64,000 nucleotides of DNA. Source: an uncultured Sphingomonadaceae bacterium. GTDB lineage: Bacteria; Pseudomonadota; Alphaproteobacteria; Sphingomonadales; Sphingomonadaceae. The notes under the pieces were generated by a model. The model made no database searches, had not been told where the DNA came from, and saw nothing but the letters and a program-made list of their open reading frames with translations. A program made the translations under genes and the position numbers. Positions within the stretch are counted from its first letter, which is position 1. Every line of letters begins with the position of its first letter. The stretch covers positions 1,240,001-1,304,000 of the forward strand of contig CANMVC010000001.1 in assembly GCA_947501325.1 (NCBI GenBank), written 5' to 3'. Positions 1 through 64,000 of the stretch are shown here, one piece after another.

Positions 1-240
1 ACCAACCAGGAAAAAGAATATCGCCATCAGACCGTCGTTGATCCACAAGGACAAAGGCTTGGCAATTTCCAAAGCGCCAAACTGAGCCACTACCGGGATA
101 TTTAAAAAAGCCAGATAATAAGGGCTAAACGCGCTGTTCACCGCAATCATGGCAAGCAGAGCGGCGACGAATAGCACAATGCCCGCGCTGGTTTCGCGGG
201 CAACGAATTCCATCAGCGCCGTGCGCATTTTTACAACCAT
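1..240 (-). CDS. nhaA: Na+/H+ antiporter NhaA, N-terminal part (cut by window edge)
   Basis: Only the first 80 codons are in the window; the gene runs leftwards off the edge. The translation begins MVVKMRTALMEF and contains the NhaA pattern of a short amphipathic helix, a first membrane segment rich in A, V and I, then the conserved stretch LWINDGLMAIFF. NhaA is an inner-membrane protein that exchanges protons for sodium and sets pH and salt tolerance, which fits a marine organism. The ATG at 238-240 is the first one available. The family assignment comes from the recognised motif; the rest of the protein cannot be checked. Confidence 0.85.
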   Translation of the reverse strand, partial: MVVKMRTALMEFVARETSAGIVLFVAALLAMIAVNSAFSPYYLAFLNIPVVAQFGALEIAKPLSLWINDGLMAIFFFLVG

Positions 241-313
241 GATATTGCTTTCGAAAGTGAGTTGATAAAGGGTATTGGTAGATCATTGTCCAAGAACAAT
301 GCAAACCCTATGA

Positions 314-357
314 CAAAAAAATGGGGCAGCAGCGGAAAGAGGGAAAGCTGCCACCCC
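314..357 (-). terminator. Rho-independent terminator after the DUF465 gene
   Basis: On the minus strand a GGGGTGGCAGC arm (347-357) pairs, with two mismatches, with GCTGCTGCCCC (323-333). It is followed by a run of seven T (314-320). It lies just past the stop codon of the DUF465 gene and before nhaA, so it separates the two transcripts. Confidence 0.6.
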
Positions 358-383
358 AGTTCGGGGGGTAAAGGGACTGTCGT

Positions 384-551
384 TTATGTCATTCGGCGTT
401 CAGGGCCGCGCCGAAGTCGGGTAATATGGTCTTTCAAATTCAGCCGCAGCCGTTTCATGTCCCGAAGCTGATCCTTATTGATCCGGGCTTCGGAAATTTG
501 TTTGTCGAGCATGCGATGTTTACGGACCAGACTGCTTAGATATTTTTTCAT
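384..551 (-). CDS. DUF465 / YdcH family small protein
   Basis: A 55-residue, highly charged, all-helical protein starting MKKYLSSLVRKHR. Alternating K/R/E/D residues and heptad-like L/I spacing are typical of the DUF465 (YdcH) family of short coiled-coil proteins common in alphaproteobacteria. The ATG at 549-551 is chosen because GGAGACAGAGAC stands just upstream as a ribosome binding site. A longer reading from 623 has no such signal and adds a non-conserved leader. The molecular function of the family is unknown. Confidence 0.75.
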   Translation of the reverse strand: MKKYLSSLVRKHRMLDKQISEARINKDQLRDMKRLRLNLKDHITRLRRGPERRMT

Positions 552-681
552 GTCTCTGTCTCCTTTTCTGTCATCTTTGCTTCGGTTGACCTTGATATTG
601 CAAAAGGTTGGTGATATTTCCAATCGAATGAAAATTGAATAATCAATAGATAGCGTCTATAATCAAAGAAGGTATCCCCCT

Positions 682-1605
682 ATGCCAACTCTCCGTCAGT
701 TCCAATATCTTGTCGCAGTCGCCGATCACCGGCATTTCGGCCGTGCGGCGCAGGCCGCTGGCGCCTCGCAGCCGACCTTGAGCCATCAATTACGGGCGCT
801 CGAAGCCCGGCTGGGCGTCACGTTGGTCGAGCGCCGGACCCACGGCGCGGAATTGTCCCCGATTGGCCGTGAAATCGCAGAGCGCGCCAGAAGCGTGCTT
901 GTTCAAGTGAAAGATATTCGCGATCTTGCCGAACGCGCAAGCGAAAGCCTCGCGGGAACATTGCGTTTTGGAGTATCGCCGACGCTCGGACCCTATTTAA
1001 TGCCGCCGGTTATCGCGGCCCTTCACCGGGCGCAGCCCGATCTGCGCTTCTACATGCGGGAGGGCATTCCCGACCTACAGGCCATGGAACTGGTCAAAGG
1101 CGCGATCGATATGTTGCTCGGCCCGTTGCCGATCGAAGGAGAAAATCTGACGATGGAACCTTTGTTTCGTGAACCTTTGATATTGGTCGCTCCCCCCGAT
1201 CATCCGCTGGCGACGCAGAAAAGAGTCACCAAGGCCGATCTTTACAATGCTCCCGTTCTCAGCCTGGATCGTCGGCACCATCTGCACCGGGATGTCGCCG
1301 AACAATGCCGCAAGCACGGCATGCATTTGTTGCAGGATTATGAGGGCACCAGTCTCGACAGCGTGCGCCAGATGGTTGCTTCCGGTCTGGGACTGGCGAT
1401 TCTACCAGCGCTTTATGTTCGGTCCGAATTATCTCATGGCGGTGACGTCGCGCAGCTTCAGATCGAAGATTGGTCGGCCTCACGCAGTATCGGTATCGCC
1501 TGGCGCACTGGCGCCGGTTTTGCTGACGAATATATGGCCGTTGCGCAGCGAATTGCTGATGAAGCCAAAATTTTGCTGAGCACCCCGATTAACCGGCAGC
1601 ACTAA
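682..1605 (+). CDS. LysR-family regulator, OxyR-like but without the peroxidatic cysteine
   Basis: A 307-residue LysR-type regulator with an N-terminal winged HTH (residues 1-60, RQFQYLVAV...QPTLSHQ) and a type 2 periplasmic-binding-like effector domain (about 90-300). The HTH, and the stretch TSLDSVRQMVASG...LPALYV, align with OxyR, the peroxide sensor. In OxyR two cysteines form the redox switch. Here the only cysteine is C209, which aligns with E. coli C208, while the C199 position is H200. A thiol switch of the classical kind is therefore not possible. It is translationally coupled to aat: the stop and the next start share one base (TAATG, 1603-1607). It may respond to another signal or act as a redox-independent homologue. 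Confidence 0.85.
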   Translation: MPTLRQFQYLVAVADHRHFGRAAQAAGASQPTLSHQLRALEARLGVTLVERRTHGAELSPIGREIAERARSVLVQVKDIRDLAERASESLAGTLRFGVSPTLGPYLMPPVIAALHRAQPDLRFYMREGIPDLQAMELVKGAIDMLLGPLPIEGENLTMEPLFREPLILVAPPDHPLATQKRVTKADLYNAPVLSLDRRHHLHRDVAEQCRKHGMHLLQDYEGTSLDSVRQMVASGLGLAILPALYVRSELSHGGDVAQLQIEDWSASRSIGIAWRTGAGFADEYMAVAQRIADEAKILLSTPINRQH

Positions 1606-2465
1606 TGGCGATTGAACTTGAACTGCTGTTGAAAGCTTATGCGTCGGGTATTTTTCCGATGGCCGATGCGCGTGATGATCCCGAAACATTTTGGGTCGAA
1701 CCGAAAACCCGCGCGATATTGCCGCTTGATGGCTTTCGCATGTCCCGCTCTCTGCGCAAGACCATCCGATCCGGTCGGTTCGAGGTAACGGCCGACACTG
1801 CTTTTGCGGACGTGATTGCCATTTGCGCGGAATCCGCGAGTGACCGGCGCGAAACCTGGATCAATCGGGATATTGAAGAGGCCTTTTGCCAGCTCCATGA
1901 TCTCGGCCATGCCCATAGCGTCGAATGCTGGTCGATAGATGATGCTGGCCAGAAAAAACTAGTTGGCGGGCTTTATGGCCTGGTCATTGGCGGCGCCTTT
2001 TGCGGGGAGAGCATGTTTTCGCGCGCGCGCGATGCGTCTAAAGTGGCGCTGGCATGGCTCGTGGCGCGGCTCATTGTCGGGCGGTTCGTGTTACTGGACT
2101 GTCAGTTCATGACCGATCATCTGGCTTCGCTTGGCGCCATTGAAATTAGTCAGGAAGAATATCTGGACCAGCTTCGCGCTGCCCAAGATTATCACTCGCC
2201 GGCATTCTCGGCAATGAGATCACCGATCGGGTCGGATGATTCTGTCGGCGGTGTTTCCGGAACCGGCCGAACCGGTTCGGGTGCTGGTTCTGCAACAGGT
2301 TCAACCGCGCGCGTTGGTGCGCCATCATTTGCGGCGCTGGATGTATTACTCGCCACATTGGGTGACGACGAAGACGGACGCGGTGCTGTCGGGTCAGCAG
2401 AATCAGCTGGTGGCGCTTCTTCGCCTGCAAAACTCATTGCGCAACTTTTAACCCAGACATCATAG
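1605..2465 (+). CDS. aat: Leucyl/phenylalanyl-tRNA--protein transferase
   Basis: A 286-residue Aat, the cytoplasmic enzyme that moves Leu or Phe from aminoacyl-tRNA to the N-terminus of proteins carrying basic N-terminal residues, marking them for ClpS/ClpAP (N-degron pathway). Family motifs are visible: GIFPMAD (15-21), FWVEPKTRAILPL (29-41), and GGLYGLVIGGAFCGESMFS (121-139). The core ends near residue 205. The rest (about 206-270) is a G/S/A-rich low-complexity tail, then a closing block AKLIAQLLTQTS. That tail lies over the 3' end of the DUF2155 gene on the other strand. E. coli Aat is about 234 residues, so this one is long because of the tail. Confidence 0.92.
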   Translation: MAIELELLLKAYASGIFPMADARDDPETFWVEPKTRAILPLDGFRMSRSLRKTIRSGRFEVTADTAFADVIAICAESASDRRETWINRDIEEAFCQLHDLGHAHSVECWSIDDAGQKKLVGGLYGLVIGGAFCGESMFSRARDASKVALAWLVARLIVGRFVLLDCQFMTDHLASLGAIEISQEEYLDQLRAAQDYHSPAFSAMRSPIGSDDSVGGVSGTGRTGSGAGSATGSTARVGAPSFAALDVLLATLGDDEDGRGAVGSAESAGGASSPAKLIAQLLTQTS

Positions 2466-2956
2466 ATCGGATGCTCCACCACGTTCAACGACGGTGATTC
2501 GCGAAATAGCCAGCCGGAGAAAACGGTCTGCCACTTATCGTCGCCTTGGCGCGTGGCCGGACGGGCGTTGACGAGCAGCTGCACAAAAGCGCCTTGCTCC
2601 GGTGTCAGTTCCCACGGGGCTGTTCGCTCACAGGCGCGCAGGCGGACGATAGCGCGGCCAACGCGAATGGACTGGCCGGGCTTGAGTTCCAGATCACGGG
2701 TCAAGCCATTGCGCTTGTTTAGAAAACCCAGGGTCGCAACACGCTCGGCCATTGGTGTGCCGATCTGCTCGCTAACCGGTTGCACCAGCTGTTCGTCATC
2801 GGTCGCCGAAAGTTCTGCCTTCTCTGCTGGTTGACCGGTATTTTCCTGATCCCCATCATCGCCGCCAAATAGCCCACAACCCGATAGCAGCAATGCGCCG
2901 GCAAATATTGGCCATAATCGTTGCTGACGGCGAGCAAGAAAATGGCGGGATGGCAT
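2192..2956 (-). CDS. DUF2155 domain lipoprotein
   Basis: A 254-residue predicted lipoprotein. The signal peptide ends in a lipobox LSGC with C27. The DUF2155 domain covers about residues 75-160 and includes LGFLNKRNGLTRDLELKPG and the FSGWLFRESPSLNVVEHP block. The tail is rich in P, S, E and V and probably disordered. The ATG at 2954-2956 is chosen because it overlaps the NDUFA12 stop codon (TGATG), which indicates translational coupling. The function of the domain is not known; it is common in alphaproteobacteria beside NDUFA12. The last 274 bp are antisense to the 3' end of aat, and both tails are low-complexity. Confidence 0.85.
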   Translation of the reverse strand: MPSRHFLARRQQRLWPIFAGALLLSGCGLFGGDDGDQENTGQPAEKAELSATDDEQLVQPVSEQIGTPMAERVATLGFLNKRNGLTRDLELKPGQSIRVGRAIVRLRACERTAPWELTPEQGAFVQLLVNARPATRQGDDKWQTVFSGWLFRESPSLNVVEHPIYDVWVKSCAMSFAGEEAPPADSADPTAPRPSSSSPNVASNTSSAANDGAPTRAVEPVAEPAPEPVRPVPETPPTESSDPIGDLIAENAGE

Positions 2957-3357
2957 CATTCGGCTTCGGCCGGATTCCACGGTTCATAGTCGCCAGTTGC
3001 ACTTGCCCGCTTCCCGCCAGCCTCAAGCGCGCCTGCTGGCCGATAGGCCTTGGCCGTGCCTGTCAAGTTGCCAGTGGGTTCAATTTCCCAAATACGCGGC
3101 TGCGGCAAATAGCTTTCGGGAATTTCGTCGAAGCTCTTGTGCAGCCAGCCATGCCATTCCGGGGTTACACGACTCGCATCATTCGCACCGGAATAGATGA
3201 CCCAGCGTTTGTCACCATCCTTGGCAAGGTTCTTGGTTTGGTAATAGACATTACCAAAGACATCCTCGCCAACCGATTTGCCCTTGAGCGAACTAAACAA
3301 CGAAGTGCCGATGGTTGCACCGTCCCACCACGTAAAGATTTTGCCTAATATTCCCAT
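2956..3357 (-). CDS. NADH:ubiquinone oxidoreductase subunit NDUFA12
   Basis: A 133-residue protein with the NDUFA12 (B17.2) family signatures: GNVYYQTK near residue 36, RRWVIYSG-like RWVIYSG near 51, and the PEWHGWLH motif near 67. It is an accessory subunit of respiratory complex I on the cytoplasmic side, kept in alphaproteobacteria and mitochondria and absent from E. coli. It heads a two-gene unit with the DUF2155 lipoprotein (one-base overlap of stop and start). The full family length is present. Confidence 0.93.
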   Translation of the reverse strand: MGILGKIFTWWDGATIGTSLFSSLKGKSVGEDVFGNVYYQTKNLAKDGDKRWVIYSGANDASRVTPEWHGWLHKSFDEIPESYLPQPRIWEIEPTGNLTGTAKAYRPAGALEAGGKRASATGDYEPWNPAEAE

Positions 3358-3395
3358 GCCTGTCCGCTTAGCGCCACGAGTGGGGGGTTCGCAAT

Positions 3396-3425
3396 TAAAA
3401 AATGCGCCGCGCTTAAGCGCGCGGC
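3396..3425 (-). terminator. Rho-independent terminator after the DUF192 gene
   Basis: On the minus strand GCCGCGCGC-TTAA-GCGCGGCGC is followed by ATTTTTTAA. The GC-rich stem with a TTAA loop and a T run lies 14 bases past the DUF192 stop codon, before the NDUFA12 start. Confidence 0.75.
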
Positions 3426-3438
3426 TTTCGGTCGATCG

Positions 3439-3957
3439 CTATTGCTGCCACTCGACTTTATCGCCTGATGTGATTCCCAGTTCAGCGGCGCGGCCGCCAG
3501 CCAGTTCCAGAACGGCTGATACAGGTTCACCTGATGCCACAGGATCAAGCGAATATGGAGTTGTATTAGCGGCAATCGATTCAATCGTTCCATCGCTGCG
3601 GACGAAGATAATATCGAGGGGAATGACTGTATTTTTCATCCAAAAGCTCGCCATACGCACTTCGGTAAAGGGGAATATCATACCTCGATCAGGGGCCAGC
3701 TCTGTGCGAAACATCAAACCACGCGCTTGCTCGGCAGGCGTTTTAGCCAGTTCAACTGTGAAGCGATGCAATTTGCCATTGGATGTGACCGTGAGTGGAA
3801 CTAGCCGCAAGCCCGCTTCGGAAAGCTTGTTTCCCTCTGTCGCCTGGGCTTGTGGTGCCTCGCTATCGGTATTGCCGGCCTGTGCATAGCAGCCGGTTAA
3901 TCCGGCACAGGATAGCAACAGGACCGGGTATGCGATATGTTTGAAAAACCTACTCAT
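3439..3957 (-). CDS. DUF192 family lipoprotein
   Basis: A 172-residue protein with a signal peptide and a lipobox LTGC (C23), so probably membrane-anchored in the periplasm. The DUF192 domain spans about residues 55-170, with RGLMFRTEL, the FPFTEVRMASFWMKNTVIPLDIIF core and a closing LAGGRAAELGI block. The biochemical role of DUF192 is unknown. It is downstream of the cold-shock gene on the same strand (18-base gap), so the two may be co-transcribed. A clear terminator follows. Confidence 0.85.
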   Translation of the reverse strand: MSRFFKHIAYPVLLLSCAGLTGCYAQAGNTDSEAPQAQATEGNKLSEAGLRLVPLTVTSNGKLHRFTVELAKTPAEQARGLMFRTELAPDRGMIFPFTEVRMASFWMKNTVIPLDIIFVRSDGTIESIAANTTPYSLDPVASGEPVSAVLELAGGRAAELGITSGDKVEWQQ

Positions 3958-3975
3958 ACCGGTATCGCGCGCAGC

Positions 3976-4599
3976 CTATTGGGATTCTGGCGCGGTGCTG
4001 ATCTGCACAGCCATATGGCCGCGATCACCATCGTCAATGCGGACTAGCACATGCTGCCCCGGCATGATTTCGGCAATACCGGCATTGCGCAGCGTCTCCA
4101 TATGGATAAAAATATCACCATCCATATTATTGGCGACGAGGAAACCATAGCCTTTGGCCCGGTTGAACCATTTGACCTCTGCCTCAATAAAGGCATCTGC
4201 ATTTTCGACCGTATGAAACGACTTGCGCCTTGCTTCAGGAGCGGGCTTGTGCACCAGCTGTTCGCAGTTGGTTTCATCAATATCGAGAATTTTCGTGGCC
4301 TGCAGGCCCTTCGCGGCATCCACATATTCACAGCGGACGAGAGCCATTTCCTGCAGATCACGCCTGCCAAGCGGTTCGAGTACGGTCCAATGCACCAATA
4401 TATCCTGGCCAGGCGCAAGATCATCGCCTTCATGCTGTTCGAGATCAGGAATGATAAAGCCAAAGCCACGATGAGAGTCGAACCATTTGACATGGCCGAC
4501 TGTTTGCAAAACGCGGGTTATCTGCGCTTCCCCATCAACAACTACATCACTGGCCGAACCGTCATCGGTTCCGGCGGGTTCTGCATATAAACTTGCCAC
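3976..4599 (-). CDS. Cold-shock protein with two CSD domains
   Basis: A 207-residue protein with two cold-shock domains, one at about residues 33-105 and one at about 140-203. Both keep the RNP1-type nucleic-acid binding motif ([13 protein letters not shown] in the first, [13 protein letters not shown] in the second). Double-CSD proteins of this length are typical of alphaproteobacteria and bind single-stranded RNA or DNA in the cytoplasm. The start is a GTG at 4597-4599, with GGAG seven bases upstream. The out-of-frame ATG just before it would not give this protein. Confidence 0.9.
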
Positions 4600-4737
4600 A
4601 ATGCATCTCCGAACACTTTATCCGAATCATGGGTCCTGCAACCGTAAAGAATCGGTGAGTCGGTTTATAGCATATTAAAAGTAAACTGGCGATTCTTCTT
4701 GCGATCAAAGGAATTTAGCAGCCCCAATACACCGGGA

Positions 4738-5271
4738 TTACATCTCTGCATCAATCTCTTCACCGGGCTTGGCGAATACAAATCGGGATGCCATGTCAAA
4801 ATCATGCCCCGCTCTCAGGAAGGCTTGCAATTGTTTGCGGCATACATCCTGATCAGCCGGCTCTTGGGCGAAGGGCCCAATGGACTTTTTCCGCGCATAT
4901 GTGCGCGCCGCTTCCCATTTCTTCTCGTCGCTGAGGTCGAGCGCCTGGCGGTCATCGCCCTCCGCAATACCGGCCTGATATAGCGCCTGGGTCACGCGCC
5001 GTTTGCCATAACCTTTGTTTATCAATGCCGCCGCGCGATTTTTGGCAAATAGCGCATCGTCAATATAACCGAGCTCGGCAAAGCGTTCGACCATCTTTTC
5101 CACATCTGCGGGCTGGTCTTCAGACCAGTCACGCTCGCGTAATTTACGGAAAAGATAGGATTTTAGCTTGTGCCGCGTCGTAGCGTAGCGGCTGACATAG
5201 CGTAAAGCGAGCTCTTGCAGGCTGTTTTCATCCAACGGTCTACCGCTATTTTTCAACGCTTCGCCTCTCAT
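4738..5271 (-). CDS. recX: Regulatory protein RecX
   Basis: RecX binds RecA filaments and limits their extension. The three-helix repeat pattern of the family is visible: ALRYVSRYATTRHKLKSYL near the N-terminus, RFAELGYIDDALFAKNRA in the middle, and GYGKRRVTQALYQAGI after it. The ATG at 5269-5271 is chosen; an in-frame GTG at 5296-5298 would add nine residues. recA is not in the window. The gene is divergent from the acyl-AMP ligase. Confidence 0.88.
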   Translation of the reverse strand: MRGEALKNSGRPLDENSLQELALRYVSRYATTRHKLKSYLFRKLRERDWSEDQPADVEKMVERFAELGYIDDALFAKNRAAALINKGYGKRRVTQALYQAGIAEGDDRQALDLSDEKKWEAARTYARKKSIGPFAQEPADQDVCRKQLQAFLRAGHDFDMASRFVFAKPGEEIDAEM

Positions 5272-5442
5272 TGAGAACCACTGCCCTTTTTGTGCCACAG
5301 TAGAGCCGAAATTTAAACGCCAGTTGCAATCATTAAAGCTAGTTTAGGGTTAAGACAGCCGAATATTTCTCAAAATTTGGCTGAATATCTGGGAAAAAGA
5401 CGATTTGTAAGAAGGCTGGACCTTCTGGAAAATGGATTTTGT

Positions 5443-7173
5443 ATGACTGAGCTTACACCAACCCCCACCGCAGATGTTCTTCCACGCCGTTTCGCTGACT
5501 TTGAAACAGTCGGTGAAGCGCTGGATTATGCAGCAAAGGGCCAAAGGGGATTTAATTTTTACGATGCGCGTGCCTCGCTGGCGCGAGTATATCCTTTTGC
5601 TGAGTTACAGGTCGATGCGATGGCGACAGCACGGCGCCTGATTGGTTTTGGCATTAAGCCCGGTGATCGCGTTGCGCTAATTGCCGATACCGAACCAAGA
5701 TTCTGCGCCTTGTTTTTCGGCGCCATATACGCTGGCGCATTGCCGGTTCCGTTACCATTGCCAACATCCTTTGGTGGCAAGGAAAGCTACATTGATCAGA
5801 TCGGTGTTCAGCTTGATAGCTGTGACCCGGCGATATTGCTGTATCCCGACGAGATAGAGGAACTCGCCGCCGCTGCTGGCCAGTCGCGCGAGATTCCGGT
5901 TTTCGGCTGGGACAAGTTTGCCGAAAGGGATGTTCCGGATTGTGACTTGCCGCAGGCCAAGAGCAGTGACCTTGCCTATCTGCAATATTCCAGCGGATCG
6001 ACACGCTTCCCCCATGGTGTGGCCGTGACCCACAAGGCATTGCTGCACAATGTCGGATCACATTCTCATGGCATGAATGTCAGCGAAGAAGATCGCTGCG
6101 TGTCCTGGTTGCCCTTTTATCATGATATGGGTTTGGTCGGATGTTTCATCTCGATGGTCTGCAATCAGGTCTCGACCGACTATCTGAAAACCTCTGATTT
6201 TGCCCGTCGGCCACTTTCATGGCTCGACCTGATCTCCCGCAACCCCGGCACATCCTGCAGCTTCTCGCCAACCTTCGGCTATGAGATATGCGCGCGCCGG
6301 ATCGGCAGCCAGTCCAATGTTGCTGAACGCTTTGACCTGTCGCGCTGGCGTCTTGCCGGTAATGGCGCCGACATGATCCGCCCCGATGTGATGCAGCGCT
6401 TTACCGATGCCTTTGCGCCGGCAAAATTCGACGCCAAGGCTTTTCTGCCGAGCTATGGTCTCGCCGAGGCCACTTTGGCTGTAACCATCATGCCGCCAGG
6501 CGAAGGCATGGAAGTGGAACTGGTCGAAGAAACCGAACTCGCCGGAGAAAAACAGGCAGATGGCAGTCGCCCCAAACGCTATCGGGCCATTGTTAATTGC
6601 GGTAAGCCGGTACGGGATACCTTGCTGGAAATTCGGGAAGAAGACGGCAGTATCCTGCCAGAAAAAACCGTCGGCAAAGTGTGGATGCAGAGCCCATCTG
6701 TCATGGAAGGCTATTATCGCGATCAGGAAGCAACCGATGCCTGTCTTGTTGATGGATGGCTCGACACCGGAGACATGGGATATCTGTCTGATGGCTATCT
6801 GTATATCGTTGGCCGCGCCAAGGATATGATCATCATTAACGGCAAAAACCACTGGCCCCAGGATATTGAATGGGCGGTGGAACAATTGCCCGGATTCAAG
6901 GCTGGCGACATTGCCGCTTTTGCGATTACCACTCCAGGCGGCGATGAAACACCTGCCGTTTTGGTGCAGTGCCGCACGTCCGATGAAATCGAGAGATTGC
7001 GCCTGCGCGACGAGATACGTGAAAAAGTCCGCGCAATTACCGGTATGAACTGTGTGATCGAACTGGTCCCACCGCGAACATTGCCACGCACCAGTTCGGG
7101 CAAGCTCAGCCGGGCCAAGGCGCGCAACCTTTATCTGTCCGGCGACATTCAGCCGTATGCCGTTGCTGCTTAA
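5443..7173 (+). CDS. Fatty acyl-AMP ligase (FAAL-type adenylating enzyme)
   Basis: A 577-residue member of the ANL superfamily, FAAL branch. It activates fatty acids with ATP to acyl-adenylates. Motifs in order: YLQYSSGSTRFP (ATP loop), WLPFYHDMGLVG (FAAL-typical), LPSYGLAEATLAV, DGWLDTGDMGYL, GRAKDMIIINGKNHWPQDIE, and the C-terminal SSGKLSRAK lysine motif. FAALs usually hand the acyl group to a carrier protein of a polyketide or lipopeptide line, but no carrier, PKS or NRPS gene lies nearby, so the acceptor is unknown. The ATG at 5443 (MTELTPTPT) is preferred over an upstream in-frame TTG at 5377. Confidence 0.88.
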   Translation: MTELTPTPTADVLPRRFADFETVGEALDYAAKGQRGFNFYDARASLARVYPFAELQVDAMATARRLIGFGIKPGDRVALIADTEPRFCALFFGAIYAGALPVPLPLPTSFGGKESYIDQIGVQLDSCDPAILLYPDEIEELAAAAGQSREIPVFGWDKFAERDVPDCDLPQAKSSDLAYLQYSSGSTRFPHGVAVTHKALLHNVGSHSHGMNVSEEDRCVSWLPFYHDMGLVGCFISMVCNQVSTDYLKTSDFARRPLSWLDLISRNPGTSCSFSPTFGYEICARRIGSQSNVAERFDLSRWRLAGNGADMIRPDVMQRFTDAFAPAKFDAKAFLPSYGLAEATLAVTIMPPGEGMEVELVEETELAGEKQADGSRPKRYRAIVNCGKPVRDTLLEIREEDGSILPEKTVGKVWMQSPSVMEGYYRDQEATDACLVDGWLDTGDMGYLSDGYLYIVGRAKDMIIINGKNHWPQDIEWAVEQLPGFKAGDIAAFAITTPGGDETPAVLVQCRTSDEIERLRLRDEIREKVRAITGMNCVIELVPPRTLPRTSSGKLSRAKARNLYLSGDIQPYAVAA

Positions 7174-7269
7174 AATCAATAACTAAAGACGTTAATTTCG
7201 ATTAACCATGAATCGAAAAAACAAGGAGATGCTTACCTTTCGATAAGGTTTTCCGCGTAAGCGCAAACC

Positions 7270-9645
7270 GTGGAAGAAAAACTGTCATCTTCATCTGGGT
7301 TACCCCAAGATATACCGCTCAGCGTCCTGCTTGGAATTGCTGATCCTGAAGGTATCGACTGGGGACGGATCCGCGTTCTCCAGTTTGAGGGTATGCACCA
7401 AAACGGCTTCATCAAAATGATCGGGTCGATTACGTGCGGAATGCTGGCGGTTCAGTTTTGTATTGGTCAGGTGAACTGGTTGCTGCTCGGCGCATGGACA
7501 CTCGCGCTATTTGGCCTCTATATCTACTCATATGTAAAAGCCCGCAAAGACGCCGTTTGGGAACGCAAGAGCATTTCCCGGCGCGAAAATATCAACGTGG
7601 TTTTGACCTCCGCAGCCGGAGGATTGATATGGTCTACGGCCATAGTGTTTTTTGGTCCGGCGGCCGGAGACTTAAACACCATGGTCAGCATATGGGCGCT
7701 GCTCTTATGCCTGATGGTCGGATCGGCGATGCTCATGTCCGCCGTTCCGCTTGCCAGCATCATCTTCATCGGCATGTGCGGCATTTCATCAACTATCGGA
7801 TGGTATTTGATCAATGGGTATCAAATGGCGATGGCATCTGCAGCGATAGCGATGCTGCTCATAGCATCTTGCCTGATGAACGGGCGGTCCTTTGTAAACA
7901 GGAAGATTGCTGAAGCCAATTTGAATGAGAAAAAAGAGGTGGTCAGCCTGCTCCTCCGCGAATTTGAAGATACCGGCGCAGACTGGCTGTGGCAAACCGA
8001 CACTTCGCGCCGTCTGACCCACGTATCCCCGCGATTTGCTCATGCTGTCGGACGCTCTCCGGAAGATATTGAAGGCCGTCCGTTTCTGCAACTGGTGGCT
8101 GGTCAATCATGGGATTCCGGCAAATTTTCACCGGCGCTGCACGAACTGGCCGAAAAACTGAAACGCCGGGACAGTTTCAGCAACATGCTGGTCCCGGTCG
8201 TCATCAATGATGTGACGCGCTGGTGGGAAATATCCGCATCGCCGAAGCTGGATGAGAACGGTATTTTCCATGGCTTTCGCGGCGTTGGGTCGGACGTCAC
8301 CGAACAGCGCGAGTCCGCCGATAAAATATCGCACATGGCTCGCTTCGATACGCTGACCGGGCTGCCGAACCGATTGCAGCTGACCGAGACGCTTGGGAAA
8401 GCGCAGCAGGATTCTGACAAATGGAACGGCCGTTGCGGCTTTATGATGATCGATCTGGACCGATTCAAAGCGGTCAATGATACGCTCGGTCATCCGGTCG
8501 GTGACCGTCTGCTGGCGCGTGTATCGGAACGGTTGCGCTCAATCATGACTGATAACGAGCTGTGCGGACGGCTTGGCGGTGACGAATTTGCCATTGTCAT
8601 CAAAGACGCCAGTGATTCCCAATATATGGACATGCTCGGCAAAAAGATCATCGATACTTTGTCCCGCCCCTATGAGGTGGATCAGCATACCCTTTACATC
8701 GGTGCCAGCGTTGGCACCGCCATTGGCCCCCGCGATGGCCGCACGGTCGAGATGCTTATGCGCAGCGCCGATCTTGCGCTCTATCGCTCGAAAGATCAGG
8801 GCGGCGGCGCCCATAACCAATATGAGCCCAAACTACACGTTCATGCCGAAGAACGCCGCGTCATGGAAATTGCGTTGCGCAAGGCGCTCGACAATGATGA
8901 ATTTTCGCTCAACTTTCAGCCCGTCGTCAGCGCAGACACCGGCGGCGTAATGGGCTTTGAGGCGCTGTTGCGCTGGACGAATCCGGAATTCGGAATTGTG
9001 TCACCGGCGAAATTTATTCCGCTGGCAGAAGATGCCCGGTTAATTGTTCCCATCGGCGAGTGGGTCATGCGCACCGCTTGCAAAGAGGCGATGAAATGGC
9101 CGGCAGCCGTCAAGATCGCCGTCAATGTATCGGCTGACCAACTGACCGATCCTAACTTCCTTGATATGGTTGTTTCAGCACTTCAAGATAGCGCACTGCC
9201 TGCCAGTCGATTGGAAATAGAGGTCACCGAGAGTATTTTCATGCGTGAGGGTACGGGTGCTACCCAAGTGCTCGACCAGATCATTGCTCTGGGAATAAAT
9301 CTGTCGCTGGACGACTTTGGTACTGGTTATAGCTCGCTTGGCTATCTCAGGAAAACACGCTTCTCAACCATCAAGGTGGATCGCAGCTTTGTGCAAGGCG
9401 CCGCCAAGAACGTGCCGGAAAGCCTGGCGATTATTCGTGCGGTGGTCGCAATGGCTGATAGCCTGGGCATGACGACAACAGCCGAAGGCGCGGAGACCGA
9501 AGAAGAGGTCAAGATGATCCAGAAGCTGGGTTGCAGCAAAATCCAGGGCTATTATTTTGGGCGTCCGATGGCATCGCATGATGCGCTGGATCTGTTCAAA
9601 GATTATAATGCCGACACCCAACGCATCGGCGGCCGCGCTGCGTAA
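7270..9645 (+). CDS. Membrane PAS-GGDEF-EAL cyclic-di-GMP turnover protein
   Basis: A 791-residue protein with several hydrophobic segments (about residues 50-215), a PAS-like domain (about 235-350), a diguanylate cyclase domain with an intact GGDEF near residue 436, and a phosphodiesterase domain with an intact EAL near residue 564. Other EAL-domain marks are DDFGTGYSSLGYL and KVDRSFVQG. Both catalytic signatures are kept, so it could make and break cyclic-di-GMP. The start is uncertain: the longest sensible reading begins with GTG at 7270 and has no strong ribosome site. A 12-codon reading frame (7208-7246) precedes it. Confidence 0.88.
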   Translation: MEEKLSSSSGLPQDIPLSVLLGIADPEGIDWGRIRVLQFEGMHQNGFIKMIGSITCGMLAVQFCIGQVNWLLLGAWTLALFGLYIYSYVKARKDAVWERKSISRRENINVVLTSAAGGLIWSTAIVFFGPAAGDLNTMVSIWALLLCLMVGSAMLMSAVPLASIIFIGMCGISSTIGWYLINGYQMAMASAAIAMLLIASCLMNGRSFVNRKIAEANLNEKKEVVSLLLREFEDTGADWLWQTDTSRRLTHVSPRFAHAVGRSPEDIEGRPFLQLVAGQSWDSGKFSPALHELAEKLKRRDSFSNMLVPVVINDVTRWWEISASPKLDENGIFHGFRGVGSDVTEQRESADKISHMARFDTLTGLPNRLQLTETLGKAQQDSDKWNGRCGFMMIDLDRFKAVNDTLGHPVGDRLLARVSERLRSIMTDNELCGRLGGDEFAIVIKDASDSQYMDMLGKKIIDTLSRPYEVDQHTLYIGASVGTAIGPRDGRTVEMLMRSADLALYRSKDQGGGAHNQYEPKLHVHAEERRVMEIALRKALDNDEFSLNFQPVVSADTGGVMGFEALLRWTNPEFGIVSPAKFIPLAEDARLIVPIGEWVMRTACKEAMKWPAAVKIAVNVSADQLTDPNFLDMVVSALQDSALPASRLEIEVTESIFMREGTGATQVLDQIIALGINLSLDDFGTGYSSLGYLRKTRFSTIKVDRSFVQGAAKNVPESLAIIRAVVAMADSLGMTTTAEGAETEEEVKMIQKLGCSKIQGYYFGRPMASHDALDLFKDYNADTQRIGGRAA

Positions 9646-9660
9646 GGTGGCGATTGCCGT

Positions 9661-10392
9661 CTATAGTTTGGACAGCTTCTTTTCGATACCGCGCCATATT
9701 TTGGCATAAGCCAAGGCGGCAGGACCCCGCGGCGCAAATTCGCCGACAGGTTTTTTGATCCGCGTCATGCGTTCGACATCGCTGGACATGGGAATGACCG
9801 GCCATTTCGGGTTTCTCGCCAATGTTTCCTTGTGAATAGTGCGGCGCCGGTCGACCATGTTATAAACCGGCAGCAAAGGCGCGTGTTTGCGTCTCCGGGA
9901 ATCAAGAAACATCTGTACGTCGGTCAAGGCGCGCTCTGATAAAGGTGATGGGATCACTGGCACGATAACCAAATCGGCATTGCGCAAAATCTGTTCGCTG
10001 GTTTCTGTGAGCCCAGGCGGGCAATCCAGAATGATTCGGTCATAATCGTTTTTTAGTCCGCCCAGAATCTTGCCCATATGCTTTTTCTTGTTCAGATCGA
10101 AGAAAAAGCGGTCAAGCCCGCGCAACGACACATCAGCCGCGAGGAGGTCGACATTCTCGATCGTCGTTGGCTTAATGAGTTTTGTAGGCTTGATGTCGCC
10201 GGCAATCATTGCCCGGGCGCGGTCTTTCTTGTGCCGGTCGCCGTTCAATATGAAGGAAGCGGCGCCTTGTGGATCAATATCCCAGACCAGGGTCCGTCGC
10301 GACGATTGGATCGCGCTATTCCACGCGAAGTTCACCGCGGTGCAGCTTTTTCCAACACCGCCCTTCATACTATATATTGCGATGACGGTCAT
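9661..10392 (-). CDS. ParA-family ATPase (orphan)
   Basis: A 243-residue ParA/MinD-type ATPase. The deviant Walker A motif KGGVGKS begins at residue 10, and DCPPG marks the second nucleotide-binding motif. No parB, parS-like cluster or replication gene is nearby. It is therefore an orphan ParA, possibly positioning a cellular cargo rather than DNA; that is inference. The ATG at 10390-10392 (MTVIAIYSM) is chosen because the ATP motif then sits at its usual distance from the N-terminus. A longer upstream reading overlaps nothing conserved. It ends 15 bases from the GGDEF-EAL stop codon (convergent). Confidence 0.85.
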   Translation of the reverse strand: MTVIAIYSMKGGVGKSCTAVNFAWNSAIQSSRRTLVWDIDPQGAASFILNGDRHKKDRARAMIAGDIKPTKLIKPTTIENVDLLAADVSLRGLDRFFFDLNKKKHMGKILGGLKNDYDRIILDCPPGLTETSEQILRNADLVIVPVIPSPLSERALTDVQMFLDSRRRKHAPLLPVYNMVDRRRTIHKETLARNPKWPVIPMSSDVERMTRIKKPVGEFAPRGPAALAYAKIWRGIEKKLSKL

Positions 10393-10459
10393 AAATGTGA
10401 TCCGGAATTGATAAACAGCAAGATGCCAGACTGACAGAATCGCCAAGATATTGTGACTG

Positions 10460-10810
10460 TCAGATAATCTCCTGCACCCGGTCTTGCGGGCGGCATAGCC
10501 GAACCCCCTTATCAGTCTCAACCAGCGGACGCTCGATCAGGATCGGCTCGGTCGCCATAGCATCCAATATCTGGTCAGCCGTGGCATTATCATCTGTCAG
10601 CCCCATTTCTTCGGCGGGCGAACCGCGCGTCCTTAGGCCCTCTTGCGGGGTGATACCAGCATCACGATATAGCTGTTCCAGCTTGGCACGGCTGGGCGGA
10701 TTTTTAAGATATTCGACGACTGTCACATCGACGTCCGGCGCTTCTTCCAGCAAAGCCAGTGTTTTGCGGGATGTGCCACATTTAGGATTATGCCAGATGG
10801 TCGCTTTCAT
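10460..10810 (-). CDS. arsC: Arsenate reductase, ArsC (glutaredoxin-linked) family
   Basis: A 116-residue thioredoxin-fold protein of the ArsC/Spx-like family. The catalytic cysteine C11 lies in HNPKCGTSRKTL, and the GLRTRG and PILIERPLV blocks follow, which are the arsenate-binding arginine and cis-proline regions. It reduces arsenate to arsenite with glutaredoxin. No arsB, arsH or arsR lies beside it. The ATG at 10808-10810 has GGAGCACGAT upstream. It is divergent from the TonB receptor and upstream of the ParA gene on the same strand. Confidence 0.87.
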   Translation of the reverse strand: MKATIWHNPKCGTSRKTLALLEEAPDVDVTVVEYLKNPPSRAKLEQLYRDAGITPQEGLRTRGSPAEEMGLTDDNATADQILDAMATEPILIERPLVETDKGVRLCRPQDRVQEII

Positions 10811-10906
10811 ATCGTGCTCCGTAACAGGGGTTTCTGTGCCCCATAAACACCACCTAACGCGATCTTTCAAAGAAAATTTACAAATGGGCAAGAAGGTCAT
10901 TGCTTA

Positions 10907-10960
10907 TGAGAACTATTCGCATTAGTGCCGCGATTGATATTGAGAATGATTCGCACATTA
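10907..10960 (+). promoter_or_regulatory. Two tandem Fur-box-like sites upstream of the TonB receptor
   Basis: TGAGAACTATTCGCATTA at 10907-10924 and TGAGAATGATTCGCACATTA at 10941-10960 are near-identical and 34 bp apart. They resemble the TGAGAATnATTCGCA-type iron boxes in front of siderophore receptors in alpha- and gammaproteobacteria. They end 12 bases before the receptor ATG, so Fur binding would block transcription or initiation when iron is sufficient. Confidence 0.65.
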
Positions 10961-10972
10961 GGGATCCTGCAT

Positions 10973-13159
10973 ATGTTTTCACGACGTTTCCGCTCCGCCA
11001 AATTTTTGTCTGCTGCCAGCATTATGGCTCTGGCCTTGCAGGCCAATAGCGGACTGGCGGCGGAGGGAGCTCTGGACGATGCTGCGTGGGATGATCAGGA
11101 CGAGATTATCGTTACCGGCGAGAAAGACGGCTATGTCGCGATCAGCAGTTCGGGCCTGAAAACCGAGACACCTTTGCTGGACACCCCGCAGACCGTCTCC
11201 GTTCTCACCCGCGAACAGATTGCCGATCAGGCGCTGCAGGATATTGGCGACATATTGCGCTACACGCCGGGCACCTCCATTGGCCAGGGTGAAGGCAATC
11301 GCGATCAGATTACGATCCGCGGCCAGAATACAACCGCCGACTTCTTCATCGACGGTATTCGTGATGACGTGCAGTATTTTCGCCCGCTCTATAACCTGGA
11401 GCGCGTTGAAATTCACAAAGGCCCCAACGCGATGATTTTTGGCCGTGGTGGCGGCGGTGGTATCATCAACCGGGTGACAAAATCCCCGATCGCTGGCGAG
11501 ACATTCGGTTCGACGACAGCCAGCGTAGACAGCTTTGGTGCCTTTTACCTGAGCGGCGACGTCAATGCGGCGATTGCCGACAATGTCGCTTTCCGCATCA
11601 ACGGCCTCTATGAAGAATTTAACAACCATCGCGATTTCTTTGATGGTCGGCGCTTTGCGATCAACCCGACAATTGGCGCGGAACTGAGCGATCAAAGCCG
11701 GATCCTGCTGTCCTACGAATATGTTGATGACGACCGGTCTGTCGATCGCGGCAATCCGGCAGAATTGCGCGCTGCCGATAATCCCTGTTCTTTCGAAGAT
11801 CCATGCGGTCCTTTACGCGGTTTTCGGGATACCCTTTTCGGATTTGACGGCGTGAACAAAACCACGTTGCAGGCGCATATCGTCAAACTGCGCGTCGAGC
11901 ATGATTTCAGCGACACATTGCGGTTCAATGCAACCACGCTTTATGCCGATTATGACAAGCTATATCGCAACGTCTATCCGGTAGACGCCATACTGGCTGA
12001 CCCCATCAACGGGCCCGCAGTCGATTCGATCACCCTTGACGGCTATAACGACACCACCGACCGCGAAAACTTCATCACTCAGGGCAATCTGCTCTGGACG
12101 GTTGAAACAGGTAGCATTGGGCACACCTTGTTGCTTGGCTATGAAATCGGCCAGCAACAGTCTGCCAACGCCAGGCAGGATATCTTGTTTGCTGACAGCA
12201 ATGATGACCAGATCACCATCCCGCTGACCGATCCGATTGCGCAGCCTGCGTTCAGCTTTCCAGCATCCACCCGCAATCGTGTGTCGGACTTGAAATTCGT
12301 TTCGCTGTATATCCAGGATCAGATCAGCATCGGCGACCATTTTGAGATTGTCGGCGGTGTTCGCTTTGACAGTTTCGATATTGATGTGAACGACATACAA
12401 AACAACGTGCGCCTTAGCAGAACGGACGATAAATTCTCGCCGCGCCTGGGCCTGATCTACAAGCCCCAGGAAAATGTCTCCATCTATACCAGCTACTCCA
12501 AAAGCTTCCTGCCGCGCTCCGGCGACCAGTTCCTGACCTTGACTCCCACAGTGGGCGAAACGCTCGGCACCGTGGATCTGGAACCGGAAAGCTTTGAGAA
12601 TTACGAGATCGGCGTGAAATGGGACATCACCCCTGCGCTCAGCCTGACCACGGCGCTGTTCCAGCTTGATCGGGACAATCAGGCGACATTGCTGAACAAT
12701 CAGGGCGATACCACCCTGTCCGGTTCCCGTACAGAAGGTGCGGAAATCCAGTTGGTAGGCCGCTTAACCGAGAAATTGCAAGTTAACGCCGGTTACAGCT
12801 ATCTGAATGGTGAGCAGCGCAATCAGAGCACAGTGGACGGACAGGATTTGCAGCTGTTCCAAGTGCCCAAGCATATGGCTTCATTGTGGACGAAATATGA
12901 TTTCACCGATCAATTTGCCGCCGGTCTCGGCGTGACCCACCAGTCGAGCCAATTTGCTACCAATGATAATACGGTGCGCGTCCCATCCTTCACCCGGATC
13001 GATGCCGCCCTATATTACACCGTGAACGAACGGTTCAAGATTCAACTGAACGTCGAGAATCTGTTTGATGAAACCTATTTCCCCTCCGTACATAATAATG
13101 ACAATATAACGACGGGAGAGCCGATTAATGGACGTCTCACTGCAACATTCAGTTTTTAA
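10973..13159 (+). CDS. TonB-dependent siderophore receptor
   Basis: A 728-residue outer-membrane receptor. The signal peptide ends around ANSGLAA; the plug domain (about residues 45-160) includes ETPLLDTPQTVSVLT, RGQNTTADFFIDGIRDDVQYF and the RVEIHKGPNAMIFGRGGGGG turn. The C-terminal 22-strand barrel closes with NLFDETYF...GRLTATFSF ending in F. The pattern matches the FhuA/FepA-like siderophore class (CirA/Fiu branch). The ATG at 10973 has AGGGATCC upstream and gives a proper signal peptide. Two Fur-like boxes precede it, supporting iron control. Confidence 0.92.
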   Translation: MFSRRFRSAKFLSAASIMALALQANSGLAAEGALDDAAWDDQDEIIVTGEKDGYVAISSSGLKTETPLLDTPQTVSVLTREQIADQALQDIGDILRYTPGTSIGQGEGNRDQITIRGQNTTADFFIDGIRDDVQYFRPLYNLERVEIHKGPNAMIFGRGGGGGIINRVTKSPIAGETFGSTTASVDSFGAFYLSGDVNAAIADNVAFRINGLYEEFNNHRDFFDGRRFAINPTIGAELSDQSRILLSYEYVDDDRSVDRGNPAELRAADNPCSFEDPCGPLRGFRDTLFGFDGVNKTTLQAHIVKLRVEHDFSDTLRFNATTLYADYDKLYRNVYPVDAILADPINGPAVDSITLDGYNDTTDRENFITQGNLLWTVETGSIGHTLLLGYEIGQQQSANARQDILFADSNDDQITIPLTDPIAQPAFSFPASTRNRVSDLKFVSLYIQDQISIGDHFEIVGGVRFDSFDIDVNDIQNNVRLSRTDDKFSPRLGLIYKPQENVSIYTSYSKSFLPRSGDQFLTLTPTVGETLGTVDLEPESFENYEIGVKWDITPALSLTTALFQLDRDNQATLLNNQGDTTLSGSRTEGAEIQLVGRLTEKLQVNAGYSYLNGEQRNQSTVDGQDLQLFQVPKHMASLWTKYDFTDQFAAGLGVTHQSSQFATNDNTVRVPSFTRIDAALYYTVNERFKIQLNVENLFDETYFPSVHNNDNITTGEPINGRLTATFSF

Positions 13160-13298
13160 ACGTCAGACACTATAGTCTTCTGAATTTACTAATCGTTCGT
13201 GATTGATTACGAACATCGAAGCATGCTGGGTCTGTCGATCACCCCACCCTAAAACCCCATCGATGGGCCCAGCGTGTACTGCGGCATTTATGATGCTC

Positions 13299-13838
13299 CT
13301 ATTTTTTGGGTGTCAGCGCAGGAACCGCTTTGGCAGCATCAGCCGGGTCAATGCCCGGGGGCGGGGCAGCACTCAGGACATCTTCGCCGCGTGCAACCCG
13401 CGCTGCGCGCTGGATCGCCTCGCGGATCCGAGGATAGGTTCCACAGCGACAAATATTCGTAATGGCTTCGTCTATCTCGTCATTGGACGGATTTTTGTTT
13501 TTCTTCAGCAAGACCGCCGCCGCCATGATCATACCTGACTGACAAAAACCGCATTGGGGGACATTTTCTGCCGCCCACGCCTGTTGCACGGGGTGGCTGC
13601 GATCGCGGGAAAGCGCTTCAATGGTTGTGATGAATCGGCCTTCCAATTCGCCGATAGTGACCAGACAGCTGCGGATCGCTTCGCCGTCAACCTCGACCAT
13701 GCATGCGCCACAATCGCCGGTGCCACAGCCATATTTGGTGCCCGTCAAATTAGATGCATCCCGCAGTGCCCATAAAAGCGGCGTATCTGCATCCATCCGA
13801 TATTCCACGGGTCTGTCGTTAACAGTGAATTTGGTCAT
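13299..13838 (-). CDS. 2Fe-2S subunit of a xanthine-dehydrogenase-type oxidoreductase (orphan)
   Basis: A 179-residue protein with an N-terminal plant-ferredoxin 2Fe-2S site (C38, C43, C46, C58) and a C-terminal 2Fe-2S site (C96, C99, C130, C132; QCGFC...CRCG). This is the electron-transfer subunit of molybdenum hydroxylases such as isoquinoline 1-oxidoreductase (IorA) or aldehyde oxidase. The large molybdopterin subunit normally sits next to it, but none is here: the neighbours are the TonB receptor and a class II aldolase. The tail after residue 150 is rich in A and P. Confidence 0.9.
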   Translation of the reverse strand: MTKFTVNDRPVEYRMDADTPLLWALRDASNLTGTKYGCGTGDCGACMVEVDGEAIRSCLVTIGELEGRFITTIEALSRDRSHPVQQAWAAENVPQCGFCQSGMIMAAAVLLKKNKNPSNDEIDEAITNICRCGTYPRIREAIQRAARVARGEDVLSAAPPPGIDPADAAKAVPALTPKK

Positions 13839-13934
13839 CGCTGCTTGCTCGTCATCCTGAACTGGTTCCAGAAACGCGTATGACCGCTATAGGACTCTGA
13901 AACAAGTTCCGGATGACGATAGTCCTTAAGGTTG

Positions 13935-14699
13935 CTATTCCCGCCAGCTCTTGTCTTCCCGGTCGATCAGCCGGACCATCGCATCAAATTCCGGCACGCC
14001 CTGAATCGCTGGATCAATCGACGCCTGAGACAGATTGGCCAAATGCTTTCTAATGACATCTTCGCTGATCATCACCGGTTTGCCCATGGCCAATGTCTGC
14101 ATCTGGATTTCACACGCGCGTTGCAGCACCCAGTGGTTGAGGAACGCTTCTTCCAATGTCTTGCCCATCACCACAGGCCCGTGATTTTCAAGAAGCATCA
14201 TCCGTTTCTTGCCCAGACTAGCCAGGAAACGCGGTCCTTCATCTTCATGAACCGTGACACCCTCAAACTTGTGATAGGCAAGGCGCGGAACAATGGCGGC
14301 AGCATAAAAATTAACTGGCTGCAATCCGCCTTCCAGCGAAGCCACCGCCATAGTCGCTGTCGTATGACTATGGATGATTGCATGGACATCCGGCAGCTCC
14401 CAGTGGAACAGGCTGTGTTGCGTGAAGCCGGCCTTGTTCACCGGATAGGTCGATCCATCGAGCGTATTCCCATCAATATCGATCTTGACCAGTGTCGAAG
14501 CAGTCACTTCGCTGAAATGCAGGCCATAGGGGTTGATCAGAAAAGCATCATCTTCGCCCGGCACTTTCAGCGTGACATGATTGAAAATCATCTCGTCCCA
14601 GCCAAGATAGGCAAATATCCGGTAACAGGCAGCCAGTCGCTGGCGCGCTTTCCATTCTTCTTCGCTGCAGCTTGATTGAATATTGATTGCGGTGGCCAT
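13935..14699 (-). CDS. Class II aldolase/adducin family protein
   Basis: A 254-residue protein of the AraD/FucA/adducin fold. Zinc-ligand motifs are visible: HSHTTATMA (two His) and LLENHGPVVMG (one His), with FNHVTLKVPG near the N-terminus. Members are sugar-phosphate aldolases or epimerases, or decarboxylase-like enzymes. The substrate cannot be told from sequence. The ATG at 14697-14699 (MATAINIQSS) follows AGGAGAGACAAG, a clear ribosome site, so an upstream reading from 14783 is not used. The orphan iron-sulphur gene lies downstream, 96 bases away, on the same strand. Confidence 0.85.
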   Translation of the reverse strand: MATAINIQSSCSEEEWKARQRLAACYRIFAYLGWDEMIFNHVTLKVPGEDDAFLINPYGLHFSEVTASTLVKIDIDGNTLDGSTYPVNKAGFTQHSLFHWELPDVHAIIHSHTTATMAVASLEGGLQPVNFYAAAIVPRLAYHKFEGVTVHEDEGPRFLASLGKKRMMLLENHGPVVMGKTLEEAFLNHWVLQRACEIQMQTLAMGKPVMISEDVIRKHLANLSQASIDPAIQGVPEFDAMVRLIDREDKSWRE

Positions 14700-14994
14700 C
14701 TTGTCTCTCCTGATTCGCTTAAATTGCGCTTTGAAACGGATATGGCACAGGTGCAGGTTATAATCAAAAGGCGTTGAAGGCATGGATCAAGGCAGAAAAC
14801 GGTCTGAGAACTGTGCAAAAATGCCACATATTAGAGTCGGAAATGCTTGAAATCGGTGGATTAGCCTGTTAGGCGCGCAGCAACTGCAGCTGAACGAATC
14901 ATCTGCAAACCCTTTTTTATGGCTTAAACAATTTTTCGGCCGGTGATGAATTGACCCGGCCCAAAGACGATATTGAACGGAGTTACTCAGTCTT
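14700..14994. other. Divergent intergenic region between the aldolase and rpsU
   Basis: About 295 bases hold the two divergent 5' regions. I see no further gene, tRNA or obvious terminator. The right part (AACGGAGTTACTCAGTCTT) carries the rpsU ribosome site. Confidence 0.5.
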
Positions 14995-15201
14995 ATGCAA
15001 ATCATGGTTCGCGACAATAATGTTGATCAAGCCCTTCGGGCGCTGAAAAAGAAATTGCAGCGTGAGGGCGTTTATCGCGAAATGAAACTGCGTCGGCACT
15101 ATGAAAAGCCTTCTGAAAAGCGTGCACGCGAAAAAGCTGCCGCTGTACGTCGCGCCCGTAAAATGGAGCGCAAGCGGATGGAACGTGACGGCACGATTTA
15201 A
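14995..15201 (+). CDS. rpsU: 30S ribosomal protein S21
   Basis: A 68-residue, very basic protein with the S21 signature [20 protein letters not shown], and the [16 protein letters not shown] stretch seen in alphaproteobacterial S21. It is a late-assembly small-subunit protein that helps base-pairing of mRNA leaders with 16S rRNA. CGGAG lies upstream of the ATG at 14995; a second ATG three codons later is possible. Confidence 0.95.
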
Positions 15202-15248
15202 GTCGTCCGTTTTCTAAGTACAGGCTTTCATTGAATAGGTAGTCCGAT

Positions 15249-15791
15249 ATGTCCGTTACCACTGTTCCCATCCGGCCCATCAAAAAAGGGTCGCTGACCA
15301 AATTGTGGATCGGGCTTGCTTTGGTTTTGGTCGTGGCTGCTGCGCTGGCTTTTGTCGGCACCCAGGATGCGGTTACAACCGGCGCGTCGAATGAACAGTT
15401 TCTGGAAAATAATGCAGACGAAGACGGCGTTATAACGACTGCCTCTGGCCTTCAGTATAAAGTGCTTAAGCCCGGTGAAGGCCCATCCCCCACGGCGACG
15501 GATACGGCCCTGGTAAAATATAAAGGCACGACCCGCGACGGGAATGTTTTTGACGAAAACGAGCAGACACCAATGCCTGTTGGCGGCGTAGTCCCCGGTT
15601 TTTCCGAAGCCCTGCAGCTGATGCAAAAGGGCGGCGAATACCGGATCTGGATACCTTCGGAACTCGGCTATGGCGAGCAGTCACCTGGTCCTGAATTGCC
15701 CGCCAACTCGGTGCTGATTTTTGATGTGACATTGCTGGACTTTATTTCGGCAGAACAGATGCAGGCGCTGCAGCAGCAAATGCAACAGTAA
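15249..15791 (+). CDS. FKBP-type peptidyl-prolyl cis-trans isomerase
   Basis: A 180-residue protein with one N-terminal membrane segment (about residues 18-40) and a periplasmic FKBP domain (about 60-168). FKBP marks include ASGLQYKVLKPGEG, VKYKGTTRDGNVFD, VVPGFSEALQLMQKGGEYRIWIPSELGYGE and the closing NSVLIFDVTLLDF. It speeds proline isomerisation during protein folding. The C-terminus is Q-rich (QALQQQMQQ). It lies 47 bases downstream of rpsU and may share its transcript. Confidence 0.92.
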   Translation: MSVTTVPIRPIKKGSLTKLWIGLALVLVVAAALAFVGTQDAVTTGASNEQFLENNADEDGVITTASGLQYKVLKPGEGPSPTATDTALVKYKGTTRDGNVFDENEQTPMPVGGVVPGFSEALQLMQKGGEYRIWIPSELGYGEQSPGPELPANSVLIFDVTLLDFISAEQMQALQQQMQQ

Positions 15792-15894
15792 GGCGGCATG
15801 CCTCCCGGGATTCCTGGTCAGTAAACCCAGTGCAGCAAATTTGATTTTTGTGATCGGAGAGCTTCGTAAGCCCTCGGCCTACGCCTACAATTTC

Positions 15895-17061
15895 TTATAA
15901 AATTGATACACCGCCTGACGGTTCGCAGACAAAAAGCTGTGCGATAGCTTGATCGGGCGTTTGATAGTGTTGGTTTATCCACGTTTCCAGCGCAGCCACT
16001 TTTGTTTTTGGCACGATCGCGACAACGCAGCCGCCAAAGCCACCGCCGGTCATCCGGCCGCCGCCCGCTCCCCTTAAAAATTCAGCTGTAATGTCAACCA
16101 GTCGGTCGATTGCAGGGACCGTAATCTCGAAATCATCGCGCATTGAGACATGGGATTGCGCCATCAGCGTGGAAACTGTGTCCTGATCACCTGCTGCAAG
16201 TGCTGCTCCGGCGGCCAATGTGCGGGCATTTTCGGTAACCACATGCCGCGCCCGGCGATAGGCCACCGGGTCTAATCCAGCGCGCCCCGCTTCGAGTTGT
16301 TCGATAGTCAGATCCCGCAGTGCTGCAACACCATAATGGGTTGCGGCCTGCTCACACTGGATACGCCGCTCATTATAGGCGCTGTCGACGAGCCCCCGCT
16401 GAACACCGGAATGAATAACCACTATGACCATATGGTCGGGGATCGGAATGGGCTTGGTAGCCAGGGACCTGCAATCAATCTGCAACGCTGACCCGGCCAG
16501 ACCGCGCGCAGAAACCAGCTGGTCCATGATCCCGCAAGCACAGCCGACATAGTGATTCTCGCTATGCTGTGCCGTCAATGCAAGATCTGTCTCGTTCAAT
16601 GCGCCAGGCTGGCTTAGTTCCGTAAAAGCCTTGGCCAGTGCCACGCCCAGTGAAGCGGAGGATGAAAGGCCTGCGCCCTGAGGCACATTCCCGCCAATTG
16701 CGATATTCGCGCCAAGAAGCGATAACCCTTTATCGATCAGGCTGGCAGCGATTCCGCGGACATGATTTTTCCATTCGGTCGATTGTTTTGCAAACGGCTC
16801 TGTCAGATCGAAGCTATCTCGATCGCTGTCGAAATCGCAGGCGACCACATCAACCTGACTCCCACTGCCTGGTCCGATCGCGACCATCGTTTCATAGTCG
16901 ATTGCACAGGGCAAAACAAAGCCGTCATTATAGTCGGTATGTTCGCCGATCAGGTTCACGCGGCCGGGTGCCGCCACCAGTATTGCCGGCTCTGTGCCAT
17001 AGGTCTTAATGAAGGCCTGCGTCACCCGTTGCTGCAAAAGCGCGCGGCGTTCGGCAGTCAT
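15895..17061 (-). CDS. galK: Galactokinase
   Basis: A 388-residue GHMP kinase. The galactokinase signature GRVNLIGEHTDYNDGFVLP (about 29-47), the ATP loop PQGAGLSSSASLG (about 127-139) and the C-terminal GGGRMTGGGFGGCVVA are present. It phosphorylates galactose at C1, the first Leloir step. The ATG overlaps the galT stop codon by four bases, so galT and galK are translationally coupled. Galactose is presumably supplied by the GH36 and GH42 enzymes nearby and the symporter upstream. Confidence 0.96.
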   Translation of the reverse strand: MTAERRALLQQRVTQAFIKTYGTEPAILVAAPGRVNLIGEHTDYNDGFVLPCAIDYETMVAIGPGSGSQVDVVACDFDSDRDSFDLTEPFAKQSTEWKNHVRGIAASLIDKGLSLLGANIAIGGNVPQGAGLSSSASLGVALAKAFTELSQPGALNETDLALTAQHSENHYVGCACGIMDQLVSARGLAGSALQIDCRSLATKPIPIPDHMVIVVIHSGVQRGLVDSAYNERRIQCEQAATHYGVAALRDLTIEQLEAGRAGLDPVAYRRARHVVTENARTLAAGAALAAGDQDTVSTLMAQSHVSMRDDFEITVPAIDRLVDITAEFLRGAGGGRMTGGGFGGCVVAIVPKTKVAALETWINQHYQTPDQAIAQLFVCEPSGGVSIL

Positions 17062-18083
17062 CGGGCCTGCTCACTGAAACGGGTATCACTGACAGACCGC
17101 AGCATGTCTGCCGCTTTCTCGGGCGTCAGGTCGCGCTGTGCTTCGGCTAGCATTTCGTAGCCGACCATGAACTTGCGGATGGTGGCAGAGCGCAGCAGCG
17201 GCGGGTAGAAATGCGCGTGGAGCTGCCAATGCGCCGCGTCATCCTCACCAAAGGGCGCGCCGTGCCAGCCCATGGAATAGGGAAAGCTGCAGTGAAAGAG
17301 ATTGTCATAGCGTACAGTGAGCTCTTGCAAGGCCAGAGCCAGATCGTCCCGCTGGTCGCCGTTCAGGTCCGGCATACGCTGTACGGGAAAGCGGGGCAGC
17401 AGCAGCGTCTCGAACGGCCATTCCGCCCAATAGGGCACGATGGCCAGCCAGTGATCCGTTTGCACCACCACCCGTTCGCCAAGCTCTGCTTCGCGCTGGG
17501 CGAGGTCGAGCAGCATGGGGGTTCCGAAGTTTGCGGAATGGCCGCGCATACTGGCATTTTCGCGGCGCAGTTCGTCGGGGACGTGGCTCGCGGCCCAGAC
17601 CTGGCCGTGGGGATGGGGGTTGGAACAGCCCATCATTGCGCCCTTATTCTCGAATATCTGGACCGATGTGTAAGTTTGCCCAAGCCTATCCGAAAGCTCA
17701 CACCATGTGTCCACAACCGCCACGATCTGGTCCCGGGACAGTTGCGGCAGGGATTTGCCGTGATCGGGCGAGAAACAGATGACGTGGCATTCGCCAGAGG
17801 TCGTCTCGGCCCGGAACAGCGGATCGCCTGCCTGCTGAACCGGCACATCTTCCATCAACGCGGCAAAGTCATTCTTGAAGACAAACACCCCATCATAGGC
17901 GGGATTCTGTTCCCCCGTGATCCGCCCGTTTCCCGGACACAGATAGCATTCGGGATCATAAGACGGCAGCGGCTCTTCCAGTTCCCCCTCATCGCCCTGC
18001 CACGGGCGGGACAGCCGTTGCGGCGAGACCAATATCCACTCGTCTTTCAGCGGGTTATAGCGGCGATGCGGTTTGTCAAACAT
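17058..18083 (-). CDS. galT: Galactose-1-phosphate uridylyltransferase
   Basis: A 341-residue GalT (HIT superfamily). The catalytic HPHGQVWA motif (SNPHPHGQVWA) is intact, and the N-terminal RRYNPLKDEWILVSP and zinc-site ECYLCPGN are present. It swaps UMP between UDP-glucose and galactose-1-phosphate. It overlaps galK by four bases and starts five bases after the symporter stop codon, so the three form one operon. No galE is visible in the window. Confidence 0.96.
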   Translation of the reverse strand: MFDKPHRRYNPLKDEWILVSPQRLSRPWQGDEGELEEPLPSYDPECYLCPGNGRITGEQNPAYDGVFVFKNDFAALMEDVPVQQAGDPLFRAETTSGECHVICFSPDHGKSLPQLSRDQIVAVVDTWCELSDRLGQTYTSVQIFENKGAMMGCSNPHPHGQVWAASHVPDELRRENASMRGHSANFGTPMLLDLAQREAELGERVVVQTDHWLAIVPYWAEWPFETLLLPRFPVQRMPDLNGDQRDDLALALQELTVRYDNLFHCSFPYSMGWHGAPFGEDDAAHWQLHAHFYPPLLRSATIRKFMVGYEMLAEAQRDLTPEKAADMLRSVSDTRFSEQAR

Positions 18084-18088
18084 GGCCG

Positions 18089-19552
18089 TTACGTCAGCGC
18101 CTCTCTAAATCCGGCAAAGCGCGCTTTATTGCCCATGGCGCGATTGGCCAGCAAGGCGGCGATGACCGATGTTGCCAGCGTGACCACCATGAAGTCGATA
18201 TAATGCATGGTGATAATGCCCGCCGGTTCCAGCCGGAACGTATAGGCACCATAAAGCAGCACGCCCCAGATCACCCCGCCAACCGCTGCTGGCGCGCAAA
18301 CCCCGCGAAACAACAGTCCGGCGATAAAGGCGGAAAGGATCGGCATCGATAACAAGCCGTTTAGCTGCTGCAGCAGGTTGATGATACTCTCCGCATTTTG
18401 GTAAAGCGGCACCAGCATGATCGCAACGACCGTCAACAGGACCGAAACCGCCCCGCCCAATTTCCAGTGATCCTTGACCTCGCCAATGAATTGCTCGTGA
18501 AAGTCGACCGAATAAAGCGCAACCGAACTGTTGAGCACCGCGCTAAAGGTCGTGATCACGGCCGCCGCCACCATCGCGGCAAACGCGCCCGACAACCATC
18601 CCGGCAGCACTTCGGCCACCAACCGGCCATAGGCGGCATCGCCGATGTCACCAAACAGCTTGTACGCCACAACACCGGGAATGACGACAATCGGCGGCAC
18701 GATCAATATGCGGATGATCGCCGCAACCATCACGCCCTTTTGCGCTTCCTTCACCGTCGGCGCCGCCATTGCCCGCTGGGTGATGTTCTGGTTGGTCGAC
18801 CAGTAGAATATCTGGATGAAAATCATGCCGGTAAACAGGGTGTGAAACGGGATGGGTGAATCCGGCCCGCCGATCATCGAGAGCCGTTCCATGGGCATAT
18901 CGGTGACAATATCATAGTCCACCGCTGCCAGCGCCAATATGACGATGGCCACCGCCAGGCCCAATATGCCAACGCCCGAATAGGTGTCCATCACCGCCAC
19001 CGCGCGCAGCCCGCCGAAAATCGTATAGGCCGCCGAGATGACAGCCAATATGCCGGCAAAATAGATCAGCGGTATGTCGCTGCCAAATAGCGACTGCATG
19101 AACAGGGCCCCGGAATAGAGCGCGGCGGGCAGATAGATCAGGATATTGCCGAACAGGAATAGTCCGGAAATCAGCGTCCGGATGCTCTTGCCCTTGTAGC
19201 GCTTTTCGAGCAGCTCGGTCACCGTCGTACAGTTATTCTTGTAATAGATCGGGACAAAAACGAACGCGAGGATCAGCAATCCCGCAAAGCCGCAAATCTC
19301 CCACCAGGCGAGGAGCAGCATCTGGTTGCCATTCATCCCGACCAGCTGATCGGTCGACAGATTGGTCAGCGTGATCGAGCCGGCAACAAACAACCATGTC
19401 AGGCCGCCACCAGCCAGAAACACGTCCTTGCTCGACCCGTCATGGGTCTTCGCCTGCCGGACTTTTGCCCAGGTTGCAAAGCCGATAATAGCGGTGATGG
19501 CGATGCAGACGATAATCTGTACGCCGCTGGTTGTCGGTAAATTGGCTAGCAT
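18089..19552 (-). CDS. Sodium/solute symporter (SSS family), probable galactose transporter
   Basis: A 487-residue inner-membrane protein with about 13 or 14 hydrophobic segments and SSS marks: FLAGGGLTWLFVAGSITLTNLSTDQLVG near the N-terminus and the FGGLRAVAVMDTYSGVG block in the middle. SGLT-type members import sugars with sodium. The galactose assignment is inference from its place at the head of the galT-galK operon and opposite two galactosidases. The ATG at 19550-19552 follows AAAGGGGATCGC. Confidence 0.88.
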   Translation of the reverse strand: MLANLPTTSGVQIIVCIAITAIIGFATWAKVRQAKTHDGSSKDVFLAGGGLTWLFVAGSITLTNLSTDQLVGMNGNQMLLLAWWEICGFAGLLILAFVFVPIYYKNNCTTVTELLEKRYKGKSIRTLISGLFLFGNILIYLPAALYSGALFMQSLFGSDIPLIYFAGILAVISAAYTIFGGLRAVAVMDTYSGVGILGLAVAIVILALAAVDYDIVTDMPMERLSMIGGPDSPIPFHTLFTGMIFIQIFYWSTNQNITQRAMAAPTVKEAQKGVMVAAIIRILIVPPIVVIPGVVAYKLFGDIGDAAYGRLVAEVLPGWLSGAFAAMVAAAVITTFSAVLNSSVALYSVDFHEQFIGEVKDHWKLGGAVSVLLTVVAIMLVPLYQNAESIINLLQQLNGLLSMPILSAFIAGLLFRGVCAPAAVGGVIWGVLLYGAYTFRLEPAGIITMHYIDFMVVTLATSVIAALLANRAMGNKARFAGFREALT

Positions 19553-19637
19553 GCGATCCCCTTTGCCCCCTTGTTCTGTTTTCCCCGGGGTGGCTTTTGT
19601 TAGGACCAGTCTACCCAAAAGCCAAGCCGAATTGCGT

Positions 19638-19652
19638 CGGAAACCGTTTGAC
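19638..19652. promoter_or_regulatory. Possible operator in the galactoside divergent promoter
   Basis: The 131-base divergent region between the symporter and the GH36 gene holds a short palindrome AAACCGTTT (19641-19649). It has the C/G centre and A/T flanks of LacI-family operators but is short, and no LacI gene is in the window. This is a weak candidate only. Confidence 0.25.
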
Positions 19653-19683
19653 TTTGCGCCAGAATTCATCGCCTAATCGGCCG

Positions 19684-21789
19684 ATGGTTGAGAGGGGAAC
19701 AAGCTGGCGGCTGGATGGCAATGCCATCACATTGGTGTTTGTCGCCGCCGGACGCGATGAAATAGATCTGGCCTATCTGGGCCCGCGCTTGCCCGATGGC
19801 GAAGACCTCTCGGCACTGGTGGCTGCGGGACATTTTAGCCGCCACGAAAATGAGCCGGATGCCCCCCGCATAGGCGGACTCTTGCCGCAAGCCCGTGACG
19901 GCTATCGCGGCCGGCCGGCTTTTCAGATCCGGTCCGGCGAACAGGCCGTCCATTGCGATTTTCAACTCGTCAATGTCGAAGCGGATGGACCCCAGATGAT
20001 AGCCATGTGGGTTGAGAAATCGACCGGCTTGCAAGTCGACCTGCACTGGAAAATTGTCGATGCCCGCACCCTTGAAGTAACAACCCAATTGTTGGCCGAT
20101 GACGAAGGGGACATCATCCTTGAATCCGCGTCATCGCTCTCCCTGCCGCTGCCCCGCCCATTTAGCCATATGACCGCTTTTCATGGGCGCTGGGCGCGCG
20201 AGATGCAGGCGACGACAAGCCGCATCGGTCCCCAGGCCATCGAGATGCGCTCGGCCAATGGCAAGCCCGGCTTTGATGCGGGCAACTGGCTGATCTTTCA
20301 TGGCGATGACGGCCAGAAAGATGGCGGAGAATGTCTTGGCATTCATGCATCTTCCTGTGGCGATCATCTGGCCCATGTCATGCAGGATCAGGATGGCCGG
20401 GCCTGCCTGTCCATCGAGGCGCTACGGCAACCGGGCGGAATTGCGCTGAACGCCGGTGATACTGCCGATCTCGGCCAAGTGACGTTGATCCTCGGCGCCA
20501 ATCGGGATCATCTCACGCAGCTGTTTCACGATCATGTCCGGACGCATATCCTGCCGCAGCGATCAGACTGGGGGCCGCGCAAGGTCCATCTCAACAGCTG
20601 GGAAGCGCTGGCCTTCGATCTCGATGACGCCAAGCTGAAAAGGCTGGCAAGTGCCGCCGCTGATCTTGGCGTCGAGCGTTTTGTGCTCGATGATGGCTGG
20701 TTCAAGGGGCGACGGAGTGACGATGCCGGTCTCGGCGACTGGCAGGTGGACGAAGCCATTTTTCCGGGTGGCCTGACGCCGCTCATCGACCATGTGCAGG
20801 GACTCGATATGGATTTCGGCCTGTGGGTTGAGCCGGAAATGGTGTCGCCCGACAGCGATCTATACCGCGCCCATCCCGACTGGTGCCTGCATGATGATCG
20901 TGCGGATCGTCCGACGGAGCGCAATCAACTGGTGCTCGATCTCAGCCGCGAGGATGCCTTTGCGTATATCTATGACGCGCTGGCCGCTTTGCTCGACAAA
21001 CATGATATTGCCTATCTGAAATGGGATCATAACCGGCGGCTATTTCCTGACAATGGCTTGCAGCAATTTGCGATCCAAAGGTTGCTCGGCAAGCTGCGGC
21101 AGCGCTATCCGGCGGTGGAGATTGAAAGCTGTTCCAGCGGTGGCGGGCGCGTGAGCTTTGACATATTGCAGCAGTGTCACCGTATCTGGCCGAGCGACAA
21201 TAATGACCCGATCGAACGGCTGCGGATCATGGAAAGCTGGGCGCGGTTCCTGCCGCTCGAGATCCTTGGCAATCATGTCGGACCTTCGCCCAATCCGATC
21301 ACCGGTCGCCGCACCGATATGGATTTCCGCGCCAAGGTCGCCCTGTTCGGTCATATGGGTGTCGAGACCAATCCGGCGGCGATGAGCGAGGATGAGCGGG
21401 CGGTCTTGCGGGCGCATATCGCGCTCTACAAGCAATGGCGCGACCTGTTGCATCAGGGTGATTTCCGGCAATTGCACCATCCCGAAACCGGCATTTATGG
21501 CCAGATGGTGGTCGGCGACCAGAGCGCGCTGGCCGTTGTCGCGCAGACCGCCTTTGCGGAGAATTTCAATGTCGCGCCGGTCCGCTTGCCGGGTCTGGAT
21601 GCCGGAAAATTTTACCGCGTCACCCTGCCCAAGCCGTGGCCGCAAAAGGCGTCTGCCTATCTCGCCGATCCCGCTGCGTGGGAAAGCGGGATGGTCTTGA
21701 GCGGGCGGGTGCTGGCCGAACGCGGTTTGGCGCTGCCACTGACCCACCCCGAAACAGCCTGGCTGATCGCCATCGAAGAAAAGGGATAA
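19684..21789 (+). CDS. Alpha-galactosidase, glycoside hydrolase family 36
   Basis: A 701-residue GH36 enzyme. The nucleophile motif YLKWDHNR, the CSSGGGRVSFD block and the acid/base motif SDNNDPIERL are all present, as is the domain-entry motif LNSWEA...FVLDDGWF. It removes alpha-linked galactose from oligosaccharides. I see no signal peptide when the ATG at 19684 (MVERGTSWRL) is used, so it probably acts in the cytoplasm on imported oligosaccharides. GH42 follows after seven bases, so the two are co-transcribed. Confidence 0.93.
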   Translation: MVERGTSWRLDGNAITLVFVAAGRDEIDLAYLGPRLPDGEDLSALVAAGHFSRHENEPDAPRIGGLLPQARDGYRGRPAFQIRSGEQAVHCDFQLVNVEADGPQMIAMWVEKSTGLQVDLHWKIVDARTLEVTTQLLADDEGDIILESASSLSLPLPRPFSHMTAFHGRWAREMQATTSRIGPQAIEMRSANGKPGFDAGNWLIFHGDDGQKDGGECLGIHASSCGDHLAHVMQDQDGRACLSIEALRQPGGIALNAGDTADLGQVTLILGANRDHLTQLFHDHVRTHILPQRSDWGPRKVHLNSWEALAFDLDDAKLKRLASAAADLGVERFVLDDGWFKGRRSDDAGLGDWQVDEAIFPGGLTPLIDHVQGLDMDFGLWVEPEMVSPDSDLYRAHPDWCLHDDRADRPTERNQLVLDLSREDAFAYIYDALAALLDKHDIAYLKWDHNRRLFPDNGLQQFAIQRLLGKLRQRYPAVEIESCSSGGGRVSFDILQQCHRIWPSDNNDPIERLRIMESWARFLPLEILGNHVGPSPNPITGRRTDMDFRAKVALFGHMGVETNPAAMSEDERAVLRAHIALYKQWRDLLHQGDFRQLHHPETGIYGQMVVGDQSALAVVAQTAFAENFNVAPVRLPGLDAGKFYRVTLPKPWPQKASAYLADPAAWESGMVLSGRVLAERGLALPLTHPETAWLIAIEEKG

Positions 21790-21796
21790 GAGCCAA

Positions 21797-23734
21797 ATGA
21801 TGAAACTGGGATGCTGCTATTATCCGGAACATTGGCCGGAGGATATCTGGGCCGACGATGCCAAGCGCATGGTGGAAATAGGGCTATCGCAGGTGCGTAT
21901 TGGCGAATTTGCGTGGAGCCGTCTCGAACCGGCGGCGGGGCAATATGAATGGGACTGGCTCGACCGGGCAATCAAGACGCTGGGTGATGCGGGCTTGGAG
22001 ATTATTCTCGGCACACCCACCGCAACACCGCCCAAATGGCTGGTCGACAGCATGCCCGATATGGTCGCCGTCGACGAACAGGGCCGCCCGCGCAAATTCG
22101 GATCGCGCCGCCATTATTGTTTTTCCCATCTGGGCTATCGCGAACAATGCCAACGGATCGTCGAGGCGATGGCGCAGCGCTATGGCGACAACCCGGCCAT
22201 TGTCGCGTGGCAGACCGATAATGAATATGGCTGTCACGATACGATTGTGAGCTATTCCGATGCCGCAGCGTCAGCATTTCGCCGGTGGCTGGCCGACAAA
22301 TATGATGATGTGGATGCGCTCAACAGCGCCTGGGGCAACGTCTTCTGGAGCATGGAATATCGCAGCTTTGATGAGGTTGATCCGCCTAATCTGACGGTGA
22401 CCGAGCCCAATCCGGCCCATGTGCTCGACTATCGCCGCTTTGCCTCGGACGAGGTTGTTACTTTCAACAAGCTGCAGGTGGATATATTGCGCGCGCGGTC
22501 GCCGGGGCGGGACATGATCCACAATTATATGGGGTTCTTCACCGAATTTGATCATCATGATGTGGGCAAGGATCTCGATGTTGCCAGTTGGGACAGCTAT
22601 CCGCTCGGCTTTCTCGAACAATTCTGGTTCAGTGATGAGGAAAAGCTGCGTTACACCCGCCAAGGCCATCCCGATATTGCCGCCTTTCACCACGATCTCT
22701 ATCGCGGATGTTGTGCCGGTGGCCGCTGGAGCGTGATGGAGCAGCAGCCCGGACCGGTAAACTGGGCGCGCTATAATCCCGCGCCGCTGGACGGCATGGT
22801 CCGGCTGTGGACGCTGGAGGCGATGGCGCACGGAGCGGAGCTGGTGTCCTATTTCCGCTGGCGGCAGGCACCCTTTGCGCAGGAACAGATGCACGCGGGT
22901 TTGCTGCGTCCCGATAGCGCAGTCGCACCGGGTGGTGATGAGGCGGCGATGGCGGCGGCTGATATCCAGCAGCTCGGACAGATTGGCGAGACAGCGAAAT
23001 CGGTTGCTTTGCTCTTTTCCTACGAAGCCGCCTGGCTGTTCGAGGCACAACCGCAAGGGCAGAGCTTCCGCTATCTCGAGCTGGTTTTTGAAATGTACAG
23101 CGCGCTGCGGCAACTGGGTTTGAATGTCGATATCGTGTCGCCCGACGCGGTGCTGGATGGCTATAAAATGGTCGTCGTGCCGAGCCTGCCGATTTTGAGC
23201 CCGACACTGGTGGAGCGGATTGCAAAGCGGAACGTCCCGATCCTGTTCGGGCCGCGAACCGGCAGCAAGACCGCCGATTTTGCGATTCCAGCTGATCTGG
23301 CGCCCGGTCCGTTGCAGCAGCTGATCCCGTTGAAAGTGGCGCGGGTGGAGAGCCTGCGGCCCGGCATGTCCGAAAAAGGGTCGGACTATGAAGTCACGCG
23401 CTGGATTGAGACGGTGGAAACCGCATTGTCAGCCGACGAAATGGTCGATGATGGCCGCGGCGTGCTCTTCTCCAACGGGCCCGTCCGCTATCTTGCCAGC
23501 TGGCCGCCTGCACCGCTGATCAAGCGGGTTTTTGCCGACATGGCGGGGGAGGCTGGCGTCGCGATATTCGACCTGCCAAGGGATTTGCGCGTCCGGCAAC
23601 TCGGCGATGTCCATTTTGCTTTTAACTATGGAACCGGCGATTGCGACATCACTGATCACATGCAGGGCGGTGCGCTGATTTTGGGCGAGGCGCGGATCAA
23701 GCCCGCCGGTGTTGCCGCTTGGCGGGCGGGCTAA
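21797..23734 (+). CDS. Beta-galactosidase, glycoside hydrolase family 42
   Basis: A 645-residue GH42 enzyme. It opens with the family block LGCCYYPEHWPED; the acid/base is in QTDNEYG and the nucleophile in VMEQQPGPVNW. A trimerisation-like domain follows the barrel and a small C-terminal domain ends the protein. It cleaves terminal beta-galactosides, without a visible signal peptide. Together with GH36, galT and galK it makes a route from alpha- and beta-galactosides to UDP-galactose. Its stop codon overlaps that of the convergent RSH gene by four bases. An ATG one codon later is equally possible as start. Confidence 0.94.
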   Translation: MMKLGCCYYPEHWPEDIWADDAKRMVEIGLSQVRIGEFAWSRLEPAAGQYEWDWLDRAIKTLGDAGLEIILGTPTATPPKWLVDSMPDMVAVDEQGRPRKFGSRRHYCFSHLGYREQCQRIVEAMAQRYGDNPAIVAWQTDNEYGCHDTIVSYSDAAASAFRRWLADKYDDVDALNSAWGNVFWSMEYRSFDEVDPPNLTVTEPNPAHVLDYRRFASDEVVTFNKLQVDILRARSPGRDMIHNYMGFFTEFDHHDVGKDLDVASWDSYPLGFLEQFWFSDEEKLRYTRQGHPDIAAFHHDLYRGCCAGGRWSVMEQQPGPVNWARYNPAPLDGMVRLWTLEAMAHGAELVSYFRWRQAPFAQEQMHAGLLRPDSAVAPGGDEAAMAAADIQQLGQIGETAKSVALLFSYEAAWLFEAQPQGQSFRYLELVFEMYSALRQLGLNVDIVSPDAVLDGYKMVVVPSLPILSPTLVERIAKRNVPILFGPRTGSKTADFAIPADLAPGPLQQLIPLKVARVESLRPGMSEKGSDYEVTRWIETVETALSADEMVDDGRGVLFSNGPVRYLASWPPAPLIKRVFADMAGEAGVAIFDLPRDLRVRQLGDVHFAFNYGTGDCDITDHMQGGALILGEARIKPAGVAAWRAG

Positions 23735-25821
23735 AGCCGTTCGGCCTGGGCAATCGCTTCCGATGCCCGGAGCGCCGATAAAATCCGCATCAGGTGGTGG
23801 ACATTATGCACCTCCAGATCGACCTCGAACGTATGGAAGGGCGCATCGCGGTTGGTCATTCTGAGGCGCAGGATATTGGCATTGTGAAAGCCGAAAATCC
23901 CGGCCATCTCAGCGAGCGTGCCGGGCTTGTTGTGCAGCACAACCATCAACCGCGCCGCCGCGCCATCGGTTTCCATGCCCCAGCTGAGGTCCACCCAGTC
24001 GGCATCCACACCATCGGCGAGTTTCAGGCAGTCAATCGCGTGTACCTCGACATTGGCACCGCTGCGGCGCAGGCCAACGATGCGATCACCCGGCACCGGA
24101 TGGCAGCATTCTGCCAGGTCAAAGGCAACGCCAGGGGTTAGCCCCTTGATCGAAATCGCGCGATCCTGCTCCGGCCATTCGCGGTCGTCGTCATTATCGT
24201 TCACGCTGCCGGGCATCAGCGCTTCCATGACCTCCCGGTCACTCAGCTCGCGCGTGCCGATGGCGATCATCAGATCGTCCTCATCGTCCATATCGAGGCG
24301 CTTCAACGCCGCCTTCAACGCCTTTTTCCCGACCTTTCCGGGCAGCCGTTCGACAATCTCGTCATATAGCTTGGTGCCTATCTCGACAATCTCGTCGCGC
24401 TCCTTGTGCCGCACAAACCGGCGGATCGCGGCGCGCGCCTTGCCGGTGATGACAAAGGACAGCCAGCCAGGCTGCGGCTCCTGCCCATCGGATTTGAGGA
24501 TCTCGACGACGTCGCCGTTGGTCAGCTGTGTCCGCAGCGGCACGTGGCGGCCATTGACCTTGGCCCCGACCGCCTGATTACCCAGATCGGTATGCACCGC
24601 ATAGGCAAAATCCACCGTCGTCGACCCGCGCGGCATTTGCAGCAACGCGCCCTTGGGCGTGAAGGAAAATATCCGGTCCTGATACATGGCGAGCTTGGTA
24701 TTTTCGAGCAGTTCTTCGGCATCCTCGGCATGGTCGAGAATCTCGATGAGATCGCGGATCCAGCCCGCCTGCCCATCCGGCCCGCCACCCTGTTTATAGG
24801 CCCAGTGCGCCGCCAGCCCATATTCATTGTCGCGGTGCATGCGCTCCGAACGGATCTGTATCTCCACCCGCATATTATTGCCGTGCATGATCGTAGTGTG
24901 CAGCGACTGATAGCCGTTGCGCTTGGGGGTCGAGATATAATCCTTGAACCGCCCCGGAACCGTTTTCCATTTCTGGTGCAATATGCCCAGCGCCCGATAA
25001 CATTCCGCGCTGTTATCGGTAATGACCCGAAACGCCATGATATCGGTCAGATGCTCAAAACTGACATGGCGCTCCTGCATCTTGCGCCAGATCGAATAGG
25101 GGTGTTTTTCCCGGCCGCTTACCTTTGCCGCAAGACCGCCCGCTGCCAGCGCCTTTTCCAGCGAACGGGCAATTTTGTGAACCTGCCCGTCATCGCCTTC
25201 CTTGATCGCATTGAGCCGGCCGGTGATGGTCTCATAGGCTTCCGGCTCGAGATGACTGAAGGCCAGTAGCTGCATCTCGCGCATATATTCATACATGCCG
25301 ATCCGCTCGGCCAGCGGCGCATAAATATCCATCGTCTCATGGGCAATGCGTTGGCGTTTTTCTTCGCTTTTGATGAAATGCAGCGTGCGCATATTGTGCA
25401 ACCGGTCGGCTAGCTTGACCAGTAGCACGCGGATATCATCCGACATGGCGAGCAGGAATTTGCGCAAATTCTCCGCCGCGCGTTCATTATCGGTCTGCGC
25501 CTCAATCTTCGACAATTTCGTAACACCATCGACCAGCCGGGCGATGTCGGCCCCGAACAGCTTTTCAATCTCTTCGGTGGTGGTCAGCGTGTCTTCGACC
25601 GTATCATGCAGCAGCGCCGTCACGATGGTCTGCTGGTCGAGCTTGAGGTCAGTCATCAGCCCGGCGACTTCAATCGGGTGGCTGAAATAGGGGTCACCGC
25701 TCGCGCGTTTCTGGCTGCCATGTTTCTGGACGGAGAACACATAGGCGCGGTTGATCAGATCCTCATCCGCATCCGGGTCATAGCTGCGCACCCGCTCCAC
25801 CAGTTCATATTGCCGTAACAT
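23731..25821 (-). CDS. Bifunctional (p)ppGpp synthetase/hydrolase (RSH)
   Basis: A 696-residue RelA/SpoT homologue. The hydrolase HD motif is in ALLHDTVEDT (near residue 72), the synthetase has GYQSLHTTI, then TGS (near 400-460) and a C-terminal ACT domain. The intact HD motif means it can break down (p)ppGpp; alphaproteobacteria usually have one such enzyme with both activities. It sets the stringent response. The name rsh or spoT would both be used. A strong terminator of the upstream gene lies just before its start. Confidence 0.94.
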   Translation of the reverse strand: MLRQYELVERVRSYDPDADEDLINRAYVFSVQKHGSQKRASGDPYFSHPIEVAGLMTDLKLDQQTIVTALLHDTVEDTLTTTEEIEKLFGADIARLVDGVTKLSKIEAQTDNERAAENLRKFLLAMSDDIRVLLVKLADRLHNMRTLHFIKSEEKRQRIAHETMDIYAPLAERIGMYEYMREMQLLAFSHLEPEAYETITGRLNAIKEGDDGQVHKIARSLEKALAAGGLAAKVSGREKHPYSIWRKMQERHVSFEHLTDIMAFRVITDNSAECYRALGILHQKWKTVPGRFKDYISTPKRNGYQSLHTTIMHGNNMRVEIQIRSERMHRDNEYGLAAHWAYKQGGGPDGQAGWIRDLIEILDHAEDAEELLENTKLAMYQDRIFSFTPKGALLQMPRGSTTVDFAYAVHTDLGNQAVGAKVNGRHVPLRTQLTNGDVVEILKSDGQEPQPGWLSFVITGKARAAIRRFVRHKERDEIVEIGTKLYDEIVERLPGKVGKKALKAALKRLDMDDEDDLMIAIGTRELSDREVMEALMPGSVNDNDDDREWPEQDRAISIKGLTPGVAFDLAECCHPVPGDRIVGLRRSGANVEVHAIDCLKLADGVDADWVDLSWGMETDGAAARLMVVLHNKPGTLAEMAGIFGFHNANILRLRMTNRDAPFHTFEVDLEVHNVHHLMRILSALRASEAIAQAERL

Positions 25822-25855
25822 ATTGGCAAACTGTCTGGCTTTCCGCGCAGGGGCA

Positions 25856-25913
25856 ACAAAAAAATAGCGTTGAAGACATTGCCGTCGAGGGTCAGGGGCA
25901 ATGCTTCAACGCT
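25856..25913 (-). terminator. Strong rho-independent terminator after the CC_3452-type gene
   Basis: On the minus strand AGCGTTGAAG-CATTGCC pairs with GGCAATG-T-CTTCAACGCT (17 base pairs with one bulge), followed by a run of seven T. It lies 67 bases past the CC_3452 stop codon and ends that transcript before the RSH gene starts. Confidence 0.85.
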
Positions 25914-25979
25914 GGAGGTTAACCGGCCTGGCCATTTGCGTGACCGTAACGGGATTGAGTGGCCGGTGGTGAAGTCGAA

Positions 25980-26348
25980 TTATTTGCGGTTCGCTATCCG
26001 TTGCTCGGCGCCATTTTTGTCACCGTTGCATTGGGCCAGAGCCTCGGCATCAATGGCTTCCCCTTTGTAGGAAAAGGACGCCAATGGACCGACCTTGCGG
26101 GACAAACGCGCGCAGACGGTCTTGACCGATGAGCTGCTTTTGGCCGCTTTGCACTCGGTTCCGGCACAATGCATCACCGTACCCTTAATGATATGGCGCG
26201 TCGCCTCCACCGGCTGTTGCAGCTCGGCCGTATAAGCCACGGGCTTGCTGCGCGCATCGGCTGCGCTGGCGGTGAAGATGATCGTGGTTGTCAAGATTGC
26301 GACAAACAGCATCGCTATGTGGCGCAAAGGACTTTGGGAGATAAGCAT
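25980..26348 (-). CDS. CC_3452 family secreted protein
   Basis: A 122-residue protein with a signal peptide (to about residue 33, ASAADA). The mature part has the pattern of the CC_3452 family of Caulobacter and sphingomonads: EATRHIIKGTVMHCAG...C, VCARLSRKVGPLASF and DAEALAQCN, with conserved cysteines that probably form disulphides. AAGGAAATTAAAA precedes the ATG. The function is not known. Confidence 0.8.
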   Translation of the reverse strand: MLISQSPLRHIAMLFVAILTTTIIFTASAADARSKPVAYTAELQQPVEATRHIIKGTVMHCAGTECKAAKSSSSVKTVCARLSRKVGPLASFSYKGEAIDAEALAQCNGDKNGAEQRIANRK

Positions 26349-26534
26349 TTTTAATTTCCTTTCGATTCAGCAATTCCCTTTTTGTTGCACCGAAACATCC
26401 TGGGGAGGAAAAGTGAGGAATAATCGGCTTGCAATTTAGGTTGCGAATCAGTACTTAATATATTAGGTTTTAAGTTGCAACTAGAAACTTATATTTTTTT
26501 TGGGATTGTTCAAAACTTGGTCTAGGGTTGGCAC

Positions 26535-27086
26535 ATGGATAAATTGACGGAAAATCTCGCAGAACTCGGAACCGGCTGTTCCTTGCCCATCTCTCTGGAG
26601 GTGATTGGCGAGCGCTGGTGCTTCATGATCCTGCGCGCCTCGTTCAATGGCGTCCGCCATTTTGAAGGCTTTCTGTCGGAAATCGGTATAGCCCGCAACA
26701 TATTGGCCAACCGGCTGACGCGGCTCGTGGACGCCGGCATCATGTCCCGCCGGCCCTGTGACCATGACAAGCGCAAGGTCGAATATCGCCTGACCGACAA
26801 AGGCGCGGACCTGCTCAGCGTGATTGTCGCCATTCGCCAGTGGGGCGAAAAATGGGAAACCGGTGTGCCGTCAAACCCGGTATTGGCCGACGCAAAGGAC
26901 CGCCAGCCGATCAGCCGGATCACCATCCGCGCCCATGACGACCGCGTTCTGAGCCTGGAAGATCTGTGCTGGATTGATGAAGCGGAACTGCGAAACCACG
27001 CTTCCGCCGATAGCGACGGCTCCGCCGATCGCGGCGATATGGTTGTTCGCCATCTCAAGGAAATCGGCGAACCCTCTGCCGCCTGA
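26535..27086 (+). CDS. HxlR-family transcriptional regulator
   Basis: A 183-residue winged-helix protein of the HxlR (MarR-like) class. The typical opening CSLPISLEVIGERWCFMILR, the helix pair FEGFLSEIGIARNILANRLTRLVDAGIM and the wing YRLTDKGADLL are clear. The C-terminal part (about 110-183) is longer than the minimal domain and its role is unclear. HxlR proteins often sense redox or electrophile stress through an N-terminal cysteine (here C15). No target is obvious next to it. Confidence 0.88.
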   Translation: MDKLTENLAELGTGCSLPISLEVIGERWCFMILRASFNGVRHFEGFLSEIGIARNILANRLTRLVDAGIMSRRPCDHDKRKVEYRLTDKGADLLSVIVAIRQWGEKWETGVPSNPVLADAKDRQPISRITIRAHDDRVLSLEDLCWIDEAELRNHASADSDGSADRGDMVVRHLKEIGEPSAA

Positions 27087-27348
27087 GCGCAGGTCGGGAC
27101 GATATTTCAGATCATTTATATTGCGGCGGTCGGATTGCATTTTTCGTGCAGCAAGACTTGCATCAACTGGATGCTTGTCTCGGCTATGGGCGCGAAAGCG
27201 GACATTACTCGAATGGCCACTCTGCATTCCGCACGATCTGTTGAGCCAGAAAATGCAAAGCGGGTTTATGGCTGTGAAAGATTGAGTTAGACAAGTATCT
27301 TAGGTCAGCAAACGAAAACAGCCCCAATCTCAAGGGCGAGGAGAACAC
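27087..27348. other. Intergenic region with one degenerate palindromic repeat
   Basis: 262 bases without a gene. It holds a half-decayed copy of the 32-bp repeat (27174-27207) and, at the right, the AGGAGAACAC ribosome site of the WG-repeat gene. Confidence 0.5.
27174..27207 (+). repeat. Palindromic repeat, copy L (degenerate)
   Basis: The right half, GCTATGGGCGC-GAAAGCGGACATTA, matches the repeat consensus. The left arm has decayed (TTGTCTCG in place of TAGTGTCCG). It is the leftmost copy seen and marks the left side of the WG-repeat block. Confidence 0.6.
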
Positions 27349-29193
27349 ATGACGATGCCCATGCGAGCAGCTCTATTTACAGCCTTTGCCTTGCTCGTTT
27401 CTCAGTCCTGGGTGCCCGCTTCTGCAGGTGCTTTGGCGGAAAAAAACGCTGCAACGGTTGCGGAATGGCATGCACAGCTCAGCAAAAACGAAGGTGTCCG
27501 CAATAACTCCGGTCAGGCATGTCAGGACAGGCTGCAGGATTTGATCAAGCTGGAGACGCTCGTAAAAGATTATTCCAAGCGAAGTGATGATCCTTTCGCG
27601 GAGGTCCCGTTTCCCCCATTTGAATGTACGGTGCTACTTGATGACACGGACACACCTCTCACGATCTCTGGCTCGCTTCAACCGGGCTTAAAGAAATTGC
27701 CAAAGCCTACTGCTAATAGCGATGTGGTAACGGTTTTGGACAGTCGCGAAGCACAGATTCTGGCATCGCAAGCGCTACCGTTGCGGATCAAGGCTCGCAG
27801 AATCGGCGAGATCGACGGCGTCCCCGTTCTGTTTGAAGCCAGTCCTAAATCCATCGCTGCTGCTCAAATCTTTCTTGATATTACGCAACAGATCGACACC
27901 CGTCGGTTCACGATCCCCGACAGTTGGCGTAAGCATATCGGCAGGTTCAGGGACCTGCGGGAAATACGCGGTGCTTCCGGACTTTACAGCTTTAGTGAGC
28001 CGGGAAAGCCGTTTCTGGAAGGCGTCATAAATGCAGACGGCGCAATCGTCATCAAGCCGGACTTTGATAATATCGATTTGGTCGAAAACGGGTTCATCGT
28101 GCGAACCGAAGAAGGCCTGACCGGTCTGATTTCGTCTGACGGGAAGACGATCTTGCCGATCCAGTACAAGGCGATCGCCGACAAGAGCGACAACCGCCTC
28201 CTTGTTTATCGTAGCGATAATCGCTCGCAGATTTTCAATACGGAAACGGGATCATTTCTGGGAAAACAATATGATGATATTGCGTTTGTCGATGGTGAAA
28301 ACCTAATCGTTGTCGAACGTGACGGGCGTCACCAGTTTATGACCCGCGATATGGCTCCCGCCTTCGGCAAAGTCTATTCTTATGTCCGGCAATTGCCCGA
28401 CAGCAAGTTCATTGTGGAAGCCGATGGTCTCAGTTCGCTACTCGACCGCGACGGGAAAATCCTAATCCCGCCCGATTATGAGAGACTCTGGGACCATGCA
28501 AAGCACCGTCTAATTTTTGCGCGCAATGGCAAAACTACTGCCTATTTCGATTATGACGGGCGACAGGTCAGTCCAAAGAATTGGTCTGTACATTACGCAC
28601 CGTCGGTTGAAAAAGGGCACATCACCGTCAGCGATCCGGAAGGGCGTTTCGGCGTGATCGACAAGAACGGCAAATTCGTCATCCCGGCTCTATATTCACA
28701 AGTACACCAGTTTAGCGAAGGCTGCGTTCCTGTGGCAAAATTCGTTGAAGATAATTTGCAGAAAAACCGACGTTTCGGTTTGGTGGATGAGGACAATAAA
28801 CTCATCATCCCATTCGAATATGACAATCTCCATCTCGTCCGGAATGGACGCCTGTGGGCAAAGAAGGACGGCAAATGGGGTCTGATCGATATGGATCAAT
28901 CCATATTGGCCGATTTCACTATCGATGCGATATCGCGCTCCCGTAAAGCCCAGGACGAAGACGGCGGAAAAGAGAGGCTTTTCATGGTGGCGAAACGCGA
29001 TGGCCTTTACGGGATCGTGCGTCATGACACCGGGGATGTTGTGGTCCCGTTCAAATATTCAGAAGCCCGAGCATATGCGCTCCAGTTGCGAGCCGGCGGC
29101 CAATGGCTCTCCTACCCTTGTGATTTCAAACCCGACCTGGCTCTGTGCAACAGGAGTGGCAAAACCACTGCGACTAAGCGTCCAGCCACCTGA
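27349..29193 (+). CDS. WG-repeat protein with signal peptide
   Basis: A 614-residue protein with an N-terminal signal peptide (to about ASAGA, residue 27) and then, from about residue 200, several WG-like repeats of the form G(L/V)I(D/S)..GK..(L/V)P..Y (for example LTGLISSDGKTILPIQYKAI and FGVIDKNGKFVIPALYSQV). WG-repeat proteins form beta-propeller-like folds; their partners are mostly unknown. It stands alone between two copies of the palindromic repeat, which suggests an acquired single-gene block. AGGAGAACAC precedes the ATG. Confidence 0.75.
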   Translation: MTMPMRAALFTAFALLVSQSWVPASAGALAEKNAATVAEWHAQLSKNEGVRNNSGQACQDRLQDLIKLETLVKDYSKRSDDPFAEVPFPPFECTVLLDDTDTPLTISGSLQPGLKKLPKPTANSDVVTVLDSREAQILASQALPLRIKARRIGEIDGVPVLFEASPKSIAAAQIFLDITQQIDTRRFTIPDSWRKHIGRFRDLREIRGASGLYSFSEPGKPFLEGVINADGAIVIKPDFDNIDLVENGFIVRTEEGLTGLISSDGKTILPIQYKAIADKSDNRLLVYRSDNRSQIFNTETGSFLGKQYDDIAFVDGENLIVVERDGRHQFMTRDMAPAFGKVYSYVRQLPDSKFIVEADGLSSLLDRDGKILIPPDYERLWDHAKHRLIFARNGKTTAYFDYDGRQVSPKNWSVHYAPSVEKGHITVSDPEGRFGVIDKNGKFVIPALYSQVHQFSEGCVPVAKFVEDNLQKNRRFGLVDEDNKLIIPFEYDNLHLVRNGRLWAKKDGKWGLIDMDQSILADFTIDAISRSRKAQDEDGGKERLFMVAKRDGLYGIVRHDTGDVVVPFKYSEARAYALQLRAGGQWLSYPCDFKPDLALCNRSGKTTATKRPAT

Positions 29194-29292
29194 TATAAGA
29201 TGATAAGCAACCAGCGCAACAGATGGCATTTGATCGAACCTCTGTAAATTAACGCTTTCCATCAAATTTTTAACGTCGAAAATGATAAAAGC

Positions 29293-29325
29293 TAGCGTCC
29301 GCTTTGGGCACAAATGCGGACACCA
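29293..29325 (+). repeat. Palindromic repeat, copy A
   Basis: CTAGCGTCCGCTTT-GGGCAC-AAATGCGGACACCAG. The arms GTCCGC and GCGGAC pair. It lies between the WG-repeat gene and the 3' end of blh. Confidence 0.85.
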
Positions 29326-29405
29326 GCGCATTCAATGATTGCGCTGCTGCGTAGCAACTTTGAATTCGGCTTTTCAAAACGGTAGCGGTAATGTCTGAGG
29401 GATAA

Positions 29406-30272
29406 CTAGCCCACAAGCGAGGTTTGTCGAGCGGCGAGTAACGGCAGCAGCATATGTGGGATAGTCAATATCGACAGGGCCTGAAAAGTGGTGGAAATCA
29501 TTTTGGCATCCATAGCTTGGTGCGTCTGGGTTAAGAGTATGCAAAGCACAGCCGTTGCTGAGGCAAGCGACATATAGAGAAAAAAATGGTTGGGACGGTC
29601 TTGCAGGTTCATGAGGGTCTTGCGACCTTCGGTAAAATGTATCGGCGAATGGTACAAACAGAAATAGGCTGCAAATCCGATTCCGGGTGGCAACAGCAAG
29701 GCTGCGACCAGCAAAATACTATTGCGCCAAGCCTGATCAAAAGCCTCGTTGCTCAAGGCAATGATAATGTTGGCTATAGCGACCAGTCCAAAAACCGGCG
29801 CAACCAAGCGTAAATAATCAGATATGATACCGGCATCTGCACCGCCAATAAGAGTAAAGATCGCGGATAGCTCAGCGGAATATAACAACGCTGGCAAGGC
29901 AATCATACTGACCGCCATCGCCACTGCACCCAGTCGTGATTGTTCCGCGTTCCAGTCTTCGGCAAAATGGGCCATCGCAATTATAATGAAAACGCAAAGC
30001 GAGGCAAAGGGCGTGGATTGCCACAGTAACCAGGTAAATCCAGCAACAGCGCAATAGGCACCAGTCACGGCAACAAGGCGTTTCCAGCATCCACCACTCA
30101 GTTTTCGCAGCGTTAGATAATCAAACATGCCATGCGGAAGCCCAAGGATAAGCATGAAAACGCAAGCGGTCAGTAGAAGTGCAGACCCGCTTGGCGATAT
30201 GGCGCTCGCAATCAGCAAAACCAACACTGCTGCTAGAAGCACTGTTGTCTTGGGCCTATCGTCATCCCTCAT
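29406..30272 (-). CDS. blh: Brp/Blh-family beta-carotene 15,15'-dioxygenase
   Basis: A 288-residue multi-pass membrane protein with the Brp/Blh histidine motifs GLPHGMFDYL, MAHFAEDW and YFCLYHSPIHF. It cleaves beta-carotene to two retinal molecules and so supplies the rhodopsin chromophore. The rhodopsin gene is directly upstream on the same strand. The ATG at 30270-30272 is chosen because an upstream reading from 30350 would have to be translated through a perfect 12-bp terminator hairpin. Nothing is missing from the family length. Confidence 0.9.
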   Translation of the reverse strand: MRDDDRPKTTVLLAAVLVLLIASAISPSGSALLLTACVFMLILGLPHGMFDYLTLRKLSGGCWKRLVAVTGAYCAVAGFTWLLWQSTPFASLCVFIIIAMAHFAEDWNAEQSRLGAVAMAVSMIALPALLYSAELSAIFTLIGGADAGIISDYLRLVAPVFGLVAIANIIIALSNEAFDQAWRNSILLVAALLLPPGIGFAAYFCLYHSPIHFTEGRKTLMNLQDRPNHFFLYMSLASATAVLCILLTQTHQAMDAKMISTTFQALSILTIPHMLLPLLAARQTSLVG

Positions 30273-30282
30273 ACCCCAATCA

Positions 30283-30323
30283 GCAAAAACAGAAGGCGAA
30301 CCCAACGGGGCTCGCCTTCTGTT
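30283..30323 (-). terminator. Terminator-like hairpin between the rhodopsin and blh
   Basis: AACAGAAGGCGA (30288-30299) and TCGCCTTCTGTT (30312-30323) are perfect inverted repeats, and the CCC/GGG pair inside the loop extends the stem. On the minus strand the hairpin is followed by TTTTT. It lies between the rhodopsin stop (30364) and the blh ATG (30272). It could end most transcripts after the rhodopsin and let only some read into blh. Confidence 0.8.
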
Positions 30324-30363
30324 TAAAGGGATCAATTTCGATGATATCATTGATCAACTTTGG

Positions 30364-31125
30364 TTATTGTTTGACGAGTTCAGGATATTCGACCGAGCTT
30401 TTGCGGACAGCTATCACGTAGATTAAAATCCCGACACCTGCCTTAGCAACAACGTCAGCGATTGTGTAACCAACCTGTACCGCCGTTTCTACCGTCCCGC
30501 CCGCTAGACCGGTAAACGGGATCATGTAGACAATCGGATAGAAACCCCATGATGCAAATGTAATCAGTCTTGCATCCTTCACCAGCTTGCGGACATTTTC
30601 CGGCTGGCGCTCAATCGATTCACCAAGCCCTTTGAACAACACCCAAACAATATAGAGGAAAGGTATCGTGGACAATGTGCCCCAGATGGCCCGTGTTACG
30701 TTGTCATCGGCAACTTCGCCGGGATAACCGAGCACGATCATCAAGGCCGCTGCAAAACCCAGCCGGATACATTTTGATGTTGTTTCAGCCTGCGTAAGCC
30801 GCATGACCAAGATAAGCTCGATCAACAATAACGGTACAGTCAGCAGCCAATCAACATATCGATAGGCGTCGTTAAATGCGATATCGGTGGCGACGAGCAC
30901 CCCGTCTTTCATCGCGTAGGCTTCTCCCCAGCTTTGGAAAATTCTGAAGTAATGATAAGCCGCAATTGCGCAGACCAGGCCAGAAATTGTCAACGCAGTT
31001 CTATAGGCTGGGCCAACCTGACTTCGACCAAACCACAAAAATAACGTCGTTGCGGCCATTGTCGCAAATGTGAAAGAAAACGCATTATATACGAGGGAAT
31101 ATTGTGCGCCGCTAATAATATCCAT
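30364..31125 (-). CDS. Proteorhodopsin-type light-driven proton pump
   Basis: A 253-residue seven-helix microbial rhodopsin. Helix C has the DTE motif of proton pumps: D92, T96 and E103 in RYVDWLLTVPLLLIE. H58 aligns with proteorhodopsin His75, and the retinal lysine is K228 (DVVAKAG). The spectral tuning position is L100, the green-absorbing form. In helix E, IWGTLSTIPF places G149 where bacteriorhodopsin has the bulky W138; a glycine there opens a window for an antenna carotenoid in xanthorhodopsin. AGGAGCTTATC precedes the ATG. It moves protons outward in light. blh lies downstream and a LOV regulator upstream. Confidence 0.95.
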   Translation of the reverse strand: MDIISGAQYSLVYNAFSFTFATMAATTLFLWFGRSQVGPAYRTALTISGLVCAIAAYHYFRIFQSWGEAYAMKDGVLVATDIAFNDAYRYVDWLLTVPLLLIELILVMRLTQAETTSKCIRLGFAAALMIVLGYPGEVADDNVTRAIWGTLSTIPFLYIVWVLFKGLGESIERQPENVRKLVKDARLITFASWGFYPIVYMIPFTGLAGGTVETAVQVGYTIADVVAKAGVGILIYVIAVRKSSVEYPELVKQ

Positions 31126-31266
31126 GATAAGCTCCTGATAACTGCGAACGTGCTGTATTTTTCTGAACTTTCGACGATCAGAAATTTCGACAGGATTGAG
31201 TATCCTGAGTTTTTATCCGCACGGCAGAATAGGGGGGTTAATCGACGATAAAGAAGCTAGGATTAT

Positions 31267-31289
31267 CCCTGTAGGGGGTTACCCTGTAG
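31267..31289. promoter_or_regulatory. Direct repeats upstream of the rhodopsin gene
   Basis: CCCTGTAG occurs at 31267-31274 and 31282-31289, a spacing of 15 bp, in the 172-base gap between the LOV-HTH stop codon and the rhodopsin ATG. It is a candidate binding site for the LOV-HTH factor or another regulator. No binding evidence exists. Confidence 0.3.
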
Positions 31290-31297
31290 TCTTGACG

Positions 31298-31915
31298 CTA
31301 GAGGCCTGCATCGATGGCGATACGGACCACATCAGCAACGTTACGCGCATCGAGTTTGCGAAAAAGCAGCGTACGATGCATTTCTATGGTCTTTTCGCTC
31401 AGAGACAATTCAAAGGCGATTTGTTTGGTTCTTTGGCCGGTAGCAATCTTTCTCAGAACTTGGCGCTGGCGTTTGGACAATCCGTTGACCAAGGCGCGCG
31501 CATTGCGTTTTCCCGCTGTAAATTGCGCCCAGTCATCTTCCGGCAGTTCAACCTGTGTTCCAATAAAATAGCGCAGAACGTCGGCCTTATCGAATATCGG
31601 AGCAACGAGCACAACATTTCGAAAGGCAGTGCCGTCACGCTTGTAATTGAGGATTTCAACCATGACTGGCCGGTGGTTGATTACCCCTTCACGGATCTTG
31701 TCCGTCAGCCAGGGCTCGGTTTCTCTCCCGGCAAGGAATTTACAATTCCGGCCTAAAACTTCGTCAGGGGGATATTGTGTAAGCTCACAAAACGGTTCGT
31801 TAACCGCGACGATCGGGTTGTCTTTTAGATTGGGGTCACTGATCACCGTAGCGATTGGACTAAATTCGATCGAGTCGATGACATCAGCGAATTTTGGATC
31901 AGTAGCAATCTTCAT
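31298..31915 (-). CDS. LOV-HTH blue-light-responsive transcription factor
   Basis: A 205-residue protein with an N-terminal LOV (PAS) domain and a C-terminal LuxR-type HTH (about 148-195, LSKRQRQVLRKIATGQRTKQIAFELSLSEKTIEMH). The LOV motif GRNCKFLAG keeps C58, the cysteine that forms the flavin adduct in blue light. The domain order is that of EL222 of Erythrobacter litoralis, which binds DNA when lit. The ATG at 31913-31915 gives an EL222-like length. It lies directly upstream of the rhodopsin on the same strand, so light control of the rhodopsin/blh pair is plausible but untested. Confidence 0.92.
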   Translation of the reverse strand: MKIATDPKFADVIDSIEFSPIATVISDPNLKDNPIVAVNEPFCELTQYPPDEVLGRNCKFLAGRETEPWLTDKIREGVINHRPVMVEILNYKRDGTAFRNVVLVAPIFDKADVLRYFIGTQVELPEDDWAQFTAGKRNARALVNGLSKRQRQVLRKIATGQRTKQIAFELSLSEKTIEMHRTLLFRKLDARNVADVVRIAIDAGL

Positions 31916-32000
31916 ATTGCCGTGTAAGATGTTCCTTGGGATGGAGGCAGTCAAGCAACAACGCGATATGCATATCATTTAGAGCTATTTTGGCAGCATC

Positions 32001-32034
32001 CTAGCGTCCGCTTTGGACACAAACGCGGACACTG
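32001..32034 (+). repeat. Palindromic repeat, copy B
   Basis: CTAGCGTCCGCTTT-GGACAC-AAACGCGGACACTGG, in the same orientation as copy A. Together, A and B bracket the blh/rhodopsin/LOV block. Confidence 0.85.
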
Positions 32035-32058
32035 GAAATCCACTAACTATACTTTCGG

Positions 32059-32970
32059 TCATGCCGCCCTGACCACCGATAGATGAGGGGGGTGACGGGC
32101 GAGCCATAATTGGAGCTGCTCGACCACAAAGTCGATAACTGCCCGAATATGGGGCTGTCGACGGGCGTCGTCGGTTGTGACCATCCAGCCAGGCGTTGTA
32201 AGCTCCGCTATCGGGGGCACCAACCTTACGAGGCCGCGCGTATCGTCTCCCATCATGCAGGGCAGAACCGAGGCTCCGATCCCGGATCGTAGACTGGCGA
32301 TGATGCTCGAAAGCGTGTTGGAGCGATGTGCGATTTCGGCGTCCGGCAAGTGCTCTGACACCCATCGGTTAACGCTCCCTTCGCGGTCCACCGACATTAC
32401 CAGCGGATAACGGGACACCTCAGCAAGATTTTCTGGCATGCCCAATTTCGCAACCAGTTCCTGGTTGGCATAGAAGCTTTCCTGCATATCGAGAAGATGA
32501 CGAACGATCAGTGTTTCTTCGGTCGGCTTCTGTCCAAATCGGATGGCTACATCAGCCTCTCCGCGTGAAAGGTCCAGGTTTTTGTCTGACGTCATGAGTT
32601 CCACCCGCAGGTCAGGATAACGGGCGCGGAGCAACCCCAGTGCGGGTATGATCCATGCGTTGGCTGCGGATTCCACAGTCGTCAGTCGCACCGTACCAGC
32701 AAGACGGCGAGCCTCAGCCGCAATACTGTCGGAAAATGACAGAATAGCTGCCTCAACCGATTGAGCCGCAGGCAGCATGGATTTTCCACGCGGCGTTAGG
32801 CTGTATCCCGATGGCTTGCGGATAAACAGCTTTACTCCGGTCACGTCCTCAAGCGCGGTAACCCTGCGGGATATTGTCGACTGGCTTACCTTGAGTTGTT
32901 TTGAAGCAGCAAGTGTGCTGCCCGTTCGAGCGACGGCAAGAAAGTATCTCAAGTCGTTCCAGTTCAGCAT
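32059..32970 (-). CDS. LysR-family transcriptional regulator
   Basis: A 303-residue LysR-type regulator. The HTH is at residues 1-60 (WNDLRYFLAVARTGSTLAASKQLKVSQSTISRRV), and the effector domain follows (about 88-295). The ATG at 32968-32970 has GGAGAATTCGCC upstream. Its 3' end abuts repeat copy B and its 5' side faces a divergent 545-base region with the frameshifted hydrolase beyond. The likely target is that hydrolase or the 28-codon frame, but no binding site could be defined. Confidence 0.88.
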   Translation of the reverse strand: MLNWNDLRYFLAVARTGSTLAASKQLKVSQSTISRRVTALEDVTGVKLFIRKPSGYSLTPRGKSMLPAAQSVEAAILSFSDSIAAEARRLAGTVRLTTVESAANAWIIPALGLLRARYPDLRVELMTSDKNLDLSRGEADVAIRFGQKPTEETLIVRHLLDMQESFYANQELVAKLGMPENLAEVSRYPLVMSVDREGSVNRWVSEHLPDAEIAHRSNTLSSIIASLRSGIGASVLPCMMGDDTRGLVRLVPPIAELTTPGWMVTTDDARRQPHIRAVIDFVVEQLQLWLARHPPHLSVVRAA

Positions 32971-33123
32971 GGCGAATTCTCCTGTTGATATCTGGGTTAT
33001 GCGTTTTTGCATAACAGGTTTGCAAGACCAGTGTTAGCCCCTCGATACGGATCCGCGTATTTAGAGATCAGGACGAAGGGATGACCCACCGCCCAGAGTG
33101 AAACCTAAGATTGGAGATACGAA

Positions 33124-33210
33124 ATGACAAGATTCAACCCAACCGCATTTGCAGGTTCTGTTTTGGCCTCACTGACAATTTTGTCCATGGCCCTGGCAAT
33201 GTTCCAGTAA
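33124..33210 (+). CDS. Possible 28-residue small hydrophobic peptide
   Basis: ATG with TTGGAGATACGAA upstream, then codons for a 28-residue peptide that begins MTRFNPTAFAGSV and ends AMALFQ-like in ALAMFQ. It has a charged/aromatic start and one hydrophobic stretch long enough for a short membrane helix. It is divergent from the LysR gene. I cannot assign a family. The length makes coding status uncertain. Confidence 0.4.
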   Translation: MTRFNPTAFAGSVLASLTILSMALAMFQ

Positions 33211-33290
33211 CGATGTTGGTCGCATGAAAGCGATCGAACCGCAATGTAACCCAACCGATAAACAGCACTTTCCTCCCCAAAGTGCCCCGA

Positions 33291-33324
33291 CATCTCCCCG
33301 CCCCGCCCCCCTGGCGGGGAGATG
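33291..33324. repeat. Perfect 12-bp GC-rich hairpin
   Basis: CATCTCCCCGCC (33291-33302) and GGCGGGGAGATG (33313-33324) are perfect inverted repeats with a 10-base C-rich loop. No T run follows on either strand, so it is not a standard terminator. It may be a different intergenic repeat family or an RNA structure. Confidence 0.6.
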
Positions 33325-33401
33325 CAGTTGACGAACAGCGATCGAATATTTTCACGCTCATCCAACGATGCAGCAAGTGCTTGGCTAGGCTGAGATAGCG
33401 G

Positions 33402-33443
33402 TCACAACGCTAGCGTCCGCTTGGGGTGCATCTGTGGACACCA
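33402..33443 (+). repeat. Palindromic repeat, copy C
   Basis: CACAACGCTAGCGTCCGC followed by TTGGGGTGCATCTGTGGACACC. The right arm has decayed (TGTGGACACC). The CACAACG lead-in is also next to copies D and K, so it belongs to the longer repeat unit. Confidence 0.7.
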
Positions 33444-33557
33444 AAATAACAAGCGAGAGCCGTTGTTCACACGTCTTACCGCAGTTGTCTCGATCAAAAT
33501 ATCTCAGCCTACTATTCTTAGCTCCTCAATATATTCAGTTCAGAAGGAGATTTGACC

Positions 33558-34390
33558 ATGAGTATTATTACAACCACCGACGGCACCAATATCTTCTATA
33601 AGGATTGGGGTCCCAAAGACGCGCAACCCATCGTCTTTCATCACGGCTGGCCTCTGAGCGCGGACGACTGGGACAACCAGATGTTGTTTTTCCTCTCGCA
33701 AGGCTACCGCGTGATCGCCCATGATCGCCGAGGGCATGGGCGTTCCGATCAAACGGATGCCGGTAATGATATGGATACATATGCTGCGGATGTTGCCGAA
33801 ATGGCCGGGCAGCTTGATCTGAAAGATGCGATTCACGTTGGCCACTCGACCCCGGCGGCGGCGAAGTTGCCCGCTATGTCGCAAATTCTGCGCCCGGCCG
33901 CGTTGCCAAAGCCGCTCTCTTGGGCGCGGTACCGCCGATAATGCTCAAAACCCCCGATAATCCGGAAGGCCTTCCAATGGACGTCTTTGATGGTTTTCGT
34001 GATGCTCTGACCGCCAATCGAGCACAATTCTTTCTTGATGTCCCATCCGGCCCCTTCTACGGCTTCAACCGCCCTGGGGCCAAGGTGAGCCAAGGCCTGA
34101 TTCAGAACTGGTGGCGTCAGGGCATGTCCGGTGGTGCGAAAGCCCATTTTGACTGTATCGCGGCGTTTTCAGAAACCGACTTCACGGAAGATTTGAAGGC
34201 GATGACTGTTCCAACACTGGTGATGCACGGCGAAGATGATCAGGTCGTTCCCATTGGTGATTCGGCCCTTAAAGCTATCAAACTGCTGAAAAACGGCACG
34301 TTGAAAATCTACAAAGACTTATCACACGGTTTTTTCGCAACGCACCAGGACCTGATCAACGCCGATTTGCTTAGTTTCGCCAAAGGCTGA
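33558..34390 (+). pseudogene. Alpha/beta hydrolase (haloperoxidase-like), frameshifted
   Basis: An N-terminal part (33558-33941 frame) has [18 protein letters not shown], the [11 protein letters not shown] oxyanion block and VGHST, the start of the nucleophile elbow. The continuation lies in another frame from about 33855 and includes [11 protein letters not shown], and VPTLVMHGEDDQVVPI and HGFFATH near the end. The frame change is at ACCCCGGCGGCGGC, right after the GHS nucleophile; two extra C, or one lost base, explain it. If genuine, the gene is dead; the exact restoration also fits a homopolymer sequencing error. Close relatives are chloroperoxidase-type hydrolases. Confidence 0.8.
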
Positions 34391-34403
34391 TCAATAATAT
34401 GAA

Positions 34404-34940
34404 ATGCTGAGCACCGGAGAATGGGTAGTTCTAATCTCCGCTTCAATGATTGGTCCAGCTGCGAGAAATCTCCCATGCTTGAGCATTGTCGAACAACGAA
34501 AGTTCCTTCTCAATTGCCGTGCGAAAGTTCAAGTTGAGGCCAAGGCCGTGAAAATCAGCCTGAACCTCAAAGAGCATCCCGATCCCATCAATATCTCCGT
34601 TGATGCAAAACTGGTTAGCAAAGGGTCCGAATTGCGGCTGGCAGTCGCGCCGGACAACGGCTCGGCAAAGCATGAGCCCGATCCAGTGCTGTTACGGCTT
34701 ATCGCCAATGCGTTTGCGGCTCGAGACTATCTAATCGATGGAAAATCTTCACCGATCATATCCGACTATTCGCAGCGGCATCTAAGGAAGCTTGCCAGGC
34801 TGAGTTTCCTCGCACCCGATATTATCAAAGCCATTATTCAAGGGTCGCATCCGGCCCATCTGACTGGAAGGCGCTTTCTGCGAGCTGGCACAATTCCCCT
34901 GGATTGGGAAAGCCAACGAACCATGTTCGGGTTCGAATAA
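34404..34940 (+). pseudogene. C-terminal remnant of a serine recombinase
   Basis: A 178-codon open frame. Its second half (PDPVLLRLIANAFAARDYLIDG, LRKLARLSFLAPDIIKAIIQG, and a LDWESQRTMFGF end) matches the C-terminal tail of large serine recombinases of sphingomonads. The N-terminal catalytic domain and the recombinase domain are absent. It is probably a leftover of an integrated element and not a working protein. DUF3489, which often sits near such recombinases, occurs at 45963. Confidence 0.6.
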
Positions 34941-35007
34941 AACCAGAATCAATCACATTTTGACAGTGCATCTGGGATCCGCGTTTCGGGGCATCGAGAT
35001 AATCCGG

Positions 35008-35262
35008 CTAATTGTAGACATAGGCGCCGTGATTATAGGCGAGCCAACCCAGACTGGAACCAGTCATGCCGTGCATCAAAATGGCCAAGGGCGCATCTTT
35101 CTCGGTTTTGATGTTCTGATAAATGAAGCCAGTAATCCGGTTCCCATCAGGTGCCTCCAGAGCAAGCTGTTGAACATTGGTTTGTGCAAATGCATTGGCG
35201 CCGCCCAAGAATGTTGCAGGAACTGCAAGGGCAACCATTATTGCTATCAGAATTTTTTTCAT
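35008..35262 (-). pseudogene. Truncated secreted alpha/beta hydrolase
   Basis: An 84-residue reading frame with a good signal peptide (MKKILIAIMVALAVPA...ANAFAQ) and the start of a hydrolase fold (DGNRITGFIYQN, ILMHGMTGSSLGWLAYN), then a stop. The HGM(T)GSS oxyanion region is present but the nucleophile and the rest are gone. The following DNA does not continue the fold. GGAGATTCCA precedes the ATG at 35260-35262. Direct repeats of the type found before the ABC operon lie upstream, so it may once have been part of that regulon. Confidence 0.65.
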
Positions 35263-35303
35263 TGGAATCTCCATAATGATTGGAGACGTGTTAACGCTGG
35301 CAA

Positions 35304-35321
35304 GGTCAAACCATTGTCAAA
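35304..35321. promoter_or_regulatory. Direct repeat TGTCAAA-type box, 11-bp period (copy 1)
   Basis: GGTCAAA at 35304-35310 and TGTCAAA at 35315-35321 are 11 bp apart, one helical turn. OmpR-family response regulators bind such tandem repeats. It lies upstream of the truncated hydrolase (start 35262) and matches the box at 37351. Confidence 0.5.
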
Positions 35322-35375
35322 CGAAACGCAATGAATTTGTCGAAAAGGGGGACCCGCTTGTTCAACGCGAAAATC

Positions 35376-36593
35376 CTACCAGGAAATAGTCGCGGTTGTT
35401 CCGCCTTCTTTTCCGGCTGCAACTACGATCTTCATACCAAAATGCGAAGACAGCCTTTTTACCAATGAAAGGCCTATCCCAAAGCCAGAATTGTCGTTCT
35501 GTGATTCATCGAACCCTATGCCAGTGTCTTTAACGCTTAAGCTTCTTTTGGATATCGAGAGCGAGACCGTCCCTTCGCTTGTATAGCTGATCGCATTGCG
35601 GATCAGGTTGCCGACTATAACCTGAGCGACAGCTTCGGGGACCGGCATGTAGATATCTCTATTCCCAAAAATACCGGTTTCGACTTTGTCACTGCGCAAC
35701 AGATGTTTGTTTGTTTCAATGGCATATTCGCCTGCGTTCCAGGCATTACAGCTTGTTCTGTCAGGTTCCCGGCCGAGCCATAATATTCCTTCAGTAAGAA
35801 GCCGCATGCTGCCGAGCGCTGATTCCAATCTAGCAAAGGCAGAGCTTTTATAACCATCTTTTTCAATGATCTCGGCAGCGCCAACCGCAACCGCGAGCGG
35901 CGTGCGCAGTTCGTGACTGACGTCGCGGTTAAACTGCCGCTCACGTTGCATCAGATCTTCGATATGTCGGTCTTTGTCGGCGATCGCGCGTGCTAGCACT
36001 TCTATTTCAACTGGTGCGCCGCCTAATCCCAAATCTACTGGTTCAAGCGTCTTTCTGGAAGTAACCGCGGCGGCCATTTTCTCGATTGGCATACTCAACT
36101 TCTTCGTCATACGTCGTACGAAAAAAATAGTTACAAACAACATCAGGCCGCCCAACAAGCCAATCAGCGCAACAAAACGCCATACCTGATCAGTTGATCG
36201 GACATAGGGGCGTGCATTGAATATCAAATATTGTTTTGCTTCACCGTCGCCTCTCACCGCCAGGTGATAATGTCCGTGCTCACCGCCAAAAACCTCATAT
36301 TCTCCGGTTTTCCAATCAGGTTTTATCTGACTGGCCAGCCACTTGGGCATCTCCTCGGTCCCTTGGAAGTATTCCATTTCCAGACCCGAAACCGTTTTCT
36401 TGGTTCCTCTTTCATGCTGTCCCGATAATGAAAGTTGATCCGCCTTCAAACTCACCTGGTTTCCAAAAATCTCATCTTCAAGGCTGAACTGAAACATCAC
36501 CGCCATAAACACCGTTATTAGAAAACATATGCCTATTGATGTGACAAAATTTCGAAGCACCAAGCCATTAACTTTTTGAGGGCTTCTATTCAT
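35376..36593 (-). CDS. Sensor histidine kinase
   Basis: A 405-residue two-pass membrane kinase: first membrane helix about residues 15-35, a short periplasmic sensor (36-135), second helix about 138-160, HAMP-like linker, HisKA with H227 in DVSHELRTPL, and an ATPase domain with NLIRNAISYT (N box), VKDTGIGF (G1) and GFGIGLSLVKRL (G2). It is partner of the response regulator upstream: the gene starts eight bases before the regulator's stop codon (overlap 36586-36593). The periplasmic part shows no known ligand domain. Confidence 0.9.
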   Translation of the reverse strand: MNRSPQKVNGLVLRNFVTSIGICFLITVFMAVMFQFSLEDEIFGNQVSLKADQLSLSGQHERGTKKTVSGLEMEYFQGTEEMPKWLASQIKPDWKTGEYEVFGGEHGHYHLAVRGDGEAKQYLIFNARPYVRSTDQVWRFVALIGLLGGLMLFVTIFFVRRMTKKLSMPIEKMAAAVTSRKTLEPVDLGLGGAPVEIEVLARAIADKDRHIEDLMQRERQFNRDVSHELRTPLAVAVGAAEIIEKDGYKSSAFARLESALGSMRLLTEGILWLGREPDRTSCNAWNAGEYAIETNKHLLRSDKVETGIFGNRDIYMPVPEAVAQVIVGNLIRNAISYTSEGTVSLSISKRSLSVKDTGIGFDESQNDNSGFGIGLSLVKRLSSHFGMKIVVAAGKEGGTTATISW

Positions 36594-37266
36594 CGGATGA
36601 TCTTTCTTTGAGGCAGTAACCGCGAGAACGTTCGGTTTCGATTACGCATTGCGTTCCCAATGATGATAATATTTTGCGTAAATTGTACACATGCGTTCTG
36701 AGAGCGCCGGAATTTGGCGGTTCGTCGCCCCAAATGCGATAGGAAATCGTCTCGCCGGAAATTGCATTGGGAGCGGCTTCCATCAGAAGCCTTAAAATGA
36801 GTCCCTCTTTATTATTGAGCGGCTTTGAACAGGATCCAAGGCTTACGACATTATCAGCAGGATCAAATGTTAAGTCACCGCAATTCAGCGATGAAGCATT
36901 TTTGATTTTCGGACGTTTGGCAAGAGCATCGATCCGTATTTTCAATTCTCGCAATGCGAAGGGCTTGGTCAGATAATCATCTGCACCAGCGGCAAATCCG
37001 TCTTCCTTGTCTTCCAATGTATCGCGGGCGGTCAGCATCAATATTGGTGCCTGTAGATTGGCCTCGCTCTTATAGGTTTTGCAGAGATTGATACCGTCAC
37101 GTCTTGGAAGCATCAGGTCGAGGAGAATCACATCATAGTCATTGGCGAGTGCCAGTTCTAGTCCGTGATCGCCGTTATAGGCGAAATCCAAAACATAGTT
37201 GGGTTCCAAAAAATCAGCGATATTGGCCTGAATATCCAGATTATCTTCAATTACCAAAACTCGCAT
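36586..37266 (-). CDS. OmpR-family response regulator
   Basis: A 226-residue regulator with a receiver domain (MRVLVIEDN; phosphoacceptor D50 in VILLDLMLP; K near 100 in DYLTKPFALREL) and a winged-helix DNA-binding domain (GLILRLLMEAAPNAISGETI...RTHVYNLRKIL...RSRGYCL). The ATG at 37264-37266 is used. It is divergent from the ABC operon, and 11-bp-spaced TGTCAAA repeats lie in between. Confidence 0.93.
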   Translation of the reverse strand: MRVLVIEDNLDIQANIADFLEPNYVLDFAYNGDHGLELALANDYDVILLDLMLPRRDGINLCKTYKSEANLQAPILMLTARDTLEDKEDGFAAGADDYLTKPFALRELKIRIDALAKRPKIKNASSLNCGDLTFDPADNVVSLGSCSKPLNNKEGLILRLLMEAAPNAISGETISYRIWGDEPPNSGALRTHVYNLRKILSSLGTQCVIETERSRGYCLKERSSDE

Positions 37267-37350
37267 CAGCGTGCCTATCTCCAAATCTCGTTGCGCAAAC
37301 TAACACAAGCCAACGCAATATTCGCCCAGCCTTTTGTTTGGCGAAATCAA

Positions 37351-37390
37351 TGTCAAAAAACTGTCAAACCCACTTCACATCGATTTGACA
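37351..37390. promoter_or_regulatory. Direct repeat TGTCAAA box, 11-bp period, in the TCS/ABC divergent promoter (copy 2)
   Basis: TGTCAAA at 37351-37357 and at 37362-37368, spaced 11 bp, with an inverted third copy TTTGACA at 37384-37390. The region lies between the divergent response regulator and ABC ATPase genes. The spacing is the same as at 35304. It is a candidate operator of the response regulator. Confidence 0.6.
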
Positions 37391-37445
37391 CAGGACAGCC
37401 TATCCAATTGTTCACGATAAAAATTCAAGGACTTCCGAGGGCTGC

Positions 37446-38105
37446 ATGGATCATCAAATTAAACTAAAAGACGTTGGCCATTATTTTGATACGCCGCATG
37501 GCCGTATCTCGCTGTTTGACAAACTGTCGCTTATATTTTCGGGCGGAAGCACGCACGCCATTGTTGGCCCGTCGGGCGTGGGCAAGTCCAGTCTGTTGTC
37601 TCTGGCTGCGGGTCTCGAGCTGCCTCGTTTGGGTGAAATAAAATTTACTTGCGATGGTGAACAAATGTCACCCGTTAAACTGCGCCAAAGATCAGGTTTC
37701 GTTTTCCAACAATTTCACCTCATGCAGGAATTGGATGCGCTCGGAAATATTGCACTGCCGCTGCGGTTGAACGGCAACAAACAAGCATATGATATCGCCA
37801 GAGAATGGCTGAAGAAGATCAATCTAGAAGATCGTGCCAATCACAAGCCGACACAGCTTAGTGGCGGTGAACAGCAGCGGGTGGCAATCGCCAGGGCTTT
37901 TGTCTCCAGCCCCGCCTTTATCTTCGCCGATGAGCCGACGGGAAATCTTGATGAAGCTACTTCGAGCAACGTTACCGATCTTATGTTTGAATTCGCGAAG
38001 GACACAGGATCGGCACTGATCATTGTGACGCACAGTACTGCACTTGCGGAACGCGCTGACAATATTTTCGCACTTTCCGAAGCGCATCTCGAGAAAATCA
38101 AATGA
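37446..38105 (+). CDS. ABC transporter ATP-binding protein (MacB/LolD/YbbA type)
   Basis: A 219-residue ABC ATPase with Walker A GPSGVGKSS, Q-loop FQQFHLMQEL, signature LSGGEQQRVAIARA and Walker B FIFADEPTGNLD. The DEPTGNLD form is typical of the LolD/MacB/YbbA class, which drives mechanotransmission or export rather than import. It overlaps the permease gene by four bases (ATGA). It is divergent from the two-component genes and likely under their control. Confidence 0.92.
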   Translation: MDHQIKLKDVGHYFDTPHGRISLFDKLSLIFSGGSTHAIVGPSGVGKSSLLSLAAGLELPRLGEIKFTCDGEQMSPVKLRQRSGFVFQQFHLMQELDALGNIALPLRLNGNKQAYDIAREWLKKINLEDRANHKPTQLSGGEQQRVAIARAFVSSPAFIFADEPTGNLDEATSSNVTDLMFEFAKDTGSALIIVTHSTALAERADNIFALSEAHLEKIK

Positions 38106-40582
38106 GCTGGATTACACTCGCATTCGATAATTTTCTGAACGACAGCAAGTCCAGTGATGGCCGTCTGGTGTTACTAACCCAGATCACATTGATATTGTTC
38201 CTCGCCACTCTGTCGCTAACCAGTGCTTCTGTGCAGCAGTATCTGGACGACAATCTCAATAACATGTTGGGTGCAGATATTTCCGTTTCCGGACCCCGCC
38301 CGTTATCAAGCAGCGATGAAAACCTGCTTTCAGGCAAGGCGGCAGACTTCGCCAAAATACAGTTGACCCCGCTGGCAATTTCTTTGCGCGGGGATACCAT
38401 TCCGGTGCAACTGAAAATTACCGATGACAATTACCCGCTGCAAGGCAGCCTCAAAATTGGGATGGCTCATGATCAGACAATCCAGAAGACAATCGAACAT
38501 GGACCACAACCCGGGGAAATATGGCTGGGTCCCAGAGCAAGCAGCAAGATTGATGCAAATATTGGTGACCGGATAGCACTTGGCGAGGAAACATTCCGTT
38601 TTGGCGCGATTATTTACCACGAGCCTGACCGGTTAATGGAAGATCATTCCGTTTCCATGCGAGCGTTGATCAACAGTAAATCTCTTTCCATTGACGATGT
38701 TAAGAGTAGCAAGACTCTGTATCGTTATTTGCTAACAGCAACCTCCGAACAGCAGGGAAGCATTGAAAGATGGGCTTCTGAAAAACTCAGTGACTTCAAC
38801 CTTCTAACCAAGGCCAGCGGCGGTCATCCGTTGGCATTATTCTGGCAACGAACGGAAAATTTCCTTGGCCTCGCGTCGGTAATGCTCTTTTTCCTTGCTG
38901 CGATCGCAATTGATATGGCCAATCGCCGTTATCTGGAACGACAAAAGCAACGTTTGGCTGTGTATCTCAGCTTTGGACAGACATTGGCAGCCTGCCTCCG
39001 ACTTTCTCTGCTGCAGTGGCTTTCGGGTTTTCTGCTCTCTTTCATGATCGCAATTGGCCTCGCTTATGTTGCGCAATATTTTCTGATCGGCCAACTCGCC
39101 GATCAATTTCCAGGCATCACATCGGGCTGGCATCCCGCTACAATTGCCAAGACTTCTGGTCTAATATTTTTACTGTTGCTCGCTTTTCAGATTCCCATGT
39201 TGTGGCAACTTAGTCGCACATCATTGGTTAGCCTGATCCGCGCTGTGGAATACCCGGCCGCACAGTTGCTGAGGTTATTCTGGGGTTTTGCAAGCATCTC
39301 GCTGCTCGCCGCATATTATTCAGACAACTTTATACTGACTGGATTAACTTTGGGCGCGCTGGGCGCTGCTCTCTTGCTAATGGCAATTTTGAGCTGGATT
39401 ATTCTAACGGCAGGTGAATTTTGGGGGCGGCGATATCCCGGATTATTGTCCTTCAATTTCTTCATCATGAAACAGCGGATACTGAGTAAATCATCGCAGA
39501 TACTTGGGCTGGGCCTGTGTAGCCTACTGCTGCTTTTTACGCTGATGCTGATGAAAGATATCGGCTCAACCATGGAGGGTTATACGCGCGCAAATAACGG
39601 CAATTTGATGGTCGCAGAACTGCAAGCGCAAGATAAGCCTGCGCTTGAGAATTGGGCGCAAGAGAATGAAAGTGAAATCCGGCAATTGCGGCCATATGCC
39701 GCCGCGAAATTATCTGAGATCAATGGCCTGCCCATTGATGAGGCGATTTCCACACCGAGCGAGACTTTAGCCACCGTCAAAAACTCGATCCGACTCAACT
39801 GGTCAAATACCATCCCGTCAAACAATCAACTGGTTGGAGGGGAGTGGTGGTCTGAAAAAGAATCGAACTGGAATCAGATATCTGCTGAAGATGAAGTGAT
39901 GACGGATTTAGGTCTGAACTATGGAGATCAGTTGACCTTTATGATCGATGGGAAAGCGACACAATTCAAATTGGTCGCCAGCCATGCCTTTAAACCCGGA
40001 GGCGGCTCGGTGACATTCTGGTTCCAGACACCCGAGCGGGCGATTGAAGCGATCAAGCCCGACGTCTTCTATATGGGAAGCTTAGAACTCCCGGATGCTG
40101 CATGGAGAGAACTTGGTTCGCTTTGGCAAAAGCATCCTTCTTTATCGCTGGTACCCTTGAAAGAACTCACCCAGCGCTTTGACGATACACTGGCAATGGT
40201 CACCAAACTGGTGGTTGGTTACGCAATCATGGTGTTAATAATGACCGCGCTGGTCATAGCAGCATCAATGAAAGGCTTTGAAGCCGAGGACCGGCAAAAA
40301 AACGGCCTGTTAATGAGCATGGGCGTGACCAAAAAATCATGTGTGAAACTGGCTTTTTATGATTGGCTAACCATTTCGTTGATCGCCGGTATCGGCGCGA
40401 TAGCCGGGACATGGCTCGCCGGTCTGCTGATCTATCAATCGCAATTCTCTATGACCTATGAGCCCGATCCCATCTGGCTTGTCAACACCATGCTTGCGAT
40501 CGGCGTTACCGTTTGCGGGATCGGTGTCATCTATAGTCGCAAAAGCCTCTCTACATCTATCAAAGACCTTTTGAGTGAGTGA
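38102..40582 (+). CDS. FtsX-like ABC permease (YbbP-type)
   Basis: An 826-residue permease with about ten hydrophobic segments: one near residue 25, two FtsX-type bundles (about 265-470 and 700-815), and two large extracytoplasmic parts. This duplicated FtsX layout is that of YbbP-like and lipoprotein-type exporters. It sits at the end of the ATPase gene (four-base overlap) and overlaps or abuts the CPBP gene. In E. coli YbbAP works with a lipase-like partner; the substrate here is unknown. Confidence 0.85.
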   Translation: MSWITLAFDNFLNDSKSSDGRLVLLTQITLILFLATLSLTSASVQQYLDDNLNNMLGADISVSGPRPLSSSDENLLSGKAADFAKIQLTPLAISLRGDTIPVQLKITDDNYPLQGSLKIGMAHDQTIQKTIEHGPQPGEIWLGPRASSKIDANIGDRIALGEETFRFGAIIYHEPDRLMEDHSVSMRALINSKSLSIDDVKSSKTLYRYLLTATSEQQGSIERWASEKLSDFNLLTKASGGHPLALFWQRTENFLGLASVMLFFLAAIAIDMANRRYLERQKQRLAVYLSFGQTLAACLRLSLLQWLSGFLLSFMIAIGLAYVAQYFLIGQLADQFPGITSGWHPATIAKTSGLIFLLLLAFQIPMLWQLSRTSLVSLIRAVEYPAAQLLRLFWGFASISLLAAYYSDNFILTGLTLGALGAALLLMAILSWIILTAGEFWGRRYPGLLSFNFFIMKQRILSKSSQILGLGLCSLLLLFTLMLMKDIGSTMEGYTRANNGNLMVAELQAQDKPALENWAQENESEIRQLRPYAAAKLSEINGLPIDEAISTPSETLATVKNSIRLNWSNTIPSNNQLVGGEWWSEKESNWNQISAEDEVMTDLGLNYGDQLTFMIDGKATQFKLVASHAFKPGGGSVTFWFQTPERAIEAIKPDVFYMGSLELPDAAWRELGSLWQKHPSLSLVPLKELTQRFDDTLAMVTKLVVGYAIMVLIMTALVIAASMKGFEAEDRQKNGLLMSMGVTKKSCVKLAFYDWLTISLIAGIGAIAGTWLAGLLIYQSQFSMTYEPDPIWLVNTMLAIGVTVCGIGVIYSRKSLSTSIKDLLSE

Positions 40583-40584
40583 CC

Positions 40585-41286
40585 ATGATAGCAAAAACAT
40601 CTTACGAAAGCTTGCGCGCGTTTAATTTCGGCGCGCTTGCTGACTTGTTGATTGTGATGGCCATGCTTGTCATCGTGAAGCAATCTGTGCTGCCCCATAG
40701 TTTCCTGTATGCCGGCCCGGCTTCGACTTTTAGCGCGATGGTGGTTGGAACGATTTTGCTCCGCCGCAGGGGCATTGGTTGGAACGATCTAGGGCTGCGT
40801 TGGCCAGAAAACTGGTTAAAAACAGCAGGCCTAACACTGCTCACCATGTTCCTGTTCATAGTAGCCGTAAAAAGCATGGAGCTGGTGGCGGAATATTTCT
40901 TTGAGAATGTCGGTGCCAGCGGGCGATTTGATCATGTCGAAGGCAATTTACCAGCCTATATTGGAATAATGTTTCTTACTTGGACCCATGCTTCCTTCTT
41001 TGAGGAACTGTTATTCCGGGCCTTTGTTATCAGTCGAGCCAGTCATTTTCTGGGGGGAGGACTCAAGGCCGACCTAATCGCGGTAGTATTCTCATCGATA
41101 TTTTTCGGATATCGCCATTACTATTATCAAGGAATGTACGGCGCGCTGATCACGGGTGCTGCCGGATTTGCTTTTGGTATGCTCTATTTATGGTTTGGCC
41201 GCAAAAACATATTACCGCTGATCTTTGCCCACGGTATTTTCAATAGCATTTCCCAGACATCCAGATTTTTCGGATGGGAGGATTAG
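40585..41286 (+). CDS. CPBP-family intramembrane metalloprotease
   Basis: A 233-residue multi-pass protein with the three CPBP (Abi/CAAX) motifs: FFEELLFRAF (EExxxR), FGYRHYYYQG (the H of motif 2) and FAHGIFN (HxxxN/D). These enzymes cut membrane-embedded peptides, and many act in bacteriocin maturation or self-immunity. ATG at 40585 is used; a GTG at 40579 would overlap the permease stop by four bases. Two small membrane-type peptide genes lie just beyond on the other strand. Confidence 0.88.
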   Translation: MIAKTSYESLRAFNFGALADLLIVMAMLVIVKQSVLPHSFLYAGPASTFSAMVVGTILLRRRGIGWNDLGLRWPENWLKTAGLTLLTMFLFIVAVKSMELVAEYFFENVGASGRFDHVEGNLPAYIGIMFLTWTHASFFEELLFRAFVISRASHFLGGGLKADLIAVVFSSIFFGYRHYYYQGMYGALITGAAGFAFGMLYLWFGRKNILPLIFAHGIFNSISQTSRFFGWED

Positions 41287-41343
41287 ACCTCTCAACAACG
41301 ACGAGTATCGAGAGCTCAGACAATGTTTGCGATTGAGAACAGC

Positions 41344-41385
41344 AATGTCCGCTTTTGCGCCCAAAGCGGACACTAGCGTTGTGGC
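41344..41385 (-). repeat. Palindromic repeat, copy D
   Basis: On the minus strand GCCACAACGCTAGTGTCCGC followed by TTTGGGCGCAAAAGCGGACATT is close to the full consensus. It lies between the convergent CPBP gene and peptide gene B. Confidence 0.88.
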
Positions 41386-41459
41386 TGCTTTATCCCGAAC
41401 CCTCATGCAATTGAAGCAAGTTAGCGCTTCAAGACCTGAAATATTGTTCTATTCAGCAA

Positions 41460-41579
41460 TTAAACAAGAGTCGAAGCAGCGTTACTAACTGCAGGACCAA
41501 CAGAGGCGGTCACAAAAATAGCTGCTGAAAATATTGCGGCAAATGCGGCGGTGATATTATTCGAAGAAATGGAAAACAT
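41460..41579 (-). CDS. 39-residue small hydrophobic peptide (paralogue B)
   Basis: ATG with TAAGGAGTCTCCCCC upstream, then 39 codons. The peptide has a polar start (MFSISSNN), a hydrophobic alanine-rich core (AAFAAIFSAAIF), the block ASVGPA and an NAAS tail. It is a paralogue of the gene 29 bases upstream: AAFAA-FSAA, ASVGPA and NAAS are shared. No known family is recognised. It may be a secreted or membrane-inserted peptide. Confidence 0.7.
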   Translation of the reverse strand: MFSISSNNITAAFAAIFSAAIFVTASVGPAVSNAASTLV

Positions 41580-41608
41580 GGGGGAGACTCCTTAAATTTG
41601 GATTGAGA

Positions 41609-41731
41609 TTATGCGATGAAAGAGGCGGCATTTTGAGCAGCTGGGCCAACGCTGGCGACAACAACAACAGCAGCGGAGAAAAGAGCGGCAAAAGCGGCGA
41701 CAACTTGGTTCTGGATATTTACGTTCGACAT
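41609..41731 (-). CDS. 40-residue small hydrophobic peptide (paralogue A)
   Basis: ATG with AAAGGAAATCAAA upstream, then 40 codons: polar start MSNVNIQNQ, hydrophobic core AAFAALFSAAVVVVA, block SVGPA and tail NAAS. Its paralogue follows after 29 bases on the same strand. Two tandem paralogues, each with its own good ribosome site, argue for real coding. They sit next to an ABC exporter, a CPBP protease and a two-component system. The role is unknown. Confidence 0.7.
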   Translation of the reverse strand: MSNVNIQNQVVAAFAALFSAAVVVVASVGPAAQNAASFIA

Positions 41732-41967
41732 TTTGATTTCCTTTGGATTTAATATGGTGCTTCGCAGTTCCTGTTAGCGAAGATGCCTGAAGCACTGCAT
41801 GGGGCATGCCAGTTTTGGATAATCTATATTTTTCAATGATATAAGACAACTGACCGGCTCAGGGGATTTTGCGTGAAATCGAATAGTGGGAAAAAATCCC
41901 AACTATTGGTGTTTGCGATCATCCTTCATTCGATGACCAGCCGGATTAATCTTACACCGTCAAAGTG

Positions 41968-42000
41968 GATGTCCGCTTTTGCGCCGTTAGTGGACGTTAA
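41968..42000 (-). repeat. Palindromic repeat, copy E
   Basis: On the minus strand TTAACGTCCACTAACGGCGC then AAAAGCGGACATCC. The orientation is opposite to copy F, so E and F flank the recombinase gene as inverted copies. Confidence 0.75.
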
Positions 42001-42374
42001 ATAGCCAGTCCAAAAAACCACTTGTTAGCGTTCTGCAGTCTTTGACCTTCTCGATGAGGAGACCAAAATGCGAAATCAAACTTATGACATTCAAAAGCTA
42101 TATCCATGGAACAAGGGAAAGTTGATCGGACAAAAGACACCGCTGAAACAACAAGAGGTGTGGGCCATCAGAGTTCGATTGGAACTGGCAGACCGGAAAC
42201 GCGACTTGGCTCTGTTCAATTTAGCGATTGATAGCAAGCTTCGAGGATGTGATCTTGTCGGTTTGAAAGTTAGCGATGTTCGCACTGGTGATGAGTTCCA
42301 AAGCCGAGCCAAGATCATTCAACGCAAAACAGGTATGAACCGCCCCGGTATTGCCGGAGGCTATTTGGTTTAAG

Positions 42375-43280
42375 TTAAGCTGCCATGTGGGTTTCGTCCA
42401 GCATGGCGTAATAGTTTTTCTCGGCTTCAGCAGGCGGGATGTTTCCTATGGGCTCAAGCAGCCTTTTGTTATTGAACCAGTTCACCCATTCGAGCGTGGC
42501 ATATTCTACCGTTTCGAACGACCGCCAGGGTCCACGCCGATGGATCACTTCGGCCTTGTAAAGGCCATTGATCGTCTCGGCTAAAGCGTTGTCATAACTG
42601 TCACCCACGCTTCCAACCGATGGTTCAATGCCTGCTTCAGCCAAGCGTTCGGTATATTTTATAGACACATATTGACTGCCGCGGTCGCTATGATGGATCA
42701 GACCGCCGCGATGTGTAGGACTGCGATCATGAAGCGCCTGTTCCAGAGCATCGAGAACAAAGCTGGCGTGGGCAGTTCTGCTCACCCGCCAGCCAACAAT
42801 ATAACGAGCGTAAACATCAATCACGAACGCGACATAAACGAAGCCAGCCCAGGTTGCGACATAGGTGAAGTCAGACACCCACAGCCTATTGGGTGCAGGC
42901 GCATGGAACTGACGGTTCACATGATCAAGCGGGCAAACCGCTGTTTTGTCGCTGATCGTAGTGCGCACTGGTTTGCCGCGTATCACCCCTTGGAGGCCCA
43001 TATCGCGCATCAGTCGTTCGATGGTGCAACGGGCAACGTCGAAGCCTTCGCGCTTCATTTGCCGCCAGACTTTGCGCACGCCATATACCCTGAAGTTCTC
43101 GGTAAAGACGCGCGCAACCTCCGGCTTCAGCAGTATATCGCGCTGCGCGCGGGCTGACAGTCGTGATGGGTCACGCTGCTTGGCGACATGATCATGATAG
43201 GTCGATGGGGCGATCGGCAGCAACTTGCAGATCGGCTCGACCCCATGATTACCGCGATACTTATCGATGAACGCGATCAT
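42375..43280 (-). CDS. IS3-family transposase, orfB (DDE catalytic part)
   Basis: A 301-residue integrase-core protein. The DDE residues can be placed: D in WVSDFTYV, D in [10 protein letters not shown] and E in [12 protein letters not shown]. The N-terminal HTH-like block ([21 protein letters not shown]-type, seen as [14 protein letters not shown]) is present. It overlaps orfA by four bases (ATGA); I see no A6G slippery site, so it may be expressed by coupling and not by frameshifting. Confidence 0.93.
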
Positions 43281-43603
43281 TTGCGAAACGGGCGGTCGAG
43301 CTCCGCCTGCGCAAAATATGCCGATGCCTTACGTAAAATCTCGTTGGCCTGACGCAGTTCCCGGTTCTCACGCTCCAGTGCCTTCAACTTGTCAGCAACA
43401 TCACTGGGAACTCCGGCACGCGAGCCGCGATCGACTTCTGCACGCTTCACCCACTCATGCAGCGTCGGTGGCGAACAGCCGATCTTCTCTGATATCGAAA
43501 CTACTGCCGCCCAGCGCGATGGATAATCCCTCTGGTGATCCAACACCATACGGATCGCACGTTCGCGAACCTCCGGTGCAAATTTGTTCGTTGTTTTGTT
43601 CAT
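43277..43603 (-). CDS. IS3-family transposase, orfA (HTH part)
   Basis: A 108-residue protein with an HTH ([46 protein letters not shown]) and a leucine-zipper-like tail ([32 protein letters not shown]). The tail is the hallmark of IS3 OrfA and serves dimerisation and contact with OrfB. The element is the one inserted in the integrase. Confidence 0.92.
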
Positions 43604-44014
43604 AATGGCTCCTTCTACTCAAGAGTTGGAGCCTCCGGCAATACCGGGGCGGTTCAGTAACGTTGTTCAATTTGAGATTACCAAACAAACACGAAACGCG
43701 CTTAAGCTTTGGTGTGCTCACTCCAATTTATCACCATATGATTGGTTGTTTCCGTCTCGCATGAATAGATCAAACCATCTTTCAACGCGGCAATATTCGA
43801 GAATTGTGGCGAACTGGTTTGCATCAATAAATCTTCCCAGATCAGCTTACGCCACTCATTCCTTAAGACGAACAAAGGCAACATTGATATATCGGAAAAC
43901 TGGAAACTTGAGAGCGGTGCAGTTGCTTCTCGGCCACTCAAAGATCGATAGTACCGTTAAATATCTCGGCGTTGAGGTTGAAGATGCGCTAGCTCTTGCC
44001 GAAAGTGTCGAACT

Positions 44015-44050
44015 CTAGTGTCCGCTATGGGCGCAAAAGCGGACATTAGG
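44015..44050 (+). repeat. Palindromic repeat, copy F
   Basis: CTAGTGTCCGCTATGGGCGC then AAAAGCGGACATTAGG, the clearest copy. The TAG (44016-44018) is the stop codon of the integrase. Confidence 0.9.
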
Positions 44051-44088
44051 TTTGCCTGAGGAACGGGGTCAGGTTAACATAGCCAAGT

Positions 44089-44811
44089 ATGAGACTGACC
44101 AACTTGTCACTATTCGCCTTAGCGCCATTAATGCTTTGTTCGTGCTCATCTCTGAGCAAGCAGGACCTAGAAGGCGAGTTTGCTAACGATCAAACCAAAG
44201 CTTTTTTAGAATGCGCAGTTGATGGAAATTTGGATTGTTTAGACGAATCTTCAGTTGGCGCGTCCGAACTAAACGTATTCGGAACAAATGGCGGCACACC
44301 GCTAGAATGGTATCTGAGAACGAAGAAAAATAGCAACCTAGAAGTGGTAAAACGCTTTTTGGCGAAAGGAGCTGACGCTCACTTGCAAAATTTGGAGGCG
44401 TTCAATTCACCTTATATTTTCGCCATTGAAGACAAAAACCTAGCTTTATTAGAGTTGTTCACAAGTATGGGTTTCAATCCAGATCACAGATACAAATCGG
44501 GTATTTGGACCTATCCTATCCATATGGCAGTGACTTCAAGAAACCTAGATGTTGTGAATTTTCTGTTGGACAATGGTGCCGATATTGAAAGCAAAAACCA
44601 TGCAGGTTTAACACCGCTACTGCATTCAAACAGCAATCAGTACGATATTGCGTTAGAGTTGCTGAAACGTGGTGCTTCGATTGATGTGGTTGATAAAAAT
44701 GGCAACGACATTTGTTATATATTCAAAACGCCAATCGACGATAAAAGTGAGCATTTTCAGTTCCGGAAAAAATTCTCCGAACAATTACTAGATCGAGGAT
44801 TGCGATGCTAG
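44089..44811 (+). CDS. Ankyrin-repeat lipoprotein
   Basis: A 240-residue protein with a lipobox LCSC near residue 19. Ankyrin-like repeats follow, each with the pattern of a helix pair and a GADI/GAS turn (for example LEVVKRFLAKGADAHLQN, LDVVNFLLDNGADIESKNHAGLTPLLHS, IALELLKRGASIDVVDKNG). A periplasmic binding role is likely; partner unknown. The stop codon TAG (44809-44811) lies inside the CTAGTGTCCGC edge of repeat copy G. It is AT-rich compared with the housekeeping genes. Confidence 0.85.
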   Translation: MRLTNLSLFALAPLMLCSCSSLSKQDLEGEFANDQTKAFLECAVDGNLDCLDESSVGASELNVFGTNGGTPLEWYLRTKKNSNLEVVKRFLAKGADAHLQNLEAFNSPYIFAIEDKNLALLELFTSMGFNPDHRYKSGIWTYPIHMAVTSRNLDVVNFLLDNGADIESKNHAGLTPLLHSNSNQYDIALELLKRGASIDVVDKNGNDICYIFKTPIDDKSEHFQFRKKFSEQLLDRGLRC

Positions 44812-44911
44812 TGTCCGCTTTCGGGTGCGATTTCAACTGGTGGACGCAACACTTTAATCTTTGGATTTGAAGATGGAGTGTTGGATATGGGTGTATAGAA
44901 AGCGGACATTG
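44808..44911 (+). repeat. Palindromic repeat, copies G and G' (interrupted)
   Basis: The left half CTAGTGTCCGCTTTCGGGTG (44808-44827) and the right half GAAAGCGGACATTGCG (44897-44912) are separated by about 70 bases of unrelated DNA. This may be one repeat split by an insertion, or two partial copies. Confidence 0.6.
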
Positions 44912-45039
44912 CGAATTAGCGCAAACCTTAAGCGCCATCTGTGATAACGGGAGCACTCAATCATCTTTTACGGATAAACCGATGCTAACAAGAATCGCGT
45001 TAATTCTCTATTGGCATTGCATTGGGAGCTTGCACTTAG

Positions 45040-45468
45040 ATGAAGAAGAAATTGATGATAGTTGTTACCCTCACGGTCATGGCTTGCAAACCAACTAAAG
45101 ATGGCGTGTTGAATGAGCGTTTGGATAAAAATTCCATTCTAGGTTGCTATGCTTCCAGCACTTTACCGAACATAGAGATTCTCGAAGACAAGATAATGTC
45201 AAACGATGAGACAATACACGCCTCTTATCTCTACGGCAGGGGCGGTAGAGCAAACGAAAAATTGATTGTTGTGATGCCTAGAAAATTGCCGACCCTTTCA
45301 CAAAATAACGAATCTGAACGATATACTTTTTTGCCTTACAAGCAGAACTTAGGCCAAAGTTCGATTTGGAATGTCGATGGTGAATCCACCCAACCACAAT
45401 TAAAGCTCATATCTGTTCCTGATCATGTCATGCACACTTACGCTAAGGTGAGCTGCGATAGGTTATGA
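45040..45468 (+). CDS. Small lipoprotein, unknown family
   Basis: A 142-residue protein starting MKKKLMIVVTLTVMACKP; the lipobox VMAC is near residue 16. No domain is recognised. The mature part has a NSILGCYAS block and alternating beta-type residues. It is flanked by repeat copies G' and H. Its AT-rich composition matches the neighbouring cargo genes. Confidence 0.6.
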   Translation: MKKKLMIVVTLTVMACKPTKDGVLNERLDKNSILGCYASSTLPNIEILEDKIMSNDETIHASYLYGRGGRANEKLIVVMPRKLPTLSQNNESERYTFLPYKQNLGQSSIWNVDGESTQPQLKLISVPDHVMHTYAKVSCDRL

Positions 45469-45505
45469 CCCTAGCGCCACAACCGCACTGTAATCTCCAG
45501 ATGTA

Positions 45506-45538
45506 AATGTCCGCTTTCGGGATATTGCGGACATTAGG
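45506..45538 (+). repeat. Palindromic repeat, copy H
   Basis: AATGTCCGCTTTCGGGATAT then TGCGGACATTAGG. It ends two bases before the stop codon of the convergent small gene at 45541. Confidence 0.85.
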
Positions 45539-45540
45539 AA

Positions 45541-45756
45541 TTACAGGTTTTTGATCAGTTCAATTGCTGTCAGTTGGACATAGACTTCATCCACAATCGA
45601 TCTGATGTCGCTCACATATTCGTTTGCTTGTTCGGCATTTGCCTTCGCGGACTGCCTTTTGACGGCAAATTCATGCGCATCTTCGAGCCGCGCGGTTAAC
45701 AGTGCAAACAACCCCGTTCGTACTTTTACCGGATCAATTTCGCCTTCGTTTGCCAT
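45541..45756 (-). CDS. Small unidentified protein, helical
   Basis: A 71-residue frame starting MANEGEIDPVKVRTGL, with a charged, alpha-helical pattern (LEDAHEFAVKRQSAKANAEQANEYVSDIRSIVDEVYVQL). I recognise no family. It lies between repeat copies H and I, in the opposite direction to its neighbours. ATG at 45754-45756 is chosen; an ATG four codons upstream is possible. Coding is likely from the residue pattern but not certain. Confidence 0.5.
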   Translation of the reverse strand: MANEGEIDPVKVRTGLFALLTARLEDAHEFAVKRQSAKANAEQANEYVSDIRSIVDEVYVQLTAIELIKNL

Positions 45757-45962
45757 GTTTCGACCCATGCTCTACTTTGCAAACAAGTCCACATGCAGCT
45801 TTTGTTAATCTGCAGATAAACGAATGGACTTCGGTGTTTGTTCGAGCATTGTCGTTGGTGCTACAAGAACCCAACCTCACAAGCCGCCCGCTCCAATGAG
45901 CGATCCGCGGCTCGGGTCAGTGGAAGCGCTGGAAAGTCCGGCGGCGAGCTGGAGACCCAAAA

Positions 45963-46184
45963 ATGGCAAACACAAAATCCCAAACTAAATCATCAAAAGT
46001 CATTTCGCTGTTGTCGCGAACCAAAGGCGTAACTCTCGCTGAAATATGCATAGCAACGAATTGGAAACAGCACAGTGTCCGTGCATTTCTAACAGGCCTA
46101 CGTAAAAAGGGTTTTGTGCTCGTACGCGAAACTGTAACACCAGAGTCTAACGTCCGCTATGGGCGCAAAAGCAGATCTCAATAA
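45963..46184 (+). CDS. DUF3489 domain protein
   Basis: A 73-residue protein with the DUF3489 pattern KSSKVISLLSRTKGVTLAEIC-ATNW, QHSVRAFLTGLRKKGF: a winged-helix fold. The C-terminal residues (ESNVRYGRKSRSQ) are read from repeat copy I and are not part of the family. DUF3489 genes often travel with DUF2924 and serine recombinases in sphingomonads; a GC-rich stretch just upstream (about 45885-45960) may be the remnant of such a neighbour. Confidence 0.7.
   Translation: MANTKSQTKSSKVISLLSRTKGVTLAEICIATNWKQHSVRAFLTGLRKKGFVLVRETVTPESNVRYGRKSRSQ
46146..46177 (+). repeat. Palindromic repeat, copy I
   Basis: TCTAACGTCCGCTATGGGCG then CAAAAGCAGATC. It overlaps the end of the DUF3489 gene and the start of the GNAT gene. 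Confidence 0.75.
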
Positions 46185-46491
46185 CGATAAAGTTGTTGTG
46201 GCTGAGGATCGGAGGGGTTTGGCAGGTATTACACAAGTTTCGAATGATCAGACCGGATGCTACCTAGAAAAACTTTTTGTTGATACTGATCGGATCGACC
46301 AAGGGGTAGGAAAGGTATTGTATGGCTGGTCGTTAACTGCTGCGCGCGACTTTAGAGCCAAAGAACTGATCGTAGAAGCAGACCCAGATGCTGCGCCATT
46401 TTACGAACGGATGGGATGCAAGAGAAACGGACAAGCCAAGTCTGCTTCGGTGCCAGGCAGAATCTTGCCGCTATATGTTCACACATTGTGA
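46159..46491 (+). CDS. GNAT-family acetyltransferase, N-terminally truncated
   Basis: A 110-residue frame. The core GNAT motif A is present: LEKLFVDTDRIDQGVGKVLYGW, and the later AAPFYERMGCKR block. The usual first part of the fold (about 40 residues with beta1 and alpha1) is missing. The ATG (46159) lies inside repeat copy I, in ATGGGCGCAAAAGC. Insertion of the repeat may have cut the gene and supplied a new start. Activity is doubtful. Confidence 0.65.
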   Translation: MGAKADLNNDKVVVAEDRRGLAGITQVSNDQTGCYLEKLFVDTDRIDQGVGKVLYGWSLTAARDFRAKELIVEADPDAAPFYERMGCKRNGQAKSASVPGRILPLYVHTL

Positions 46492-46550
46492 ATTACGGTT
46501 CTAAATCAGGCAAACTGCTCGATAATCGGCTTCAGCTTTATCCAGTCTCT

Positions 46551-46620
46551 TAGTATCCGCTTTCAGGATACAGCAGTCACAATCTTAATGTCTGCTTTGG
46601 TCGCAAAATCGGATGTTAGG
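46551..46620 (+). repeat. Palindromic repeat, copies J' and J
   Basis: J' is TAGTATCCGCTTTCAGGATA (46551-46570). J runs from about 46585: TTAATGTCTGCTTTGGTCGC then AAAATCGGATGTTAGG. Both are diverged (C to T changes) but keep the arm and loop pattern. Confidence 0.65.
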
Positions 46621-46755
46621 ATTTTCGTTGAGGCTTGAAGGACGTACTGATCATTTCAACTTTAGGCAGCGAGGTAAGTCACTATGATCAGTTCTGAGAT
46701 TGTTTGTGCAGACACGAAACATCGTGAACGAGCAAAGCGTGCGATCGCACATATC

Positions 46756-47874
46756 TTATGCCGTAATAGCCGTCCGAAATCGTGCTATGCTGTAACTCAA
46801 AAACGCAATCCCTATCACGAAGACCGCAAGAAAATTGGGCCAGACAATATCCAGTCCGGCACCACGAAATAAGATGGCTTGAGAAAATTCGACAAAATGT
46901 CGCGTGGGCAAAGCAAGCGTTGCGACTTGCAGCCAATCCGGCTGGCTCTCGATTGGCGTTAGTGCTCCAGACAACAAATTCATCGGTAAGACTATCAATA
47001 TTGTCATCAGCGCAAACTGGGGCATTGTGCGGGCTATTGTTCCAAGAAAAACACCTAAGGCACATCCGAAGAAAAGATAAAGAGCGGTGCCGGTCATGAA
47101 CAGGCCAATTGATCCAGCGATTGGTATGTTCAGAATATAACGAATGACAAATAGCAGCGACAGGAATGACACGACCCAGATGACGAGGCCGTTGGCCCAT
47201 ACTTTGGCGAGAGCAATTTCGAATGGTGTTACAGGCAGGACGAGGAGATGTTCGATCGTACCATGCTCCCGCTCTCGGATCAGAGCCGCCCCTGTAAGTG
47301 CAAGTGACAATATCGTTATCATCTCAATCAATAGAGTCATTCCGGTGAACCAGACAGAACTGGTATTGGGATTAAAGGCGAATCGAGTATATAATCGAAG
47401 CGGCAAGGCTTGCTCTTCGTCCGATCCTGTCTCGAACCGGTTGAGTTCATCAGATATGATATTTCGAATATAGCTGGCCCCGGTCCGAGCCTGAATGACC
47501 AGAGTTGCATCGATATTGAGTTGTATTTCCGATTTTCGGCCTGCCAATATGTCAGCTTCAAATCCGGATGGGATGACCAGGACAAATCCGTAGGTCGCAT
47601 CGTCCATGGCTCGATCAATTTCGTGCGCAGAAATCTGGACAGGCCTATCAAATTCAGGCGGCTGAAAAGCGCTTATTATTCGATCTGATAATATCGATTG
47701 ATCCTCATCCACAATCCCCACAGAGGCGTTATGCACGTCTCCCGAAATTCCAGTGGCCCCTGAATAAATCGCAAGGGTAAAGGCATAGATCACGAACAAG
47801 ATAAGCACGCGATCATGCATTACGCTGCGTAACTCCTTGATGCCGAGCAGCAAAATATTCCTGAGAGGTTGCAC
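46756..47874 (-). CDS. ABC-2 type permease (YhhJ-like)
   Basis: A 372-residue inner-membrane permease with one N-terminal membrane helix (about 25-43), a periplasmic part and a C-terminal bundle of five helices containing the ABC-2 motif (MTLLIEMITILSLALTGAALIREREHGTIEHLLVLPV). It is the last gene of a TolC/HlyD/RbbA-like/YhhJ efflux operon, two bases after the fused ABC gene. It exports an unknown substrate. Confidence 0.9.
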   Translation of the reverse strand: MQPLRNILLLGIKELRSVMHDRVLILFVIYAFTLAIYSGATGISGDVHNASVGIVDEDQSILSDRIISAFQPPEFDRPVQISAHEIDRAMDDATYGFVLVIPSGFEADILAGRKSEIQLNIDATLVIQARTGASYIRNIISDELNRFETGSDEEQALPLRLYTRFAFNPNTSSVWFTGMTLLIEMITILSLALTGAALIREREHGTIEHLLVLPVTPFEIALAKVWANGLVIWVVSFLSLLFVIRYILNIPIAGSIGLFMTGTALYLFFGCALGVFLGTIARTMPQFALMTILIVLPMNLLSGALTPIESQPDWLQVATLALPTRHFVEFSQAILFRGAGLDIVWPNFLAVFVIGIAFLSYSIARFRTAITA

Positions 47875-47875
47875 T

Positions 47876-50653
47876 CTAATGGTCCTGCTTTTGCATCAGC
47901 AAATATGTGGGTAGCATCACGACCGGCAGAAAAACCGCGATCGCGCCCAGGAAGGGCATTAACTCTGCAAAGCCAAGTCCTTTGGTAAAGGCTCCGACGC
48001 TGGACTTCAGGAAATAGGTCGTAGGCCAAATGTCACCGATCATTCGACTGGTTCCCTCCAGCGAAGACACAGGTGAAATCAGTCCCGAGAAATGCAGGGT
48101 CGGTGTCATGGTCAACACCGCGGTGCCGATGATCGCAGCCAATTGTGAACGAGTTAGTGTGGAAACAAATAGGCCTATGCCTGTAGTTGCAGTGACATAG
48201 GTCAACGCACATAGAGCTAGCCCTAAGAAATCTCCCTTGAGCGGCACCTTGAACAAGAAAATGGCCAGCATTACGAGGATCACAAAATTGATCATCGAGA
48301 TGCCGATATAGGGCAGCTGTTTACCGAAGAGAAAATCGATTTTACTTGTCGGCGTCACATAAAAATTGGTGATCGTGCCGAGCTCGCGTTCTCGCACGAC
48401 CCCAACGGTCATAAGGATCGCTGGAATGAAAATCAGCAAAATTGCAATAATAGCTGGCGCTATGGCATAAATGCTCTTGAACGCCTGGTTGTACCGGTAA
48501 CGCTCTCCGATATCAGCAGCCATTAAGGAGGGCGTTTCGCCGTGCAGACGTCTGGCCATATCCTGTAAATAGCTGATATGCTCGGCCTGCACATATCCCA
48601 AAATTGTATTCGCCCGGACTGGCATCGCACCATCCACATGCGCGCTAATTTCGGGTTTTGTGCCCGCAATTAACGCTTTGCCAAATCCTGGCGGAATCTC
48701 CAACGCGAGCGCAATATTGCCCGATTTCAAATTCTCTTCTAATTCCGCCGCACTGCGAGGGGAGGGCTGCTCGGTAAAGTAACGGGATCCGGAAAACCCT
48801 TCCAAATATGTCCGGCTTTCTGGTGATTGATCATGATCCAGAGCCGCATAACGCAAGTTCTCAACGTCGAAAGTAATGCCATATCCAAAGATAATCATCA
48901 GAATTGCAGTCCCTAGAAAGGCAACTGTCGTTCGAATGGGGTCTCTTAAGAGCTCAAGGCTTTCCCTGTGAGCGACCGCGAGCAACCGTTTAAGACTCAC
49001 GAAATTTCTGATGCTTGCGACGGCGGCACTCGTCTCACCATCAGTTGATTTTTGAAAAGATACATCGCCAATTTCTACGTCACTCCGGGTCTTGCTCAGA
49101 AAGGCGATGAAGGCATCTTCCAGCGTTTGTGCTCCTACCAGGGATTTAAGAGCCTCTGGCGAATCTGTGGCAAGCACTTTTCCAGCGTCCATGAACGAAA
49201 GGCGGTCACAGCGTTCCGCCTCATTCATAAAATGTGTGGATACAAAGATTGTAACATTCGAATTTCGGGAAAGATCGATCAGTTGTCGCCAGAAATCATC
49301 CCGAGCGGCCGGATCGACGCCGGAGGTCGGTTCGTCGAGAATAAGAATTTCAGGTTCGTGGATAATCGCGACGGCCAGTGACAGTCGTTGCCTTACGCCC
49401 AGCGGTAACTTCTCTGCATTTTCATTTTCATATTCCGAAAGCCCGAACTGATCGACCAGCGTTTGAATGCGTTTGTGAATTTGGTCCTCGGACAAATTGA
49501 ACAGACGTCCATGCAGAACTAGGTTCTGGCGGACCGTGAGCTCGGTATAGAGCGAAAATGCTTGTGACATGAAGCCAACGCGCTTGCGCATTTCAATGGC
49601 GCCGGCATTGGCCGGTGCTCCAAGCAGCCATGACTTGCCTTCGGTTGGTTCCAGCAAAGCAGTGAGCATCCGCATGGTTGTCGTTTTTCCGCACCCATTG
49701 GGCCCCAGAAAGCCGAATATCTCACCTCTGCGAATTTCAAAATCAACGCTGTCAACGGCGGTAAAATTGCCGAATTTCTTCGTTAGCCCTTCCGCCTTGA
49801 TCACAATTTCGCGCTGCTTGTGGTCAAACGGTGGTACACTTACGTCCGACTGTTGTTCCTCTGTGCTATCGGGCAGCAATGCGGTATAAGCTTGTTCGAG
49901 AGTTTCGCTATGGGTGGACGCTTTTATTTCATCGCTGGACCCTTGAGCCAATATGCTACCATCCACGATCGCGATTAATTGATCGAAGGCTTCGGCTTCA
50001 TCCATATATGCTGTTGAAACCAGTACACTCATTTCGGGTCGTGATTTTTTCAACCGATCAATCAAAGCCCAAAACTGACGACGGGACAGCGGATCGACAC
50101 CGGTAGTAGGTTCATCAAGGATCAAAAGATCGGGATCATGGATGAGCGCGCAACATAGGCCCAATTTTTGTTTCATCCCGCCAGACAGTTTGCCAGCAGG
50201 GCGGTCGACAAATGGTGCGAGCCCTGTGCTGTTGACCAACAAATCAATCCGCGCACGACGCTCTGCCTTTGCTTGACCGAACAGCCGTCCAAAAAAATCC
50301 AGATTTTCGAAGACGGACAGTTCCGAATACAGATTTTTGCCTAACCCTTGAGGCATGAATGCTATTTTGGGCAAAACGTCCCGGCGTTGCTTGGCATCGG
50401 CCATATCCTGTCCCAGAACATATATTGCTCCGGTTTGGATTTTCTTTGCTCCGGCAATCAGCGCAAAAAGCGTTGATTTGCCTACGCCATCTGGGCCAAT
50501 GATCCCGACGATTTTACCTTTAGGCAAACGCATTGAAATGTCGGCCAGCGCCTCAATCTTACCATATTGATGGAACAGCGATGCAATTTCCACTGCCGGT
50601 TCCAAACCCGGCAATATGTTTGTAGTTTCCTCTTTTTCAGGATGAGAAGCCAT
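47876..50653 (-). CDS. Fused double-ATPase ABC-2 transporter (RbbA/YhiH-like)
   Basis: A 925-residue fusion: ABC ATPase 1 (Walker A GPDGVGKST; signature LSGGMKQKLGL; Walker B LLILDEPTTGVDP), ABC ATPase 2 (GPNGCGKTTT; signature LPLGVRQRLSL in place of LSGGQ; ILILDEPTSGVDP), then an ABC-2 permease domain (about 560-920). This is the layout of E. coli RbbA (YhiH). With HlyD upstream and the YhhJ-like gene downstream it matches the yhiI-rbbA-yhhJ efflux set. It starts three bases after the HlyD stop codon. Confidence 0.92.
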   Translation of the reverse strand: MASHPEKEETTNILPGLEPAVEIASLFHQYGKIEALADISMRLPKGKIVGIIGPDGVGKSTLFALIAGAKKIQTGAIYVLGQDMADAKQRRDVLPKIAFMPQGLGKNLYSELSVFENLDFFGRLFGQAKAERRARIDLLVNSTGLAPFVDRPAGKLSGGMKQKLGLCCALIHDPDLLILDEPTTGVDPLSRRQFWALIDRLKKSRPEMSVLVSTAYMDEAEAFDQLIAIVDGSILAQGSSDEIKASTHSETLEQAYTALLPDSTEEQQSDVSVPPFDHKQREIVIKAEGLTKKFGNFTAVDSVDFEIRRGEIFGFLGPNGCGKTTTMRMLTALLEPTEGKSWLLGAPANAGAIEMRKRVGFMSQAFSLYTELTVRQNLVLHGRLFNLSEDQIHKRIQTLVDQFGLSEYENENAEKLPLGVRQRLSLAVAIIHEPEILILDEPTSGVDPAARDDFWRQLIDLSRNSNVTIFVSTHFMNEAERCDRLSFMDAGKVLATDSPEALKSLVGAQTLEDAFIAFLSKTRSDVEIGDVSFQKSTDGETSAAVASIRNFVSLKRLLAVAHRESLELLRDPIRTTVAFLGTAILMIIFGYGITFDVENLRYAALDHDQSPESRTYLEGFSGSRYFTEQPSPRSAAELEENLKSGNIALALEIPPGFGKALIAGTKPEISAHVDGAMPVRANTILGYVQAEHISYLQDMARRLHGETPSLMAADIGERYRYNQAFKSIYAIAPAIIAILLIFIPAILMTVGVVRERELGTITNFYVTPTSKIDFLFGKQLPYIGISMINFVILVMLAIFLFKVPLKGDFLGLALCALTYVTATTGIGLFVSTLTRSQLAAIIGTAVLTMTPTLHFSGLISPVSSLEGTSRMIGDIWPTTYFLKSSVGAFTKGLGFAELMPFLGAIAVFLPVVMLPTYLLMQKQDH

Positions 50654-50656
50654 CAG

Positions 50657-51646
50657 CTATTGCGCTCTGTCCGGGAGCTTGACTGCCAGTTTTTGGGGCC
50701 ATTCGACTGATGGGTCGCTGCGAACATAGCCTGTGCCGCGCAGTCCCGTTTTTACCTGATTTACATAACTTTTGAGTAAGGTCTTTGGCAGTGTTAATTT
50801 TACACGGAACATAAGCTTTTCGCGCTCATCCGCCGTTTCAACCTGCTTAGGTGTAAATTGAGCTTGCGGAGATACGAAGCTGATTTTCGAGGGAATGACA
50901 TAATCGGGCAATGCATCAAGTATGATACGAGCATCATCGCCAATTTTGAGCGTGCCAGCATCCGCCGCGGGCAGGAAGATGGTCATATACATGCTGGATA
51001 TATCCAGCACAGTGACAACGCGCCCGCCGGAACCAAGCACTTCACCCTCTTCGACAAGGCGATATAAAATGCGGCCCGATGCCGTTGATGTAAGTTCGTC
51101 GTCACGCACAAGTGCATCCAAGCGTGTCCGCGCGGCCCTTGCGGCGGCAATGGAACTCTGTGCGGATCCGACCGCTGCGCGATGCTGATCGACGGTCGCT
51201 GCCAATGCATCCCGCTTTGCTCTTCGCTTATCGACCATCTCCAACGGGGCGTGACCTTTAGAATATAGAAACGAGTCTCGATCGAATTCCTTTTGTGACA
51301 ACGCCAGCTCGGCTTGGACTTGGGTGACGCCTGCTGCTGCTTGTGTTGAAAGCTGTTGCATTCTTCGGATTTGTGCATTGGCTTCCAATATCTGGGCGTC
51401 CAGTTCGGCAGTATCCATTCGAGCAATTACTTGCCCTTTTGTGACCATATCGCCTTCTCGGGCCAAAATTTCCTTCACTCGCCCCGGATATTTCGTAGCG
51501 ATCTGGATTTCGTCAGCTTCCAGGCGCCCGTTTCCATAAGCGATACCTTCGGGAAGTTCCGGTGCGCGGTTTAACCAATAATATACACCCGCGGCCACAG
51601 CACTTAAGACAATGACAACAAGAATTATTTTCGCATATTTGTGCAT
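50657..51646 (-). CDS. HlyD-family membrane fusion protein
   Basis: A 329-residue periplasmic adaptor with one N-terminal membrane helix (about 8-25), a lipoyl-like hairpin (DEIQIATKYPGRVKEILAREGDMVTKGQVIARMD), a coiled-coil and a barrel (TASGRILYRLVEEGEVLGSGGRVVTVLD). It links the ABC part to the TolC-like outer-membrane channel. It is the second gene of the operon. Confidence 0.92.
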   Translation of the reverse strand: MHKYAKIILVVIVLSAVAAGVYYWLNRAPELPEGIAYGNGRLEADEIQIATKYPGRVKEILAREGDMVTKGQVIARMDTAELDAQILEANAQIRRMQQLSTQAAAGVTQVQAELALSQKEFDRDSFLYSKGHAPLEMVDKRRAKRDALAATVDQHRAAVGSAQSSIAAARAARTRLDALVRDDELTSTASGRILYRLVEEGEVLGSGGRVVTVLDISSMYMTIFLPAADAGTLKIGDDARIILDALPDYVIPSKISFVSPQAQFTPKQVETADEREKLMFRVKLTLPKTLLKSYVNQVKTGLRGTGYVRSDPSVEWPQKLAVKLPDRAQ

Positions 51647-51678
51647 GATACTTTCCCGCTTTCAGGCCGATATTATGT

Positions 51679-53082
51679 TCAGGGAACCACTGCCGCAGAG
51701 GGTCGAGAAATATCGGCACTCTGAACTTCCAGATCTTTTGCTGTAAGGCGACCGACAGCAGCCAGAACTGCATAGCTCGCAACCAACTGGTCCCGCTCAG
51801 CCTTGATTTTCATTGTTTGTGCATTGAAGAGATTTTGCTCTGCATCCAGCACATCAAGATCTGTGCGCCGACCCACATTGTTTTCCAGCATAATGCCTTC
51901 AAGCGCCAATTGTGCCGCGGTGATTTCGGCGTCGCGGGCCCGAATGACCGACCCGGCGGTCTCAAGCGCTTGCCAAGCCTGGATTACACCATCGCGAACG
52001 GAGCGACGAGCCGATATGATTTGTAACGTCTGTTGGGAGGCTCGCGCTTCGGCTTGACGTGTTTTTGCCGAGATTTGCCCTCCTTGAAATAGAGGTATGC
52101 GAACACGAACTACCGCACCAACGCCGCGAAAATCGTCATCGGTTGTCAGCAAGTTTGCGATACCGGAGTTAAAAACTGTCGATCGCCCATATAACGCAAA
52201 ACCCTCCAAGCCTATTTCAGGAAGTTTTCCACCCCGTTCGCGTTTCACATTGGAATCAGCTGCCCTGGCAGCATGTTGTGCCGCTATGATCATAGGGGAT
52301 CGATTATCCGCCCATCCAATGGCTTCATGCTCGCTGGTTGGTAATCCATTGACTTCAGTTGGCGTGATTAGAGTTTTGGGAACCGTTCCAATGACACGTT
52401 CAAATTCAGAGCGTGAGGCGGCAAGATTGCCCTGCGCTTGAATTTTTTCAGCCTCAGCGCTGGCAATGAGCGCTTCGGCTTGTTTGATGTCGGTTAGAGT
52501 TGCACGACCAACTTTTTGACTATCCTGTATCTGGGATAAGCGCTTCTTCAGTATCGATAGATTTCGACTTTTAAGTTCCAATATTGGCTGATCACGGATG
52601 ACATTCATATAGGCTGTAACGGCCTCCAGAAATATCACCTGCTCCTTTGCCTGCATTTGGGCGATCGTCGCGTCAGTGACAGAATTGGCTGCACTGATCG
52701 CAGCATTGATTCGGCCGCCGGTATATAATGCTTTGCTGACGCGAACTCCGACGGAATAGGCTTCACTTGTATCGTCTGTGTCTACTCCCCCGATATCGGT
52801 ATTGATGATACCTGCGGTGCCGTTGGCTTCGGCATGCAGCAGACCCTCTCCACGAGCGATAACGATAGACTCTTGCGCTTCTTTTACCGATTCACGCGCG
52901 GCCATCAACTCAGGGTTGGTTTCGTGGACCCGTGCAAGACTGTCTTCCAGTGTTTGGGCGGGTGCTGAAATGGAGGGAGTTACTATCGACAGGAAACAGC
53001 ACAAAAGGACAACCCACAAGGCCCGAAAGTGTGTGCTGACACCAATTGACCGTAGTTGGGATCTTTCGCCTACGACGGGCAT
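51679..53082 (-). CDS. TolC-family outer-membrane channel
   Basis: A 467-residue TolC-type protein with a signal peptide (cleavage near SAPAQT) and the two repeated coiled-coil halves of the family (TLEDSLARVHETNPELMAARE; LEIESRNLSILKKRLSQ-type block seen as LKSRNLSILKKRL; QADEA-type motif as QAEARASQQT). The start at 53080-53082 is chosen because AAAGGGCGGC precedes it. It heads the efflux operon, with an FNR-type box upstream. Confidence 0.88.
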   Translation of the reverse strand: MPVVGERSQLRSIGVSTHFRALWVVLLCCFLSIVTPSISAPAQTLEDSLARVHETNPELMAARESVKEAQESIVIARGEGLLHAEANGTAGIINTDIGGVDTDDTSEAYSVGVRVSKALYTGGRINAAISAANSVTDATIAQMQAKEQVIFLEAVTAYMNVIRDQPILELKSRNLSILKKRLSQIQDSQKVGRATLTDIKQAEALIASAEAEKIQAQGNLAASRSEFERVIGTVPKTLITPTEVNGLPTSEHEAIGWADNRSPMIIAAQHAARAADSNVKRERGGKLPEIGLEGFALYGRSTVFNSGIANLLTTDDDFRGVGAVVRVRIPLFQGGQISAKTRQAEARASQQTLQIISARRSVRDGVIQAWQALETAGSVIRARDAEITAAQLALEGIMLENNVGRRTDLDVLDAEQNLFNAQTMKIKAERDQLVASYAVLAAVGRLTAKDLEVQSADISRPSAAVVP

Positions 53083-53154
53083 TTTTAGCCGCCCTTTCAT
53101 TTTCTAAGCTGGTTATCAGTGAAATTTTTATAGTGACCGTTGCGGCGATAAAAA

Positions 53155-53168
53155 TTGATGCGGCTCAA
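53155..53168. promoter_or_regulatory. FNR/FixK-type box upstream of the efflux operon
   Basis: TTGATGCGGCTCAA matches the consensus TTGAT-N4-ATCAA in nine of ten positions. It overlaps the stop codon of the Crp/Fnr gene, about 73 bases before the TolC start used here. The spacing would suit activation from a class II promoter. It is an unproven site. Confidence 0.55.
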
Positions 53169-53920
53169 TTTGATTGAGAGAAATAATGCCGGGTATGATG
53201 TGGCATTGATCTCGGTTCGCCCGAAAGCTCCATCAGCGCGTGAACATCCAAAACCTCCAATGTTCGGCGGTTTCGACTTTTGACAATGCCTTTGTCTTTG
53301 AGCATGGTTAGCTGGCGACAAACGGTTTCAACGGTGAGGCCAAGATAGTCGGCAATGTCCCGTTGAATGCCCAGTTTCAAGACCGGATTGTCGCCTTGGC
53401 ATGTTTCCCGTCCATATATTTCCATCAAAAAGGTACAAAGCCGTTGCGTCGCACAGCGTTGGCTGATTGAAACGAGATGCTCGTGTGCAGAAAGGGCATT
53501 TTTTACCGCATCGCTGATAAATTTTTCAGCCAAGTCGGGGGCATTTTCTATCCAATCGGTGACCGCAGTCCAGGGATAGAGTCTAATCTCACATGCTGTT
53601 TGGGCGTCAATGCTGTAACGGCATTCTCCATTAACAGAAGCTGTGAACATTTCCCCAGGATAAAGAAATGCCACGATTTTTCGGTTGCCATCAATTGTCG
53701 CTCGGGACACTCGCGCGATACCTTTTAGAATATATAGGACCAGTTCTCGTTCTTCGCCTTCGCCGCAAATGGGAGTGTCGGCTGCAAAAACGCGCTCGAT
53801 GGATTCTCGATCTCTGGTTAAATAACCTGGGGCTCCGATACTGGTATCGTCGCTGTATATCCCGGCATTTTCTTCGTGAAATTGACCCGGTTGGATTGCT
53901 GGCATCGATTGATAGTTCAT
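53165..53920 (-). CDS. Crp/Fnr-family transcriptional regulator (FixK-like)
   Basis: A 251-residue regulator with a cyclic-nucleotide-binding-type N-terminal domain (ELVLYILKGIARVSRAT, VAFLYPGEMFT) and a C-terminal HTH (QRDIADYLGLTVETVCRQLTMLKDKGIV). The DNA-recognition stretch is E-T-V-C-R, close to the E--SR of Fnr with Ser replaced by Cys. The N-terminus lacks the Cys cluster that binds 4Fe-4S in Fnr, so it is nearer FixK. The start at 53918-53920 has AGGACAAATTTG upstream. The efflux operon follows, and the arginine deiminase operon lies upstream. Confidence 0.88.
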   Translation of the reverse strand: MNYQSMPAIQPGQFHEENAGIYSDDTSIGAPGYLTRDRESIERVFAADTPICGEGEERELVLYILKGIARVSRATIDGNRKIVAFLYPGEMFTASVNGECRYSIDAQTACEIRLYPWTAVTDWIENAPDLAEKFISDAVKNALSAHEHLVSISQRCATQRLCTFLMEIYGRETCQGDNPVLKLGIQRDIADYLGLTVETVCRQLTMLKDKGIVKSRNRRTLEVLDVHALMELSGEPRSMPHHTRHYFSQSN

Positions 53921-54100
53921 CAAATTTGTCCTGTGATCCGTAGATGATTTTCAATGGGTCGTTGGACAGGAAATGAAATGCCGTGTAATTACGGAGTTTC
54001 CACTAGGTGGTTTTCCTCAGTTGCGCCGTTGGTTTGTCCATTGGATTACGCTGCGGAGTCTTTCGTGAGTGGGACATGATGCCGGCGGCGGTCAGAGGGA

Positions 54101-56512
54101 CTATTTTTCACAAATTTCTTCTGTAACTTGCGGCAGGGTAAAGCGAAATATCGTGCCCCCATTTGAACCGCGTTCCGCAGTGATTTCTCCACCATGACTT
54201 TCTATGATTGTCCGGCAAATGGATAGGCCAAGCCCCATTCCATCAGTTTTTGTACTAGAAAATGCACTAAACAGCTTGTCCTGTATCTCCTCGGCAATGC
54301 CGCTTCCGGTATCTTCGATCTTAATCTCGGCATAGCCATTCGGTATGGGTAGTGCCGAAATAGTGAGGTGCTTAACCGGACTATCTTCCATTGCCTCGAT
54401 GGCGTTGCGCATCAAATTCACCATGACCTGTTGAATCTGGATGCTGTCAGCCATGACATTATTTGATCGCGGATCGATATCGATCGACCAGTCCACACTT
54501 TTTTCACGGGCACCAACCAATCCAATAGTCGCAGCATCTTCAATGAGTTTTTCTACCAAACAGATTTGCTTATTTACCTCTCCTTTGGAGATAAACTCGC
54601 GAAGCCGCCGAACAATATTCCCAGCGCGGATTGTTTCTGATGATGCCTCATTCAGTGCTTCTTTTATTGCGGCCGGGATATCGGATGCAGAATCATTGAT
54701 CATGTCACGGCTTGCCGCCATGTAATTTGACACCGCCGTGAGCGGTTGATTCAGCTCATGGGCGATACCGCTGGCCATTTCGCCTAGTGTATGCAGCCGT
54801 TCAGCGTGCGCCAATTCTTCCCTAAGTTCCCGCGCTTCTTGTTCGCTCGCCTTTTGACTCGACATATCACGGATCAGGAAGACGAGCTTTTGTTCGGCTT
54901 GATGTTCAATCTCGTTTATCGATTTCTCGTAAGGAAAGCGGGAACCATCTTTGCGCAGTCCATATGCTACACTGTTTGATTTTGATGTTTGCCACTCGCC
55001 CGCTTTTAGATAGTTTTCTACGTTATTCCAAAAATTTTTTCGGCGTTCCTCCGGAATAAGTATGTCAATATTTTTGCCGATTATTTCATCGGAACCATAT
55101 CCGAACATCCGCTCAGCCGCGGGGTTAAATCCCTCGATTATGCCATTGGCATTCACGGTTATTACTGCCTCGATCGCACTTGTAATGATCGCATCTGAAA
55201 GCCCTTTTTCCTGCAAGGATTTAATTTCAGCGCTTTTGAGACCGGTTATGTCCGCCATGAAACCTTCAAGATAGGCGATACCATCGTCCGTCATATCAGT
55301 AGCGCGACCGCGCTCCCATATCCAGCGCTCCTCAGCTCTTGCCGTCAATATCCGATACTCAAGCTCAAAAGCTTCGCCGACGGCTACAGCGGCCTGTACC
55401 CGCTCCCAGACCAGATCACGATCCTCGGGAACAATTAAATCTCTCCAACAAACACGTCCGTCCTCAAAATCACTTCGCGAATGACCCGACAATGGCAAGC
55501 AACCTTCACTGACAAACTCCATTTGCCAATTTGATTGATTCAGGCATCGATAAGCCATGCCCGGCAGGTTTTTGAAAAGTATGGTCATTCGATGGGCGAC
55601 TTCACCAACTTGATGGACCCGATTGAGCGAGACCATTGCAAAATAGACGGTTAGAGCCATCAATCCGCTCAAAATTAGACCGGTGACCAGCATGATAGTT
55701 AAGAACCGCGAATGGACGAGTTGCAAGAATTCCTGCTTGGGCGTTAATGCGACCGTCCATCCCAGATTGCCGATCGTAAAGTGCCGCCGCTGCTCGTGTT
55801 CGTGATTGGTGGATTGTTCGTCAGAAGTCGAAGAATAGACGCGCTGTTCATCCACTGAAATCGCGATATCATGCTGCGCCAACAAACCTTCAGGCAACGC
55901 AGTCTTCAGAAGGGGATCGAACAATAAAAGGCCACCGATCCAACCATCAAACTGTTTGCTGCGAGGATCATAAACCGGAACATAAATGCCAATGCCTTTT
56001 CCACGCAATACGGACTCAAGCGGTGTTGAAAATACAAGCTTGCCGCTTTCTTTCGCTTGTTCTGCCGCTAGAAAGGCTGGCCGATTCAGTCTCAAATCGA
56101 AATCCCGAGTGATTTCATTACCTCGCATCGGGGTAAGCCAGCGGACATGCATTGATGGGTCAATCCATCCAATCGTTCGATATCCCGGGTGGGCATCATA
56201 GATATTTTTGCTCTCCACCTCCCATTGCGCGCGGTTCGTCTTCACCGATCCTTGCCAATCATTTGCAAGGCCAGATAGCGACACGATCCGTCCCTCAATA
56301 TCTTTGCGGAGTAATGCCTCGACACCCAAAGCAGTCGAGGCAGTCACTCTGTTAACATGACTATCTTCTTGTTGATTGAGTATATACCAAGCAGCCACAA
56401 CTGCTATCGCCATAGCAAGCCCGGCTAACCCCGAATAAAGCAGCTTTTTTTGATAGCTGATCGGCTTCGTCAACCCAATGTTCCTTGCATCTTTCAGATA
56501 CTCTCCAATCAT
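54101..56512 (-). CDS. CHASE-PAS-PAS sensor histidine kinase
   Basis: An 803-residue membrane kinase: helix about 25-45, CHASE-type periplasmic sensor (about 75-265), second helix about 270-295, PAS 1 (about 330-440), PAS 2 (about 450-565, with FNPAAERMFGYGSDEIIGKN), HisKA (GIAHELNQPLTAVSNY) and ATPase (NLMRNAIEAM, GSGIAEEIQDKLFSAFSSTKTDGMGLGLSICR). Overall it resembles FixL/hybrid-type oxygen kinases, but the histidine that binds heme in FixL is not at its position, so oxygen sensing by heme is not supported. No response regulator gene is adjacent. Confidence 0.87.
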   Translation of the reverse strand: MIGEYLKDARNIGLTKPISYQKKLLYSGLAGLAMAIAVVAAWYILNQQEDSHVNRVTASTALGVEALLRKDIEGRIVSLSGLANDWQGSVKTNRAQWEVESKNIYDAHPGYRTIGWIDPSMHVRWLTPMRGNEITRDFDLRLNRPAFLAAEQAKESGKLVFSTPLESVLRGKGIGIYVPVYDPRSKQFDGWIGGLLLFDPLLKTALPEGLLAQHDIAISVDEQRVYSSTSDEQSTNHEHEQRRHFTIGNLGWTVALTPKQEFLQLVHSRFLTIMLVTGLILSGLMALTVYFAMVSLNRVHQVGEVAHRMTILFKNLPGMAYRCLNQSNWQMEFVSEGCLPLSGHSRSDFEDGRVCWRDLIVPEDRDLVWERVQAAVAVGEAFELEYRILTARAEERWIWERGRATDMTDDGIAYLEGFMADITGLKSAEIKSLQEKGLSDAIITSAIEAVITVNANGIIEGFNPAAERMFGYGSDEIIGKNIDILIPEERRKNFWNNVENYLKAGEWQTSKSNSVAYGLRKDGSRFPYEKSINEIEHQAEQKLVFLIRDMSSQKASEQEARELREELAHAERLHTLGEMASGIAHELNQPLTAVSNYMAASRDMINDSASDIPAAIKEALNEASSETIRAGNIVRRLREFISKGEVNKQICLVEKLIEDAATIGLVGAREKSVDWSIDIDPRSNNVMADSIQIQQVMVNLMRNAIEAMEDSPVKHLTISALPIPNGYAEIKIEDTGSGIAEEIQDKLFSAFSSTKTDGMGLGLSICRTIIESHGGEITAERGSNGGTIFRFTLPQVTEEICEK

Positions 56513-56813
56513 TGCGTTTGATCCTAAAGGTCGAACTAGTGACTCATATATTCGTATCCGATCACCTAAATTATCTGTATTTTCGAAGACGTCTTTGTGC
56601 GAAAAGTCCGTTGCACGGAATATAAAAAAACAAATTACGTGTTTCTACCTAGCAGCGATCGCGGTTTCTTGATCCGTGTAACGAAATTCGAATAACGCCC
56701 CTCTTAATCGCAGAAAATCGCTTTTGACGAGATTAACACTGCAAATGGCTATGATAAATAATCTGTCATTTTGAAAAATATTCCTTCGAGTACGTAGCCC
56801 AAATTCTACTTAT
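56513..56813. other. Intergenic region between the histidine kinase and arcC
   Basis: 301 AT-rich bases holding the 5' region of the kinase gene and the 3' region of the arginine deiminase operon. I see no open frame of note, no clear terminator and no repeat copy. A TTGATCCGTG stretch does not complete an FNR box. Confidence 0.5.
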
Positions 56814-57752
56814 CTAACGATAAAAACGCATTGATTCCCCGTCTACTTGAATCGTTGTCCCTTTGGTCCCGTTCAGGATATGCTGGATATCTGTCAAATT
56901 ACCAATCGCCGCTTTTTTGCCGGTTTGTTCAACAAACTGGCAGGCTGCTTCGACTTTGGGTCCCATGGATCCCTGCGGAAAGTCATGCTTTCTTATTTCC
57001 GTGACGGAAGTGCGTCTGATTTTTTGCTGCTGCGGGGAGTTCCAGTTGAGATAGACGCCGTTGACGTCCGTTGCCATGATAAACAGGTCGGCATCCAGAT
57101 TGCGCGAGAGTAGCTCGCTGGCGAAATCTTTATCAATGACGGCTTCTACGCCCTCTAGCTTGCCATTTTCCTCATAGCGAACTGGTATCCCGCCACCGCC
57201 TGCGCAAATGACAACCGTTTCATGCTCCAATAGCCATTTTATGGGGCGTATATCGAAAATCCGCTTTGGTAAGGGCGAGGGGACGACGCGGCGCCACTTG
57301 TCGCCATCCTTCTTGATCGTCCACCCTTTCTCCTCGGCTAAAATACTCGCCTTGACTTGGTCATAAACCGGGCCAACAAATTTGCTCGGATCCTTGAAGG
57401 CTGGATCAAGAGCATCAACTTCGATCATGGTCAGCAAGGTCGCCAGTGGTTTTTCTGCGGGCAGAAAATTGCTCACTTCCTGCTCGATCATATAGCCTAT
57501 CATACCTTCGGTTTGTGCTCCGAGTATATCTAATGGAAACGCTTCATCCGGTTTATAGGCAGCGCCTTGAAGAGCCAGCAGGCCGACTTGTGGTCCGTTA
57601 CCATGGGAAATGACCAATTCATGATCCATGGCTATCGGAGCCAATGCGGCTGCGGCCGCGCGCATATTGATGCGTTGATTTTCAGCAGTCAGATTTTGCC
57701 CGCGGCGAAGCAGAGCATTTCCGCCCAACGCGATTACGATACGCATCTTCAA
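56814..57752 (-). CDS. arcC: Carbamate kinase
   Basis: A 312-residue member of the amino-acid kinase family. Markers are [13 protein letters not shown] at the start, SHGNGPQVG, and AGGGGIPV in the centre. In the arginine deiminase pathway it turns carbamoyl phosphate and ADP into ammonia, CO2 and ATP. Its start overlaps the arcB stop by four bases, so it is coupled to arcB. Confidence 0.95.
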
Positions 57753-58750
57753 TGCCCTAATGTGGCGACAAGAATAGCCTTGATCGTATGAAGTCTGTTT
57801 TCTGCTTGCTCAAATTGTATGCCCGCAGCCGATTCAAACACCTCATCAGTCACTTCCATTTCCGAAATACCAAATTTACGCAGCATCTCTTGACCGACCT
57901 GAGTTTCTGCATTGTGGAATGCGGGCAGGCAGTGCATAAATTTACTGCTGGCTTTGCCGGTCGCGTCCATCAACTTTTGATTGACCTGATAAGGCTGCAG
58001 CAATTTGATCCGCTCCTCCCAGACATCATCGGGTTCTCCCATGGACACCCAAACATCAGTATGGACAAAATCGCAACCTTTCACGGCTGCCTCTGCATCT
58101 TCGGTAATTGTGAGTTTCGCTCCATATTTGGATGCAAGTTCCTGTGCAGCTGTCACATATTCCTTCGCGGGCCAATTGGCCTTGGGACTTGCGAGGCGGA
58201 CATCCATCCCCATGAGGCAACCAGCAATCATCAGGGAATGTCCCATATTACTGCTAGCGTCGCCAACAAAGGCATAGGAAATTTCGCTCAGCGGCTTGTC
58301 AGCATGTTCACGCATTGTCAGCAGGTCAGCGAGCATCTGGGTTGGATGGAACTCGTCGGTCAATCCGTTAAATACCGGCACACCAGCATAGTCGGATAGC
58401 TCCTGAACAATATCTTGCGCGAAACCGCGATACTCAATCGCATCATACATACGGCCCAATACCCGAGCCGTATCTTTCATCGACTCCTTGTGACCAATGT
58501 GAGAACCGCTGGGACCGAGATAGGTTACGCCGGCGCCCTGATCCATTGCCGCCACTTCGAACGCGCACATTGTCCGCGTGGATGCTTTTTCAAAGATAAG
58601 GCAGATGTTCTTTCCCGTCAGCAAAGCGCGTTCGCTGCCGGCATATTTTGCGCGTTTAAGATCGCGGGACAGATCGAGCAAATATGCGACCGCACGTTGG
58701 TCAAAATCAAGCAGCTTCAGAAAGCTGCGACCTTTGAGATTATAAGCCAT
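57749..58750 (-). CDS. arcB: Ornithine carbamoyltransferase, catabolic
   Basis: A 333-residue [17 protein letters not shown] (carbamoyl-phosphate loop), the HPTQ-like FHPTQMLAD, and HCLPAF (ornithine and catalytic cysteine) are all present. In this operon it runs in the catabolic direction, splitting citrulline to ornithine and carbamoyl phosphate. It lies between arcA and arcC. Confidence 0.95.
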
Positions 58751-58787
58751 TTTTCAATATCCTTATATTTCTGGGGAGAAGAAGGTT

Positions 58788-60017
58788 CTAATATTCAACT
58801 GGATCACGCCAAACCGGGCAGGTCATGCAATGCCCGCCGCCGCGTCCGCGCCCCAGTTCAGAGCCAGCGATAGTGATAACCTCTACGCCAGCCTTCCTGA
58901 GCAATGTGTTGGTATAGGTGTTGCGATCATAAGCGATGACAACGCCAGGCTTCAGCGCGACGACATTATTTCCGTCGTCCCACTGTTCGCGTTCCTGCTG
59001 AAAGGAATCGCCGCCAGTTTGAACGACATTGAGCTTTTTGATGCCGAGGCATTCTGCAGCGATTTCGAATAGATGATCGGGTTCTTCGCGAATATCTATT
59101 ATCGCGGCGCTGTCGCCCGGACGCAGGCTGTAGCATTTGATTTCATCACAAACGTCAACAAAAGCGGTCACGACATCCCGGTCACAATGGGAAAATACGG
59201 TATCCAAATGCATGGTCGCCCGCGATCGCGGCATTTGGCAGGCAACCACCCGGGTTGCGGCTTCATTGGCAAATAGCGACTTGGCGATTTGACCGACTGC
59301 CTGCGGCGTGGTCCGTTCCCCCATGCCAATCAACACCGTATCATTTCCCCACGGCATGACATCGCCGCCCTCCGCTGTCGCAGGCCCATGATCTACGTCT
59401 GGATCACCCCACCAGATTTTAAAATCACCGTCAGCAAATTCGGGATGGAATTTGTAAACAGCCGCGAGCAATAATGTTTCAGGTCGCCGTGCTGGCCAAT
59501 ACATTGGATTGAGTGTCAGGCCGCCACCAATCCAGCAACTATTGTCGCGCGGGAATTGGGTGTTTGGCAGAGGGGGCAGGACAAAACCGTCCGGACCAAG
59601 ATAGCTACCGAACATACCGGCAGGTTTAAAGGGAAGGTCATGAACCGTGATGCCACCGACGAGGTAAATAGCGAGCTGTTCTGCCGCCATTTCGTCCAAC
59701 CAACCGTGCAGTTCGCTGAGCATACCGATACCAACATGATTTTCGGTAATCCGGCGATCCAAAATCCAGTCTCTTGCGGCTTTGATTTTCACCGTTTCTT
59801 TGAGCAGGTCGTGGAATTCGTACACCAACACATCGTGGTTTTGCATTTTCATACGAAAATCAGCATGGTCGGTCCGCGCCTGCTGCACCCACAAAACATC
59901 ATCGTATAGAAGTTCTGCGGCATTTGCCGGAGTCAGGCGCGCGTGGGCAAGGCCTGGCTGACATGTGATAACTTTACGAAGTTTTCCAATTTCAGAATAA
60001 ACGCCAAAGCCTGTCAT
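58788..60017 (-). CDS. arcA: Arginine deiminase
   Basis: A 409-residue ADI. Markers: [26 protein letters not shown] at the N-terminus, and the catalytic cysteine C397 in the [17 protein letters not shown] end. It turns arginine into citrulline and ammonia. The ATG at 60015-60017 (MTGFGVYSE) is preferred because AATGGAGATAGAA stands before it and the length then fits the family; a reading from 60071 would add 18 residues. Confidence 0.95.
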
Positions 60018-60080
60018 TTCTATCTCCATTAAACTGTGGGTTGGGGAAGTTGGATGGACGAGTTCTTTCATTGTGGGCCA

Positions 60081-61520
60081 TCAGCCAATCATGACCGCAA
60101 CGCTCAATGCGCCCATGATGAGCAGCGCTAGTATGAGCAATAAGGGCCACATGAACTTCAACCAGCGATCATAGGGAACTCCGCCAATAGCGAGCCCACC
60201 CATCACCACAGCGAATGTCGGGTTGATCAGATTAACAAGCCCGTTGGCAGATTGATAAGCGGTGACGACGAGGTCGCGGCTGACCTCAGAGAAATCGGCC
60301 AATGGTGCCATAATCGGCATCGTAAGCACCGCAAGCCCTGATGATGATGGAACGAAAAACGATAGAGCGACTTCTATTCCGAACATCATATTGATGAAAC
60401 CGACACCGGAAAGACCGGCTAGGCTATTCTCGCCGGCATGGAGGATCGTGTCGGTAATATTACCGGCATCCATGATCACCACGATGCCGCGGGCGATGCC
60501 AATGACCAACGCTACGCCAAGCAAATCACGCGCGCCATCCATGAAAGAATCGATAAATCCTTCTTCGCCCATCCAGCTGACCAGACCGATCAAAATAGAG
60601 GATGCAATGAACAGGGCAGACATTTTTGCCATCCACCATTCCTGAGACGAAACACCCCAAATCATCACTGCGAAGGTCAATCCAAATATGATCAACACCA
60701 TTATTCTAGTAGGCGTCAGTGGGAGATGATCATCGACTGCATTGTGGCTGGCAAACCGCTTCTCGATGTCGGCGCGTCTGTCAGCGATGATCGATCGTGA
60801 AGGATCAGCTTTCACACGCGCGGCGTATCGCATCACATAGATGACACATATCAACCAACCCGCCAGCAAAAGGAAAAGCCGCAATATCAATCCGTCTGTG
60901 AAAGCGATGCCAGCGGCATTGGATGCAATGACAGTTGCGAACGGGTTTATGGTTGACCCCATAACACCGATACCGGCTCCCAATAAAATCACAGCCACCG
61001 CTACGACCGAGTCATAACGTGCAGCCAGCATAACGGGTATGAGCAGGGAATAGAAAGCCAAAGATTCTTCAGCCATCCCATAAGTTGTGCCGCCGACTGC
61101 GAAAAAGGCCATTAATATCGGGATCATCCAATTTTCCCGGCCTTTTAGTTTTTCCATCGCCCGTGTAATTGCGGCGTCAATGGCACCGGTTTTTGTTACG
61201 ACGCCCAAAAATCCGCCGATCACGATAACGAAAAGGGCAACGTCAATGGCCGCCGCCTCATAGCTATCGGGATTATAAAAGCCGCCAATCGGTGCCAGAA
61301 AAACATCGATGATAGACTGGGGATTGGGATCGACCGGCGCATAGGTGCCGGGGACAGGAACCTCTTTGTCCAATTCGATATTCGGGACCCGTTCATATTG
61401 GCCAGCGGGTATCAACCAGGTTGCTGCTGCAACCAGGGCGATCAGGGCGAATAAAATGCTATATGCGGTGGGAAATTGAAAACCTTTTTTGGTTTCGCCG
61501 GGATCCGTTGCATCGGACAT
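60081..61520 (-). CDS. arcD: YfcC/ArcD-type arginine:ornithine antiporter
   Basis: A 479-residue inner-membrane carrier with about 12 hydrophobic segments. The pattern GGTTYGMAEESLAFYSLLIPVMLAARYD and GAGIGVMGSTINPFATVIAS is that of the YfcC family (C4-dicarboxylate anaerobic-carrier superfamily, ArcD branch). Given its place, it most likely exchanges arginine for ornithine. The symbol is inferred from the operon, not from substrate evidence. Confidence 0.82.
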   Translation of the reverse strand: MSDATDPGETKKGFQFPTAYSILFALIALVAAATWLIPAGQYERVPNIELDKEVPVPGTYAPVDPNPQSIIDVFLAPIGGFYNPDSYEAAAIDVALFVIVIGGFLGVVTKTGAIDAAITRAMEKLKGRENWMIPILMAFFAVGGTTYGMAEESLAFYSLLIPVMLAARYDSVVAVAVILLGAGIGVMGSTINPFATVIASNAAGIAFTDGLILRLFLLLAGWLICVIYVMRYAARVKADPSRSIIADRRADIEKRFASHNAVDDHLPLTPTRIMVLIIFGLTFAVMIWGVSSQEWWMAKMSALFIASSILIGLVSWMGEEGFIDSFMDGARDLLGVALVIGIARGIVVIMDAGNITDTILHAGENSLAGLSGVGFINMMFGIEVALSFFVPSSSGLAVLTMPIMAPLADFSEVSRDLVVTAYQSANGLVNLINPTFAVVMGGLAIGGVPYDRWLKFMWPLLLILALLIMGALSVAVMIG

Positions 61521-61531
61521 ATTTTATCTCC

Positions 61532-62899
61532 TTAAAATGAAAAGCTGGCGAACAGCAAGAAATGCGCCCAGTTATCATTACCTCCGGTAAACTGCTTCGC
61601 CGCTTCGCCTGGCAAAGTGAGCGCAGCTGAGGCCGACAGGAACAGATTGTCGTTCACTTCCCAATCAACGAAAATATTGAACTCATTGCCGAAATCATCA
61701 TCGGTAATGCCGAGGTCCGCAGGTTCATCGATGCTGATATTCAGCCAAGCACCCGTCACGGTTACTGCTGAAGTCACAGGAGCCGCCAATTTGATCAAAT
61801 GGGTATTTTGGTTGGAATTGTCGAAGATCCAGTTGCCGACAATCTCACCCTGATACCATTGGCCATAGTCAGTAAAACCATAGGCCAACGGTTCAAATTT
61901 TTCATAGGCTGAGGTCGCTGGATCGTCGCCACTTACCGAAGCATAGCGATAGGTCAGAGTTGGTGAAAGCGGAAGGCTCTCAAATCTGTTTTCGGCCTGG
62001 ATATACCAACCCTCTCCCTGGAAAAAATCTTGACCGCGCTGGAATGCATATTCACCTGATAATGTGAATGTCTCGGTTAAACCGATGCTGGCCCGGAAAT
62101 CATAGGTGCTGAGTTCTTCTGCAACGGAACCTAATTGTCCGCCATCCACATCAACAACGCGAATATAGGTTGCACCGAGTTTGATTTTGTCAGTGAAATC
62201 ATATTCCATATTAACCCCGGCGAGGGTGCCTTCAACGCTGTCGCGTCTGGGATTATTCTGCAGATAAAAAGCTTCGACCAATAAGTCTTCCACTTTCGTG
62301 CGGATCAAACCGCTGCTGCGGGCTGCGGAGCGCGGACCGAGATAAAATGCGCCGCGGTCACCGCCGTCATTTCCGCCATCTATAATCAGAAAACCGGTGC
62401 CAATCTGATAGTCAAAATTGCCGCCGATCAGTTCGACGAAATTTCCGTCGTCAAATTCGCGTTTCCAACCAGCATAGAATTTTTCCAGCGTGACTTCGCC
62501 GGGATCATCAAGGCCCGCACCAATGCCGTCCGCGCTTTCGCCAAAGGTCTTGCTGCCTACGACGGAAACCGCACCATAAAGTTCACCACCGAAAATATTG
62601 GGCAGGGAGACTTGCAATTGCGGTTCGGCCGAAAATTCTGCCCAGCTGTCGGTCTCTACACCAATATTAGCAACATCTTCGCCGAACCAGGCGTTATTCT
62701 GGGTGACCAGAGCCATCTTGGCATCCAGAGCGACGCTGACTTCAATCGTATCGCTGTCATAAATTTTCTCTTCTGCCAACGCTGGAGAAGCAACGGCTAG
62801 GCTGGAAGTGAGCATTAAAGAGCCAATGAAAACAGCCGATCGTCGATCACGAAGCGCCAAAAGTTTGTTGCAAAATACGCTAATTCTATGGAAATACAT
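61532..62899 (-). CDS. Outer-membrane porin-like protein heading the arc operon
   Basis: A 455-residue beta-barrel protein: signal peptide (ASPALAEE), then alternating polar/aromatic strands ending in the typical C-terminal FASFSF. It resembles sphingomonad OprB/alginate-export-type barrels but I cannot name a family. AAAGGTGATTTCTGGCG precedes the ATG at 62897-62899. It is 11 bases upstream of the antiporter gene and thus in the same operon. A role as the outer-membrane entry route for arginine is inferred. Confidence 0.75.
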   Translation of the reverse strand: MYFHRISVFCNKLLALRDRRSAVFIGSLMLTSSLAVASPALAEEKIYDSDTIEVSVALDAKMALVTQNNAWFGEDVANIGVETDSWAEFSAEPQLQVSLPNIFGGELYGAVSVVGSKTFGESADGIGAGLDDPGEVTLEKFYAGWKREFDDGNFVELIGGNFDYQIGTGFLIIDGGNDGGDRGAFYLGPRSAARSSGLIRTKVEDLLVEAFYLQNNPRRDSVEGTLAGVNMEYDFTDKIKLGATYIRVVDVDGGQLGSVAEELSTYDFRASIGLTETFTLSGEYAFQRGQDFFQGEGWYIQAENRFESLPLSPTLTYRYASVSGDDPATSAYEKFEPLAYGFTDYGQWYQGEIVGNWIFDNSNQNTHLIKLAAPVTSAVTVTGAWLNISIDEPADLGITDDDFGNEFNIFVDWEVNDNLFLSASAALTLPGEAAKQFTGGNDNWAHFLLFASFSF

Positions 62900-62934
62900 C
62901 GCCAGAAATCACCTTTCGTTTGCGATGTAAGATA

Positions 62935-62948
62935 TTGGATTATTTCAA
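62935..62948. promoter_or_regulatory. Weak FNR-like box upstream of the arc operon
   Basis: TTGGATTATTTCAA is a near-palindrome (TTGGA/TTCAA) with seven of ten matches to TTGAT-N4-ATCAA, centred about 42 bases before the porin ATG. The match is weaker than at 53155. Confidence 0.35.
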
Positions 62949-63134
62949 TGTATATGTATTGCCACATAAGTGGTGTTACTGATTTTGATTGATGAAAAAG
63001 AAGTTTTGCCCCAACATCAATGGTATCGCCTACGATTGTTCAAACGGGAATCACTACCAAACTCTTTGTTCCTGCAATATTGCAGCGCGAGAAGCTCCTC
63101 CAATCGAGGAATTATAACAGCAGCTTGGTTGAGC

Positions 63135-63171
63135 CAATGTCCGCTTTCGGTTTGAAGCTGCCACAACGCTA
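63135..63171 (+). repeat. Palindromic repeat, copy K (partial)
   Basis: CCAATGTCCGCTTTCGG, then a divergent right part, then GCCACAACGCTA, the same lead-in element as next to copies C and D. It is isolated from the main cluster. Confidence 0.6.
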
Positions 63172-63282
63172 TATCTGAACGTTTCCGAATTCTTCGAGTT
63201 GATTTCAGTCAAGGGCCGCAGCCCTAGTCGGGGTTATGATGCTTTGAACGCAGAGGCATTTGACAATGTTCCGGAGATCAAA

Positions 63283-63900
63283 ATGCCTGCCCCTGAAGGA
63301 ACCTGGATGAAAAGCTACTATCTCGACGAGAACTCAGCCGATCCAGACGCGTTGCAGGCGCGCCTGGAAGCCACGAACCTGATACCGATTCAACTGCCTT
63401 TGATGGTGAGCATCGCGGACAAGATGAACACCCTCAGATCTGCCGAGATTACTTCCCTGGCGGATCTGCGTCGCGCGCTTAAGGACAGTGATTCCATCAC
63501 ACCTTTCTCAAAAAAGTCCGGGATCGACGCGGAATATCTCAAGCTCCTCAGGCGAACGGTCAACGGGTTTTTCCCGAAACCAAGATCGCTGAAGGAAATT
63601 GACTGGCTGGATCAAGGTGTCGTCTCACGGGTGAAAAAAGCGGGTATAGCCAACACCCGGCAACTATTTGATGCAGTGTCCAGTGGAATAACAGATCTTG
63701 CGAAAGATGTTGGAGTCGACATCAAGGACCTGCGGGAATTTACAACGATTTCAAATCTCTGCCGTATTCAATGGGTCAGTCCTTCTTTCGCGCGGGTGCT
63801 TGCAGCTGCCGGGACCACCAGCGCCTCAGGTGTCGCCGAAGCAGATCCCGAAACGCTTTACGAGGCAATTACGAAAGCAAACCAAGATGCGAGATTCTAA
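63283..63900 (+). CDS. DUF4332 domain protein
   Basis: A 205-residue protein. The C-terminal part has the helix-hairpin-helix-like DUF4332 pattern (LDQGVVSRVKKAGIANTRQLFDAV; VDIKDLREFTTISNLCRIQWVSPSFARVLAAAGTTSASGVAEADPETLYEAI). DUF4332 proteins may bind nucleic acid through the HhH fold but function is unproven. ATG at 63283 with CCGGAGATCAAA upstream is chosen over a weak TTG at 63199. It overlaps the next gene by 14 bases. Confidence 0.75.
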   Translation: MPAPEGTWMKSYYLDENSADPDALQARLEATNLIPIQLPLMVSIADKMNTLRSAEITSLADLRRALKDSDSITPFSKKSGIDAEYLKLLRRTVNGFFPKPRSLKEIDWLDQGVVSRVKKAGIANTRQLFDAVSSGITDLAKDVGVDIKDLREFTTISNLCRIQWVSPSFARVLAAAGTTSASGVAEADPETLYEAITKANQDARF

Positions 63901-64000
63901 ATGGGAAAAGTGGGGTTACGAGACATCCGACGGTTGGTGGCCGCAGCGGCGTATGTTCCTTAGTCCTGCGATGAGCGCTGAAGCAGCATTTATGAAATGT
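63887..64000 (+). CDS. Unidentified gene, start only (cut by window edge)
   Basis: An open frame of 38 codons running off the right edge. It begins MRDSKWEKWGYETSDGWWPQ and is rich in W, Y and R. The ATG lies 14 bases before the DUF4332 stop codon, so the two are coupled. I recognise no family from this fragment. Confidence 0.55.
   Translation, partial: MRDSKWEKWGYETSDGWWPQRRMFLSPAMSAEAAFMKC

Follow-up and report, generated by a model that had tools for sequence, protein, structure and literature searches.

Small products of the phage-shock (Psp) response are known from Escherichia coli, where the inner-membrane proteins PspD and PspG are described, in the relevant passages of PMC9239133, as small products of PspF/σ54 promoters with unclear function. 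Another described arrangement is that of the PEP-CTERM/PrsR regulon, in which, according to the portion of PMC1569441 that deals with it, a σ54 box lies ~70 nt before the gene of an envelope product and an activator motif is located further upstream. We analysed a window (the whole stretch of 64,000 nucleotides) that contains two tandem genes for short hydrophobic peptides, and we consider it quite probable that these genes encode single-helix micropeptides of the inner membrane which are induced through PspF and σ54 and represent an expansion of the phage-shock regulon specific to this lineage.

Both genes lie on the minus strand. The first, P1 (41609..41731), encodes 40 aa that are predicted to form a single helix and include no K, R, D or E, and the second, P2 (41460..41579), is its paralogue of 39 aa in tandem downstream. 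The two peptides are 56% identical and their genes have the ribosome sites AAAGGAAA and AAGGAG, which confirms the initial annotation in its description of two tandem paralogous frames of 39 and 40 residues with good ribosome sites. Coding conservation, whose absence the same annotation had named as refuting, is also observed: peptide length is held at 35–40 aa in congener relatives, and substitutions among the congener genes are mostly silent (pooled pS 0.458 and pN 0.082 for 16 pairs, which are mostly orthologous and not all independent). Because the length is kept and the changes fall mostly at silent sites, P1 and P2 are not chance frames; judged by these substitution patterns, they are real coding genes under purifying selection. 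The peptides had further been called undescribed, and indeed neither matches a family in Pfam or NCBIfam at E 0.1, the models of PspD and PspG included, or in PADLOC at 0.001. Such peptides are not found described in the passages of the literature covered by our search (PMC1569441, PMC9239133, PMC3709507, PMC11237479 and PMC4641369 included), and the family seems not to have been described before.

Peptides of this family are present in 32/32 genomes of the genus. The genome studied here has seven of them and three peptide clusters. Clusters of this family mostly consist of two or three tandem copies (range 1–4), and copies occupy the same places across congeners. In a sample of the class, matches at E ≤ 0.01 were found in 4 of 289 genomes, with values below 0.001 in the studied genome only. 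When a sample of the family was searched with a two-row profile, the studied genome and 4/4 sampled congeners gave strong matches; at E ≤ 1, matches were found in 111 of 249 genomes, most probably by chance. Short, Ala-rich, hydrophobic, GP-containing, multicopy peptides with a promoter of stress type could be membrane-active toxins, similar to type I toxins or peptaibols, that arrest growth upon envelope failure such as that caused by phage infection. However, purifying selection and the retention of copies at the same places in congeners better fit a housekeeping role, which makes a toxin function quite improbable.

The initial annotation had combined the peptides with a two-component system (TCS), an ABC exporter and a CPBP protease into one system. 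The open reading frames are as it described them. An operon on the plus strand, convergent to the peptide genes, encodes an ABC ATPase (37446-38105), an FtsX permease of 826 aa (38102-40582) and a CPBP protease (40579-41286; PF02517, E 7.8e-14), and divergent from it, on the minus strand, are the genes of a histidine kinase (35376-36593) and a response regulator (36586-37284); we regard all five as neighbours outside the peptide system. The range proposed for the system, 37351-41731, holds the ABC, permease, CPBP and peptide genes but misses the kinase and regulator, which begin at 35376. The label YbbAP-like applies only loosely, in that the NCBIfam match of the permease is YbbP (NF041854) but scores 153.5 bits where the cut-off is 999. 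The TCS and ABC genes form a conserved module, which the CPBP gene joins in some congeners.

If the peptides were substrates, pheromones or bacteriocins handled by these neighbours, their adjacency, which is seen in the studied genome alone, would be explained, as would the likeness, below threshold, of the ATPase to bacteriocin and darobactin export ATPases. The distribution argues otherwise: the permease is found in 10/32 genomes of the genus compared to 32/32 for the peptides, so that the short genes occur without this neighbourhood in most genomes of the genus, an outcome that the initial annotation had named as refuting its proposal, and 0/9 other permease loci (14–17 kb each) contain a peptide. 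Moreover, the pair belongs to a mobile cassette (41344..44049) with inverted REP-like repeats at its bounds, which also includes a tyrosine-recombinase gene. An IS, placed by its ORFs at 42375-43603, splits this gene into two pieces, 42068-42373 and 43584-44018. A scan of positions 35000-44500 against Rfam at gathering thresholds gave an ALIL pseudoknot inside this IS as the sole match. The cassette is 97.5–98.5% identical to a congener locus that lies on another contig than the module. With the pair also having its own σ54/PspF-type promoter, we reject a joint system of peptides, ABC exporter and CPBP protease and consider handling of the peptides by these neighbours highly improbable; as far as genome comparison can tell, the peptides are independent of the ABC-CPBP module.

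The promoter evidence consists of two elements at fixed spacing. A σ54 −24/−12 box, TGGCATGCCCCATGCA, is present as a pattern match at 41796..41811 (minus strand), starting 80 nt before P1, and is kept in congeners. Exact matches to the pattern TGGCAYGN5TGCA occur 7 times in the 3.58-Mb genome (2 times for the reversed control pattern), namely three at the three peptide clusters, one at pspA and three elsewhere. Upstream regions of first peptides contain the box in 16 of 21 cases, and those of a further set of clusters in 32/32 (L180 was omitted from this set due to its short upstream region). It is absent at four LysR-divergent peptide genes (L045, L050, L054 and L059) and at L051, a match with a stop that was excluded from the peptide alignment (A2) and retained among the 21 upstream regions; consequently, the peptide family is not solely controlled by PspF.

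The second element is a PspF-type enhancer (UAS) dyad at 41886..41913 (minus strand), which starts 102 nt before the σ54 box. It is the best match on either strand upstream of P1 to a matrix trained on 27 pspA promoters only. Its score of 6.2 bits is modest by itself, and it is one of 6 sites in the 64 kb that score above 0. In 16/16 σ54-bearing clusters, the best either-strand match is to a single dyad, at −102 in reverse or −91 in forward orientation, with scores of −1.5 to 15.5, and the further σ54-bearing clusters have the dyad at the same spacing, within 1 nt, in 32/32 cases (scores −4.4 to 19.3). At the three remaining genomic matches of the σ54 pattern, which serve as controls, the best scores on either strand are −16.8, −22.0 and −21.8; the best match at the flgB-type control box is also located at −102 reverse, but its score is the −16.8. 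The matrix also finds a site in the pspF-pspA region of E. coli K-12 with a score of 14.4, which 0/500 Markov-generated sequences attained, and PspF of the studied genome shares 55% identity with its E. coli counterpart. The case for a PspF enhancer thus rests jointly on score, spacing and conservation. On this promoter evidence, membership of the peptides in the PspF/σ54 (phage-shock) regulon is strongly supported, and the probable regulatory link is to PspF/σ54 and not to the adjacent two-component system. Near the expected transcript start, the leader contains a hairpin CTTCGC-loop-GCGAAG (41760..41782, minus strand). The hairpin is clear in 16 peptide leaders (mean z −2.2; as the sequences are related, the combined p of 1e-9 overstates the significance) and not clear in the leaders of 27 pspA operons, where mean z is −0.5.

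PspF, PspA, PspB and PspC are all found above cut-off in the studied genome, and 110 of 119 family genomes pass the PspF cut-off. The pspA operon of the studied genome opens with a related small peptide, after which a co-directional gene follows. Of the 66 psp promoters that were read across the family, 54 are followed first by a gene for a short peptide and 9 by one for a longer, apparently secreted protein (L247 was counted as pspA with an early start). A small peptide or longer protein therefore stands ahead of pspA at 63/66, and most of these products have a signal-like start; the longer proteins contain TonB_C in 5/5 scanned. A profile of 11 pspA-operon peptides detects, apart from its own row, 5 of the studied genome's 7 peptides (E 2e-4 to 7e-3), with no other match below E 0.3. 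Profiles of window-type and pspA-operon peptides align in hhalign with 91.6% and E 8e-7. Against this, the sequence link is limited to 31 aligned residues of a hydrophobic helix, and in the reverse search only 10/64 psp first-gene proteins fall below 0.001, with the leader of the studied genome itself at 0.077. A gene product ahead of pspA goes unmentioned in the consulted passages of two Psp surveys (PMC9239133 among them); the first gene of the psp operon in this lineage appears usually to encode a micropeptide, which routine annotation may overlook owing to its small size.

The relatives in the pspA operon resemble signal sequences, as 54/54 have K/R within the first 25 residues and 42/54 have AxA within the stretch from residue 25 to residue 46, and in some genera they extend into longer proteins. 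Their last residue is Ala in 42/54, and that of the aligned window-type peptides is A, I, V or L in 42/42. These features are consistent with cleavage by signal peptidase at or after the GPA motif, by which the apolar C-terminal stretch would be released to signal in the periplasm or outside the cell, for instance by binding to a PDZ protease. We consider this unlikely for the window-type peptides, where K/R occurs within the first 25 residues in 15/42 and AxA in 9/42. The location between promoter and pspA and the conserved C-terminal residues adjoining the stop codon might instead indicate that the peptides work in the manner of SecM, as leader or arrest peptides which sense membrane insertion and thereby control translation of a downstream gene. 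This is improbable: the gene after P2 runs in the opposite direction (convergent), so that P1 and P2 are end products at the window, ORF maps (90 aa and more) show no co-directional gene after the peptides at the window or at L041, L043, L047 and L055, and the tandem copies in most clusters likewise speak against such a role.

Returning to micropeptides of the PspF regulon, the reading we prefer, we infer their induction, membrane location, topology and effector function as follows. Damage to the inner membrane would free PspF from PspA, and the freed PspF would bind the upstream dyad and activate σ54-RNA polymerase at the −24/−12 box. The resulting short mRNA, opening with the hairpin, would yield hydrophobic peptides of ~40 residues via strong ribosome sites, and these most likely insert as single inner-membrane helices with a short, apolar C-terminal tail. 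Structure prediction gives one helix (residues 3–39, mean pLDDT 75); the absence of K, R, D and E from 23/42 window-type peptides is odd and counts against an oriented membrane protein. The peptides would act beside PspA, PspB and PspC as small Psp effectors or modulators, in a role like that of E. coli PspD and PspG, and would be dispersed paralogues of the small peptide that comes first in the pspA operon. In a more specific scenario, possible but tentative, the first psp-operon gene would have supplied its σ54 promoter, its leader hairpin and its hydrophobic segment, which were duplicated and spread without a secreted domain. The outcome would be a stress regulon of payload-free, signal-sequence-like membrane peptides of ~40 residues, and their apolar C-terminal tail, which is conserved, would contact the Psp complex or a protease of the PDZ/Prc type, serving either to signal damage or to plug the membrane.

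By its sequences, one lineage would have a PspF regulon of micropeptides spread over several loci. If this is true, the peptides offer small, concrete targets for the membrane role of Psp as well as a testable regulon outside the enterobacteria. The neighbouring operon is of the same kind as the YbbA/YbbP-LolD-MacB ABC modules with a CPBP protease, although its ATPase and permease stay under the equivalog cut-offs shown and the module is unlinked to the peptides. With the PEP-CTERM/PrsR regulon the peptide loci share the layout of a σ54 box and an upstream activator motif; the peptides, however, have no PEP-CTERM family match, and control of that kind was set aside because the dyad is explained by the PspF matrix, the one activator motif scanned for. 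The peptides resemble PspD and PspG in being small products of PspF/σ54 promoters, but are about half as long, occur in tandem multicopy at dispersed loci and match neither family model. The psp operon itself, pspF-pspABC, has the same type of activator as the peptide clusters, and the same σ54 box and spacing of the enhancer; in this lineage it differs in the small peptide or longer protein that mostly comes ahead of pspA.

Reading of open frames in the window confirmed the gene layout of the initial annotation, with two tandem minus-strand genes for peptides of 40 and 39 residues, MSNVNIQNQVVAAFAALFSAAVVVVASVGPAAQNAASFIA (41609-41731) and MFSISSNNITAAFAAIFSAAIFVTASVGPAVSNAASTLV (41460-41579), which are 56% identical and each preceded by a purine-rich ribosome site. 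The peptides match no family in Pfam, NCBIfam or PADLOC; Pfam identifies the neighbours as a histidine kinase, a response regulator with a Trans_reg_C domain, an ABC ATPase, an FtsX permease and a CPBP (PF02517) protein. A short ORF at 35008-35274 resembles the start of an alpha/beta hydrolase and is probably a remnant of one; the hydrolase adjoining the same module in loci L133 and L134 has 268 residues.

The peptides and the two-component, ABC and CPBP module had been proposed to form one system, to be checked by co-occurrence, which is not what we find. The peptides occur in all 32 genomes of the genus, mostly without the ABC-CPBP neighbourhood, whereas a close permease orthologue (64-100% identity, own genome counted) is present in 10 of the 32. 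No peptide is present in the nine remaining module loci of the genus, each 14-17 kb in length, where the peptide profile reached no better than E 0.12 against E 1e-18 in the same run for cassette locus L206. Of the 21 peptide loci compared, made up of the window plus 20 fetched stretches, no locus besides the window itself has counterparts of its ABC, CPBP or TCS genes. The permease is matched at E <= 1e-30 in 16 of 249 genomes of the family sample, at about 50% identity or more in five of them. The peptides of the window lie in a cassette (41344-44049, matching L206 in the comparison with a congener) that is edged by inverted REP-like repeats and contains a tyrosine-recombinase gene (PF00589), interrupted in the window by an IS. 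Because in congener G275 the cassette is 97.5-98.5% identical (over window 41344-42320 and 43856-44049) versus 82% for the module region, the two are on separate contigs, and the cassette is REP-bounded with a recombinase gene, we infer that the adjacency in the window is recent.

A two-row profile detects seven family copies at three places in the window's own genome, namely the window pair, a tandem triplet at C1:744.8-745.2 kb and a further two copies at C1:821.2-821.5 kb. There are 2-11 matches per genome at E <= 0.001 across the genus, some of whose genomes are incomplete. In the family sample, relatives preceded by this promoter are also found in three further genera: g2 (G095, G157, G207, G246), g69 (G068, G137, G192) and g84 (G083). 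A scan of named genomes confirmed at least 17 loci, the matches listed all being under the titles Sphingomonadaceae, Sphingomonadales, Sphingorhabdus or Sphingopyxis, and the class sample gave four of 289 genomes at E 0.01, with only the own genome below 0.001. In a 42-row alignment the peptides are 35-40 residues long and the last residue is always A, I, V or L; K, R, D and E are all lacking in 23 of the 42. Coding conservation of the short frames, a check named in the initial annotation, is found: gene pairs differ chiefly at silent sites (pooled pS 0.458 versus pN 0.082; 16 pairs, mostly orthologous and partly non-independent).

Exact matches to the σ54 pattern TGGCAYGN5TGCA number seven genome-wide, against two for the reversed control. 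One lies at each of the three peptide clusters and a fourth at pspA; the remaining three are ahead of a flagellar rod gene (PF00460), within a FliK-type gene (PF02120) and at a site without a good ORF. At this last site (L082 ~6733-6900, G000:C2:1249732) the box, which has no PspF-type enhancer, is followed by what appear by eye to be two hairpins and a T-run, a candidate σ54-dependent small RNA. Upstream of the first peptide the box is found in 16 of 21 regions. It is absent at L045, L050, L054 and L059, where the peptide genes diverge from a LysR gene, and part of the family would therefore be under another regulator; L045 and L054 adjoin purH-like genes (named by eye).

The own pspA locus encodes PspF (488 bits, cut-off 444) as well as PspA, PspB and PspC above their cut-offs. 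A 28-column enhancer matrix was trained by EM on 27 pspA promoters of the family, excluding peptide promoters; the distance from the start of a training site to the σ54 box is 80-114 nt, and 90-92 nt in 19 of the 27. Within 200 nt upstream of all 16 σ54-bearing peptide clusters, the best either-strand match is one dyad, at -102 in reverse in 14 and at -91 forward in two; on the forward strand only, the best match is at -91 in 14 of 16, the exceptions being the window (-111) and L060 (-56). The same dyad was found within 1 nt in 32 of 32 clusters of a second set, comprising 24 congener loci not used before, L206 (which is nearly identical to the window), L207 (which repeats L159) and six of the loci from other genera named above; clusters without the box are under-sampled there, since congener loci were chosen as best matches per genome. 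The other three genomic σ54 matches have best either-strand scores of -16.8, -22.0 and -21.8, the first also sitting at -102, by chance or not. Applied to the pspF-pspA region of E. coli K-12, the matrix locates TTAGCGAATTACACTAAC, presumably the mapped PspF site, with a score of 14.4, above all 500 Markov-generated sequences; the own PspF is 55% identical to that of E. coli. Another dyad resembling the PspF enhancer (window 597-635, score 15.8) precedes a gene at 682-1605 that by eye is of LysR type; no σ54 box was seen with it, and it is probably due to chance.

Between the σ54 box and pspA, the own genome has a 60-aa ORF containing FSLTILISAVGPAEAQG. An inverted repeat, TGGCCGGGACC...GGTCCCGGCCA, separates the leader peptide from pspA at L081 ~5137-5205 and is perhaps an attenuator or processing site. 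We examined 70 of 110 PspF loci over the cut-off in two batches (30 and 40). A σ54 box accompanied by a positive enhancer score, which was the selection criterion, was present at 66 (27 of which trained the matrix) and not found at four. The first gene at these 66 promoters encodes a peptide of 39-94 residues in 54 cases, a longer protein in nine and PspA in three (L100, L224 and L247, upon re-reading). The short peptides end in Ala in 42 of 54. Of the nine longer products, the five that were scanned all match TonB_C (PF03544), four over the cut-off; in L083, L086, L106, L110 and L111 the first-gene product combines a TonB_C domain with a signal-like N-terminus. Since their N-terminal segment is common to six of the nine longer proteins (short-peptide profile, 2e-11 to 4.5e-8; absent from L083, L086 and L246), the short peptides resemble payload-free signal sequences.

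A profile of 11 pspA-operon peptides, window family excluded, finds in the own genome its own row and then five of seven window-family peptides (E 2e-4 to 7e-3), with no other match below 0.3, and profile-profile comparison of the two sets gives a probability of 91.6% (E 8e-7). The reverse search against 64 first-gene proteins places ten below 0.001 and the own genome's leader at 0.077, many others being at chance level, including a second subfamily starting M[YF]DRRFF. Judged by these similarities, the own pspA operon starts with a relative of the window peptides.

Coding constraint, promoter, enhancer spacing and likeness to the pspA-operon peptides are thus established at the sequence level. 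By extension from established Psp biology, membrane damage would free PspF from PspA, and the freed PspF would induce the peptide genes. Our literature search, with subscription journals mostly outside its reach, yielded no description of such peptides, nor are they mentioned in the parts consulted of two Psp surveys (PMC9239133, PMC11237479). Composition and a structure model with one helix over residues 3-39 (mean pLDDT 75, pTM 0.36) suggest single-pass membrane peptides. We favour the reading that they act as small effectors or modulators, by likeness to the role of PspD and PspG.
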